From: an uncultured Ignavibacteria bacterium
Lineage (GTDB): Bacteria > Bacteroidota > Ignavibacteria > Kapaibacteriales > Kapaibacteriaceae
DNA: 44,127 bases
Direction: 5' to 3'
NCBI GenBank assembly: GCA_937870915.1
Contig: CALMZQ010000177.1
Span: 1 to 44,127 of the forward strand
Shown one piece after another: positions 1 through 44,127 of the stretch. The notes under the pieces were generated by a model. It worked only from the letters and a program-made list of their open reading frames with translations. It searched no databases and was not told the DNA's origin. The translations under genes were made by a program, and so were the position numbers. Numbering within the stretch: the first letter of the stretch is position 1; each line of letters starts with the position of its first letter.

Positions 1-47
1 TGCTCACTTTGACGCGGAATTCACTGCTCAGTTAGCAACGGAAAGAG

Positions 48-3000
48 GTGTTCACATTACGCGGATTTTCCACTCCGAGTACAAACGTTAGCGAGAGCTT
101 GATTCCAGTGTCTACCCCCGAATATTACGGGGCAAGCCAGACGTTTCTTTCATTTGCCGAAGACAGTCTCACGCAATCAGCGGTCACCTATAACGCTATC
201 GGCCAGGTCATGCGCGCTCGGCGTGGGTCCGGCGCGGACTCCGTGGTTGTTCGATATCATTACGCAGACCGAACAGGGAGACTCGATACAATCTATCTGC
301 CGGATAGTCAAAAGGTTGTCTTTACCTATGACGCATTCGGTCGCCTATCACGGATGGTCCATCCAGACCTGGGGCCTACCCGATACAAATACGACGATCG
401 ATCGCAGGTGCGATTTGTACAAACCAAGTTGCAGGCACAGGGCTTGAACGGCGTCAAACGCGTCACGTATTACGAATACGATGATCTTGGACGCCGTACG
501 CTCGTTGGAGAGGCGGCTCTGGCTACAGGCTCAACTTTTGAGTCCCTAGACTCTTCATGTGTGTCTGTAACCGGTGTGGCTGACACGCTACTCAACACGA
601 CGATCTATGACACACCAACACGCACGGTGCCTCGTATCTCTTTGAAGCGTATGCCTACAACGTGTATTCCGGCATGGGGCTCTCGTAAACCACCGTATGA
701 TTTGGCGCCGGTTGATATGGAGGACGTGTTTGTCAGACCGGCCGACGTTGTCCGCTATTTGGGTCAGAACGGTCAGTTTACATCACCTGCGGATTCCTCT
801 GACTTTGAGGATATCGGGGATTATCCTGAGCACCCACGTTCGATGGTGATCTATGACCATGTGCCCAACGTGATATCGTCGCGTGTGCCTGGGGCAGTGT
901 TCAACGGACTCCCACCGAAGCGTCTTCTTGAATGTCTTGCTCCCACCGGAGAGTTCCGCAATACGCTTGGCCGGGTGGCTGCACAAGCCTATAGAGATCA
1001 CTCATCTCAAGCCTATTGGTACAAGGTGTACTCCTATGATCATAAGGGGCGAGTTGAGTGTGAGATCCGCATTGACGATGGTCTTGGGATTGGTGTGACC
1101 TACCTTACCTATAATAGTGCTTCATTGGTAACGAGTGTTCGCACGGTGGATGCAATTCGCAATCATGCCACGTGGTATACCTATGACAATGCTGGCAGGG
1201 TGAGCCAGATGCGCACTGCTCTCTCGGCTTCCGGCCCTGACTTTGGACTCGGACTCATGGACGATGATGACGACACGCTCTTCAACTGCTATCAGACGAT
1301 GACCCCATATTTTGCGGCGCGTCCTACAGATCCTGACGTAGTGTATTCCTATGATAAAATGGGCCGAATGACATCAAAGGTTTACGCCAACGCCGAGCCG
1401 GCAGGAGACATCGAGCACGAATGGAAGTTTACGTGGCAGGGTCGATTGGACACTGCCGAAGCATTTGTTGATGTTGTGCCCTTAGTTAGCATTGCCAAGG
1501 AGTCGTTTGAATACCGCACCGACGGCGTGGCAACAAAGTTCGAGAGTGATGCTCGGGTATTGACAGATACCACCTGGGCTGAGTATGATGAGATCGCGAG
1601 GGTAACGGAAACAACAAGCACTGCCTTTACGAGCTCCAACTATGAGTTTGACGTGCTCTCGCGCAGAACGAATGAAATTCGAGGCGTTGATCCGGCAGAC
1701 ACGACACGTCCTCACACGTATGTGACCACGGGCACGGTGATCACGGATGTCACCAGTGACATGGACACGACAGAGCGTGTAGACTACACCTGGGACGGAC
1801 AAGGCCGAGCTACCGGAAGACGAGTAAACGTAGGGGGCATCGCTACCGACGAAAGTTATGAGTACGGATATCATGACCGTATGCTCACACTGGCGATCGA
1901 CGATCCGGAGCGAGCTCCCGGATGTACACCGGTGGCCGTTGATTCAAACAACAACAACTACAGCGAATTTGAGACATGGGCCTACCGGTACTCACCATCG
2001 GGCTTGCGTGAACAGAAAAGACTCATGACAGACTGGGTGCATGACCGTAATACCTGCGGTACAGCGCCATGGACGCACTATGTACTCAGCGGATCAGGCA
2101 GACCTCTTGTTGTCTACCATGGTCGCCAGACCTCAGAAAATCCGTGCGCTACGGATAGTTTTGGCATCTATGATCGGCGCGTTTACATCTATCCATTCGA
2201 ATTCCGAGCCTACGGTCCGGATGGTGTGAACGTCATCTTTGAACGTGACCAATACGGCGAATGGGTCAAGCGTTTTGTAACACACAACCGCCAGGGGTCT
2301 ATCGTCGGTATCAACGACGCAGATGGCTATCAAGACCAAGCCCTATACGAGAACTATGGGTCACGTCACAACGATTGGGACCGCCGAACCGGATGGCTCG
2401 ACCGTGAACGTGATTATGAAACATCACCGAACTCAGCCGCACACAAACTCTACGATCTCGATCACCGCAGGTACGATCAATCAAGCGCTACCTTCTTGAG
2501 TGTAGACCCACTGTGGATGTCGAACCTGCATCAAGGATCATATGTGTATTGTGAAGGTGATGGCATTAATTTGATTGATCCATGGGGGTTGGATCCAGCT
2601 AGTCCGCTTAAACCTGGGAGCACGAGCAAAGGGGGAAGTGGATACGTTGATGTAAGAGACCCTAAGATCTCCAATGAACGAGGGGACGAGACTCTGCCGG
2701 GTGGGCAACATGGCGGAGATTGGGGTGGTGCGAGTAGCGGAAGTGGCAGTTCCGGCGGAAGTAAAGGGTCGAGTGAGAAAAGGGATCCGAATACTGTTTC
2801 AGATCCAACTCAAGACCCGTTTGGTTACAACACTCCGCAAGGTTCGATTCGTAAAGTTGGTGTCGCTCTGCGGATCGGTTGTGTTGAATGTCTTTCACCT
2901 GTAGAACGCTCAAATGTTAGGCAGTTCCTTGGTATTGTTGCAGGTGAATCAAGCCCACTCGAAGAGGAAGCAAAAGAGATAGGTGAGGTACTTATAAATC

Positions 3001-3386
3001 GTATGCTTTGGGTTGGGGTCACCTTCAGCACGCCTGATATGATTAATAAGATTGGAGGTAAGAAAAGCTTTGCATCAATGAAAGAAACTGACGAGGATAA
3101 TGGATACCCGGCTGTTATGAATGAGCAGCTTACAGAGGTGTTATCTTCTGAATTCAAATTTAGTTCGAGTATCGAAGGAGCTGTTGATGCTATGATTGAT
3201 GAGCAAGAGTCTGATCCATTCAATCTCCATACTCCCTATTTCTGGGATGGAAATGATAGTCGTGACAAGGCGATAACAGGTCCGTGGACTTGGCTTGAAA
3301 ATGGGACAGGAACGCACACGATCTTGTATACCATCGGTGGAACAACTTTCTTCAGGTACATCAACCCAAAGCGGAGGTGGAAATGA
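48..3386 (+). CDS. RHS/YD-repeat polymorphic toxin with SleB-like C-terminal domain (probably 5'-truncated)
   Basis: Seen: at least ten YD-type repeats (for example VFTYDAFGRLSRM, YSYDKMGRMTSK, YTWDGQGRATGR) fill residues ~40-690. The RHS-associated core follows and ends in YDQSSATFLSVDPLW and the IDPWGLD motif at ~843-849. A Gly/Ser-rich linker (~850-930) leads to a C-terminal domain (~935-1112) with GIVAGESS, EIGEVLINRM and FWDGNDS...TGPW. Known: RHS cores form a shell around a variable toxin tip, and DPxGL is where RHS toxins cleave themselves. The GES and LNR-like patterns recall SleB/hydrolase_2 cell-wall hydrolases. Inferred: a contact-dependent or secreted toxin acting on peptidoglycan. 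The start used is GTG with no clear ribosome site. An in-frame TAG at 33-35 blocks extension, and there is no signal peptide or N-terminal delivery domain, so the 5' part is probably lost or frameshifted. The tail is more AT-rich than the core, as expected for a swapped cassette. The stop overlaps the next gene by 4 nt. The RHS call is firm; the tail assignment is tentative. Confidence 0.85.
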   Translation: MFTLRGFSTPSTNVSESLIPVSTPEYYGASQTFLSFAEDSLTQSAVTYNAIGQVMRARRGSGADSVVVRYHYADRTGRLDTIYLPDSQKVVFTYDAFGRLSRMVHPDLGPTRYKYDDRSQVRFVQTKLQAQGLNGVKRVTYYEYDDLGRRTLVGEAALATGSTFESLDSSCVSVTGVADTLLNTTIYDTPTRTVPRISLKRMPTTCIPAWGSRKPPYDLAPVDMEDVFVRPADVVRYLGQNGQFTSPADSSDFEDIGDYPEHPRSMVIYDHVPNVISSRVPGAVFNGLPPKRLLECLAPTGEFRNTLGRVAAQAYRDHSSQAYWYKVYSYDHKGRVECEIRIDDGLGIGVTYLTYNSASLVTSVRTVDAIRNHATWYTYDNAGRVSQMRTALSASGPDFGLGLMDDDDDTLFNCYQTMTPYFAARPTDPDVVYSYDKMGRMTSKVYANAEPAGDIEHEWKFTWQGRLDTAEAFVDVVPLVSIAKESFEYRTDGVATKFESDARVLTDTTWAEYDEIARVTETTSTAFTSSNYEFDVLSRRTNEIRGVDPADTTRPHTYVTTGTVITDVTSDMDTTERVDYTWDGQGRATGRRVNVGGIATDESYEYGYHDRMLTLAIDDPERAPGCTPVAVDSNNNNYSEFETWAYRYSPSGLREQKRLMTDWVHDRNTCGTAPWTHYVLSGSGRPLVVYHGRQTSENPCATDSFGIYDRRVYIYPFEFRAYGPDGVNVIFERDQYGEWVKRFVTHNRQGSIVGINDADGYQDQALYENYGSRHNDWDRRTGWLDRERDYETSPNSAAHKLYDLDHRRYDQSSATFLSVDPLWMSNLHQGSYVYCEGDGINLIDPWGLDPASPLKPGSTSKGGSGYVDVRDPKISNERGDETLPGGQHGGDWGGASSGSGSSGGSKGSSEKRDPNTVSDPTQDPFGYNTPQGSIRKVGVALRIGCVECLSPVERSNVRQFLGIVAGESSPLEEEAKEIGEVLINRMLWVGVTFSTPDMINKIGGKKSFASMKETDEDNGYPAVMNEQLTEVLSSEFKFSSSIEGAVDAMIDEQESDPFNLHTPYFWDGNDSRDKAITGPWTWLENGTGTHTILYTIGGTTFFRYINPKRRWK

Positions 3387-4240
3387 CATTCTTTTTGAAA
3401 GTTACGCCGATCGTTATTTTGCTACTCGCCATCGGATGTACAAAGAGTGACACTGTTGGGCAAGGTACAGTAGGTGGGCCAATTGGGGATAGCGTAGTAT
3501 TGGCAAAAAAGCAAAATGATGAACATGTCATTTTCAGTACGAAGCTGTGTGAACTCAACAATACAGACTCAGTTAGAGTGACTGTGGTGTTTAAAGGGTC
3601 AACCCGTGATCTTCATGTTTTCTCAGAACTGGATACTATAATAGGCCATGCTCGTTCAGTGTATGACGTGATATCATTGCCAAGTAGCGCTGGTATCATG
3701 TTACAAGTAAAGGTTGGTTCAGGTTCTGACAATGAGCAATTTGAGCGCTCAATTGTTAGACTACATAATAACAAGTTGGTATGTTCACTGGTGATGACCG
3801 ATTCTACGTGGCTCAATGAGTATTATACAGGTGAGTACGGCCCAGATGCACCAGTATGGACATGGGAGGGGGTTGATACGGTTGATGGTGATTTGCACTC
3901 TGAATTCCAATTTTCTTCGGATGCATCGGAGTTGACAGTGCGTCAAAGCTATCCTGTTTTTGCACTGCGCAATGGAGTGGTCAAGAGTTGGAGTCATAGT
4001 AAGACTACGCGTCTCTATTACGATGATGAGAATGGCGTGTATTCTCAACTGACCGGCTCGTCCGGCCCGATCGGCAGAATCGATTACTGCGTCGATTCAA
4101 CAAGGTGTGGCCGACAATTCGAGCCTCGTTTTATCAACTTCATTCAAGAACGAGTACTTTATGACGGCTGTCACTGGTTGATGAAATCGAGAGCCGGTTG
4201 TTTCACACCTTTGCACATGCCTACTTCTGAGAAGCCATAG
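3383..4240 (+). CDS. Lipoprotein, candidate immunity protein for the RHS toxin
   Basis: Seen: 285 residues beginning at ATG 3383 with GGAGG at 3373-3377. An upstream GTG at 3377 is in frame but would place the start inside the ribosome site. The N-terminus is a hydrophobic signal ending in the lipobox LLAIGC, then a polar mature domain of beta-rich character with no family I recognise. ATGA at 3383-3386 couples it to the RHS stop. It is a distant paralogue of the lipoprotein at 8558-9406: RSVYDVISL matches RSYDSVYVL, NNKLVCSLVM matches DGKLVACAIL, and LYYDDENGVYSQ matches LLFDNDLGVYYT. Inferred: an envelope-anchored immunity protein, which fits a toxin attacking peptidoglycan in the periplasm. 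Translational coupling would supply it with the toxin. Confidence 0.75.
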   Translation: MTFFLKVTPIVILLLAIGCTKSDTVGQGTVGGPIGDSVVLAKKQNDEHVIFSTKLCELNNTDSVRVTVVFKGSTRDLHVFSELDTIIGHARSVYDVISLPSSAGIMLQVKVGSGSDNEQFERSIVRLHNNKLVCSLVMTDSTWLNEYYTGEYGPDAPVWTWEGVDTVDGDLHSEFQFSSDASELTVRQSYPVFALRNGVVKSWSHSKTTRLYYDDENGVYSQLTGSSGPIGRIDYCVDSTRCGRQFEPRFINFIQERVLYDGCHWLMKSRAGCFTPLHMPTSEKP

Positions 4241-4705
4241 CTGAATGCAAGGTTGTGACTTCAAATAGCTGAATAAACCGAGATGAATTAGTGGAATTCT
4301 CACTCGAAGCAGCTCGCTGAAACCGTCTTCCTTGGCTGGGCATTGTTCGTTCACCGACTAGATGGTGGTTGGGCGAGTATGTGTTCGGTTCTTGTATTGT
4401 CGGCGGCTGATGGATTTCATTTCTTCGATTTCCATTGAGTTGTTGATGCTGTGATATCATAATGAGTAAAAGCTACTCTCCTTTGCTTTGGTCATTAATT
4501 TTATGTGGCAGCCACGCTACACAGGGCCTAAATTTTAACGATAGCGCAGCTGATCTTGTTAGAGCTCGGACATCTTGTGTAAGTGAGAATCTGTAAGTGT
4601 TCGCATGGCCCTCAGTGTGGCGTATTCATCGAATAGTTTAGATGGACCGGCAGGTTGAGTATGTGATCCTGCTTGTGTGCGAAATCATCGCCAGGCAACG
4701 AAAGT
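4241..4705. other. Intergenic stretch between immunity gene and integrase, with a doubtful 44-codon ORF
   Basis: No recognisable gene. On the plus strand 4462-4596 encodes 44 residues starting MSKSYSPLLWSLILCGSHAT, which looks like a signal-peptide segment. There is no good ribosome site, so it may be the stump of a decayed exported or immunity protein. No clear terminator was seen after the immunity gene. Confidence 0.35.
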
Positions 4706-5797
4706 CTATTGTTCAATCTGTTTTAGCTTCACTGACAACATAGGTATGGATGCAATCGCATCGTGTTTACGTTGATCTACCAGCTTCGCATAGATCTGCG
4801 TCACCTTAATGTCGCGGTGGCCGAGCAAATGTTGTACGGCGTAAAGATCAATCCCCTGTGTGACCAACAACGTTGCAAACGTGTGCCGGGCAGTGTGGCT
4901 GGTGATGTGCTTCTCAATGCCTGCCTTGGCAACCCACCGCTGTAGGCGACGGTTGTAAACGTCGTCACGAGAAGGGAAGTCGAACACCTTCTCATTGGGT
5001 CGGGCGTTGTTACGCTCCGGTAGGAGCTCTCGGGCTTGATCGGAGATGGGAACAAGAACGTCATCGCCTGTTTTTTTCTGTGTGATCCTCAGTTCGGCCC
5101 CCTGCACACCCTTCCACGTGAGTGCGCGGAGATCGCTTATCCGCAGACCGGTGAGGCAGGCGAACAAGAATGACCGTTTTACCATGTCATGGTCGGTCGG
5201 GGTTGCAAACAAGGCGCGGAGTTCGTCCACGGTTAGATACTCGCGGCTGGTACGAACACGCTTGATAGGCCGTGCGTACGTGAAAGGGTTCACACCAATG
5301 ATCTTCTGCTTTACTGCGATGTTGAAGGCGGTCTTGAGCACATCGAGGTATGTTGCGATGGAGTTGGGTTTGAGACCCTGTTCCTCAAGGTGTCTCCGGA
5401 AACCGTCGATCCAATTCTCGCCAATATCGCCGAAACGTGGTCTACCCTTGGTGTATTCAGATAGGTGGTAACGCGTGTTCCGCCACGGCTTCCCACGAGT
5501 GGCCTTTAGCTCGTCGAAGAAAGTTAGGAAGTCCTCTTCAGGTCGTAGCTGCAGCTCCTCTATCCCTACCCGACGTAGTGACCGCTCTCGCAGCCGCTTG
5601 GCCTTGATCTGCTCAGCCAAAAGCATCGCTTCGCGGTCGCGATCTTTGTCACCTGATAGATAGATGCCAAGGTGTTCGCGTGTACGTTTGCCCCTATCGA
5701 CAACATCCAGTATGAGGGCGTCAGCATTCTTGCCCTTACGGATCCGTATCGTAACCCCGATTGCAGTGGCCTTAGTCTTTGTGGTGCGTTTGGACAC
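4706..5797 (-). CDS. Tyrosine recombinase / site-specific integrase
   Basis: 363 residues. Seen: an N-terminal arm-binding region (~1-80), a SAM-like core-binding domain (~85-180), and the catalytic domain (~185-350) with R219 in TGLRISDLRALTW, a lysine near 241 in TQKKTGD, H301-x2-R304 in HTARHTFA, H327 in LLGHRD, and nucleophile Y336 in TQIYAK. All catalytic positions are present. Known: the family cuts and rejoins DNA through a 3'-phosphotyrosine and drives integration of genomic islands. Context: the gene starts about 150 bp from a tRNA-Pro 3' fragment, a typical att site, and lies between an intact RHS toxin pair and decayed orphan cassettes. A truncated second copy lies at 8057-8386. 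It probably mobilises, or once mobilised, this accessory region. Confidence 0.93.
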   Translation of the reverse strand: MSKRTTKTKATAIGVTIRIRKGKNADALILDVVDRGKRTREHLGIYLSGDKDRDREAMLLAEQIKAKRLRERSLRRVGIEELQLRPEEDFLTFFDELKATRGKPWRNTRYHLSEYTKGRPRFGDIGENWIDGFRRHLEEQGLKPNSIATYLDVLKTAFNIAVKQKIIGVNPFTYARPIKRVRTSREYLTVDELRALFATPTDHDMVKRSFLFACLTGLRISDLRALTWKGVQGAELRITQKKTGDDVLVPISDQARELLPERNNARPNEKVFDFPSRDDVYNRRLQRWVAKAGIEKHITSHTARHTFATLLVTQGIDLYAVQHLLGHRDIKVTQIYAKLVDQRKHDAIASIPMLSVKLKQIEQ

Positions 5798-5950
5798 GAT
5801 GGATCGTACGGCGTGTGACAGAAATGTGACAGATTTGATTCAAATGTATCAAAACCCTTCGAAACATCTACAATTCCTCGTTCATGTAAGTCAATGGTGT
5901 ATATAGCATTGTATGAATATGTTTCGAAACATTTAGATTCGTATCGACGT

Positions 5951-5987
5951 GTAGCGATAGTGGGTTCAAATCCCGCTACGCTGACCA
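5951..5987 (+). other. tRNA-Pro 3' end, probable attachment site (attL/attR remnant)
   Basis: Seen: a perfect T-arm, stem GTGGG (5960-5964), loop TTCAAAT, stem CCCGC (5972-5976), then a 7-nt acceptor strand TACGCTG, discriminator A (5984) and encoded CCA (5985-5987). The 5' acceptor strand, D-arm and anticodon arm are absent, so this is a fragment and not a working gene. An acceptor of this sequence with A73 fits tRNA-Pro. Known: tyrosine recombinases of islands often use the tRNA 3' end as att core. The intact tRNA should lie at the other border. Confidence 0.7.
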
Positions 5988-5994
5988 AGAAGAA

Positions 5995-6045
5995 ACGACG
6001 TCACTCGCTTCGCTCGTAATGACGTAGTGACGGAATGACGTCGTC
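5995..6045. repeat. TGACG-rich inverted repeat
   Basis: Contains CTCGCTTCGCTCG followed by AATGACG, GTGACGG and AATGACG units, with inverted GTCACT/AGTGAC-type arms. The ATGACG unit recurs in the array at 25698-25847 and inside the gene at 14705-15847. Confidence 0.6.
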
Positions 6046-6097
6046 CGCAACACGAAACGGTGCTACAACACCATGAGACCTACGCCCCCTCTTCAAC

Positions 6098-6262
6098 TAT
6101 GATCAATCAAACGTCACCATATTCAGTGTAGACTCACGATGGCTGTTGAACCTGCATCAAGGGGCGTATGTGATTTGCGATGGTGATGGGATAAACATGA
6201 TCGATCCGTGGGGGCTGGACCAAGCGCCCGGGGGATCAGGATGCCTTACCTTAGCAACTTGA
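6098..6262 (+). pseudogene. RHS core-tip remnant 1
   Basis: The reading frame gives YDQSNVTIFSVDSRW, then LNLHQGAYVICDGDG and INMIDPWGLD, which matches residues ~815-849 of the RHS protein at 48-3386, and then runs to a stop at 6260-6262. The frame is closed upstream by TGA at 6074-6076. This is a detached RHS tip, the entry point of an orphan toxin cassette. Nucleotide similarity to the intact tip is obvious. Confidence 0.85.
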
Positions 6263-6311
6263 GGAAACTGCCGGGCATGTTGTTGCAGCAAGGTGCAACA
6301 TTGGCGTTTGA

Positions 6312-6665
6312 ATGAACACTTCTGTGTCAATTAGTAAAGTGGACGGATGGTATGCAACCATGTCACCGAGCGAAATAGATCCTAGCACATACTTTAGCGG
6401 TAACGCAGCATACGTCAAAGGCGGAATATCCTTAGCCTCAGCCGCGGGTCTAGGCTCGCAAGTTAGTTTAGTTGATCCACCACCCGGTTCAACGTCACTT
6501 CCAATTGTAAATGGTTTCGATGTACACACAACGATAGGAATTGGCTTGGCGAAAGGAAGTTGTGCAATCAGCAAGTCGTGGCTACTTCCCGTTTTTGCCA
6601 TTTTAGAATATGAAAGCGGTGAACATGAAAACGGTCAAGATGAAGAACATGTACACGGGCGTTAG
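6312..6665 (+). pseudogene. Possible decayed RHS toxin C-terminal domain (orphan cassette 1)
   Basis: 117 codons from ATG 6312, directly after an in-frame TGA (6309-6311). The same frame is open from 6255 to that TGA (QLEETAGHVVAARCN), so a longer domain may have been interrupted by the stop and by a frameshift relative to the RHS tip just upstream. The body is Gly/Ala/Ser-rich (YVKGGISLASAAGLGS, FDVHTTIGIGLAKGS). I recognise no toxin family. Its 3' end overlaps the next ORF by 56 nt. Position between an RHS tip and a membrane protein is the main argument for a toxin tail. Confidence 0.45.
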
Positions 6666-6999
6666 CGTTCGCCATTGGGTAGTCTTTTGGTCTATCACAA
6701 TCACCGTTGCGAGTTTACTGTTGATTGTAGATCAAGGAGATCCGACATTTCAAGAACAGGAGTTTACCTCAGAGATAGTGTCGATTCAGAGTCGCGATAC
6801 ATGCTGGCAACTGGAACTTGCTGTGGGTGTCATGTCAAGGAGTCGCCACATCATTCTTATCTGTCCAAAGTCTTGGGGCGATGGTTTCAGTAGCAAGAGC
6901 TTGCATATCGGTCTGATAGCTCATAAGATATCGGGCTCAGATACTCTCGAATTTTACGACCGTAGTCATAGGTACATTGGATACGTCGTCTGCAAATAG
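6610..6999 (+). CDS. Small membrane-anchored protein, candidate orphan immunity protein
   Basis: 129 residues from ATG 6610. In-frame ATGs at 6625, 6640 and 6649 are alternatives, and no start has a strong ribosome site. One hydrophobic segment, WVVFWSITITVASLLLIV (~23-40), is followed by a ~90-residue polar domain ending in HRYIGYVVCK. No known family recognised. It occupies the immunity slot of orphan cassette 1, after a presumed toxin tail. A membrane anchor with an exported domain fits protection against an envelope-acting toxin. Confidence 0.5.
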   Translation: MKAVNMKTVKMKNMYTGVSVRHWVVFWSITITVASLLLIVDQGDPTFQEQEFTSEIVSIQSRDTCWQLELAVGVMSRSRHIILICPKSWGDGFSSKSLHIGLIAHKISGSDTLEFYDRSHRYIGYVVCK

Positions 7000-7106
7000 A
7001 GAAGTAATGAGCGCGCTATAATGCCGTGAATGGTGGGGATTATCATTTGTGATCACTGCGTCGCATTCTAATAATGTACTCCTATGAGTAATCGCCATTG
7101 TCAAAC

Positions 7107-7202
7107 CTCGATCACCGCAAGTACGATCAATCAAGCGCCACGTTCCTCAGCGTCGATCCGTTGTGGATGTCAAACCTGCATCAAGGGGCGTATGTTCTAT
7201 GA
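7107..7202 (+). pseudogene. RHS core-tip remnant 2
   Basis: Frame reads LDHRKYDQSSATFLSVDPLW, then MSNLHQGAYVL and stop (7200-7202), nearly identical to the intact RHS tip at residues ~805-835. It breaks off before the IDPWGL motif. A frame change at ~7195 continues into a 22-codon tail that ends in an ATGA overlap with the following lipoprotein. Confidence 0.85.
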
Positions 7203-7263
7203 CGCCGGATTTGGCATTCGCTCAAACGGATTGTTGTTTCCACGAAAATTTATCCTACCATGA
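7195..7263 (+). pseudogene. Toxin-tail stump of orphan cassette 2
   Basis: Twenty-two codons, FYDAGFGIRSNGLLF then PRKFILP, ending at TGA 7261-7263. The TGA overlaps the ATG at 7260 of the next gene exactly as the intact RHS stop overlaps its immunity gene. Inferred: the last residues of a toxin whose body was deleted between this point and the RHS tip. Too short to classify. Confidence 0.45.
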
Positions 7264-7883
7264 AGTACCCACTTGCAACTCTTGTCCATTTCATTCTTGG
7301 AATTGCATCCTGTGCAATCTGTAGCGGCTGCATCTATGAAGATGGCACCGATTGCGGAAAAACAGAAGCGCAGTTGAGAAAGCTCATGCACAGTGATTGG
7401 TGGGCTCAAAGTGAATCTGTGATTGACTCAACGTGTTTAAAGATTGTCGAGTATTCGACGTGTAAGAATGTGGACCGCAAAGTTCTTTTCGCATTTGTTA
7501 GCACGTTGTTTGGAAACCGTCAGTATTCGCAAGCACGATTTGTTCTGAGCGGGATTGCTCAGAACGGTCATTCTCGCATAGTGGACACCTTGTTGCTTGT
7601 GCTGGCTGATTGGAAATTGCTGGACACAACATCTGCGCGTAGTCGGTTGTCGGAATTTGTCAGGATCTATCGTGCAGACGCAGCCCAGAGATCCGCGCGA
7701 GACAGTGATATTGACAAGACCATTGTGCTTGCTTTACTTGTTCTAAATCGAGATTGGAACCACGACCCAGATACATTGTTGATCAGCTCGATTCGATTGC
7801 AACTCATGGATGAACAACGTCACATGTTTGATCGCGTCGGATCGACCGCTCAAGCTATTGTAGCAGCGTATTGTCCTGGCTAA
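7260..7883 (+). CDS. Lipoprotein, candidate orphan immunity protein
   Basis: 207 residues from ATG 7260. A hydrophobic N-terminus (LATLVHFILGIASCAICSGC) has a lipobox-like cysteine at the ICSGC or IASC position. The mature part is mostly helical with the look of a helical-repeat scaffold (KVLFAFVSTLFGNRQYS, VDTLLLVLADWKLLD). Not similar to the other two lipoproteins of this region, so it probably protects against a different toxin. Follows an RHS tip remnant and a toxin-tail stump with a 4-nt overlap. Unknown family; the immunity role is inferred from position. Confidence 0.6.
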   Translation: MKYPLATLVHFILGIASCAICSGCIYEDGTDCGKTEAQLRKLMHSDWWAQSESVIDSTCLKIVEYSTCKNVDRKVLFAFVSTLFGNRQYSQARFVLSGIAQNGHSRIVDTLLLVLADWKLLDTTSARSRLSEFVRIYRADAAQRSARDSDIDKTIVLALLVLNRDWNHDPDTLLISSIRLQLMDEQRHMFDRVGSTAQAIVAAYCPG

Positions 7884-7887
7884 TCAT

Positions 7888-8056
7888 GCCGAGCTCATCG
7901 ACATTCAAATGACACCTTAGATTCGTGAACACTACTGTCCAGACTTTGTTGACACGTTCCGGAACGTGGAGTTTCAAGCCGTTTAGGCTGGCGACGATGC
8001 GCTCGAAAGGTACTTCTATAAGAACTATGAGATCAAACGGGGATCTACATATGAAT
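7888..8056 (+). pseudogene. Decayed coding fragment with two in-frame stops
   Basis: The frame starting at 7888 reads AELIDIQMTP, stop, IREHYCPDFVDTFRNVEFQ, stop, then AGDDALERYFYKNYEIKRGS and on toward 8100. The amino-acid composition looks protein-like, but stops at 7918-7920 and 7984-7986 break it. It may be the remains of another toxin or immunity gene cut by the integrase fragment. No family recognised. Confidence 0.3.
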
Positions 8057-8386
8057 TCACTTCACATGTTCTTTCAAGTATACTCCAATTGACGGAATGC
8101 TTGCAATCGCCATACTCTTTCGTTGATCCACCAGCTTCGCATAGATCTGGGTCAGCTTGATATCGCGGTGGCCGAGTAAATGTTGTACGGCGTAGAGATC
8201 GTTCCCTTGCGTAACCAACAACGTTGCGAATGTGTGCCGGGCGATGTGGCTAGTGATGTGTTTCTCAATGCCTGCCTTGGCAACCCACCACTGAAGGCGG
8301 CGGTTGTAAACGTCGTCACGAGAAGGGAAGTCGAACACCTTCTCATTGGGACGGGCGTTGTTACGTTCCGGGAGAAGCTCTCCTGT
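8057..8386 (-). pseudogene. Truncated tyrosine recombinase, C-terminal third
   Basis: Encodes ELLPERNNARPNEKVFDFPS through the catalytic HxxR, LLGHRD and TQIYAK motifs to the stop, matching residues ~257-363 of the integrase at 4706-5797 almost residue for residue. The N-terminal domains and first catalytic arginine are missing, so it cannot be active alone. The match ends abruptly near 8386, next to a toxin-tail fragment on the other strand. It forms a ~300-bp direct repeat with 4720-5030. Confidence 0.93.
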
Positions 8387-8512
8387 CTGTTCTGGAATGT
8401 GAATAGTTTAACTTTGAGCACTGCTGGACCATGGGCTGAATATCGCGCTGGTATTATACAGAGTTGCAGTGACCATGGGAAGGGCAACATTATTCAGATA
8501 TCCCGATGGTAA
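8387..8512 (+). pseudogene. Truncated SleB-like RHS toxin tail (orphan cassette 3)
   Basis: The frame ends at TAA 8510-8512 and reads CLFWNVNSLTLSTAGPWAEY, later GKGNIIQISRW. Compare the intact toxin's end, YFWDGNDSRDKAITGPWTW and later GTTFFRYINPKRRWK. The FW(D/N)xN and (T)GPW landmarks fall 13-14 residues apart in both. The piece starts where the integrase fragment stops, so the upstream toxin was replaced or deleted. The following lipoprotein is a paralogue of the intact immunity candidate, which supports the match independently. Confidence 0.65.
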
Positions 8513-8557
8513 ACGAACATGGAAGTGGTGCTGACGAGATACCAACGCAGAGGGATA

Positions 8558-9406
8558 ATGCATTTCTGTATGGGTTCAATCGGATTCTCATACATAATTG
8601 CTCTCGTAGCTGTCATCACCATTGGATGCAGCACGAAAGAATCGAACGCGCATCATAGTTCTATTGCTTCACAAAGTATGGCCGAGAAGCAAGTGACTAA
8701 TGAAGTTGCGTTCACTTTAGATGTAACCGACAGCAAGAGCAATAACCTCGAGAAGATAAAAGTACAGGTCGCTGGCAAAGGTATATTGAATGTTACTCTC
8801 GGAGATTCAGGGTATAGCGTTGGCTATATGCGCAGCTACGATTCCGTCTATGTACTGAAAGGCAAAGTTCTCGTCATCTCAGGTATCAACCACAATATTA
8901 GTTGGGGGTATGATAACGATGAATACTGGTTCCGGGTCTTGGACGGGAAGCTCGTCGCATGCGCAATCTTACAACGTTCTTTGGCAGTATTGCAGTATTG
9001 GAGTGGAACATCGATCGATCGAGATCCTGGATTGAAAATTGGTGAGATTCAAGGTGGAGGATATACCTCGACTATGTTTGTATCAAATGACCTCTATAGA
9101 ATTGATGTTAGATACACGGACACTTCATACCGTATCACTGAAACAGGGGGGGAGCCCGTGGTGCGCAGGGCGCGTTATACGCTCCTGTTTGATAACGATC
9201 TAGGAGTCTACTACACTTCGATTTATAAGGCTGGATCATTGCGACCAATTGAAGGCGACGGTAGAGAGACCATTCAAGAAGTTCATCAACCTAGGTTGTT
9301 TGATCTCGGCAAGCACCGATTCCACGCGTACTACGGTTATCGATGGTTCGATTTGAGTAACTCTGGCACGTGGGTTCGGGACAAGAGTATTAAAGCCATA
9401 CCATAG
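8558..9406 (+). CDS. Lipoprotein, orphan immunity paralogue
   Basis: 282 residues from ATG 8558, chosen for the CAGAGGG ribosome site at 8548-8554 and because the signal peptide then starts at MHFCMGSIGF. An ATG at 8519 is in frame but adds a charged leader. Lipobox VITIGC. The mature domain is distantly homologous to the candidate immunity lipoprotein at 3383-4240 along its length: RSYDSVYVL, DGKLVACAIL, LLFDNDLGVYYTS and QPRLFDLGKHRF all have counterparts in the same order. It follows a truncated tail of the same toxin family. Inferred: an immunity gene kept after its toxin was lost, giving protection against related strains. Confidence 0.75.
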   Translation: MHFCMGSIGFSYIIALVAVITIGCSTKESNAHHSSIASQSMAEKQVTNEVAFTLDVTDSKSNNLEKIKVQVAGKGILNVTLGDSGYSVGYMRSYDSVYVLKGKVLVISGINHNISWGYDNDEYWFRVLDGKLVACAILQRSLAVLQYWSGTSIDRDPGLKIGEIQGGGYTSTMFVSNDLYRIDVRYTDTSYRITETGGEPVVRRARYTLLFDNDLGVYYTSIYKAGSLRPIEGDGRETIQEVHQPRLFDLGKHRFHAYYGYRWFDLSNSGTWVRDKSIKAIP

Positions 9407-9560
9407 GGTTGGTTCGAGCTACTTGTTTACGCTAATAGCATTTGTAGTATTCTGCTTGCTATGGTGGAGATTCCGCGTAAAGCGCCCAACATACCCCGCG
9501 TTCCTGGGTCCAGCCAATAGTTGATGGATGTCAGTGGCGTTCACTGCGATACCAACAATT

Positions 9561-9660
9561 TTTGTACCCAATCGGGTACAAAACATCGTAATAGCTCTAT
9601 ATTTGTACCCGAACGGGGCGAAAATGGACGTATCTGAAGAAAACGTACCCGAAAGGGTAT
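9561..9660. promoter_or_regulatory. Three HipB-type operators upstream of hipBST
   Basis: Three palindromes of form TACCC-N4-GGGTA at 9565-9578, 9606-9619 (imperfect, right half GGGGC) and 9646-9659, spaced 41 and 40 bp. The first has perfect 9-bp arms, TTTGTACCC and GGGTACAAA (9561-9582). Known: HipB proteins bind several spaced palindromes and repress their own operon. The spacing, close to four helical turns, would put bound dimers on nearly the same face. Between 9407 and 9560 I see nothing else. Confidence 0.85.
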
Positions 9661-9692
9661 ATTTTCTCATGTAAATAGCTACATTGAGTTCC

Positions 9693-9908
9693 ATGGAACC
9701 CGACCAACCAACCGTGGCGATGTTTGTGAAAGAACAACGCAAACGGAATGGACTCACACAATTAGATCTGGCCCGCATGGCTGGTGTGGGGTACAGGTTT
9801 GTGCGTGAACTGGAGAGTGGAAAGAAAACCCTCCGACTTGACAAGGTGAACCAAGTGCTCTTGATGTTTGGGTGTGAGCTTGGAGTAGTGCGGAGTAACG
9901 ATGCGTAG
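9693..9908 (+). CDS. hipB: HipB-like HTH antitoxin / repressor
   Basis: 71 residues from ATG 9693; an in-frame TTG at 9684 is less likely. Helix-turn-helix of the XRE type: MFVKEQRKRNGLTQLDLARM, then GVGYRFVRELESGKKTLRLD and a C-terminal strand GCELGVVRSNDA like that of HipB. Known: HipB represses the operon and takes part in the toxin complex. It overlaps the next gene by 8 nt, and its operators lie just upstream. Confidence 0.88.
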   Translation: MEPDQPTVAMFVKEQRKRNGLTQLDLARMAGVGYRFVRELESGKKTLRLDKVNQVLLMFGCELGVVRSNDA

Positions 9909-10227
9909 CGCGCAGATCTTCTTTGCAGGAACACGTGCTGGCAGACTTGTTGAAGACGCGTCAGGGTATCTCTTTGCCTATGATAAGGAGTATCTGTTGT
10001 CCACTGAACCGGTAGCGATCAGCAAGACGCTACCGTGTCGATCTGAACCCTACCATAGCAACGTTCTCTTCCCATTCTTTGATGGCTTGATCCCGGAAGG
10101 GTGGCTACTGGCACATGTAGAAAATGTGTGGAAGGTGAACCACCGAGATCGCATGGGCTTACTACTCGTAAGCTGTCGAGAAACCATCGGTGCGGTACGT
10201 GTACTTCCGGATGAGGAAGTGGAATGA
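9901..10227 (+). CDS. hipS: HipS-like protein (HipA N-terminal subdomain)
   Basis: 108 residues matching the HipA N-terminal 'couple_hipA' domain as a stand-alone protein: RAGRLVEDASGYLFAYDKEY, then PFFDGLIPEGWLLAHVENVW and RETIGAVRVLPDEEVE. Known: in HipBST systems the HipA N-terminal subdomain is a separate protein, HipS, which acts as the antitoxin of the kinase HipT. It overlaps hipB by 8 nt and hipT by 4 nt (ATGA). The split is natural, since both pieces have their own starts and no frameshift remnant is seen. Confidence 0.85.
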   Translation: MRSAQIFFAGTRAGRLVEDASGYLFAYDKEYLLSTEPVAISKTLPCRSEPYHSNVLFPFFDGLIPEGWLLAHVENVWKVNHRDRMGLLLVSCRETIGAVRVLPDEEVE

Positions 10228-11198
10228 CGCTCGACATCAACCGATGCCTCTATTGCTACAAAGAGATTCCTAACGCGGGGCATGATTTCCATGCGGCCTG
10301 CTCACGGAAGTTTTTTGGAAAACCAGAGCCCCCTGAAATCGAATTCTCAGCACAACAGCTTCAAGAACTGGCAGAACGTTTTGTTCGAACACAAGAAGCG
10401 GTTGGTGGTGTACAGCCCAAGCTCTCCCTGTCTACAAAGAATAGACGAGGCAACGTACATGGTCACGAACGGCTCACTGTTGTTGGCCTTAACGGCGACT
10501 TCATCCTCAAACCACAGAATGAACTCTACCCGTATCTGCCTGAAGTAGAAGACCTCACAATGCATTTAGCAGAAGTTGCCAGCGTGCCTGTGGTTCCACA
10601 TAGTCTCGTGCGACTTGCCTCCGGCGAGTTGGCGTATATCACTCGGAGGATAGATCGAATTCGAAATGATGTCCGCCACATGGAAGACATGTGTCAACTC
10701 ACGGAACGACTCACGGAAGACAAATACAAGGGCTCGTACGAGCAGGTGGGAAAGACTATCATGAAGTACAGTCACCAGCCCGGACTTGATCTTGTACGGT
10801 TCGCTGAACTTCTGGTGTTCTGCTATCTTACGGGGAATGCAGACATGCACCTCAAGAACTTCTCACTCATCCAGCTGCAAGGAAATGCCTTTGTTCTAGC
10901 GCCGGCGTATGACCTGGTGAATACGTCAATCCTGATGCCATCAGACACTGAGGAGCTTGCACTACCGCTCAATGGTCACAAGTCAAAACTCCAGCGCAAA
11001 CACTTTGAGAAGGGCTTCACCACGATGGGCCTTACATCAAAGCAACAAGAAGGTATTTTGAAGAAGTTTAGGAATATGCAGGGGGCTTGGACAGACATGG
11101 TGTTGGCAAGCTTTCTTCCGGAAGAGTATAAGGTTGCTTACACAGCTGTGTTGAGCTCAAGGATAACAACACTTTATCGAGACTTTGATGCTACGTGA
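10224..11198 (+). CDS. hipT: HipT-like serine/threonine kinase toxin
   Basis: 324 residues. Seen: an N-terminal zinc-knuckle-like cluster, C8-x2-C11 and H23-x2-C26; the Gly-rich loop AVGGVQPKLSL (59-69); the ATP-binding lysine K96 in FILKP; the catalytic loop GNADMHLKNFSL with D207 and N212; and the metal-binding YDLVNT with D230. All kinase residues are present. Known: EPEC HipT phosphorylates tryptophanyl-tRNA synthetase and HipA phosphorylates GltX. The target here is unknown. Two positions in the loop that carry serines in EPEC HipT appear to be A59 and G61. It is the last gene of the hipBST operon and overlaps the following exporter gene by 11 nt. Confidence 0.88.
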   Translation: MTLDINRCLYCYKEIPNAGHDFHAACSRKFFGKPEPPEIEFSAQQLQELAERFVRTQEAVGGVQPKLSLSTKNRRGNVHGHERLTVVGLNGDFILKPQNELYPYLPEVEDLTMHLAEVASVPVVPHSLVRLASGELAYITRRIDRIRNDVRHMEDMCQLTERLTEDKYKGSYEQVGKTIMKYSHQPGLDLVRFAELLVFCYLTGNADMHLKNFSLIQLQGNAFVLAPAYDLVNTSILMPSDTEELALPLNGHKSKLQRKHFEKGFTTMGLTSKQQEGILKKFRNMQGAWTDMVLASFLPEEYKVAYTAVLSSRITTLYRDFDAT

Positions 11199-12564
11199 AC
11201 TACGCGACGCAATAGCCGGTACAGATGCGGATTATACCAAGATCCCTCTCCGCAAAGCCATAGTTCTCCTTGCCGTTCCAATGGTACTGGAGCTGGTGAT
11301 GGAGTCTACCTTTGCGCTGGTCGACATCTTCTTTGTTGGAAAGCTGGGTAGTACGGCTGTTGCAACAGTCGGGTTAACAGAGTCATTCCTGTTCATCGTC
11401 TACGCCGTTGGTATGGGGCTTGCCATGTCGGTAACAGCAATCATCGCCCGACGAATCGGAGAAAAACATACCTCTGAAGCGGCCACCACTGCTGTACAGG
11501 CCATCATTGCCTCGATTGTAATCTCTGTTCCAATCGCTGTTGTTGGCCTCGTCTATGCTCCGGAACTCCTGGCCCTCATGGGCGCAGATGCCAATGTTCT
11601 CGCTACGGGTCCGGCTTTCACACGCTGGATGTTAGGGGGCAATGTGGTGATCATGCTCCTATTTGTGATCAACGCCATCTTTCGCGGTGCCGGTGATGCA
11701 TCGATTGCCATGAAGGTTTTGTGGCTGGCAAATGGCATAAACCTCGTCCTCGATCCTCTGCTGATCTTTGGCTGGGGACCTATCCCTGCCTTTGGAGTGG
11801 AGGGGGCCGGCATGGCAACCACTATCGGTAGGGGATGCGGTGTGGCATTCCAGTTTTGGGTGCTCTTCAATGGAAGTAAACACCTTCTCCTAACACGAGA
11901 GAATCTCGTTCTCAACGTGAAGGCGATGGTTGCTATTCTCCGAACGTCTATCGGTGGAATTGGTCAGATGCTTGTTGGCATGACGGCGTGGATTTTTCTC
12001 CTGCGCATCCTCGCCTCGGTTGGGACCGATGCCGTGAGTGCTTCAACGATCACCATCCGCATTATGATGTTCTGCCTCATGCCTGCCTGGGGGATGAGTA
12101 ATGCAGCTGCAACGCTGGTTGGCCAAAACCTTGGAGCAGGGAGTCCAGAGAGAGCAGAGTCGGCAGTGTGGAAGACCGGCATGTACAACATGGTCTATCT
12201 GGCCGTGGTCTCGGTGGTGTTCTTCCTCTTCCCCGAGCCCCTTATCGGACAGTTCACCACCGACCCGCGTGTCGTATCCATCGGCGCAGAATGGCTTACG
12301 ATCCTCTCGTATTCATTCATTGTATACGGATGGTGGATGGTGGCCGTTCAAGCCTTTAACGGAGCCGGTGACACGCGCACCCCAACGTTTATCAACATTG
12401 CCTTCTTCTGGTGCCTCCAGATTCCATTGGGCTACGTGCTCGCTATCAAATATTCAATGGCACACTCAGGAGTGTTCTGGGCTGCATTTATCTCAGAAAC
12501 ATCCGTGGGGTTGTTCACACTCTGGCTCTTCTCACGCGGGGGATGGAAGAAGGTAGTGGTGTAG
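11188..12564 (+). CDS. MATE family multidrug/Na+ or H+ antiporter
   Basis: 458 residues from ATG 11188; a TTG just before it is in frame. About twelve hydrophobic segments in two homologous halves: AVPMVLELVMESTFALVDIF and FVGKLG in the first, and GNVVIMLLFVINAIFRGAGD and MPAWGMSNAAATLVGQNLGA later. These are typical MatE signatures of the NorM/DinF group. Known: it exports cationic drugs or metabolites across the inner membrane in exchange for Na+ or H+. It begins inside the hipT 3' end and so may be co-transcribed, although its function is probably unrelated. Confidence 0.93.
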   Translation: MLRELRDAIAGTDADYTKIPLRKAIVLLAVPMVLELVMESTFALVDIFFVGKLGSTAVATVGLTESFLFIVYAVGMGLAMSVTAIIARRIGEKHTSEAATTAVQAIIASIVISVPIAVVGLVYAPELLALMGADANVLATGPAFTRWMLGGNVVIMLLFVINAIFRGAGDASIAMKVLWLANGINLVLDPLLIFGWGPIPAFGVEGAGMATTIGRGCGVAFQFWVLFNGSKHLLLTRENLVLNVKAMVAILRTSIGGIGQMLVGMTAWIFLLRILASVGTDAVSASTITIRIMMFCLMPAWGMSNAAATLVGQNLGAGSPERAESAVWKTGMYNMVYLAVVSVVFFLFPEPLIGQFTTDPRVVSIGAEWLTILSYSFIVYGWWMVAVQAFNGAGDTRTPTFINIAFFWCLQIPLGYVLAIKYSMAHSGVFWAAFISETSVGLFTLWLFSRGGWKKVVV

Positions 12565-12773
12565 AAAGCTGTATCTCACGTTACTAGGAATAGACTTCAA
12601 CTTCTATCATTTAAACCCAATCGACGTAGACCCGATGCACGACTTCTGTCGGTAAAACGTGGGTATCGGGGAATACGCCGTACGTTCGCTATTGTGCGTG
12701 TCGAGTTCATGACTCGATTCGTAGTCCGGCGGTCGACGATGTAAGCACTGTTATGTACGTAGAGGGGTTGACT

Positions 12774-14222
12774 ATGAGAACGATCGTGATCATCGCACTG
12801 TGTGTGACCGTGGGCTCCTTTGACCTACTCTCAAGGGATTCTGTAGACGTATCGGGCGCACGCCATTTGCATATGCGGGCGATTCCTGTCCAAAGTCCAT
12901 TGGGTGGACGGGAGTGGTGGCTCGACAATCCGAAACTCTTTGCGAATGTCTGTGGCTTAGATGGTGCAGACCTTATCGTTGGTCCGTCCCGATTTGGCCC
13001 TTCATATTATTTCCTGTTGAAGAACGGGAAGCTAGTTCAAGACACCTCTGAACGACTCCGTGATTTTCTTTGGAGCTACTCTGAAGAATATGAAGCAGAC
13101 GGTTCGTTCCCTCGCGAATACATCACTAATTCTTACCTATACCGATGTGCCGCATCGGAGGATGTGTTGTTTGAACGAGATACTCTCATTGTTTGCGATG
13201 CCAAAGTGTGGAATGGTCTACATGCCGATATCACTGGCGACGGTGTGGATGACATTATATACAGTGCAGGTAATTCCTTTCAGATTGCCATTGGCGCTCG
13301 ACCAACGTCATTGATGGGTGATTCGAGCTGCAAAGTGCCGATGATTCCGAACGGCCCAACCCTACGTCCGCTCGTGAATGATGGATCGCTGTACATCATT
13401 GCCCACGAAACTCTGGGCTCGCCTAACGGAACGCTATACTACCATCGAATCAGATTCGATTGGCAAGCACCGCTTAGCCAAGAGGGTGTTGCGGAATTTG
13501 TTGATTCAATACCACCACCGATCGTTGGTTCAACATTGTTCAGTTCCGGAACTGTGTATGACCAAGGTGCAAAACAAGGCTATCTGTGGGTAATGTGGAT
13601 TGGTCCGGCTGGTGAAAATCAAACTGTGGTCTACACGTTTGTTGGAGAGAGACTTTCAACGATTACCACAATAGATCATCTCTTGTACGAAATCTCAACT
13701 GTTCCCGGTAGTTCAATTGACTACAAACCCATTCTGATATACCGGCTGATCGGCTCCCGTCAGATATATCTCGCACGCATTGATGAACTGGATAGACCGT
13801 TCGCTCAGTTCACCGGAGCATCAGGCGTACTTATGGCTGAAGGCGTACTGGCGTCAGATCAGAATTCTGATGATTTACCGGAGATGGTGTTCTTCGAAAA
13901 GGGTGGAGACAGTCCGCTCCGGTATGCGTCCTTCCACTACGAATACAATCGCACTGATGACCCTACATCGGTAAGAGGTTCGGAGATCGATGCTCCAACA
14001 CCAATGAACATCAGCAATGGGGAGTTAGTTGTAAGAGGCCTGTATGAACCGTATACCATCGATGCATACAACCTGCTTGGAAGCACCGTGTTGCCAACCA
14101 TTAACCACACAGCCCCTTCTACAATCAACATCGAGTCCATGCTCTCAAATCTGCCACAACAACGGTACTTCATCGTGGTGCGCACAGCAAGTACGTATTG
14201 GACGTTGCCCTATTCAAAGTGA
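12774..14222 (+). CDS. Secreted FG-GAP-like protein with T9SS sorting domain
   Basis: 482 residues from ATG 12774, with AGAGGGG 7-13 nt upstream. An in-frame ATG at 12753 would put a charged leader before the signal peptide MRTIVIIALCVTVGS. The body has FG-GAP/VCBS-type calcium-loop pieces (ADITGDGVDDIIYSAGNSF, SDQNSDDLPEMVFFEKGG), which usually build a beta-propeller. The last ~75 residues (YTIDAYNLLGSTVLP to TYWTLPYSK) resemble the type IX secretion C-terminal signal. Known: such proteins cross the outer membrane through T9SS and are attached to the surface or released. The ligand is unknown. It heads a run of exported proteins. No clear promoter was seen in 12565-12773. Confidence 0.7.
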   Translation: MRTIVIIALCVTVGSFDLLSRDSVDVSGARHLHMRAIPVQSPLGGREWWLDNPKLFANVCGLDGADLIVGPSRFGPSYYFLLKNGKLVQDTSERLRDFLWSYSEEYEADGSFPREYITNSYLYRCAASEDVLFERDTLIVCDAKVWNGLHADITGDGVDDIIYSAGNSFQIAIGARPTSLMGDSSCKVPMIPNGPTLRPLVNDGSLYIIAHETLGSPNGTLYYHRIRFDWQAPLSQEGVAEFVDSIPPPIVGSTLFSSGTVYDQGAKQGYLWVMWIGPAGENQTVVYTFVGERLSTITTIDHLLYEISTVPGSSIDYKPILIYRLIGSRQIYLARIDELDRPFAQFTGASGVLMAEGVLASDQNSDDLPEMVFFEKGGDSPLRYASFHYEYNRTDDPTSVRGSEIDAPTPMNISNGELVVRGLYEPYTIDAYNLLGSTVLPTINHTAPSTINIESMLSNLPQQRYFIVVRTASTYWTLPYSK

Positions 14223-14233
14223 ACTGCCCTCAT

Positions 14234-14692
14234 ATGAAAACCCTTCTACTCTCTCTCTGCGCTATCACACTCATCGCGTGTTCAAAGACAACGGCACCGG
14301 TTGAGGATCCGTTTGATGCTGACCATAGTTCTATTGTCGACCCCAAAGCTCGGTGGGAGGCATATGGGGCTGATGACTATGTGATCTCACAGTTCATAGG
14401 CTGCTATTGTATTGAACGCGGACCTTGGTACCTCACGTATACAAACGGTGTGCTGGCTGATGTGAAGGACAGCGTTACTAACGCAACGATCAAACCTTCG
14501 GACTGGCCTACATCTACAGTGTCGATTCCGGAGTTGTTTGTTCGAGCCGATAGTACTACCTATACCACGAAGCCCCATATCCTACGAGTGACATATGACC
14601 CTCGATACGGCTATCCAACAGATATCTATATTGACTATGAAGAATCGACCGCAGACGATGAGTTCCATTATGTATCGAGGTTGAAACGCTAA
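14234..14692 (+). CDS. DUF6174-like lipoprotein
   Basis: 152 residues from ATG 14234; earlier in-frame starts lie in the previous gene. Lipobox LIAC at residue ~16. The mature part has the DUF6174 pattern: W-x-AYGADDYVISQFIGCYC, then a TIPELF-like VSIPELFVRADS, VTYDPRYGYPTDIYIDYEES and a C-terminal DDEFHYVSRLKR. Known: DUF6174 proteins are small surface or periplasmic lipoproteins of unknown role. It sits 11 bp after the preceding secreted protein and 12 bp before the next, so it is probably in one operon with both. Confidence 0.75.
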   Translation: MKTLLLSLCAITLIACSKTTAPVEDPFDADHSSIVDPKARWEAYGADDYVISQFIGCYCIERGPWYLTYTNGVLADVKDSVTNATIKPSDWPTSTVSIPELFVRADSTTYTTKPHILRVTYDPRYGYPTDIYIDYEESTADDEFHYVSRLKR

Positions 14693-14704
14693 AGGAGATT
14701 GGTG

Positions 14705-15847
14705 ATGAACATCACAGCCAGTATATCTGCGTTTCTTGTTCTGTGCGGCCTTGCACTCCATGCCCAAGACAACGGGCCATGGAATAGTCCACTCATGTGG
14801 GCGCAGGAAACAGCTCCGGATGTCTTTTCTACACCGCGGATCTTTCAAGATTCTGCTGGTGTGCCGAGCATGATACGTAAGGGAACATCCGATACCCTGT
14901 TGTGCGCTTTTCAATGGTTCAGGGAGCCCCGTAACACTCCGACGTGGGACAGAGTTGCTGTGAAGATGAGCACGGATGATGGTGTTACGTGGTCGCAGCC
15001 GGTGCCGATCGTGATTGATGGTTTACCTGCCGGATATCAACGACCCTTCGATCCAACTCTCGTGAGTTTCAATGATAGTATTCGGATCTACTTTTCGTCG
15101 AGCGTACGTATGCCAATGGGCGGACTCGACTCCCTTGTGAACACGTATTCGGCTGTTGGGACGGATGGCATCCACTATCGATTCGAACCCAGCGCACGCT
15201 TTGACAATGCAACACGTCCGGTGATCGATCCGGCTGTGTCGTATTGTCCAGATTGTCTTGAAGCAGAGACGTATGGTGCTTGGCGACTTACCGCACCAAT
15301 CGGTGCTCCACAGGAAGGCGCGTATCAGGCTACAAGTTTTGACGGACTCCTTTGGACTCGGACAAATAACATCCCGTCTGACAACACACACAACTGGACA
15401 GGCAACATGTTGGTTGATGGTCCAACATTGGAGTTCTATGGCAGTGGACCGATGATGTGGAGAGCTTCCTATCTGGGAGCCGGTGATTGGGGCGTGCCTC
15501 GTAACATTGGTCTTCAAGGGGGCGACCCAACCGTTGTAAAACGACGATCCTCGGTAGAGAGAATGATTGTGTTTGTAGGATCGAGATACACTACTTCATC
15601 TGATTATGACGGGTATGACGGTTATGACGGGGTGACGCCGTATCCAAATCCGTCAAAGGAACACGTTCGAGTTGCTGACGACGTTGAGGATGGATCCACT
15701 GTTCGATGTGTTGATCTTCTTGGTAATGATTTCGTGCTCGATGTTCATGGAGCCATGATCGATGTACGAACATTACCCGCAGGTATCTATGTCCTGTTCG
15801 GTAGAAATGACCGACACATGGGGAGAATTGTGAAACTCCCGGACTGA
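14705..15847 (+). CDS. Secreted sialidase/BNR-fold-like protein with T9SS sorting domain
   Basis: 380 residues from ATG 14705 with AAAGGAG at 14691-14697; TTG and GTG codons just before it are not needed. Signal peptide MNITASISAFLVLCGLALHA. The body has BNR-like pieces (VAVKMSTDDGVTWSQPVPIV, AVGTDGIHYRF, ATSFDGLLWTRT), suggesting a sialidase-type beta-propeller or glycoside-hydrolase fold, though I cannot identify catalytic residues. The T9SS domain runs from VTPYPNPSKEHVRVADD to the end (LPAGIYVLFGRN). The linker DYDGYDGYDG is encoded by three copies of the ATGACGG-type unit that elsewhere forms intergenic repeats. Confidence 0.72.
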   Translation: MNITASISAFLVLCGLALHAQDNGPWNSPLMWAQETAPDVFSTPRIFQDSAGVPSMIRKGTSDTLLCAFQWFREPRNTPTWDRVAVKMSTDDGVTWSQPVPIVIDGLPAGYQRPFDPTLVSFNDSIRIYFSSSVRMPMGGLDSLVNTYSAVGTDGIHYRFEPSARFDNATRPVIDPAVSYCPDCLEAETYGAWRLTAPIGAPQEGAYQATSFDGLLWTRTNNIPSDNTHNWTGNMLVDGPTLEFYGSGPMMWRASYLGAGDWGVPRNIGLQGGDPTVVKRRSSVERMIVFVGSRYTTSSDYDGYDGYDGVTPYPNPSKEHVRVADDVEDGSTVRCVDLLGNDFVLDVHGAMIDVRTLPAGIYVLFGRNDRHMGRIVKLPD

Positions 15848-16123
15848 ATGATCAGTTACTAAGGTGAAGCATCGTGGTACACATCTCACGAGACACAGGT
15901 TTGATCAAATACCGCTCAACGATTGGAGAATGCAGGGCCATGGCTGCATCCTTTGGGTCTGTGGATGAGTATCGCTCGTCTGTCGCTCAATACACATGGT
16001 CTATCTCCATGGCCGTTAGCTACAAAGTGAAGACTGCTCTACGAAATCACCACACATCCAGTACTCTCAATGTTCCGATATTGAATCATGGAGTCAAGGG
16101 TACGGAGTACATCGTCACGAGGA
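15848..16123. other. Intergenic stretch, nothing recognised
   Basis: Open frames here are short, overlap the next gene out of frame and resemble no family. No clear promoter, terminator or repeat was seen. Confidence 0.4.
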
Positions 16124-16357
16124 ATGCGCTATACGCTGGGCGTTATAGTGCTGGTGCTGTTCCAGCTGGCTCCTTTAACTATTCCTTTGGTGTGGGCAAC
16201 AGAGTGGACGATTACCCTTAAGAGTGTCCTTTCAGCGCTTTTGGCCCTAGGAATCCCGGAAATTGGTGTTTTGCTGGCCATTGCCCTGATCGGTAGGAGT
16301 GAGGTTCGGCGTATTTGGCGGTTGGTGAAGATCCTTGCTCGGCGAGCATGGCGTTAA
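16124..16357 (+). CDS. Small two-helix membrane protein (transporter-suffix-like)
   Basis: 77 residues from ATG 16124; an upstream in-frame ATG at 16088 adds a basic leader. Two hydrophobic segments, GVIVLVLFQLAPLTIPLVW and SALLALGIPEIGVLLAIALI, then a basic tail RRIWRLVKILARRAWR. The GIPE...LAIALIG pattern resembles the small 'transporter suffix domain' proteins. Function unknown. The ribosome site is weak. Confidence 0.5.
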   Translation: MRYTLGVIVLVLFQLAPLTIPLVWATEWTITLKSVLSALLALGIPEIGVLLAIALIGRSEVRRIWRLVKILARRAWR

Positions 16358-16412
16358 GCCGTTTCAGTTCTATCTTGCAAGTAGCGACCGTTCACGTCTC
16401 TGAGGAACACCC

Positions 16413-16994
16413 ATGAAAACCGCCTCTTCGCTTCTTCGCCTCTGTGCCTTGCTCATCTTTATGAGCACACCACTTGTTGCGCAGATATCCATCAGTGACG
16501 GAACGAGCAAGGATGTGCCCAATCCGGATGCAGCATTCGAAGTGTCTTCGAGTACACAGGGGATACTTCTTCCTCGACTCAAGCTGGTGTCCACGGACAG
16601 CCCAAAGCCCCTTCGTGCATTTACCGAAGGCATGGTGGTGTATAATCTGGCGCAAACGGAGGGCGATAATCCTGTTGCGCCCGGACTCTACGTTTGCGAC
16701 GGCAAACGATGGATTCGCTCGGGGAGCACGCAGGTAGTTGTGCCATCCGGGCCCGCTCCTGTATCTACCCTCCGCGGCGTCTATAAACCACCGATGGAGT
16801 GCAAGACATTTGATATCACAGTGAACGCCCCGATCCCGGAAAATGCTGTTGTATTGCTCACGCTAGAACATGCAGGCGAAAGCCCAACATGTTTGTCGAT
16901 CCGAGAGATCGATAGAGTGCGTGGTGTTATCTCCGTGAACAGCAGTCAGCTCCTGCCAACATTTACACGCATACACTGGATGGTTGTTGAGTAG
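16413..16994 (+). CDS. Secreted hypothetical protein with Bacteroidota adhesin-like repeat
   Basis: 193 residues from ATG 16413 with GAGGAA upstream. Signal peptide MKTASSLLRLCALLIFMSTP, cleaved after VAQ. The segment NPDAAFEVSSSTQGILLPRL, followed by EGMVVYNLA and GLYVCDGKRWI, is the motif found at the start of many secreted Bacteroidota proteins (PDASAxFEVxSxxxGxLxPRM). The C-terminal part (TFDITVNAPIPENAVVLLTL) is beta-rich and unassigned. The end is 2 bp from the convergent outer-membrane gene. Confidence 0.65.
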   Translation: MKTASSLLRLCALLIFMSTPLVAQISISDGTSKDVPNPDAAFEVSSSTQGILLPRLKLVSTDSPKPLRAFTEGMVVYNLAQTEGDNPVAPGLYVCDGKRWIRSGSTQVVVPSGPAPVSTLRGVYKPPMECKTFDITVNAPIPENAVVLLTLEHAGESPTCLSIREIDRVRGVISVNSSQLLPTFTRIHWMVVE

Positions 16995-16996
16995 CG

Positions 16997-19816
16997 TTAT
17001 TGTTTCGCAAACGACTTCAGATCATAACTGAACGTTAGCATCGCGTATTGCGTAAGTGCGTTGGTGCGAGTGTCTTCGATGGAGATGTCGTTCACACTGC
17101 GATTGATAGCATCGTTCTGACGGAGGATGTCAAAGATCGTCAATCGAATCTCTGCCGCCCGGTTCTCCAAGAATCGATATCCGATGCCGGCATTCCACAC
17201 CGTATAGAATCGGTCGAACGACGTACCAAGACCTTCATACAACGTGTTGTTCACATCTGTGCTGCAGGCTATCGCACCAAGGTTCCAGATAACCCGTAGA
17301 GATGCAACGTGATTGAAGTAGTTGTCATCGGCAGTGCGCTGTAACGTATTGGCCACCCATGTGTACATGCCGTTGTAGGAAACAGATACATCAAGATCTT
17401 CTGAGTTCGCAGAGCCAAGGAAGAAGCCAAGCGACCCAGTAGTGGAGTTGGCAATATTGGTTTCGGTATTGATCCGTCCGGGCGTTCGGGAGTAGTTTAC
17501 ACCCGACGTAAGGTTGAGATTCGCACCAAACACGGGGAAGCCATATGTGAAGAATGCTCGTGCATTCCACATACCCTCGAGATTTACGTTTGTAGTGATC
17601 TGCGTGCCCGGACCTACCACTACGTTGTTACCGATCACGGAATCATTTTGCGTGATCACATTCGCCGTACCAATGTAGTTGGCCGTGTAGTTCAGATTCA
17701 CCACGCCGAACATTGTTTTGCCGGCCATCCAATTCGAATTCATCACGCGTGCATTGAAGCTATGCGAATACTCCTGTGCCAGATTCGGATTACCGATGCG
17801 TAGCTGCACGGGATTGGAGTTGTCAACAACATTCTGCAATTGTGTGATGGAGGGGGCTGATGTACTCGTACGATAAAACATCCGAAGATTGCTCTGCTGC
17901 GAGAATTTGTGTTGAATCATCAACGTGGGCAAAACGTTGCTGAAGGTGCGAGAGATCGTTCCTTGCAAGGGGAACTCCTGAATACCATCGAGAACAGCGT
18001 ATTGATAATTACCGCCGAGCGTAACGATGGTGTTCTCCATGCGGAGTCTATAGAGCGCTCCGGCTCGATGCGTCTGATACGTATTCTCGTAGGTATTGCT
18101 CAGGATGGTATCGAGTTGGGTAAAGCCCCCTGTAAGAGGATCGAGGCTATTCGTGGTCTTTGTGGACGTGTTGCGCGTGTAGTTGGGCTCGTACGAGATC
18201 TGCAACATGTCTTTTTCGCCAATCGGTTCTGTCCAGGCTAGCTGTCCACCAAGCGTAAGGCCCGTTGATCCGCCGTCTGAACGCTGGTCGATGGTGTACA
18301 CAGTATCTACGTCTGTATAGAACGCATTTTGAGACGTGAGTGCAGAATTGTTTGTGCGGTTCGATCCGTCGATGGAGAACGTAGCGGCGAGGGATCTACC
18401 GCGAACGGGGAAGAGGTGACGGTAGGTTGTGCTCACCGAGGCTGTGTAGCCGGCATTGGCACCGGCATTATCGGTATTGGTAGCATTGAGTGTATCTGCA
18501 TCGGTACTGGTGAGCCCCTTAACAATGCTGTTGTTGTTGGAGTTCTGATAGACCACGCGAGGAGAGATGATCAGGGCGTTTGCGGAGTCGATGGTAGACT
18601 CAATACGCGCATTGAAGCGATGATTGCGCGAAATGGAGTTTGCTGTATTGAGTTCGTTGTAGGCTTGGTCTGCAATAGACGGAGTGATGTAGGTTCGGTC
18701 GAGTGTTGTTTGACGATCATTATCTGCGTAGTTGAAGAAGTAACTCGACGATACATTTGTTGTTCCAAACAGATCGCTGTAGTTCAATCCAAGTGAATTC
18801 GTAGTGCTTATGCCACCTTGTTGTCCGGTGAAGAAGTTGGAGAAGCTCGAAGGCCCACCCCCTCCGCCTCCCGTCATGCGCATTATGGAGCCACCGGCAC
18901 CGGAGCCGGCAAACCTACTCATCATGCGACCCATGGACGAGCCACCCATACCACTAGCGCCGAGAATGTCCTGAAAGGCGAAGTTCTGCTGATTGATGTT
19001 ATTGGAGAGCCCAAGGATAGTCATGCGCTGTGATTCACGGAAGTCATTCACCGTTACACCAACAGAATACCTATCGTCTGTTCCGTACCCTCCATACGTC
19101 CTACCAAACGCACCATTTCGCTTGTCTTTTTTTGTGACCACGTTCATGGTCTTCTGCGTGTTCCCGTCATCGAAACCCGAGAACATCGAGAGATCGCTAC
19201 CACGATCATAGACCTGCACGCGATCGACCATGTCTGCCGGAAGATTCTTCAATGTTGCCGAGGCATCATCTCCAAAGAACTCTCGTCCGTCTACCGTTAC
19301 GCGTTTGAGATCTTCGCCCTGAGCCTTGATCGTTCCATTCTCTACGGTGATGCCCGGCATCTTCTTGACAAGATCTTCGGCTGAGGCATTGGCATTCGTT
19401 TTGAACGCAGAGGCGTTATAGTCGATAGTGTCTCCCCGAACTTCGGCCCTGATAGCCATGCCTTCCACCTGCACTTCGCGATTGTTGACCGTATCACGCT
19501 TGAGCTTGTATGTGCCTATGGCTGAACTTGAGGAGCGAACGAATGTTGTTGACTCTAACTTCCTGTACCCTACATAGGTGATCGCGATTCTATACGCGCC
19601 AAGAGGTACGTCCTTCACCTTGAAGTCGCCATCACGATCGGCATACGCCCCCTTTACAATGTTCGAGTCCTTTGCCGAGATAAGACGTATGGTGGCCCCG
19701 GCAAGGGGCGTATCATCGTCGGTATCTACCACCCTGCCACGAACATCGGTAAGTTCCTGTGCTGAAAGGAGGTTAGAGGACGTAAGGACGAGGAAGGCGA
19801 CGAGGATGTACTTCAT
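16997..19816 (-). CDS. TonB-dependent-receptor-like outer-membrane beta-barrel protein
   Basis: 939 residues. Signal peptide MKYILVAFLVLTSSNLLSAQ. A carboxypeptidase-regulatory-like beta-sandwich (~22-107: VRGRVVDTDDDTPLAGATIR, GAYRIAITYVGYRKLE) is followed by a plug-like domain (~140-225: VKKMPGITVENGTIKAQGED, KNLPADMVDRVQVYDRGSD) and a long beta-barrel ending in an aromatic residue context (MLTFSYDLKSFAKQ). A Gly/Met-rich loop lies at ~290-330. This is the 'outer membrane beta-barrel family' (OMP_b-brl_3) of Bacteroidota. Known: relatives import or export substrates, or have unclear roles. No substrate-binding SusD partner is adjacent. It is divergent from the MarR regulator at 19899, which may control it. 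Confidence 0.9.
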   Translation of the reverse strand: MKYILVAFLVLTSSNLLSAQELTDVRGRVVDTDDDTPLAGATIRLISAKDSNIVKGAYADRDGDFKVKDVPLGAYRIAITYVGYRKLESTTFVRSSSSAIGTYKLKRDTVNNREVQVEGMAIRAEVRGDTIDYNASAFKTNANASAEDLVKKMPGITVENGTIKAQGEDLKRVTVDGREFFGDDASATLKNLPADMVDRVQVYDRGSDLSMFSGFDDGNTQKTMNVVTKKDKRNGAFGRTYGGYGTDDRYSVGVTVNDFRESQRMTILGLSNNINQQNFAFQDILGASGMGGSSMGRMMSRFAGSGAGGSIMRMTGGGGGGPSSFSNFFTGQQGGISTTNSLGLNYSDLFGTTNVSSSYFFNYADNDRQTTLDRTYITPSIADQAYNELNTANSISRNHRFNARIESTIDSANALIISPRVVYQNSNNNSIVKGLTSTDADTLNATNTDNAGANAGYTASVSTTYRHLFPVRGRSLAATFSIDGSNRTNNSALTSQNAFYTDVDTVYTIDQRSDGGSTGLTLGGQLAWTEPIGEKDMLQISYEPNYTRNTSTKTTNSLDPLTGGFTQLDTILSNTYENTYQTHRAGALYRLRMENTIVTLGGNYQYAVLDGIQEFPLQGTISRTFSNVLPTLMIQHKFSQQSNLRMFYRTSTSAPSITQLQNVVDNSNPVQLRIGNPNLAQEYSHSFNARVMNSNWMAGKTMFGVVNLNYTANYIGTANVITQNDSVIGNNVVVGPGTQITTNVNLEGMWNARAFFTYGFPVFGANLNLTSGVNYSRTPGRINTETNIANSTTGSLGFFLGSANSEDLDVSVSYNGMYTWVANTLQRTADDNYFNHVASLRVIWNLGAIACSTDVNNTLYEGLGTSFDRFYTVWNAGIGYRFLENRAAEIRLTIFDILRQNDAINRSVNDISIEDTRTNALTQYAMLTFSYDLKSFAKQ

Positions 19817-19898
19817 AGAACGTCGTAGAACGTTTTACCCACTGAAAAGGTTTAGTGGAACGCATACACCAAGCCGAAAACACCTAGGTTTGTAGTCT

Positions 19899-20351
19899 AT
19901 GGCTAAACACACAGACGACCCAACGCCGCAGTTCTTCAGAGGCCCGGGCTTGATGCTCCTTCTTGCATCCTCCCGTTGGCGTATGGCAACCGATGCCGTT
20001 TTTGAAGACTGCAACGTTTCTGCCATTCAAACAATGATCCTGGTCTCTACCCAGGCATTGCAAAACGAAGAGGGCCCTGCGAATCAGGTAGCGATCGCAC
20101 GGTTTGCCGGACTGGACGTAATGACGATGTCAAAAAACGTCCGCATTCTTGAGGGTATGGGGCTTGTAAAACGCACCACCAATGCCCAAGACTCGCGAGC
20201 ACGAACCGTGGAGCTCACAAAGGATGGTACAGCGCGGTTAAAGAAGCTTGAGAAGGGGCTAGACAAGGCCGACGTCAAGGCCTTTGACGAACTTGGCGGC
20301 GTTCAAAAAATGCGCCGAACATTAGCGGCGTACCTGGAGTCGGCCCGATGA
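19899..20351 (+). CDS. MarR-family transcriptional regulator
   Basis: 150 residues with a winged helix: SAIQTMILVSTQALQNEEGP, VAIARFAGLDVMTMSKNVRI and the wing KRTTNAQDSRARTVELTKDG, where the DxRxR element is the MarR hallmark. Known: dimeric repressors that respond to small ligands. It is transcribed away from the outer-membrane protein and overlaps nadE by 4 nt (ATGA). The 82-bp divergent region contains GAACGTCGTAGAACGTT, a possible operator. Confidence 0.9.
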   Translation: MAKHTDDPTPQFFRGPGLMLLLASSRWRMATDAVFEDCNVSAIQTMILVSTQALQNEEGPANQVAIARFAGLDVMTMSKNVRILEGMGLVKRTTNAQDSRARTVELTKDGTARLKKLEKGLDKADVKAFDELGGVQKMRRTLAAYLESAR

Positions 20352-22318
20352 ATCCTTCCGTGATCACATCACTCGGATACCTGAGAGTAGCTGCCTATGC
20401 ACCTCGTATAACTGTGGCCGATGTAGAATTCAACGTTACCGAGATCCTCTCCAATGCAGAGCAAGCAAAGGCCGACGCAGTAGAGGTTGCTGTGTTCCCC
20501 GAGCTCTGTATCACGGGGTATACATGCGGAGACCTCTTCCGTCAGCCGACGTTGTTAGAGGGGGCTCGTGTTGGACTCGACCGTATCCGACGTTGGAGTG
20601 CGGGCGTTCCGATGGTTCTTGTGGTGGGGCTGCCCATCGTGAGCTCCGGCAGACTCTATAACATCGCCGCCGTTGTGCAAGACGGACATATTCTTGCTTG
20701 CATACCCAAGACCTTTCTTCCTAACACGCAGGAATTCTATGACCTGCGATGGTTCTCAAGCGGAAGAGACACTGTTGATGAAACCATCCTCCTTGGTGAT
20801 GCAGAAGTACCCTTTGGCACCGACCTTCTTATTGCCGATGCACAGAACCCTGCCATAAGCATCGGTATTGAACTTTGCGAAGACTTATGGTCTATCGAGC
20901 CCCCTTCAGGAAAAATGGCTCGTGACGGCGCAACACTCATCCTCAACCTCTCGGCCAGCAATGACCTTGTGGGCAAGGCCCACTACCGTTCGGATCTGGT
21001 GCGGATGCAATCGGCTCGGACGTATACAGCCTATGTCTATGCCTCGGCAGGTCCAACGGAGAGCACTACGGATATGGTCTTTGGCGGACACTGCCTTATT
21101 GCCGAGTGTGGCGAGACCATCATTGAAGGAGAACGCCTTGTCTTGGAAGGGGCTTCTGTAGTTGCTGATGTAGACCTCGATCGTTGCGTACGAGAACGTC
21201 TCAATGGGACATCGTGGTCGCAAGAACTGAGTGAAAGCGTATACCGTGTTGTTGAGACAGCAATTCAGAGAACTATCAAGACCGACGTACGCCGTCTGAT
21301 AGACCCAACTCCATTTGTCCCAGCAGATGTGCGCAACCGCGCTGAGCGTTGCAACGAGATCCTTGCACTACAAGCAACAGCGCTTGCAGTGCGTCTGCAA
21401 CGGTCACGCTCAAAGGCAATGGTCCTAGGTGTATCCGGTGGTCTTGATTCCACACTTGCCTTAATCGTGTGCTCGTTGGCATGCCAAAAGTTAGGGTGGG
21501 ATAACGAGAACATCGTTGCCATTTCTATGCCCGGACTAGGCACCACGGAACGTACTCGGACCAATGCACAAGAGCTTGGACTCACGTTTGGTGCATCGTT
21601 CTTTACTATCCCGATCAACGACGCGGTGAACGCTCATTTTGTCGACATTTCGCACGACCCCCTAAACACCAACGTTGTGTTCGAGAATGCACAAGCCCGC
21701 GAACGCACACAGGTCCTGATGGACATGGCTAATTCGGTAGGGGGCATTGTTGTTGGCACGGGCGATCTCTCAGAAATCGCTCTTGGGTGGAGCACCTATA
21801 ATGCCGACCACATGTCTATGTATAATCCCAATGCGGGTATACCGAAGACCCTGGTACAACATTTGATCTCGTGGTATGCGGATACAGCCACAGATGATGT
21901 TGCAACGGTTCTACGTGATATTCTGGCTACCCCCATCTCACCCGAATTATTACCTACGGGAGATCACGGAGAAATCACGCAGCGTACGGAGGATGTACTT
22001 GGACCATATGAAGTTCATGACTTCTTCCTACATAGGTTTGTGCGCCTTCAGGAGCCTATGAGAAACATCGCAGTTTTAGGCTGCCTAGCCTTTGGTGAAA
22101 AATACCGTGCAGACCAGATCCTCACGTGGCTGGAGGTATTTATTACACGATTTATGTCTAATCAATTCAAGCGATCGTGTATGCCGGACGGCGTAAAGGT
22201 GGGGTCTGTAGCCCTTTCCCCGCGGGCAGACTGGCGAATGCCAAGCGATGCGTCGGGGGAGCTGTGGGTCGCAGAACTACGTAAGTCGATGAAGGAGATT
22301 GTCGTAGATAGACTGTAG
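20348..22318 (+). CDS. nadE: Glutamine-dependent NAD+ synthetase
   Basis: 656 residues, the two-domain long form. The N-terminal nitrilase-type glutaminase has the triad E52 (FPELCITGY), K121 (PKTFLP) and C177 (ELCEDLW). The C-terminal ATP-PPase domain has SGGLDS (363-368) and the NadE segments GTGDLSEIALGWSTYNADHM and NPNAGIPKTLVQHL. Reaction: nicotinic acid adenine dinucleotide + ATP + glutamine to NAD+, the last step of NAD synthesis in the cytoplasm. Length and motifs are complete. Coupled to the MarR gene by a 4-nt overlap. Confidence 0.96.
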   Translation: MNPSVITSLGYLRVAAYAPRITVADVEFNVTEILSNAEQAKADAVEVAVFPELCITGYTCGDLFRQPTLLEGARVGLDRIRRWSAGVPMVLVVGLPIVSSGRLYNIAAVVQDGHILACIPKTFLPNTQEFYDLRWFSSGRDTVDETILLGDAEVPFGTDLLIADAQNPAISIGIELCEDLWSIEPPSGKMARDGATLILNLSASNDLVGKAHYRSDLVRMQSARTYTAYVYASAGPTESTTDMVFGGHCLIAECGETIIEGERLVLEGASVVADVDLDRCVRERLNGTSWSQELSESVYRVVETAIQRTIKTDVRRLIDPTPFVPADVRNRAERCNEILALQATALAVRLQRSRSKAMVLGVSGGLDSTLALIVCSLACQKLGWDNENIVAISMPGLGTTERTRTNAQELGLTFGASFFTIPINDAVNAHFVDISHDPLNTNVVFENAQARERTQVLMDMANSVGGIVVGTGDLSEIALGWSTYNADHMSMYNPNAGIPKTLVQHLISWYADTATDDVATVLRDILATPISPELLPTGDHGEITQRTEDVLGPYEVHDFFLHRFVRLQEPMRNIAVLGCLAFGEKYRADQILTWLEVFITRFMSNQFKRSCMPDGVKVGSVALSPRADWRMPSDASGELWVAELRKSMKEIVVDRL

Positions 22319-22345
22319 TAGAATTTCTGTTCGTACTTTTGCGGG

Positions 22346-22361
22346 AAGTCCCTAGGGACTT
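22346..22361. promoter_or_regulatory. 16-bp perfect palindrome upstream of the NarL-type regulator
   Basis: AAGTCCCTAGGGACTT is a perfect palindrome without a loop, 32 bp before the regulator's ATG, and suits a dimeric DNA-binding protein better than a terminator. TACTTTTG at 22334-22341 resembles the Bacteroidota -7 element TAnnTTTG, but no matching -33 element is evident. Autoregulation is a guess. Confidence 0.45.
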
Positions 22362-22393
22362 TGAGGTGGTACAACAAGAAAGCATGAATACCA

Positions 22394-23050
22394 ATGCCGA
22401 TCAAAGTCATTATAGCTGACGATCATGAGATATCCCGAATTGGGATTCGCAGGTTGTTATCAATCGCTCCTGATATAGATATTATCGGAGAAGCAGTAGA
22501 CGGCCAACATGCTCTAGAAATCTCAAGATCAAAGAAGCCGGATGTTGTGCTCTTAGACGTACTCATGCCAAATGTTTCCGGCATTGAGGCAGCACAACGC
22601 ATCAAGGCTGAACTTCGAGAAGTCTGCGTGATTATGCTCAGTGCCGCAGAAGATGAAAAGTCCATCGAGCGTGCGATGTATGCTGGCGCTGACGGCTACC
22701 TTTCAAAAGAGGTTTCGTCTGAAGAACTGGTAGCGGCCATCCGTACAGTTATTCTTGGCGAACGAGTCTTTAGCAGATCCATCCTCAACCTTCTCGAAGG
22801 CAAGGCACAGGATCAAAAGACCAATGAGCCCCCTGTAACACTCACCAAACGCGAAGAAGAAATCGTTACCCTTGTTGCAAAGGGGCTAACGAGTCAGGAC
22901 ATCGCAAAGAAGCTGTTCATCAGTCCGCGTACGGTTGAAACGCACCGTGCTCGAATCATGGACAAACTTGGTGTGAACAATGCTGCCGGCTTGGTACGTT
23001 TTGCTCTGCTACACGCCACGTACTTCAACGTGGGCAACAACGGCGAATGA
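22394..23050 (+). CDS. NarL/FixJ-family response regulator
   Basis: 218 residues. Receiver domain (1-120) with the acidic pair D9/D10, phosphoacceptor D55 (VVLLDVLMP) and K105 (YLSKEV). A LuxR-type HTH lies at ~150-210 (LTKREEEIVTLVAKGLTSQD, KLFISPRTVETHRARIMDKL). No histidine kinase is encoded in the window, so its sensor and target genes are unknown. Confidence 0.95.
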   Translation: MPIKVIIADDHEISRIGIRRLLSIAPDIDIIGEAVDGQHALEISRSKKPDVVLLDVLMPNVSGIEAAQRIKAELREVCVIMLSAAEDEKSIERAMYAGADGYLSKEVSSEELVAAIRTVILGERVFSRSILNLLEGKAQDQKTNEPPVTLTKREEEIVTLVAKGLTSQDIAKKLFISPRTVETHRARIMDKLGVNNAAGLVRFALLHATYFNVGNNGE

Positions 23051-23077
23051 TGTACGTCGGTCATATCCACCGACGCT

Positions 23078-23977
23078 ATGAGCAAACCCCAAACCTACCT
23101 TACGCCTGAGACCGTTGCCAAACTTGGCAGCATGGAGATCCGTGCACGCCTTGTGGTGGAAGGGTTTATCACGGGTTTGCACCGTTCACCATTTCACGGT
23201 TTTAGTGCGGAGTTCGCCGAACACCGACAGTACCGTCATGGTGATGAACTCAAACGAATCGACTGGAAGATCTACGGACGATCAGATCGTTTCTACGTTA
23301 AACAATACGAAGACGAAACCAATCTCCGTGCAATGATTTGCGTGGACATGAGTGCTTCGATGAACTATGCTTCAACAGGCAACATCACGAAGTTCGAATA
23401 CGCAACCTATCTAGCCGCAGCTCTCTCGTACCTTGTGCTTCAACAACGTGATGCTGCAGGGCTGGCACTTTATAACACAGACGTGCAGTCCTTCTTGCCT
23501 TCGCGCTCCAAGATGTCGTATGTGCAAGAACTCATCAGAGCTCTCGATACGGCAACACCAGCATCTACAACAGGTACGGCCGTTGCCTTACATCACATAG
23601 CAGAGCGTCTCTCTCGTAGGGGGCTTGTGGTTGTCATCAGCGATTTGTTTGATGATCCACAAACGGTACTACAAGCATTCCGGCATTTCCGTCACGATCA
23701 ACATGATGTGCTCGTGATGCACGTGATGGATCCGCGAGAGGTTGACTTCAACCTTGGCGCACCGGCTGTCTTCCGAGACATGGAGTCGGGCACAGAAATC
23801 ACAACTCAACCAAATCAGATCAGACACAGTTATCATGCTGCCGTTGAAGAGTTCTGTCAGACACTCAAACGTGGGTGCCATATGCAGAATATCGACTACA
23901 TGCGCGTAACGACAGACATGCCGTTCGACGTGGCATTGCGCGAGTATCTGGTAAAGCGACATTCCATCAAGGGCTAG
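23078..23977 (+). CDS. DUF58 domain protein
   Basis: 299 residues. Seen: the DUF58 signature FAEHRQYRHGDELKRIDWKI, then YVKQYEDETNLRAMICVDMS, and a von Willebrand A-like MIDAS start DMSASMNY. Known: DUF58 proteins usually sit beside MoxR-type AAA ATPases and are thought to help assemble or activate envelope complexes. No MoxR gene is next to it here, which is unusual. No membrane segment. Confidence 0.9.
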   Translation: MSKPQTYLTPETVAKLGSMEIRARLVVEGFITGLHRSPFHGFSAEFAEHRQYRHGDELKRIDWKIYGRSDRFYVKQYEDETNLRAMICVDMSASMNYASTGNITKFEYATYLAAALSYLVLQQRDAAGLALYNTDVQSFLPSRSKMSYVQELIRALDTATPASTTGTAVALHHIAERLSRRGLVVVISDLFDDPQTVLQAFRHFRHDQHDVLVMHVMDPREVDFNLGAPAVFRDMESGTEITTQPNQIRHSYHAAVEEFCQTLKRGCHMQNIDYMRVTTDMPFDVALREYLVKRHSIKG

Positions 23978-24000
23978 ATTCCCTACAGGACACTACATAT

Positions 24001-24897
24001 ATGGTTACCACCGGACTTCATACGGCTGTTGTTACGCCGTTCACATCAACCGGCGACATAGATGTCCCGGCCTTCAAGCGTCTTCTCGACGTACAACTCA
24101 ATGGCGGCGTGGATGGCGTTGTGGTATGTGGCTCTACGGGTGAAGGAGCTACACTTAATTCCCAAGAGAAGATCTTACTATGGGAAACGGCTGTACAACA
24201 TGTAGCCGGAAGGGTCCCGATCATTGCCGGCACTGGCTCTAATGACACGCGTGCAACCATCGAGCTTTCTCGTGCTGCAAAGAACGCCGGAGTGCAAGGC
24301 CTCTTGCTCGTAACGCCCTATTACAACAAGCCGTCCCACAATGGATTGCTCGCGCATTTCAAGGCGATAAACGACGCCGTTGACCTGCCGCAGATCATCT
24401 ACAACGTCCCGGGCAGATCCGCCCAAAACGTTGTTGCAGAAACACAACTCGCCATTGCCGAATCATGTCCAAACGTTGTAGCAACCAAGGAAGCCTCGGC
24501 CAACCTCGAACAGATGTGTGAGATCATTCGTAACGCCCCCTCACACTTCTCCCTTTTAGCAGGCGATGATTCACTGGCATTACCGGCAATTGCGTGCGGA
24601 GCAACCGGCACTATAGCCGTTATCTCGAACTATCTTCCGCGCGTGTTTGGAACACTTGTGCACGCAGCCTTAGCCGACAACATGTTGCGTGCACGGGAGA
24701 TCCAGATGTATCTCATGCCATACTATAACGCAAACTTCATTGAGACCAATCCGCTACCCGTGAAGTACATCCTTCACAAGCTTGGTCACATGGCACTTGA
24801 ATATCGCTTGCCCCTTATCACCCCACTTACCTCCACCATGGAACGCTTGGACGCCGTTATCGCAACCATCGATGACGCGTGGACACCAGCTGACTAG
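24001..24897 (+). CDS. dapA: 4-hydroxy-tetrahydrodipicolinate synthase
   Basis: 298 residues from ATG 24001. The open frame reaches back into the previous gene, but family alignment begins at TGLHTAVVTPF. Residues: GSTGEGATL (44-52, pyruvate carboxylate binding), Y108 (PYYNKP), Y134 (IIYNVPGRS) and Schiff-base K163 (VATKEAS). Reaction: pyruvate + aspartate semialdehyde to HTPA, the entry to lysine and diaminopimelate for peptidoglycan. Starts 23 bp after DUF58; folP follows after 8 bp. Confidence 0.97.
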   Translation: MVTTGLHTAVVTPFTSTGDIDVPAFKRLLDVQLNGGVDGVVVCGSTGEGATLNSQEKILLWETAVQHVAGRVPIIAGTGSNDTRATIELSRAAKNAGVQGLLLVTPYYNKPSHNGLLAHFKAINDAVDLPQIIYNVPGRSAQNVVAETQLAIAESCPNVVATKEASANLEQMCEIIRNAPSHFSLLAGDDSLALPAIACGATGTIAVISNYLPRVFGTLVHAALADNMLRAREIQMYLMPYYNANFIETNPLPVKYILHKLGHMALEYRLPLITPLTSTMERLDAVIATIDDAWTPAD

Positions 24898-24905
24898 GAT
24901 CACGC

Positions 24906-25697
24906 ATGCAACAGCCCCAGATCATGGGCATCGTGAATATCACGCCCGATTCGTTTTCTGATGGGGGGCTATTCAACGAACCCCATGTAGCTATCGACCG
25001 CGCATTGCAGATGATAGGGCAGGGGGCTGATTGGGTCGATATCGGAGGAGAGAGCACACGTCCCGGTGCAACTCACGTCCCCGTAGACATGGAAAGCATG
25101 CGCGTTATCCCTGTGATCCGCGAGATCATTGAGGCAAACGGCGAGGCGAAGATTTCTGTAGATACCTATAAATCCATCGTGGCACGTCAGGCACTACATG
25201 CCGGTGCACGATTGATCAACGATGTAACGGCCGGTACGCACGACCCAGAGATCTTTGAAGTAGCGGTGGAACACAATGTACCCATCATTCTCATGCATAT
25301 GTTGGGTGACCCCCAGACCATGCAGAACAACCCTCAGTATGATGATGTGGTGAAGGACGTACGCCAGTATCTCGAACAGCGCGTGGACGCAGCTCATTCT
25401 GCCGGCGTCAAAACCATCTATGTCGATCCCGGCATCGGCTTTGGTAAGACCCTCGATCACAACCTTGCTCTCCTGCGCCATCTCGATGCCTTTTCCGATC
25501 TCTCTGATGGAATCGTACTCGGCATTTCAAGAAAACGCTTCCTTGGTACTATTACCGGTATTGAAGACCCATCACAACGAGACCAAGCAACAGCTCTCAT
25601 GCATGCTCTCCTCTGGCATGTACCCGTCCACATGATCCGCGTGCATGATGTACCAATGCATGTGCAGCTAAGAGCTCTCTCACGAAGTCTCTTATGA
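24906..25697 (+). CDS. folP: Dihydropteroate synthase
   Basis: 263 residues, TIM barrel. Signatures IMGIVNITPDSFSDGG (7-22) and GGESTRPGA (48-56), then DVTAGTHDPE and GFGKTLDHNL. Reaction: p-aminobenzoate + hydroxymethyl-dihydropterin pyrophosphate to dihydropteroate, the sulfonamide target. folK and folB lie 11 kb away. Its stop lies inside the first unit of the adjoining repeat array. Confidence 0.97.
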   Translation: MQQPQIMGIVNITPDSFSDGGLFNEPHVAIDRALQMIGQGADWVDIGGESTRPGATHVPVDMESMRVIPVIREIIEANGEAKISVDTYKSIVARQALHAGARLINDVTAGTHDPEIFEVAVEHNVPIILMHMLGDPQTMQNNPQYDDVVKDVRQYLEQRVDAAHSAGVKTIYVDPGIGFGKTLDHNLALLRHLDAFSDLSDGIVLGISRKRFLGTITGIEDPSQRDQATALMHALLWHVPVHMIRVHDVPMHVQLRALSRSLL

Positions 25698-25847
25698 CGT
25701 TATGACAGTTATGACGACTATGACGTCATGACGACTATGACAGTTATGACGACTATGACAGTTATGACGACTATGACGTCATGACGACTATGACAGTTAT
25801 GACGACTATGACGTCATACCGTCATACCGTCATTACTGTCATAACGG
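25698..25847. repeat. Nonamer ATGAC-type tandem array between convergent genes
   Basis: About fourteen 8-9-bp units of the type ATGACGACT, ATGACAGTT and ATGACGTC in a regular alternation, then about four inverted units (ATACCGTC, ATTACTGTC, ATAACGG). ATGAC and GTCAT arms can pair, so RNA from either strand could fold, which fits a bidirectional terminator between folP and the convergent NtrC-type gene. There are no spacers of CRISPR type. Related units occur at 5995-6045 and 15604-15632. Confidence 0.85.
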
Positions 25848-27353
25848 TTAGGCTCTATACCGATGCACATCGATCCCGTACTTGCGGATCTTGTTGTGCA
25901 GGGTTTCTCGGCTAACGGCGAGGATGGCTGCGGCTTTGGAGACGTTGCCATTTGTGCGTTCGAGGGTCTTCTCGATTTTCATCTTGTCTACCATCGCAAG
26001 ATCGTCCTTGAGGGAGCGGTCCTCACCAAGGTCTATCTGTGAGCCGTTTGTTGCGACAGGTTCGTGAGAAGGGGCTTGTGGAGCGGGCGCAGCGGCAGCA
26101 GGTTGATAATGCTGCGGTGTAGCGGCCGCCACGGCACCAACAGCGGTTGCAACGCGGTGAATTGGCTGTGAGGATGAGCGCTTGAGGATGCGGTGGAGAT
26201 CGGTGATCTCGAGCTGATCGTTGGACATGGTCTGAAGCGCTACACGCAAAACACTGGCGAGTTCGCGAACGTTGCCCGGCCATTGATACTGTTGGAGATA
26301 TTCTACAGCGGCAGAGGAAACGGTTTTTTGATCGCCCATTTCCTTGTTGTGTTTTGCGATGTAGTGTTCAACGATAAGCGGTACGTCTTCGATACGTTCG
26401 CGAAGCGATGGGATGTAGATCTCGCACTCGCGAAGGCGGTGATAGAGCTGTTCACGGAACCTGCCATCACCCATCGAGGCAATGAGGTCGCGGTCTGTTG
26501 CACTCACAAATCGAATATCCACATCTTCTGTTTCTACCGATCCAACCCTGCGAACAGCTTTTTGCTCCATCGGCAAAAGGAGGTTGGCCTGGAGTTCGAG
26601 TGGCATATCGCCGATCTCGTCCATGAACAGCGTTCCCTTATGCGCTTGATGAAAGAGTCCACGCTTCGTGTCCATGGCGCCCGAAAACGCCCCCTTCATA
26701 TGACCAAAGAGTTCGCTTTGAAAAAGCTCGCGAGGAATGTTCGGAATATCCACCGTGATGAAGGGGTGTTTTGAACGTCGGCTCACGCCGTGCAGTGCGT
26801 GGGCAACGAGTTTCTTTCCCGTGCCTGTTTCACCGGTGATGAGGACGTTGAGATCTGTGCGACCATATCGCAGGATCTTGTCGGCCACTTCCATCATGAT
26901 AGCACTGCGTCCAATGATGCCTTGACCTTCAACAACGCGACGCAGCTCTTCGTTGGATGAGTCTGCCTTGACGCGTTCCATTGCGCTTGTGAGTACAGCA
27001 ACAAGTCTGTCATTGGTAAGCGAGGACTTATCAATGAAATTCAACGCGCCGAGTTTGGTTGCTTTTACGGCAGTTTCAATGGTCCCTTTGCCGGAGATCA
27101 TGATGATGGGGATGGACGGATACTCGCGAATGGATCTGCCGAGTACGTCGATACCTGTCATGGAAGACTCGCTGCCGAACTCAATGTCCAGCAACATCAG
27201 GCCAACCTCGCGACTGCTTGTTTCGAGGAAGCTGAGCGCTTGCTCGGGACTATTGCGGATCTCAGCGTTCCACCCCTCGCCACGCACAACGTCGGCCAGA
27301 GTAGCACAGAAATCTCGGTTGTCGTCAACAATGAGGATCTTCATGGTATTCAA
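25848..27353 (-). CDS. Sigma-54-dependent response regulator (NtrC family)
   Basis: 501 residues. Receiver domain with D56 (LMLLDIEF). An AAA+ domain has Walker A GETGTGKK (174-181), the sigma-54 contact loop GAFSGA (221-226, usually GAFTGA), and Walker B GTLFMDEIGD. An Ala/Pro/Gln-rich linker (~400-440) leads to a Fis-type HTH (NVSKAAAILAVSRETLHNKI). Known: phosphorylation drives ring assembly and ATP-dependent activation of sigma-54 promoters. It overlaps the upstream lipoprotein gene by 4 nt, so it is the last gene of the queF-queD-gltX operon. No cognate kinase was seen. Confidence 0.95.
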   Translation of the reverse strand: MNTMKILIVDDNRDFCATLADVVRGEGWNAEIRNSPEQALSFLETSSREVGLMLLDIEFGSESSMTGIDVLGRSIREYPSIPIIMISGKGTIETAVKATKLGALNFIDKSSLTNDRLVAVLTSAMERVKADSSNEELRRVVEGQGIIGRSAIMMEVADKILRYGRTDLNVLITGETGTGKKLVAHALHGVSRRSKHPFITVDIPNIPRELFQSELFGHMKGAFSGAMDTKRGLFHQAHKGTLFMDEIGDMPLELQANLLLPMEQKAVRRVGSVETEDVDIRFVSATDRDLIASMGDGRFREQLYHRLRECEIYIPSLRERIEDVPLIVEHYIAKHNKEMGDQKTVSSAAVEYLQQYQWPGNVRELASVLRVALQTMSNDQLEITDLHRILKRSSSQPIHRVATAVGAVAAATPQHYQPAAAAPAPQAPSHEPVATNGSQIDLGEDRSLKDDLAMVDKMKIEKTLERTNGNVSKAAAILAVSRETLHNKIRKYGIDVHRYRA

Positions 27354-27826
27354 TTGCGAGGTATCAGCATCATCAGCTGGTCATAGAGTTCGCGCATGTC
27401 CCGGCTCTGAAATGTCTCCAGATCGGGGTTCCATACGGCCCGTAAATATACGTCGGAGCGAACGTTGCGGTATTCGATATATCTGGCCCTTGTTCCTCGC
27501 ACGTTCAACGCCTGTGTCTTGAGAAAACAGCTCATCACATCCTTGGCAAGATCGCAGTATTTGGATTGATCCACTGCCAGGGTGTAGTTCCCATCTGCAC
27601 GCTCCGTGGTTGGACCACTGAAGGTGAACACTTCACCCTTGGTGTTCATCGTGAATTGTTCTACTGTTCCAAGTGAATCATGTTCCGTGCCCCAGCGGAT
27701 CACGAGGTCCACCTGACGTTCTGTAACGCACGGGGCGGCCTTATTCGGGCGTGGTGTACCGCATGAGGTGGCCACCAACGCCGTCAGGATCATGAGGAAA
27801 GGAAGGAGTCGAGCCGCACCGAACAT
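27350..27826 (-). CDS. Hypothetical lipoprotein
   Basis: 158 residues. N-terminal signal with lipobox LVATSC. The mature domain has Cys pairs (C33-like APCVTER; KYCDLAKDVMSCF) and a pattern DLVIRWGTEHDSLGTVEQF, but I recognise no family. Its start lies inside the gltX 3' end (37-nt overlap), and its stop overlaps the regulator start by 4 nt, so it is translated from the same mRNA. Confidence 0.75.
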   Translation of the reverse strand: MFGAARLLPFLMILTALVATSCGTPRPNKAAPCVTERQVDLVIRWGTEHDSLGTVEQFTMNTKGEVFTFSGPTTERADGNYTLAVDQSKYCDLAKDVMSCFLKTQALNVRGTRARYIEYRNVRSDVYLRAVWNPDLETFQSRDMRELYDQLMMLIPRN

Positions 27827-29241
27827 CGTTGAGCCCCAAGCAAGTGTACTGTACCAAAAAGATCTGCCCCAACTTCACGATGTGTAAGGATCAATCGAAG
27901 GGGCTTCATAAAAGCACCCATTTTTAATCCGGCAGATTCGGCTGCAGACTGGGAAAGCCCCTTGAATGCTTCGAGATCTGCAATGGATGCGTTGTTGAGC
28001 CCATCACGAAACGTTTTGACTGCCGTTCGTAGTGTATCGTTCCCAGAGATCGATGCAGCAAGTTCGCTGGATAGGGGGCTAAGCACATCACCAAAGAGAT
28101 AATCGGCAAATTCCGTTACGTCCTTGAGGAAATGTACACGTTCTCGTACGAGTTCGATCACGTCTGCCACAAAGTCAGGCTCGATGTATTGGTAACCGCG
28201 GGCGGTGAGTGCCGGAAGAAGTTCAGCTGCGAGTTCCTTCGGGTCTCGCGACTTCAAATACTCGCCGTTCATCCAGTCGAGCTTCTTATAATCAAACACA
28301 GCCCCTGCCTTATTCACGCGCTCTAAAGAAAATGCTTGAATGAGTTCGTTGTGCGAAAAGATCTCCGTGTCTGTCCCGGGATTCCATCCGCATAAGGCAA
28401 CGAAATTCACGAGGGCGTCGGGAAAAAATCCCTTTTCTGCAAAATCGCGCACCATTACGTCGCCGTGACGCTTACTCATCTTTGAACGATCGGGATTGAG
28501 CAAGAGTGGCACGTGTGCAAAGGTTGGTGCCTTCCAGCCGAATGCTTCATACAGCAACACGTGTTTTGGTGTAGAAGGGAGCCACTCTTCGGCGCGGATC
28601 ACATGGGTGATCTCCATGAGGTGGTCATCCACAACATTGGCAAGGTGATATGTTGGGAATCCGTCGCTTTTCAGAAGGATCTGGTCATCGATCTCTCTAC
28701 CGGCAAAGACAACATCGCCTCGGATCTCATCATGGAATCGAACATCCGTATGCAACGGCACCTTGAGTCGGATCACATGCTGAGCATTCTCACCAAGCAG
28801 GCGTTGTGTTTCATGGTCGCCAACGGTAAACTGATTCCGCATCGTTGACCGATCATACTTGGGTGCGATACCTGCAGCTTGCTGACGCAAACGCATAGCA
28901 TCAAGCTCCTCGGATGTGTCAAAGGCATAATAGGCAGACCCATTCTCCACCAGTTGCATGCCATAGGTGCGGTATAGATCGAACCGCTCACTTTGTGTGT
29001 ACGGTCCGTGGTTGCCACCAACGTGTGGTCCTTCATCAAAGGTTACGCCGGCCCATGCTAGTGATGCGATTTGTTCCTCAATAGCCCCTTCTACAAGCCT
29101 CGTGCGGTCTGTGTCTTCGATGCGAAGGATACACACACCACCATGGTGTTTTGCGAAGAGGTAGTTATAGAGCGCCGTCCGTAAACTCCCGATATGCAGG
29201 AAGCCGGTTGGGGAGGGGGCAAATCGAACGCGAACACTCAT
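27790..29241 (-). CDS. gltX: Glutamyl-tRNA synthetase
   Basis: 483 residues, class I. The HIGH-type motif APSPTGFLHIGSLRTA (8-23) and KMSKR (254-258) are both intact, with the GluRS features ILRIEDTDRTR and HVIRAEEWLPSTPKH. The C-terminal anticodon-binding domain is present and the length is normal. Reaction: ATP + Glu + tRNA-Glu to Glu-tRNA. It overlaps queD by 4 nt at its start. GltX is the target of classical HipA kinases, which is noteworthy because a hip operon lies in the window. Confidence 0.97.
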   Translation of the reverse strand: MSVRVRFAPSPTGFLHIGSLRTALYNYLFAKHHGGVCILRIEDTDRTRLVEGAIEEQIASLAWAGVTFDEGPHVGGNHGPYTQSERFDLYRTYGMQLVENGSAYYAFDTSEELDAMRLRQQAAGIAPKYDRSTMRNQFTVGDHETQRLLGENAQHVIRLKVPLHTDVRFHDEIRGDVVFAGREIDDQILLKSDGFPTYHLANVVDDHLMEITHVIRAEEWLPSTPKHVLLYEAFGWKAPTFAHVPLLLNPDRSKMSKRHGDVMVRDFAEKGFFPDALVNFVALCGWNPGTDTEIFSHNELIQAFSLERVNKAGAVFDYKKLDWMNGEYLKSRDPKELAAELLPALTARGYQYIEPDFVADVIELVRERVHFLKDVTEFADYLFGDVLSPLSSELAASISGNDTLRTAVKTFRDGLNNASIADLEAFKGLSQSAAESAGLKMGAFMKPLRLILTHREVGADLFGTVHLLGAQRCSVRLDSFLSS

Positions 29242-29660
29242 AGAACACTCTCCACTTCTGCATAGGTCTTCTCGGTTTCAAACACGCGGACGCGTACAGC
29301 ATCTACACGATGTCCAACAGGGAGTTGTGAAATCACATGCTCAAGCAACATCCTGGCGATGTTCTCGGCTGTGGTAGGAAATGCAACAAGAACGGTCTTC
29401 ATCGAATGTGCTTCGAGGAACGACCGAACAACCGTATCGGAGGTATCGCAGAGGAACGCATGATCAAGCTCATCGATCTTCTTTTGAATCAAAAGCTTCA
29501 TGTCGAAATAATCCATCACCATTCCCTGAGCATCAGGTTCACCGGAGAGGATCACATGCGCTTCGTATGAATGGCCGTGGATGTTCTTGCAGAGGCCATT
29601 GTGAAACGGCAACCGATGTCCCATTTCCCAACGGAACTGCTTTGAAATCGTTGTTCGCAT
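29238..29660 (-). CDS. queD: 6-carboxy-5,6,7,8-tetrahydropterin synthase
   Basis: 140 residues of the PTPS fold. Zinc ligands H15 (WEMGHRL), H28 and H30 (IHGHSY) and catalytic C24 (GLCKN) are all present. Reaction: 7,8-dihydroneopterin triphosphate to carboxytetrahydropterin, step two of the queuosine/preQ0 pathway. Lies 4 bp after queF and overlaps gltX by 4 nt. Confidence 0.95.
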   Translation of the reverse strand: MRTTISKQFRWEMGHRLPFHNGLCKNIHGHSYEAHVILSGEPDAQGMVMDYFDMKLLIQKKIDELDHAFLCDTSDTVVRSFLEAHSMKTVLVAFPTTAENIARMLLEHVISQLPVGHRVDAVRVRVFETEKTYAEVESVL

Positions 29661-29664
29661 CGAA

Positions 29665-30003
29665 TTAGGCCTTGGTGTGTTCGGCTTCGATCACGCTGTG
29701 AATACCACCACGAGTTTTCCATTCGGCCGTAACCTTCATCCACACAGGGTCGCAGATACCCACAAGATCATCAAGGATCTGGTTCGTAACGGCCTCATAG
29801 AAGATGCCACGATTCCGATAGTCGAGGTAATAGTACTTCAATGCCTTGAGCTCAACACAGACCTCATTCGGCACATACTGTACAGTGATCGTCCCAAAAT
29901 CAGGAAGCCCCGTCATAGGGCAAACCGACGTGAACTCCGGGTTGATATGCGTGATCGTGAATCGGCGTCCCGGCCGCGGATTCGGAAATGTTTCAAGTTG
30001 CAT
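29665..30003 (-). CDS. queF: NADPH-dependent 7-cyano-7-deazaguanine (preQ0) reductase
   Basis: 112 residues from the ATG at 30003. The frame continues upstream into the heptamer repeat (giving SLFAIRYSLFTIRYF), but the family starts near MQLETFPNP. Active-site C28 (SVCPMTGLPDFG) with D35, the QueF motif ELKALKYYYLDYRNRG (51-66), and a unimodular short-type length. Reaction: preQ0 nitrile to preQ1 amine. First gene of the queF-queD-gltX operon; queA lies beyond sppA. Confidence 0.95.
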   Translation of the reverse strand: MQLETFPNPRPGRRFTITHINPEFTSVCPMTGLPDFGTITVQYVPNEVCVELKALKYYYLDYRNRGIFYEAVTNQILDDLVGICDPVWMKVTAEWKTRGGIHSVIEAEHTKA

Positions 30004-30011
30004 CTTGCGAA

Positions 30012-30140
30012 AATAGCGAATAGTGAATAGCGAATAGCGAATAGCGAATAGTGAATTCCAACTGGGATCCACCATTCGCTATTCACTATTCGCTATTCAC
30101 TATTCGCTATTCGCTATTCGCTATTCTCTATTCTCTATTC
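30012..30140. repeat. Heptamer (GAATAGC/GAATAGT) tandem inverted repeat
   Basis: The left arm at 30012-30057 has about six GAATAG(C/T) units. A 16-nt centre follows, then the right arm at 30074-30140 has about nine units in the opposite orientation. The arms pair into a stem of ~40 bp. The right arm includes the sppA stop codon (30135-30137) and the left arm abuts the queF start. It may act as a terminator/attenuator between sppA and queF, or be a replication-slippage array. Confidence 0.85.
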
Positions 30141-32063
30141 CACCGGCACCATCATCGGCAGCATCACCATTGAATGTTCGGTGAGGCCGATCTCGGCGAG
30201 TGTAGCGGCATGGCGCACTTGTTGGCGCAGGCCGATTGGGAGCGACTTCAGGAGTTGTTGGGTTGACGTTTCGGAGCCGGTGATGGATGCCATCACGTGT
30301 TTTGCTACTGCCGTGCGGGCCTCTGTGTTATCATCGTCTTCGTCGCCGAGGCCAAAGATCCTGAGGATGGCAGAGATGTTGTCTACGCGCTCTGGGTAGA
30401 GCGAGAGATGAACCTTGGAATCTTCGCTAACGCCGATACGCTTCTTTACAAGATTGATGGCGTCAATGAGGCCGCCGTTCACGTCGACCAATCCGGCGTC
30501 CTTGGCTGCCTGGCCGGTCCAGACACGACCGCGAGCGAGCAACCGAGTGGCTTCGTAGTCCATTTTGCGAGAATCTGCCACCTTTTGCACGAATCTTCTG
30601 TAGATGCCTTCACCAAGCGAACGGAACTGCTTCTTGTCAGCATCCGTACTTGGCATGAGGGGGTTGAGGAAGTTTGAGGACTTGCCGAATGACACGGTGT
30701 CCATGGTAACACCAAGCTTGGACATGGTTCCTGAGAAGTTCGGTATGGCCATGATCACACCAATCGATCCAGTGATGGTAGATGGGTGAGCAACGATCGT
30801 ATCACATGCCATAGCGATGTAATACCCGCCCGATGCGGCAACATCGCTCATCGATGCATAGACAGGCTTGGTCTTGCGGATCTCCAGGATTTCTGCCCAG
30901 ATCTCATCAGAGCCATAGGCGGAACCGCCTGGACTATCAATACGAAGGATAATGGCGTCTACATCGTCGTCATCACGTGCGGCTCGTAGGTCGCGAATGA
31001 GCGTCTTTGAGTAGATACCCGAGGCGTCGAACGGATTGGTGTTCTTGCCGGAGCTGATTGGACCTGAGGCGTAGACTATAGCGATGCCCATATCGCTCGT
31101 TTCTTCCTTGGACTTGACTTTTGATCGCATGTACTGCGAGATCGTTACGGTACGCAGTGAAGGATGGTCTGTGGAATCATCTGGATTGAGGCGCATATGA
31201 ATGCGCTCCTTGAGTTCTGCTTCACGTGCAAACCCATCGATGAGTCCGTACTTCTTGAGTGAATCCGGAACGTACATACCAACATCGAGAAGTGATCGAA
31301 CCACTGCTGCGTCTAGCTTCCTACCCGTTGCAACGGCATTAATGAACATATCCGAGCGCTGTGCAATAAGTGCACGGATTTCTTCTTTTGCCGGTTCTGA
31401 CCATTTGTCCCGACTCATCGTTTCTGCGGCGGACTTATACTCTTCGAACTGTTCAACGTGCCACGTAACACCGATCTTATCAAAGAGGCCCTTCATGAAA
31501 GGGGCTGATGCACCAAAGGCATTGAACTCCAACATGCCTTCTTGTGGCATGTAGATGGAGTCTGCAGTTGATGCCAGATAATAGTGAGACTTTGTACCGG
31601 CATCGATAAACGCATAGACGAACTTGCCTGATGTCTTAAAGTCGACGATGGCTTGGCGTACTTCAGCAAGCTTGGCCATGCCAATGCCCATGCCACCGGC
31701 GCGGAAATACAGACCCTTGATCTTGTCGTCGGTCTTTGCCTTGCGAAGCGCATCCAGCACATCGAGTAAGGACGGACCTGAAGGGCCATCATCACCAAAA
31801 TTGAATACCATTTGTGGTTTGTATTCTGGCAAGCCCCCTGAGAGATCGAGAATCAAGACCGATTTGTCGCGGACATCCACCGTTTTTGGCTCAGTGTCTA
31901 TGCTGGATACGATCATGTTCATGAACAGACCGAACATCACGATCATAATTACGATCAACCCGCCGATAACAGCTACCGGGATCCACCAACGTGAGCGGCG
32001 GCGTGGTCCATAACCAACACCAGGCGGTGGAGGAATAGGGGAAGAGGTCTGGTTATCTTGCAT
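30135..32063 (-). CDS. sppA: Signal peptide peptidase SppA, 67K type
   Basis: 642 residues from ATG 32063; the frame extends further upstream, but that part reads into the divergent region. A proline-rich cytoplasmic start, one membrane segment (WIPVAVIGGLIVIMIVMFGL, ~28-47), then tandem SppA/ClpP-fold domains. Catalytic K210 (EYKSAAE) in the N-terminal half and S411 (VAASGGYYIAMAC) in the C-terminal half match the E. coli Lys209/Ser409 dyad. Known: degrades remnant signal peptides in the inner membrane, facing the periplasm. Divergent from queA. Confidence 0.95.
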   Translation of the reverse strand: MQDNQTSSPIPPPPGVGYGPRRRSRWWIPVAVIGGLIVIMIVMFGLFMNMIVSSIDTEPKTVDVRDKSVLILDLSGGLPEYKPQMVFNFGDDGPSGPSLLDVLDALRKAKTDDKIKGLYFRAGGMGIGMAKLAEVRQAIVDFKTSGKFVYAFIDAGTKSHYYLASTADSIYMPQEGMLEFNAFGASAPFMKGLFDKIGVTWHVEQFEEYKSAAETMSRDKWSEPAKEEIRALIAQRSDMFINAVATGRKLDAAVVRSLLDVGMYVPDSLKKYGLIDGFAREAELKERIHMRLNPDDSTDHPSLRTVTISQYMRSKVKSKEETSDMGIAIVYASGPISSGKNTNPFDASGIYSKTLIRDLRAARDDDDVDAIILRIDSPGGSAYGSDEIWAEILEIRKTKPVYASMSDVAASGGYYIAMACDTIVAHPSTITGSIGVIMAIPNFSGTMSKLGVTMDTVSFGKSSNFLNPLMPSTDADKKQFRSLGEGIYRRFVQKVADSRKMDYEATRLLARGRVWTGQAAKDAGLVDVNGGLIDAINLVKKRIGVSEDSKVHLSLYPERVDNISAILRIFGLGDEDDDNTEARTAVAKHVMASITGSETSTQQLLKSLPIGLRQQVRHAATLAEIGLTEHSMVMLPMMVPVE

Positions 32064-32154
32064 AGCAAAACCTTTGAGTCTGGTGGCGTGGAATCGGCCT
32101 GTGTACGAAGCCTGGTTCCGAAGGTTACAGAACGCCAATTTACGCTGTTGTCTC

Positions 32155-33396
32155 ATGCCCTCACGATTTGTTCCTCCGACTATCCGGCTTGCTGATCATA
32201 CGTACGTTCTCCCGCCGGAGAGAATAGCCGCTCATCCGTTGCCACAACGAGATGAGAGTAAGCTGCTCGTCTACAGAGCCAACACTCAGTCAATCGAACA
32301 CCGAATGTTTCGAGACCTACCCGCATTGCTTCCCGAACGCTCGCTGTTGGTAGTGAACAGAACTCGAGTAATTGCAGCTCGCATTCACCTCGTAAAGCCC
32401 ACAGGTGGTGTTGTGGAGCTCCTCCTGACGGATCCATTGCACCCGCTGCGAGATCCGGCTGTAGTGTTGGCTTCGCACGAACCCTCTGTTTGGAGGGGGC
32501 TGATCGGAGGACGGAATGTTCAACCTGGAATGGTCCTTACGGAGCCTCATTGTGACTTGCGCGTGACGGTGATCGAACGGCAGGGCACGGAGGCTGCCGT
32601 TGAATTGCAATGGGATAGGGATATCTCACTCTCCCATGTACTCTCCGAAGTGGGCCACCTCCCACTCCCACCATACCTCCACCGTGAAGCAAACGAAGAC
32701 GATGCCACGCGCTATCAAACCGTGTATGCCGTTGAGGAAGGATCCGTTGCTGCCCCAACAGCCGGATTACATTTTACGGAGGATGTGTTGACTGCACTTG
32801 AGCAGAGAGGGATAGAGCGTGTTGACTGCACACTTCATGTGGGCCTCGGGACCTTCCGTCCGGTTGAAGCAGAGAAGATCGAAGACCATGTGATGCATGC
32901 TGAAAGGTTTGGAATTACACGCGTAGCTCTGGAGCGTATGCACCAACATCTCCTTCAGGACCAGTCATGGGTGACGGTTGTTGGCACCACCTCGCTAAGA
33001 ACCATGGAGTCGGTCTATGCCTTTGGGTCTAAAATCTTGCGTGATGGTATTGATGCTAACCCAACGGCCGACGTTGACCAGTGGGATGCCTTTGATGTGT
33101 CGCTTAACGGGTTCAGTCGCAGTGATGTGATAGCGTCGGTGCTCTCCTGGCTTGATTACCATGGAGTTGATGAGGTATGGGGCGAAACACAACTCATGAT
33201 CGCTCCCGGATGCCGCATTGCCATGGCCGACGCGCTCGTTACCAATTTCCATCAGCCCGGAAACACGCTCCTACTGCTCGTTGCCGGGTTCTGCGGTGGT
33301 GATCATTGGCGCGATGTGTACGAGGCAGCACTGAAGAACGACTATCGGTTCTTGAGTTATGGAGACTCATCACTACTGATCCGTGGCACCTGGTAA
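32155..33396 (+). CDS. queA: S-adenosylmethionine:tRNA ribosyltransferase-isomerase
   Basis: 413 residues from ATG 32155 (an in-frame TTG at 32074 gives no family similarity). QueA segments: RIAAHPLPQRDESKLLVYR, RSLLVVNRTRVIAAR, GSVAAPTAGLHFT, DCTLHVGLGTFRPVE and TNFHQPGNTLLLLVAGFCGG. Reaction: transfers ribosyl from SAM to preQ1-tRNA to give epoxyqueuosine. Completes the queD-queF-queA set in the neighbourhood. Its 3' end overlaps the convergent ybbR-like gene by 40 nt. Confidence 0.96.
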   Translation: MPSRFVPPTIRLADHTYVLPPERIAAHPLPQRDESKLLVYRANTQSIEHRMFRDLPALLPERSLLVVNRTRVIAARIHLVKPTGGVVELLLTDPLHPLRDPAVVLASHEPSVWRGLIGGRNVQPGMVLTEPHCDLRVTVIERQGTEAAVELQWDRDISLSHVLSEVGHLPLPPYLHREANEDDATRYQTVYAVEEGSVAAPTAGLHFTEDVLTALEQRGIERVDCTLHVGLGTFRPVEAEKIEDHVMHAERFGITRVALERMHQHLLQDQSWVTVVGTTSLRTMESVYAFGSKILRDGIDANPTADVDQWDAFDVSLNGFSRSDVIASVLSWLDYHGVDEVWGETQLMIAPGCRIAMADALVTNFHQPGNTLLLLVAGFCGGDHWRDVYEAALKNDYRFLSYGDSSLLIRGTW

Positions 33397-34319
33397 CCAT
33401 CCTTGCGTGCCGTAACACGCACGAATGGTGGGTCTGTGGAGATCACCTTCACATTCTGCGGTGCTAATACACGTGGGCGCACAATGCCACTCTGGGGCCT
33501 CTCTGTGATCTCTGCATGAAGATCTTTGGCAGAGATCATGGCAACATCATCTACTCCGCCTCGAACAACTACACGTATACGTGATGGACGCACTTCCATG
33601 TATTCCGATCCTTGCGACGTAGCGAGCGTGACCGGTACGTCCATTACGATCAGGTCTGCCGATTGTTGAACGTTGAGCTGCACGCGCACTGTTGAAGGCA
33701 CCACATTCACGAGTGACATCAACGTGTCACTCACAGGTACCTCCATGCTTACGGATTCGTGGACATCATCAACCGAAAGTCGTTGTGTGGACCACTCTTG
33801 GATTCGCTCAACTGTGTTCTGTGTACCGCGCACCTCAACTTCTTGTACAGAAGACTGTGGAGTGGAGGCTAGGACAAATCCCTGTCTGCAGGCAATGTTG
33901 TGCTGCACGCGAAGGGGAACCCTCTTTACCGCAAGATCTCCGGTGGCAAGGTTGAGTTCACTTGGAACAACAGAGATAGTGCGAACGGGAATGGAGGATA
34001 CGAGACTCCGAAGGAGATCAGGACTCTCAGCTGTATAGGTCGATGGGCCCGTGGCTCTTAGCCTTCGAAGGTCAAGCGTGCACGCTGCTGCCTTTGTGAA
34101 ATATTTCAAGTTCAGAAGCTGTAGACCCGACGCACGAACCCGTACAGATAGAGTAGCCGGCACGGTTGATAGGAGGGCTTGGTTCGGTGGTGAAACCACA
34201 ACGAACGGCACTACGATATCGTCCTCATACGAACGAGTAAGAGACACATAGCCCCATAGGCCGATGGCACCGAGGAGTGCACCACCAAGGGTTACAAAAC
34301 TGAAACGTCGTGCTGCCAT
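33357..34319 (-). CDS. YbbR/CdaR-like domain protein
   Basis: 320 residues from the ATG at 34319; an upstream frame start at 34349 is deep inside dnaG. One N-terminal membrane segment (FVTLGGALLGAIGLWGYVSL), then three YbbR-type beta domains (VPFVVVSPPNQALLSTVPAT, VKRVPLRVQHNIACRQGFVL, VIVMDVPVTLATSQGSEYME-like). Known: YbbR proteins in Firmicutes regulate cyclic-di-AMP cyclase CdaA; in Bacteroidota the role is open. Overlaps dnaG by 28 nt. Confidence 0.8.
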   Translation of the reverse strand: MAARRFSFVTLGGALLGAIGLWGYVSLTRSYEDDIVVPFVVVSPPNQALLSTVPATLSVRVRASGLQLLNLKYFTKAAACTLDLRRLRATGPSTYTAESPDLLRSLVSSIPVRTISVVPSELNLATGDLAVKRVPLRVQHNIACRQGFVLASTPQSSVQEVEVRGTQNTVERIQEWSTQRLSVDDVHESVSMEVPVSDTLMSLVNVVPSTVRVQLNVQQSADLIVMDVPVTLATSQGSEYMEVRPSRIRVVVRGGVDDVAMISAKDLHAEITERPQSGIVRPRVLAPQNVKVISTDPPFVRVTARKDGYQVPRISSDESP

Positions 34320-36208
34320 GAGAGGTCTTTGGGATCGGTGTCGAAACATCTGCGCAGATCTTCGCGCCGTTTGATCATCGCCGTGATCTGATACATGAAT
34401 CGTTTGCGTTCGTCGATGTCAATCGTGGTCTCAATGGTCTGCGTCATGATATCAATGCGCTGATGCAGACGATGGATCTCGATGTTTAAGAGTGCGTCAC
34501 GCACCGGACGTGCTATGTCATACGTAGGAACATCAACATTGAATCTCCCCCACGCATCACTTGGTGATGAAACGGCAAAAAGTATGTCTGCCAGCTCCCG
34601 CCGCTCATCAGTTGTAAGTTCTTCATCATTCAATACCTGCTGAACCCATTCTCCGTGTTCGACCTCGGCAATGAGTATTCTGCGGAAAATGCGTTGGCCC
34701 CCTTCACTCCAAAAAGTTTTCTCTGTTACATGAAAACCATTGAGGAGAAAACTGAGTCCATCTTCCAATGTCATAGCAACACGAATCAGCTCACGTTCAG
34801 GTGGCAACAATACGGCAATTGGACGGCTGGCAACCTTGGTCTCTGGTCCCACAGGTTGCATGATGGACTGTTGTCGGGTGTCCGGCCGTTGATCAAATCG
34901 TTGCGCAGGCTTGCGGTTTGTGATCTGCGAAAGTTCAGAGCCAAGCAGTCGTTCATCAAGTCGAAATCGTTCAGCGAGATCTCTCACAAGGAACTGATGG
35001 CGAAGTGTATCCGGAACAGAGCCGATCCACTCCAACATCGTTCGTACAGCCTTGGCCTGTTGCACGGGATCATCGAGTAATCCCATGCGTTGGAACCGAT
35101 CCGTTTGGTAGACTAGCCAGGAAGGGGCTCCATCGATCAACGATCGCAGTGTTTCAGGACCTCTCTCGCGTACAAGAGAGTCTGGGTCTGTTCCTGGCGG
35201 AAGAAGCACACATTTCACATCAAAACCACCGGCAAGGCCGAGTTCAATTCCGCGTGTGATGGCCTTTTGTCCGGCCTCATCACTGTCGAAGATGAGAACG
35301 ATCGTGTCTGCGTATCGTTTGATCAGCCGAAGTTGGTCCTGTGTTAGTGCAGTACCGGAACTTGCAACCGTAGCGGTGAATCCAGCTTGATGCAGGGAGA
35401 TCACATCGGCCTGACCTTCCACGAGTATGGCCGTGCGATGTTCGGTAATTGATCGCTTTGCTCGGTCCAGACCGTAGAGAACTCTACTCTTATCGAAGAC
35501 GATGCTTTGTGGGGAGTTGACGTATTTCGGCTGACCTGGTTCGTCCGTTAACGTGCGCGCGCTGAAGCCAACTACACGTCCGGCATCATCACTGATGGCG
35601 AACATCGCTCTTCCGCGGAATCTGTCATAGGTCTTGCCATCTTCTCGTGTGATCACCAAGCCGGCGTCCACAAGATGTTCGATAGCAAAGCCCCTTTCAA
35701 GCAGATGCTTCATTCCGGCATCCCACGATGCCGGTGCAGCTCCGAGCTTGAAGGCTTCTGATATCTCGTCGCCAAAGCCCCGCTTTGCAAAAAAAGCACG
35801 AGCAGGTGCCCCATCGGACGTACGCACAATGGAACGGTAATAGTCAGCGGCTTCTCGTAATGCTCGTAGTGCGGCATCCTTACGTGCGAGTTCGCCCGTG
35901 GGATCATCGCGTTGTTCTTCAGGTATCTCAATGCCACTTCTGCGAGCAAGGTGTTTAACCGCGTCTACAAAGCCCATATGCAGGTGCTCTTCGACAAACG
36001 TGATCACATTGCCGGCCTTACCACAGCCAAAACACTTGTAGATGCCACGTTCCGGGTTGACATTGAACGATGGGGTCTTTTCGTTGTGAAAGGGGCACAG
36101 TCCAAGGAAGTTCTTGTTCGTGCGCTTGAGCTTTACATGCTCTCCGATCACGTCCACAATGTCTACCTGTGATCGTACCTGATCGATGATATGTTCAGGG
36201 ATGCGCAT
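34292..36208 (-). CDS. dnaG: DNA primase
   Basis: 638 residues. CHC2 zinc finger with C38, H41, C59 and C62 (GLCPFHNEKTPSF, KCFGCGKAGN). Toprim domain with E264 (ILVEGQADVI) and the DSDEAG metal motif, and a C-terminal helical helicase-binding region. Synthesises RNA primers for replication. In the folB-folK-dnaG-ybbR minus-strand operon, starting 7 bp after folK. Confidence 0.97.
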   Translation of the reverse strand: MRIPEHIIDQVRSQVDIVDVIGEHVKLKRTNKNFLGLCPFHNEKTPSFNVNPERGIYKCFGCGKAGNVITFVEEHLHMGFVDAVKHLARRSGIEIPEEQRDDPTGELARKDAALRALREAADYYRSIVRTSDGAPARAFFAKRGFGDEISEAFKLGAAPASWDAGMKHLLERGFAIEHLVDAGLVITREDGKTYDRFRGRAMFAISDDAGRVVGFSARTLTDEPGQPKYVNSPQSIVFDKSRVLYGLDRAKRSITEHRTAILVEGQADVISLHQAGFTATVASSGTALTQDQLRLIKRYADTIVLIFDSDEAGQKAITRGIELGLAGGFDVKCVLLPPGTDPDSLVRERGPETLRSLIDGAPSWLVYQTDRFQRMGLLDDPVQQAKAVRTMLEWIGSVPDTLRHQFLVRDLAERFRLDERLLGSELSQITNRKPAQRFDQRPDTRQQSIMQPVGPETKVASRPIAVLLPPERELIRVAMTLEDGLSFLLNGFHVTEKTFWSEGGQRIFRRILIAEVEHGEWVQQVLNDEELTTDERRELADILFAVSSPSDAWGRFNVDVPTYDIARPVRDALLNIEIHRLHQRIDIMTQTIETTIDIDERKRFMYQITAMIKRREDLRRCFDTDPKDLSWQHDVSVL

Positions 36209-36214
36209 GGGTGT

Positions 36215-36694
36215 TCATTCGCTCACAACAACAGCAGAATCGTCTGGACATTGTGCAAGGAGTTCGGTAATGGTCTTTCCGGAGCGTGGAGATATCATAT
36301 CCGGTGCGATCTCGTGACAGGGGGCTAATACGAACCGGCGTTCCTCCATGCGTGCATGAGGAATGTGAAGTTCTCCTTCGTCAATGATCTCCATACCAAC
36401 GAGGATCACATCGATATCGATTTCGCGCTCACGCCAACGTTCGCGTTGTCTGCGGCCCAAGGCAACCTCGATCTCCTTGCAACGGTCGTGAATCTCCTGA
36501 GCAGTGTGTTCACACGCGCCAACAATGGCCGCATTGATAAACGGAGGTTGGTCCGTAAACCCTACGGGATCGGTGAGCCACAGATGAGAACGACGTGTGT
36601 CCGTTAAGATCGATCGCTCGATCTCCAACATCGCTCTTCGAACCATGGCACGCGAATCGCCAATGTTAGAGCCAAGTGAGAGAAGCACCTGCAT
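36215..36694 (-). CDS. folK: 2-amino-4-hydroxy-6-hydroxymethyldihydropteridine pyrophosphokinase
   Basis: 159 residues. HPPK motifs LSLGSNIGDSRAMVRRAM near the start, the loop WLTDPVGFTDQPPFINAAIV, and REREIDIDVILVG with the metal-binding D-x-D. Adds pyrophosphate to hydroxymethyldihydropterin, the step before FolP. It follows folB by 8 bp. Confidence 0.96.
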   Translation of the reverse strand: MQVLLSLGSNIGDSRAMVRRAMLEIERSILTDTRRSHLWLTDPVGFTDQPPFINAAIVGACEHTAQEIHDRCKEIEVALGRRQRERWREREIDIDVILVGMEIIDEGELHIPHARMEERRFVLAPCHEIAPDMISPRSGKTITELLAQCPDDSAVVVSE

Positions 36695-36702
36695 CGTTTT
36701 GA

Positions 36703-37086
36703 TCAGGCTTCGCGACCGACAGTGATCTCTGCTTCTACGTGGTCGAGAACCTGCTGGATAGGAACGTTGAGTTTACGAACACGCACTGTTGTTTGACGAA
36801 CAGCTGCAAAACGATCGATGATGGCAGATGCCATGTCAAAGGACAACGTTTCGATGAGTTCGCATGATTCACCATTCATGTGTTCATTCACGAGGAAGAG
36901 CACCTCTTCGTAGTTCACCGTATCACTCAGATCGTCACTCACAACTGCCTTCATTGTGTCGTACCAAACATCAACGTCCACTTGGTAGCGACCGCCGAGA
37001 TCGCGTTCTTCTTCGCGGACGCCATGAAAGGCAAAAAACTCTGCGTTTACGATGGAGAGTCGGGTAAGTGTGGTCTGGCGCTTCAT
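36703..37086 (-). CDS. folB: Dihydroneopterin aldolase
   Basis: 127 residues of the small T-fold. FFAFHGVREEERDLGGRYQV holds the substrate-binding glutamate, followed by LSDTVNYEEVLFLV and LIETLSFDMASAI. Makes hydroxymethyldihydropterin from dihydroneopterin. First gene of the folate/primase operon, divergent from ferritin with ~90 bp between them. Confidence 0.94.
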   Translation of the reverse strand: MKRQTTLTRLSIVNAEFFAFHGVREEERDLGGRYQVDVDVWYDTMKAVVSDDLSDTVNYEEVLFLVNEHMNGESCELIETLSFDMASAIIDRFAAVRQTTVRVRKLNVPIQQVLDHVEAEITVGREA

Positions 37087-37175
37087 AGTTCTTCCGTTTG
37101 TGTGGTAGTTGGGACCCCGAAACTAGCCCCGAATTGGGTAATTTCGTGACATACCCTCTTGCTCAAGGAACCGCC

Positions 37176-37691
37176 ATGCCAATGAAACCAAAACTCGTCG
37201 ATGCATTTAACATCCAGATCCAGGCTGAATTTCAAAGCGCCTACACATATCTCGGGATGGCAGCATGGTTTGCCGAGCAGAATCTGCCGGGCTTTGCCCA
37301 GTGGATGCGCGTGCAATGGCAAGAGGAGACGATGCATGCAATGAAGCTCTATGACTTCCTCCATAACCGTGGGGAGTCTGTTAGTCTTCGCCCCCTTGCT
37401 GCACCGGTCAAGAAGTATACCTCGGCAGTACAGGTGTTTGAACAAGTTCGCAAGCATGAACTGGCGATCACAGCCAGCATCAACGCCCTCTATGAGCTTG
37501 CCCTCAAGGAGAAGGACCTCCCGGCACAGATCGTTTTACAATGGTTCATCAATGAACAAGTAGAAGAAGAGGCACTTGTGGTGGAGATTATTGAGCGCCT
37601 CAAGCTTGTTGGATCAGATGGCCCGTCGGTTTACCTCCTCGATCGTCAAATGGCAACACGCCCAGCTCCGGTCTCCGGCGCTCAAGCATAA
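37176..37691 (+). CDS. ftnA: Ferritin
   Basis: 171 residues from ATG 37176 with CAAGGAA before it; the open frame reaches further upstream without family similarity. A four-helix bundle with ferroxidase residues E18 (QAEFQSAYTYLGM), E51 and H54 (WQEETMHAMKLYDF), and the C-terminal pair NEQVEEEALVVEI. Stores iron as a 24-mer in the cytoplasm. Leads into the heptose genes 15 bp downstream. Confidence 0.95.
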   Translation: MPMKPKLVDAFNIQIQAEFQSAYTYLGMAAWFAEQNLPGFAQWMRVQWQEETMHAMKLYDFLHNRGESVSLRPLAAPVKKYTSAVQVFEQVRKHELAITASINALYELALKEKDLPAQIVLQWFINEQVEEEALVVEIIERLKLVGSDGPSVYLLDRQMATRPAPVSGAQA

Positions 37692-37706
37692 GTACGAGCC
37701 CCTGCG

Positions 37707-38714
37707 ATGCATCACCTATCACGTGAGCGTACACAGGAACTGCTTGCAGCACTCAGCGGGATGGAGATCGCTGTGGTGGGAGACATCATGCTCGACAGAT
37801 ATTTCTGGGGCAGTGTCCATCGTGTTTCGCCCGAAGCTCCCGTTCCCGTTGTCGATATCGATAACGAAAGTTTCCATCTAGGGGGCGCAGCAAACGTTGC
37901 GACGAACCTTCTTGGGCTTGGTGCCAAGCCCCTTCTCTGCGGAGTTGTGGGTGATGATTCATCGGGCAAAATGCTGCGCGAGATCAGTCTAGCAGCCGGA
38001 CTGGACATCGATGGCATTACAACCGAAGAAGGCAGGCCAACTACGGTAAAGACACGAGTGATCGGAAATAACCAACAGATCGTTCGGCTCGACCGAGAAA
38101 CGCGAGCACATGTTTCCTCTACGGTGATCGATGCAGTTGCGGATTTTCTTCGCAAGCGGACGGCACTCCGGGGGATCGTACTTGAAGACTACGACAAGGG
38201 ATTCCTCTCACCGCAGCTCATTGATGCAGTGATGGCAGTGGCATCCGAACGGTCGATCCCCGTGTTCGTTGACCCTAAACGCCGGCACTTCTTTGACTTC
38301 ACATCTTGTACCCTGTTTAAGCCCAATCGGAAGGAAGCAGCTGACGCGCTTGACATACCGATCAAGACGGATGAGGATGTTCGCCGTGCCGGAGCGATGC
38401 TCATGGAAAGACTCAACTGCCAGAACGTGCTCATCACCCTTGGATCCGAGGGCATGATGTTGTTTGAACGTAGTGGTGATGTAAGCAGTGTACCCACGCG
38501 AGCCAAGAACGTAGCGGATGTTTCCGGTGCAGGAGATACTGTTATTGCAACACTAGGTGCGATGGTTGCAGCAGGTGCCTCCATGCGCGAGGCTGCTGCA
38601 CTGGCAAATGTTGCAGCAGGCTGTGTAGTGGCCGAACCGGGCATTGTGGCGATAACTGCTAACACCCTTCTGCGTGCAGTACACGAAGATGAGACATCAA
38701 CGCAATCCTCATGA
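37707..38714 (+). CDS. hldA: D-glycero-beta-D-manno-heptose-7-phosphate kinase
   Basis: 335 residues of the PfkB fold. RfaE-type motifs: [40 protein letters not shown] and the ATP/catalytic [20 protein letters not shown]. Equivalent to the N-terminal half of enteric HldE, here encoded separately. Makes heptose-1,7-bisphosphate for LPS core. Overlaps hldC by 4 nt. Confidence 0.94.
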
Positions 38715-39178
38715 TCATCACATCCGAAACCGAGCTTGTTGCATTACGTGATGGACTGCGCGCAGATGGAAAGCGCATCGTGTTTACAAACGGCGTGTTT
38801 GACATCCTCCATGCCGGACACGTTACCTATCTCGAACAGGCTCAAGCATTGGGAGACGTGCTAGTCTTAGGCTTAAATGCCGACGAGTCCGTGAGAAGAT
38901 TGAAAGGTCCGGAGCGTCCCGTCAATTCAGAGCTCGACCGAGCCACCGTCATTGCCGGACTGCGTTCTGTAGATCACGTAGTGATCTTTGGTGATGATAC
39001 GCCCCTTACCATCATCGAAACGTTATTGCCCGATGTTCTTGTGAAAGGGGGCGACTATACTCGCGATACGATCGTTGGCGCTGATGTGGTTGAACAGCAC
39101 GGTGGGAAGGTTGTAACCATACCGCTGTTAGAAGGTAGGTCTACAACTTCGATCATCACTCGCGTGAGAACGGTTTGA
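38711..39178 (+). CDS. hldC: D-glycero-beta-D-manno-heptose 1-phosphate adenylyltransferase
   Basis: 155 residues of the nucleotidyltransferase fold. [20 protein letters not shown] carries the HxGH motif; [15 protein letters not shown] and [13 protein letters not shown] follow. Makes ADP-heptose, matching the C-terminal half of HldE. Coupled to hldA by ATGA. Its 3' end overlaps the convergent outer-membrane gene by 23 nt. Confidence 0.95.
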
Positions 39179-40376
39179 ACCACGTTTCACCGATACTCAC
39201 GGTAAACGTAAGACGCATAAAGATCTCTGACAACGCGCCATTCGATGGGCCACGAAATCCGCCCATCACGGCAGCGTCCACCGTTGCACTTGCTCCGAGA
39301 GGGAAGTCGAAGCCACCGGAGGCAAAAAGTTCGTCTATGTTTTCGCCCTTAAACGTGTAATACTGGCGTTGGAATCCGGCACCTGCACGGAAGCCCCATT
39401 TCTCCGAGAACGTTGGAGCATATTGTGCGGCCGGCCTGTCAAAGCCAAGAGTTGCGCGCAAGGAACGTGTATACGTTGCGTCTGATCGGGGATTGACATC
39501 TACGTTTGAATGGTCGCCCCATTCAATATCCACCCCGTACCGCGATCGGCCTGACGTTATCGACGCACCGATGCCGAAGCTATACGGCAGCTCTGTTGTT
39601 GCCTGCACTGCACGTGTTGAATCAAAGTACGGACTACCACTCAAGGATCCGGATGCGCGATAGACAACGTTCATCGAGCCCTGTGGCCCACCCGAAACAA
39701 ATGCCCCGAGAGATAATGCAGATGTTGCTTTGTAATACACACCGCCGCGAAGGAGAAGTCCACGCACATCATACGACGTTGTTGAGGTAACGAGTTCTCT
39801 GTACCCATCGATAAAAATGTTATCAGAGAGCGTGATCACGCCAAAGAGTGCTTGGATAGAAACACCACCGTAGAAATCTCCAATCCTACCCGACGCACCA
39901 AGCTGAATGCTAGAGGTACCACCGGTTCCTTGTTGTTGACTCCGTCCTGTTAATAATGTGCCGTCAATGTCAGTTTTGAGTTCACGTTGCACTACATAGT
40001 TGACTGACGAATACGGGACAACGCCAAAAGACACTCCAAATCCATGTGCAGTATCTATAGCGAAGAGCACCATCAGGCCATCAATCTCGCCATTGTTTTG
40101 AGCGATCGAATTTCCGTTGTCAGTTACGAGGTGCTGATTGAATCTGTAGCCTGCTTGCAATCGTGTATACGGAGAGAATCCCAACAGTGCAGGGTTCACG
40201 AGATTGATGCCGTGATCACTTGGCATTGCTATGGACGTGCCGGACATGCCGTCGTACAGTGCACCAACAGACCTGCGAAGATCGCCAAGGCCAATTGACG
40301 AGTAGTTGGAGCCCCCTTGACCAAATGCGGCAAGTGGGATTGTGAGTATAGCAAGGATGAGGAGGGGGCGCATCAT
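39156..40376 (-). CDS. Putative outer-membrane beta-barrel protein (PorV/FadL-like)
   Basis: 406 residues. Signal peptide [20 protein letters not shown]. It then has [20 protein letters not shown] and [20 protein letters not shown], the 'NPA' motif seen near the N-terminus of FadL/PorV-like barrels. Amphipathic strands continue to the C-terminus ([20 protein letters not shown]). Function not assigned. Overlaps the lipoprotein gene by 4 nt. Confidence 0.75.
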
Positions 40377-41584
40377 TTATCGAACACGCCCGGAATGGTA
40401 TAGGCAACTGTTACGCGCGGACGAAGGTATTCTTCTGCATCGAGACCGTAGATGTGTAGGCGATTCATTCGCCACGTTTCATACACGCCAGACGGTTTGA
40501 TGATGAGCTCGGCTGTACCACCGTACTTCCGAATCAATTGCAACATTGGTCCGATGTTGGAGAAAACATACACGCCGGAGGAATCCCCGCGCGACGAGAG
40601 CTCTATGATTGAACCGAGAGGTGGGGCGTACCGAACGGCAAGAAGCTCATCACGTCCAAACAAACCATAGGTGGACGGTGCATTGTTAACCGTGATACGT
40701 AGAGTACCACCTACGATAACGGAGTTGTTCGGTATCGAGTCGAGATTGATCTGGATAGACGTACGGTGAATGCGAGCCCCTTGCACAAGGAACTCTCCCG
40801 ACTGAGCTTCCGGAGTATTGACAAAATTGGCCACGGCACTCTCTACATATGCAGTATCGAGAGCGGCGGTTGAATCCCGCTTCTTGGAGATCACGCGAAG
40901 TCTCATTACTTGTAACACGCCGTTCAGATTGCGGAATTGACGGATGACAGAGGTGTTGGAGGGTAGCAGCACTACGCCGTACACTTCTTTCACAAGAGCT
41001 GAATCTCGTCCGGCAACCATCCATCTCTTTACAGCATCCACATCAAACGGAACGCGAATCATGGAGTCTGCCGCAACAGTCACCTGATCAGAAAACGTGC
41101 AGACCGGTGCATCGGCAGTTGAATAGAAGTCTGTGCTACCATCGGCAGCCCAGATAGAGTCCCAGGTTACGTTGGCAGACCATGAACGTTTAAGTTCATA
41201 GGCAGAGAACGAGACCGAGCGGTCCGATGTATCGCCGTAGCGATAATCTTGCGGAAACATCTGAAGGTCCGCGCTCACCACGTCATATGAAGAATCAGGT
41301 CCGAGGTCAGGATAGTTGATGAACTCCACAAAGACCCGAGCCTGATCATTCTGTGTATTCCCGAGGAGGAAGTACGTTGAGTTCACCAACGGTTCGCGAA
41401 CAGAAGACGTAGTATCATTGAAGAGCAGAGGCGCATCCAATGACGAGAGTGCGAAAATTGTATCGGTTCCGGGTACAACCTCAGAGCCCACACTTGTGGG
41501 TATGTCGTTGCACGACGAGAGGATCAAGCCGAGGGCAATGATCGCAGCATAGAATGCGTGGTGGCCACGCCACAGGTCGAACAC
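40373..41584 (-). CDS. Lipoprotein with DNRLRE-like domain
   Basis: 403 residues. Lipobox LILSSC at ~20-25. The body has VVSADLQMFPQDYRYGDTSD, AYELKRSWSANVTWDSIWAA and RVPFDVDAVKRWMVAGRDSA, the arrangement seen in DNRLRE-type beta-sandwich domains ('W..vTW', then 'fDVt..v..W'). Function unknown. Starts 2 bp after the glycogen-synthase-like gene, and the barrel follows with a 4-nt overlap, so the three form one operon. Confidence 0.7.
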   Translation of the reverse strand: MFDLWRGHHAFYAAIIALGLILSSCNDIPTSVGSEVVPGTDTIFALSSLDAPLLFNDTTSSVREPLVNSTYFLLGNTQNDQARVFVEFINYPDLGPDSSYDVVSADLQMFPQDYRYGDTSDRSVSFSAYELKRSWSANVTWDSIWAADGSTDFYSTADAPVCTFSDQVTVAADSMIRVPFDVDAVKRWMVAGRDSALVKEVYGVVLLPSNTSVIRQFRNLNGVLQVMRLRVISKKRDSTAALDTAYVESAVANFVNTPEAQSGEFLVQGARIHRTSIQINLDSIPNNSVIVGGTLRITVNNAPSTYGLFGRDELLAVRYAPPLGSIIELSSRGDSSGVYVFSNIGPMLQLIRKYGGTAELIIKPSGVYETWRMNRLHIYGLDAEEYLRPRVTVAYTIPGVFDK

Positions 41585-41586
41585 GG

Positions 41587-43062
41587 CTATTTGGTATCCT
41601 TGACCAGAGATCTGTAAAACTCGTCGTAGCCCTGCGCTGAAGCAGCCCAGCCAACGGGTGTGGACATGGCTTTGCCGACGATCTCACTCCAGGCTTCGTG
41701 TGAAGCGTGTGCTTTTAGAGCACGTTTGAATGTTTTTACGATCTCTGCGGCATCAGTCTTCTTCATGATGAAGGCATTGCCAGCCCCCTTTGCCTCATCA
41801 ACATCTACAAGGCCTTCGGCAATACCGCCCACGGCACGAACAATCGGGATGGTGCCATATGCAAGAGCGATTCGTTGGAATTGCCCACTCACTTCGTGGC
41901 GTGACGGTTTTACAAGAACCGTTGCACCCGCCATGAGGTGGTGCAGGTATTCTTCGTCGTATCCAACACGAACGTGAACATCGTGTGGGTGTTTCTTCAT
42001 CAGAGCATCGGCTGATTTGCGAAGCGGAGTTGGCATATCGGTAGCGATGATCACCTGAACACCTGCTGCTACCAAGTCTGGTATTGCCGCGATAAATGCG
42101 TCGGCACCCCGTTCTTCTGTGAGGGGGCCAAGAAACGCCGCAATCATCGCCGTGTCTCTGATTGAGAGGCCCGTTTCCTTTTGAAGTGCTTCGCGCGCCG
42201 AATCTTTGTTTGCAGGTTCTTTAGCATCGTATTTGGCGCGATTATTTGCATCCGTCTTTGGGTTCCAATGCAAGAGGTCGATGCCATGGCCGATACCAGC
42301 CAGAGGTTTTTTATTCAACAGTGGAAGCCAATTCTCCTTGAACTCTTTATTCGCATTGAGTTCTGTTGCATAGGTAGGAGAAAGTGTAGACACACGATCT
42401 GCGTAGGCTAGGCCTGCGCGGAGGAAGTTCATTTTGTTCTTGTATTTAGCCTTCTCCATGGCGTCTTCTGTGAGACCCGTTTTTTGGAGAGACTTCAGAG
42501 GGAACACCCCTTGCTCTTCGAAGTCAGAGATCGTCATAACGATCTTCGTCTTTTTGAATTCCTGCGGATAGCGGGTACGTATATAGGCAGGGATGAGAGC
42601 CGTTTGCCAACCAACACAATGAATGATGTCAGGGAACCAGCCAAGCAAAAGGCAAGTCTCCAGAACCGTGCGGTTGTAGAAGATGTAGCGTTCGTCGTTA
42701 TTCGGAAACGTAACACCGGTGTTGATATCAGCTTCGATACCCTTATTGACATCCAGGTAGTTCGAGTTCGTCGTGATATACGATTGAACCTTCACCCGTG
42801 GGTTATTGATCGAGCTCGACTTTACCGTAGCCGGATGAGCTTCTGAGCCAATCGGGATAGGGATGTCTCGAAGGCGATTGATCTCGTGGATGCGATTCTT
42901 GCGTTCCGAGATATAGCCGTACTTCGGCATCATGGCACGAATGTCGTGTCCGATCTCTCGCACGCCAAGGCAGTGTGCATAACACAGGTCGGCAAATTCG
43001 GACGTCTTAATGAACGGGTAAATCTCGCTCGTGACGAACAGAATACTCAGCGGTTTTGCCAT
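41587..43062 (-). CDS. GT5 glycogen/starch synthase relative, Bacteroidota type
   Basis: 491 residues from the ATG at 43062; an earlier in-frame start at 43107 is less likely. GT-B fold with starch-synthase catalytic start ILFVTSEIYPFIKTSEFADL, GYISERKNRIHEINRL and HCVGWQTALIPAYIRTRYPQ, and GT1-type C-terminus (GPLTEERGADAFI, VKPSRHEVSGQFQRIALAYG). The usual ADP-glucose motif KTGGL is KTSEF here. Known: a Bacteroidota subfamily has a comparable replacement near the N-terminus. Whether it makes glycogen is not shown. First gene of the operon with a lipoprotein and a barrel protein. Confidence 0.85.
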   Translation of the reverse strand: MAKPLSILFVTSEIYPFIKTSEFADLCYAHCLGVREIGHDIRAMMPKYGYISERKNRIHEINRLRDIPIPIGSEAHPATVKSSSINNPRVKVQSYITTNSNYLDVNKGIEADINTGVTFPNNDERYIFYNRTVLETCLLLGWFPDIIHCVGWQTALIPAYIRTRYPQEFKKTKIVMTISDFEEQGVFPLKSLQKTGLTEDAMEKAKYKNKMNFLRAGLAYADRVSTLSPTYATELNANKEFKENWLPLLNKKPLAGIGHGIDLLHWNPKTDANNRAKYDAKEPANKDSAREALQKETGLSIRDTAMIAAFLGPLTEERGADAFIAAIPDLVAAGVQVIIATDMPTPLRKSADALMKKHPHDVHVRVGYDEEYLHHLMAGATVLVKPSRHEVSGQFQRIALAYGTIPIVRAVGGIAEGLVDVDEAKGAGNAFIMKKTDAAEIVKTFKRALKAHASHEAWSEIVGKAMSTPVGWAASAQGYDEFYRSLVKDTK

Positions 43063-43201
43063 ACGGAAGGGTGCAGTCAATGGTCCATAGGATTCGTCGA
43101 ATAGCAAAAATACGGCTTTCGACCGCTCGTTCGGTGTAGAGCGGATGTATTTTGGTTGCCCGGATAGGACAAGCCCCCTTAAAAAACAGCAAAGGAGCGT
43201 T

Positions 43202-43927
43202 ATGCAGTATCGACTTTGGGCAGCAATAGCAGTGGCAGCGGGTGTTGTTGGAGCGGCCGCCTTATTGGGATCTGCGTGGACGGGAAGTCATCCCCGAACA
43301 GAAAAGATTATCGTTACGGGGCTAGCCCAACAAGATTTTGTGAGTGACCTCATTGTATGGCGGGCATCATATGCGCGTATGGGATCTACTGTGGCAAGCG
43401 CTTATGGTCAGATCCGAGCTGATGCAGACAGAGTGCGGAGTTATCTCGTTTCAAAGGGCATTCCATCTGACGCCATCATTATCAGTGCTGTGGCAATCAA
43501 CCCTGTGTACCGTTCCGTACAGAATGGAGAGCGATATGAGCAAGTTTTTGACGGGTATAATCTCAGTCAGAACGTGCAAGTAGAAAGCAAGGACGTAGAC
43601 AAGGTAGAGATGCTGTCGCGGGAGATTAGTGAGCTTATAGACGCAGGAGTAGTATTGAATTCTCAGCCCCCCGAGTACTACTATACCAAGCTGGCAGAGC
43701 TCAAATTGGATCTCTTGGCAAAGGCATCTAAAGATGGGACCGATCGAGCAGAGAAGATCGCTGAGAACTCAGCCGGGCGGCTGGGGAAGCTGCTTCGGGC
43801 TGATATGGGGATTTTCCAGATCACAGCTCAGAACAGCAATGAGGACTACAGTTGGGGTGGGGCATTTAACACTACATCAAAGCGTAAGACCGCCTCTATC
43901 ACTGTGAAGATGGAATTCGATCTCTAA
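43202..43927 (+). CDS. SIMPL (DUF541) domain protein
   Basis: 241 residues from ATG 43202, with AGGAG 7 nt upstream; upstream in-frame codons are outside the family. N-terminal membrane anchor or signal (LWAAIAVAAGVVGAAALLGS), then the SIMPL domain: IIVTGLAQQDFVSDLIVWRA, VRSYLVSKGIPSDAIIISAV and LKLDLLAKASKDGTDRAEKI. Known: BP26-type proteins form periplasmic channels or chaperone-like rings; the exact role is unclear. Divergent from the glycogen synthase relative. Confidence 0.88.
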   Translation: MQYRLWAAIAVAAGVVGAAALLGSAWTGSHPRTEKIIVTGLAQQDFVSDLIVWRASYARMGSTVASAYGQIRADADRVRSYLVSKGIPSDAIIISAVAINPVYRSVQNGERYEQVFDGYNLSQNVQVESKDVDKVEMLSREISELIDAGVVLNSQPPEYYYTKLAELKLDLLAKASKDGTDRAEKIAENSAGRLGKLLRADMGIFQITAQNSNEDYSWGGAFNTTSKRKTASITVKMEFDL

Positions 43928-43998
43928 ATTTTTTTCAGGAATCCTCCACCTTTTTCGCATTCCCATTTGGTGGAGTGGTTCAATACCCTTATGTTTGT

Positions 43999-44113
43999 CT
44001 CCCCTTCGAGCGGCACGGTCGCAAACGAAGGGGAAAAAAGTCGAAAAGTCGGTGTTCTTTGACAACAGGAAGCAAGCAGTAACAAATAAATGGGTAGGAC
44101 ATATGTTCTACCC
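43999..44113 (+). promoter_or_regulatory. Probable rRNA operon leader (boxB-like hairpin, boxA, second hairpin)
   Basis: Seen: a stem CCCCTTCG (44001-44008) with CGAAGGGG (44026-44033), then TGTTCTTTGACA at 44053-44064, which resembles the boxA antitermination element in front of 16S rRNA genes, then AGGAAGCAAGCAG, and an 11-bp-arm palindrome at 44092-44113. Bacteroidota rRNA leaders often carry GTTCTTTGACA followed by GAAGCAAG. The 16S gene would begin just past the window's right edge. 43928-43998 shows only a run of T and a weak CTCCACC/GGTGGAG hairpin. Confidence 0.5.
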
Positions 44114-44127
44114 CCGTCATGGAGTGC

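Follow-up and report, generated by a model that had tools for sequence, protein, structure and literature searches.

Polymorphic toxins, including those carried by RHS proteins, have been described with tips that act on the cell wall, for example Tox-Glucosaminidase and an L,D-peptidase (PMC3482391). For the L,D-peptidase tip a secreted or transmembrane immunity protein is described, and in the portion of that paper covered here Imm65, the partner of Tox-JAB-1, is the only immunity protein given as a lipoprotein; SleB is not named within the first 300,000 of its 357,715 characters (PMC3482391). A SleB-like T6SS effector was published in 2024 together with a periplasmic immunity protein, the T6EC3/T6IC3 pair of Acinetobacter rudis (PMC11148199). 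Here we describe a locus from an uncultured Ignavibacteria bacterium of the order Kapaibacteriales, located at the start of a 44,127-nucleotide stretch of DNA that was analysed as a whole and is called the window below. The locus probably holds the toxic C-terminus of an RHS polymorphic toxin and the gene that confers immunity to it, the former a SleB-like tip and the latter encoding an inhibitory lipoprotein.

The RHS gene and the insertion element that truncates it

An insertion element that is repeated in the source genome has its end at positions 1-73 of the window. This end contains the GTG at position 48 from which the RHS open reading frame was called on the forward strand (48-3386, 1112 aa as called), and it cuts off the RHS gene, leaving the frame N-terminally truncated. 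This start is not native, as it falls inside the element end and RHS homology to the relative described below begins only at residue 20 of the frame. The remainder has the layout of an RHS polymorphic toxin, with repeats (RHS_repeat, PF05593, in six stretches) and an RHS-associated core (Rhs_assc_core, TIGR03696), both above their cut-offs, preceding a variable C-terminus. The core occupies 2346-2591 (forward strand; residues 767-848, E 3.9e-9) and ends in DPWGL (residues 844-848, nt 2577-2591). It is followed by a Gly/Ser-rich linker, delimited by reading, at 2592-2852 and then by the putative toxin tip at 2853-3383 (about residues 936-1112), both on the forward strand, with the tip assigned from structure prediction, profile comparison and a related tail in a second genome of the order, G019. 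The tail after DPWGL had been put at ~175 residues; 264 residues in fact follow the motif, although the last ~177 alone align with a known fold.

The RHS protein of G019 (2336 aa) is, over its residues 1241-2335, 47% identical to the window frame from residue 20 of the latter on. Compared with this relative, which is likewise cut near its start by an IS21, the window gene is without the about 1,240 residues that precede the junction. The locus thus presents a remnant of an RHS family member, with the N-terminal half, including the delivery N-terminus of a complete gene, absent at the contig edge. The sequence of the element end occurs at four places in the source genome, here and on three other contigs, each at most 240 nt from a contig end and each with different adjoining DNA, and no transposase was seen at these copies. 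In the locus L005 a related element end with 3 mismatches in 27 positions follows istA and istB (NF033546, E 1.8e-67; NF038214, E 3.7e-70), which suggests that the element of the source genome is probably IS21-like. L005 also carries a second, different tip cassette.

With its N-terminal half lost to the element, the toxin has probably ceased to be delivered in the source genome. We regard it as evenly balanced whether the locus is a decaying remnant, in which expression or delivery of the truncated RHS frame has ceased and the immunity gene alone, if anything, protects against relatives that carry an intact toxin. Decay would account for the element end lying over the start of the frame and for the missing residues, as well as for the absence of any homologue of the N-terminal half of the relative in the source genome (E<=1e-5, a search run without a positive control). 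It also fits two remnants of RHS 3' ends that lie nearby on the forward strand, one a displaced tip cassette at 6098-6225 (DNA 78% identical to 2472-2599) and the other at 7107-7195 (DNA 84% identical to 2457-2545). Against decay, the remaining RHS frame of ~1,090 codons is still open, as are the tip within it and the lipoprotein frame, and the contig stops at the insertion element, so that the assembly may just have failed to recover the missing half. The displaced cassettes, together with other tips at the RHS loci that were read, fit an RHS polymorphic toxin, in which one shell carries different tips. A decaying locus is compatible with the functions proposed here for its parts.

The tip domain and its likeness to SleB

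The GES and LINRM patterns on which a SleB-like hydrolase had originally been proposed are both present in the RHS tail, as VAGESS and EVLINRM. Tail and lipoprotein were scanned against Pfam, NCBIfam and PHROGs and searched against PDB sequences; the last ~177 RHS residues have no match in Pfam, NCBIfam or PDB sequences. The Hydrolase_2 model PF07486 matched neither the window tail (E<=10) nor the G019 tail (E<=1), and it had no match at E<=0.001 in any of 60 neighbourhood genomes, the source genome included. Consequently, the tip is termed SleB-like and is not filed as a member of Hydrolase_2. Matches of the tail or the lipoprotein to DUF5696, MADS8, PDDEXK_5, unnamed PHROGs, a phospholipase C and a protease were all rejected at E 0.03 or worse.

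The tail family has two members found to date, those of the window and G019. Genome contigs yielded no homologue with one tail as query and, with both tails, L009 alone, a second name for contig G019:C94; viral contigs and plasmids yielded none. A phage search returned 28 records, all at E>=2, of which the 20 listed are all tape-measure proteins. One candidate relative, in G311 (E 5e-4), was set aside as a transmembrane protein whose gene neighbours are household genes and include no RHS. Seven further matches fell at E 0.02-0.09 over 48-67 columns.

A structure model of the tip was built with no template from a two-row alignment of the window and G019 tails that contained no SleB sequence. 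AlphaFold2 is trained on PDB entries, SleB among them. Confidence in the model is low (pLDDT 58.4, with two of five models above 50), and the stretch with the W and IG..F landmarks, residues 140-193, lies below pLDDT 50; a second model, started from the G019 tail, was unusable (pLDDT 36.1). When the tip model was compared by VIA-align with 293 chains, the SleB structure 4fet was the sole entry with Z of at least 2 (Z 4.8, 97 aligned, rmsd 4.0), and the families missing from that list were not counted as evidence. Foldseek against the PDB likewise gave 4fet the highest probability among 43 matches, at 0.14, with none of the 43 at E<=0.001 and the first rank by E-value taken by an unrelated cytochrome (probability 0.02). 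In the viral library BFVD the top three matches of the same model are all annotated 'Cell wall hydrolase, SleB' (probability 0.85, 0.38 and 0.30). The best Foldseek E-value over both libraries was 0.39.

Profile comparison points in the same direction. Aligned by hhalign, 19 Hydrolase_2 domains matched the two-tail profile with a score of 22.2 over 116 collinear columns, nearly end to end, at a probability of 5% by hhalign's own estimate. Shuffled tails reached this score in 1 of 300 and 1 of 1,200 trials (2 of 1,500 in total), and in none of the 1,200 did they do so over at least 100 columns. Single sequences scored lower against Hydrolase_2, at 18.4 (9 columns) for the window tail and 20.7 (26 columns) for the G019 tail, while the top score among 61 unrelated fragments of the window was 19.1, above the former and just below the latter. 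Only the two-tail profile, and not a single tail, therefore separates the window tail from unrelated fragments. The SleB landmarks E, NR, DP, W, IG and final F each line up with residues that do not vary between the two tails. The candidate catalytic residue is Glu967 of VAGESS (2946-2948, forward strand), which is kept in both tails and which hhalign places opposite the initial Glu of the EARGE motif of Hydrolase_2 proteins, a residue that we take to be the catalytic Glu of SleB.

From one predicted model and the two-tail profile we propose, with moderate strength, that the tip folds like SleB/Hydrolase_2, a lytic transglycosylase; the proposed likeness thus stands as a prediction, although no curated family matches it and the second model failed. 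The tail could instead attack peptidoglycan with a different fold, or harm the envelope without being an enzyme, the likeness to SleB then being due to helices that are so arranged by chance and to a few shared motifs, with the lipoprotein still acting as immunity protein. The low-confidence model, the failed second model, the lack of a family match and the scores of single tails, which are about those of the best unrelated fragments, would all suit such a reading. We nevertheless consider it improbable, as SleB has the top probability in both structure libraries and the only Z of at least 2 for the one model, and the alignment with Hydrolase_2 keeps a collinear order across the entire domain.

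The lipoprotein gene and its distribution

The candidate immunity gene (3383-4240, forward strand, 285 aa) has its ATG at 3383, overlapping the RHS stop codon at 3384-3386 in an ATGA, just as the first-pass annotation had claimed. The lipobox claimed there can also be seen, since the protein starts MTFFLKVTPIVILLLAIGC-TK with a lipobox-like AIGC after a hydrophobic stretch; signal peptides were judged by eye. The lipobox residue Cys19 (3437-3439, forward strand) is invariant in all four members of the family. Ala at lipobox position -3 is uncommon, and L044, whose motif reads LCGC, is the one member of the four that escapes a simple lipobox pattern. As had been stated, this lipoprotein matches no described family in Pfam, NCBIfam, PHROGs or PDB sequences. 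In G019 the gene at the corresponding place encodes a relative (28-29% identity, pairwise E 6e-34) and overlaps the toxin stop as GTGA; a start at the GTG two codons earlier would make the overlap 10 nt. Additionally, the window contains an orphan paralogue at 8519-9406 on the forward strand (likely start ATG 8558; E 5e-5, 21% identity, collinear) that is a candidate extra immunity gene, and a profile including it finds the fourth copy at E 5.8e-31.

The G019 tail, 48-50% identical to that of the window, follows the RHS core at the end of an open frame of 2366 aa. Both the tail and the lipoprotein family occur in two of 123 genomes of the order, the same two in each case and the source genome one of them, and their joint recurrence in a second genome argues that the pairing is not chance. 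This RHS core is present in 28 of the 123 (E<=1e-10), and in 26 of these nothing matches the lipoprotein family, indicating that the lipoprotein tracks the tip and not the RHS shell. Thus in two genomes only, but in both of them, the gene is directly downstream of the toxin domain, coupled to it and inherited with it. Co-inheritance and overlap with the toxin stop give indirect support to the lipoprotein as a putative immunity protein. The next gene after other RHS tips has a non-hydrophobic start in L042, L023 and L032 (7 of 30 loci were parsed), and that after SleB-like tips a hydrophobic start in two of two, which with three others are too few loci to count as evidence.

Immunity is not the only role that could be imagined for such a neighbour, which might have another envelope function, for example as an accessory for RHS export or anchoring. 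Two of the four family members have no adjoining toxin tip, one of them on a contig with no RHS-core match, and the coupled lipoproteins are less alike than the tails they accompany. However, the absence of the family from most genomes with an RHS core and the overlap kept in both genomes speak against this role, and polymorphic toxins are known to have arrays that contain orphan immunity genes. We judge it slightly less probable again than a tip of another fold.

Delivery, mechanism and relation to known systems

Delivery by a T6SS is unlikely and that reading was set aside, as the sheath gene (PF05943, E<=0.001) was found in none of four genomes (G000, G019, G014 and G017) by a search that detected E. 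coli in its control set. Among long RHS relatives, four of five have a signal-peptide-like start as judged by eye on the first 140 residues. As to a PAAR, VgrG or Hcp carrier, Rhs_assc_core is the only NCBIfam entry on two full relatives (L046 and L049). From these N-termini, the long RHS proteins of the order appear to be exported by Sec.

In the favoured interpretation of a SleB-like toxin with a lipoprotein inhibitor, the RHS shell would hold the tip until release. The tip would then act as a lytic transglycosylase, cleaving glycan strands in the peptidoglycan with Glu967 serving as its acid, and the lipoprotein would sit in the envelope and block the enzyme where it acts. Apparent export of long RHS proteins by Sec would expose the periplasm of the producer itself, which would explain an anchored immunity protein. 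A broader and more speculative proposal, which we hold only tentatively, is that of a T6SS-independent, Sec-exported RHS system with SleB-like tips and a new family of anchored inhibitors, in which orphan inhibitors are kept and IS21 elements recurrently interrupt the toxin genes. A toxin that crosses the periplasm of its own producer would need a dedicated membrane-anchored inhibitor of SleB-type enzymes. If the roles of toxin and inhibitor are right, the lipoproteins would be a family of protein inhibitors that act on SleB-type lytic transglycosylases, a class at work in spore germination and in many phage lysins, and RHS toxins would gain a wall-acting tip with an anchored immunity protein in genomes with no detectable T6SS sheath gene.

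The window tip shares with Hydrolase_2 (PF07486), which includes SleB and phage endolysins, a predicted fold and the landmark order E, NR, DP, W, IG..F, but unlike proteins of that family it is missed by the Pfam model and is borne on an RHS protein. Like the toxins surveyed in PMC3482391, it combines an exchangeable C-terminal enzyme with an adjacent immunity gene. Another close counterpart is T6EC3, which has a C-terminal SleB-fold toxin domain as predicted for the window tip, a likeness of description (PMC11148199). Its glutamate E108 is required for toxicity, for which Glu967 is the window candidate, and its immunity protein T6IC3 has a natural periplasmic signal, with the 285-aa lipoprotein as the candidate here; the carriers differ, being a PAAR protein of the T6SS for T6EC3 and an RHS protein in genomes with no T6SS sheath match for the window (PMC11148199). 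The suggestion of a new toxin/immunity pair is retained for the lipoprotein, which has no described family in the databases scanned, but not for the concept, as a SleB-like effector with periplasmic immunity has already been published and the window pair is a variant rather than a new principle (PMC11148199).

Structure and inheritance of the truncated RHS cassette

The system at the start of the window is a real toxin-immunity cassette within a truncated RHS gene, and most likely it comprises a predicted SleB-like lytic transglycosylase tip and a predicted lipoprotein inhibitor. The window is one entire contig (G000:C177) of a 3.3-Mb assembly with 233 contigs, and its open reading frame at 48-3386 encodes RHS repeats and an RHS-associated core as judged by Pfam and NCBIfam. 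The core ends in the DPWGL motif at residues 844-848, and 264 residues remain beyond it, more than the roughly 175 given in the first-pass annotation. The ORF's start at position 48 is not native, as RHS homology to the closest relative begins only at residue 20, which aligns with residue 1241 of a 2336-aa RHS protein. Window positions 1-73 are the end of a repeated element that recurs at three other places in the same genome; all three lie no more than 240 bases from a contig end, and the adjoining DNA differs. A similar element end (3 mismatches in 27) is found in the relative genome G019 on contig G019:C94 (JAGFIZ010000048.1), where it is located behind IS21 transposase and IstB genes and immediately 5' of the RHS frame. 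The insertion-element region that cuts the relative's RHS gene covers 121-2700 of the G019 locus L005 and has an end related to window 1-73. Thus, both known copies have been cut by insertions at different points of the shell, and the shared end suggests that the window's element is also an IS21. A search of the window's own genome for the relative's N-terminal half, run without a positive control, returned no homologue at E<=1e-5. The public title of JAGFIZ010000048.1 (locus L009) describes a Bradyrhizobiaceae MAG; this is probably a mislabel, since the relative is assigned to the family of the window's genome, and a protein of the latter genome bears a T9SS sorting tail.

The tail and the lipoprotein are inherited together. 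Among 60 genomes, the window's own included, both occur only in that genome and in G019, where the tail shares 50% identity (E 4e-52) and the lipoprotein 29% (E 3e-30). In the window the lipoprotein gene (3383-4240, plus strand) begins with an ATG at 3383 within the toxin stop, an ATGA overlap that is read directly and that agrees with the initial description. In G019, too, the lipoprotein gene follows the tail immediately; the overlap with the toxin stop there reads GTGA, and a GTG two codons earlier is another possible start. Profile searches across 123 genomes of the order detect the tail and the lipoprotein in the same two genomes only, and the RHS core in 28 (E<=1e-10). No accepted tail match beyond the known two was obtained from 395 phylum genomes (E<=0.01) and 391 class genomes (E<=0.1), samples that share genomes; the sole other matches were a rejected one and seven that were short and weak.

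A probable SleB-like fold for the tail

The tail matches no curated family model (Pfam, NCBIfam, PHROGs) and no PDB sequence, and we consider it highly probable that it has a SleB-like fold. AlphaFold2 with both tails as input provided a low model (pLDDT 58.4, pTM 0.61) that is best at residues 11-80 and falls below pLDDT 50 at residues 140-193, while a prediction seeded with the G019 tail was unusable (pLDDT 36). In a Foldseek search of the PDB, SleB (4fet) held ranks two and three by E-value and rank one by probability, yet at 0.14. With VIA-align, 4fet was the sole entry among 293 chains with Z>=2 (Z 4.8, 97 residues, rmsd 4.0, spanning model residues 17-193), although by the tool's own caution a Z below 8 may reflect a common arrangement. 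Additionally, when this model was compared with viral structures, the three highest matches all carried the name SleB (best probability 0.85). Every E-value among these structure matches is weak (best 0.39), so the weight of the SleB reading comes from agreement among the searches.

A profile test used 19 Hydrolase_2 domains of phage, plasmid and viral-contig origin, drawn from 14 of 60 listed matches and five of six viral loci with one partial locus dropped; three of three spot-checked members match PF07486 far above cut-off. Aligned by hhalign to the two tails, this set scored 22.2 over 116 columns (positions 25-146 versus 40-185); the landmarks E, NR, DP, W, IG and the final F line up, and the YF pair is one off. 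Column-shuffled tails reached this score in 1 of 300 and 1 of 1,200 trials, in the larger set never with at least 100 columns (0 of 1,200), and reversed tails scored 11.6. Against the SleB reading, hhalign's own probability for the two-tail match is 5%, and the single tails score 18.4 (window) and 20.7 (G019), the first under and the second only slightly over the top score of 19.1 among 61 unrelated fragments.

The lipoprotein family and neighboring genes

Pfam, NCBIfam, PHROGs and PDB sequences contain no meaningful match to the lipoprotein, which supports the earlier view that it belongs to no described family, and the reported lipobox is evident as a hydrophobic N-terminal stretch followed by AIGC at residue 19. 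The family has four members, all of which keep the lipidation Cys: the two toxin-coupled copies and two orphans, one at window 8519-9406 and the other on contig G000:C219 of the same genome, where an RHS-core search found no match. These orphans are the main argument against strict toxin-lipoprotein pairing; immunity genes commonly occur as orphan copies.

A tyrosine recombinase gene (4706-5797, minus strand; Phage_integrase, E 6e-31) and a 286-nt recombinase-gene fragment, 88% identical and 3.35 kb further on (8118-8403), flank displaced RHS ends. Two RHS 3' remnants with following genes occupy 6077-7883, where simple hydrophobicity shows that the small protein encoded at 6610-6999 has a hydrophobic stretch near its N-terminus and that the product of 7260-7883 has a signal-peptide-like start. 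By this measure all four candidate immunity proteins at the locus, the 3383 and 8519 lipoproteins included, look exported or anchored, as if the locus collects envelope-acting tips. The G019 locus has a second cassette behind the first (L005 11194-12588), in which DPWGL precedes another tip with a GIY-YIG-like YVGRTSGYG motif, seen by eye and with no Pfam match; the start of the adjacent gene is not hydrophobic. Further along the window, a HipA-like kinase gene (10224-11198; HipA_C, E 1e-42) comes directly after a small ORF (9901-10227), and the two may form a HipBA toxin-antitoxin pair.

Delivery and comparison with published systems

No T6SS sheath gene was found in any of the four genomes tested, with E. 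coli positive in the control set. Eight further RHS loci include five frames of more than 2,300 aa; judged by eye, four of these (L046, L047, L048 and L049) open with a stretch like a Sec signal peptide, and the fifth (L045) has no such start in its open frame. A T9SS sorting tail is present on another protein of the window's genome (locus L044, 5802-7148, E 1.6e-7) and is missing among the matches of two scanned RHS relatives (L046, L049) and of the window RHS.

A search of open-licence papers found none on Kapabacteria together with Rhs and, among the matches listed, no RHS-borne SleB tip. In the available portions of a 2012 polymorphic-toxin survey (PMC3482391), glucosaminidase and L,D-peptidase tips are listed with no mention of SleB, a subset of the L,D-peptidase tips has secreted or transmembrane immunity, and Imm65 is the sole apparent lipoprotein in the immunity collection. 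Elsewhere, PMC12992299 describes a Salmonella T6SS effector whose immunity lipoprotein is of the Sec/SPII type. Both SleB and the term T6SS effector occur in two papers: PMC6423157, which names SleB once, and PMC11148199, where they stand in the abstract. According to the available part of PMC11148199, T6EC3 of Acinetobacter rudis is a PAAR-borne, SleB-type T6SS effector that is toxic in the E. coli periplasm, its E108Q variant is non-toxic, and its immunity protein T6IC3 bears a periplasmic signal. The T6EC3/T6IC3 system differs in its carrier, which is PAAR there and RHS in the window.
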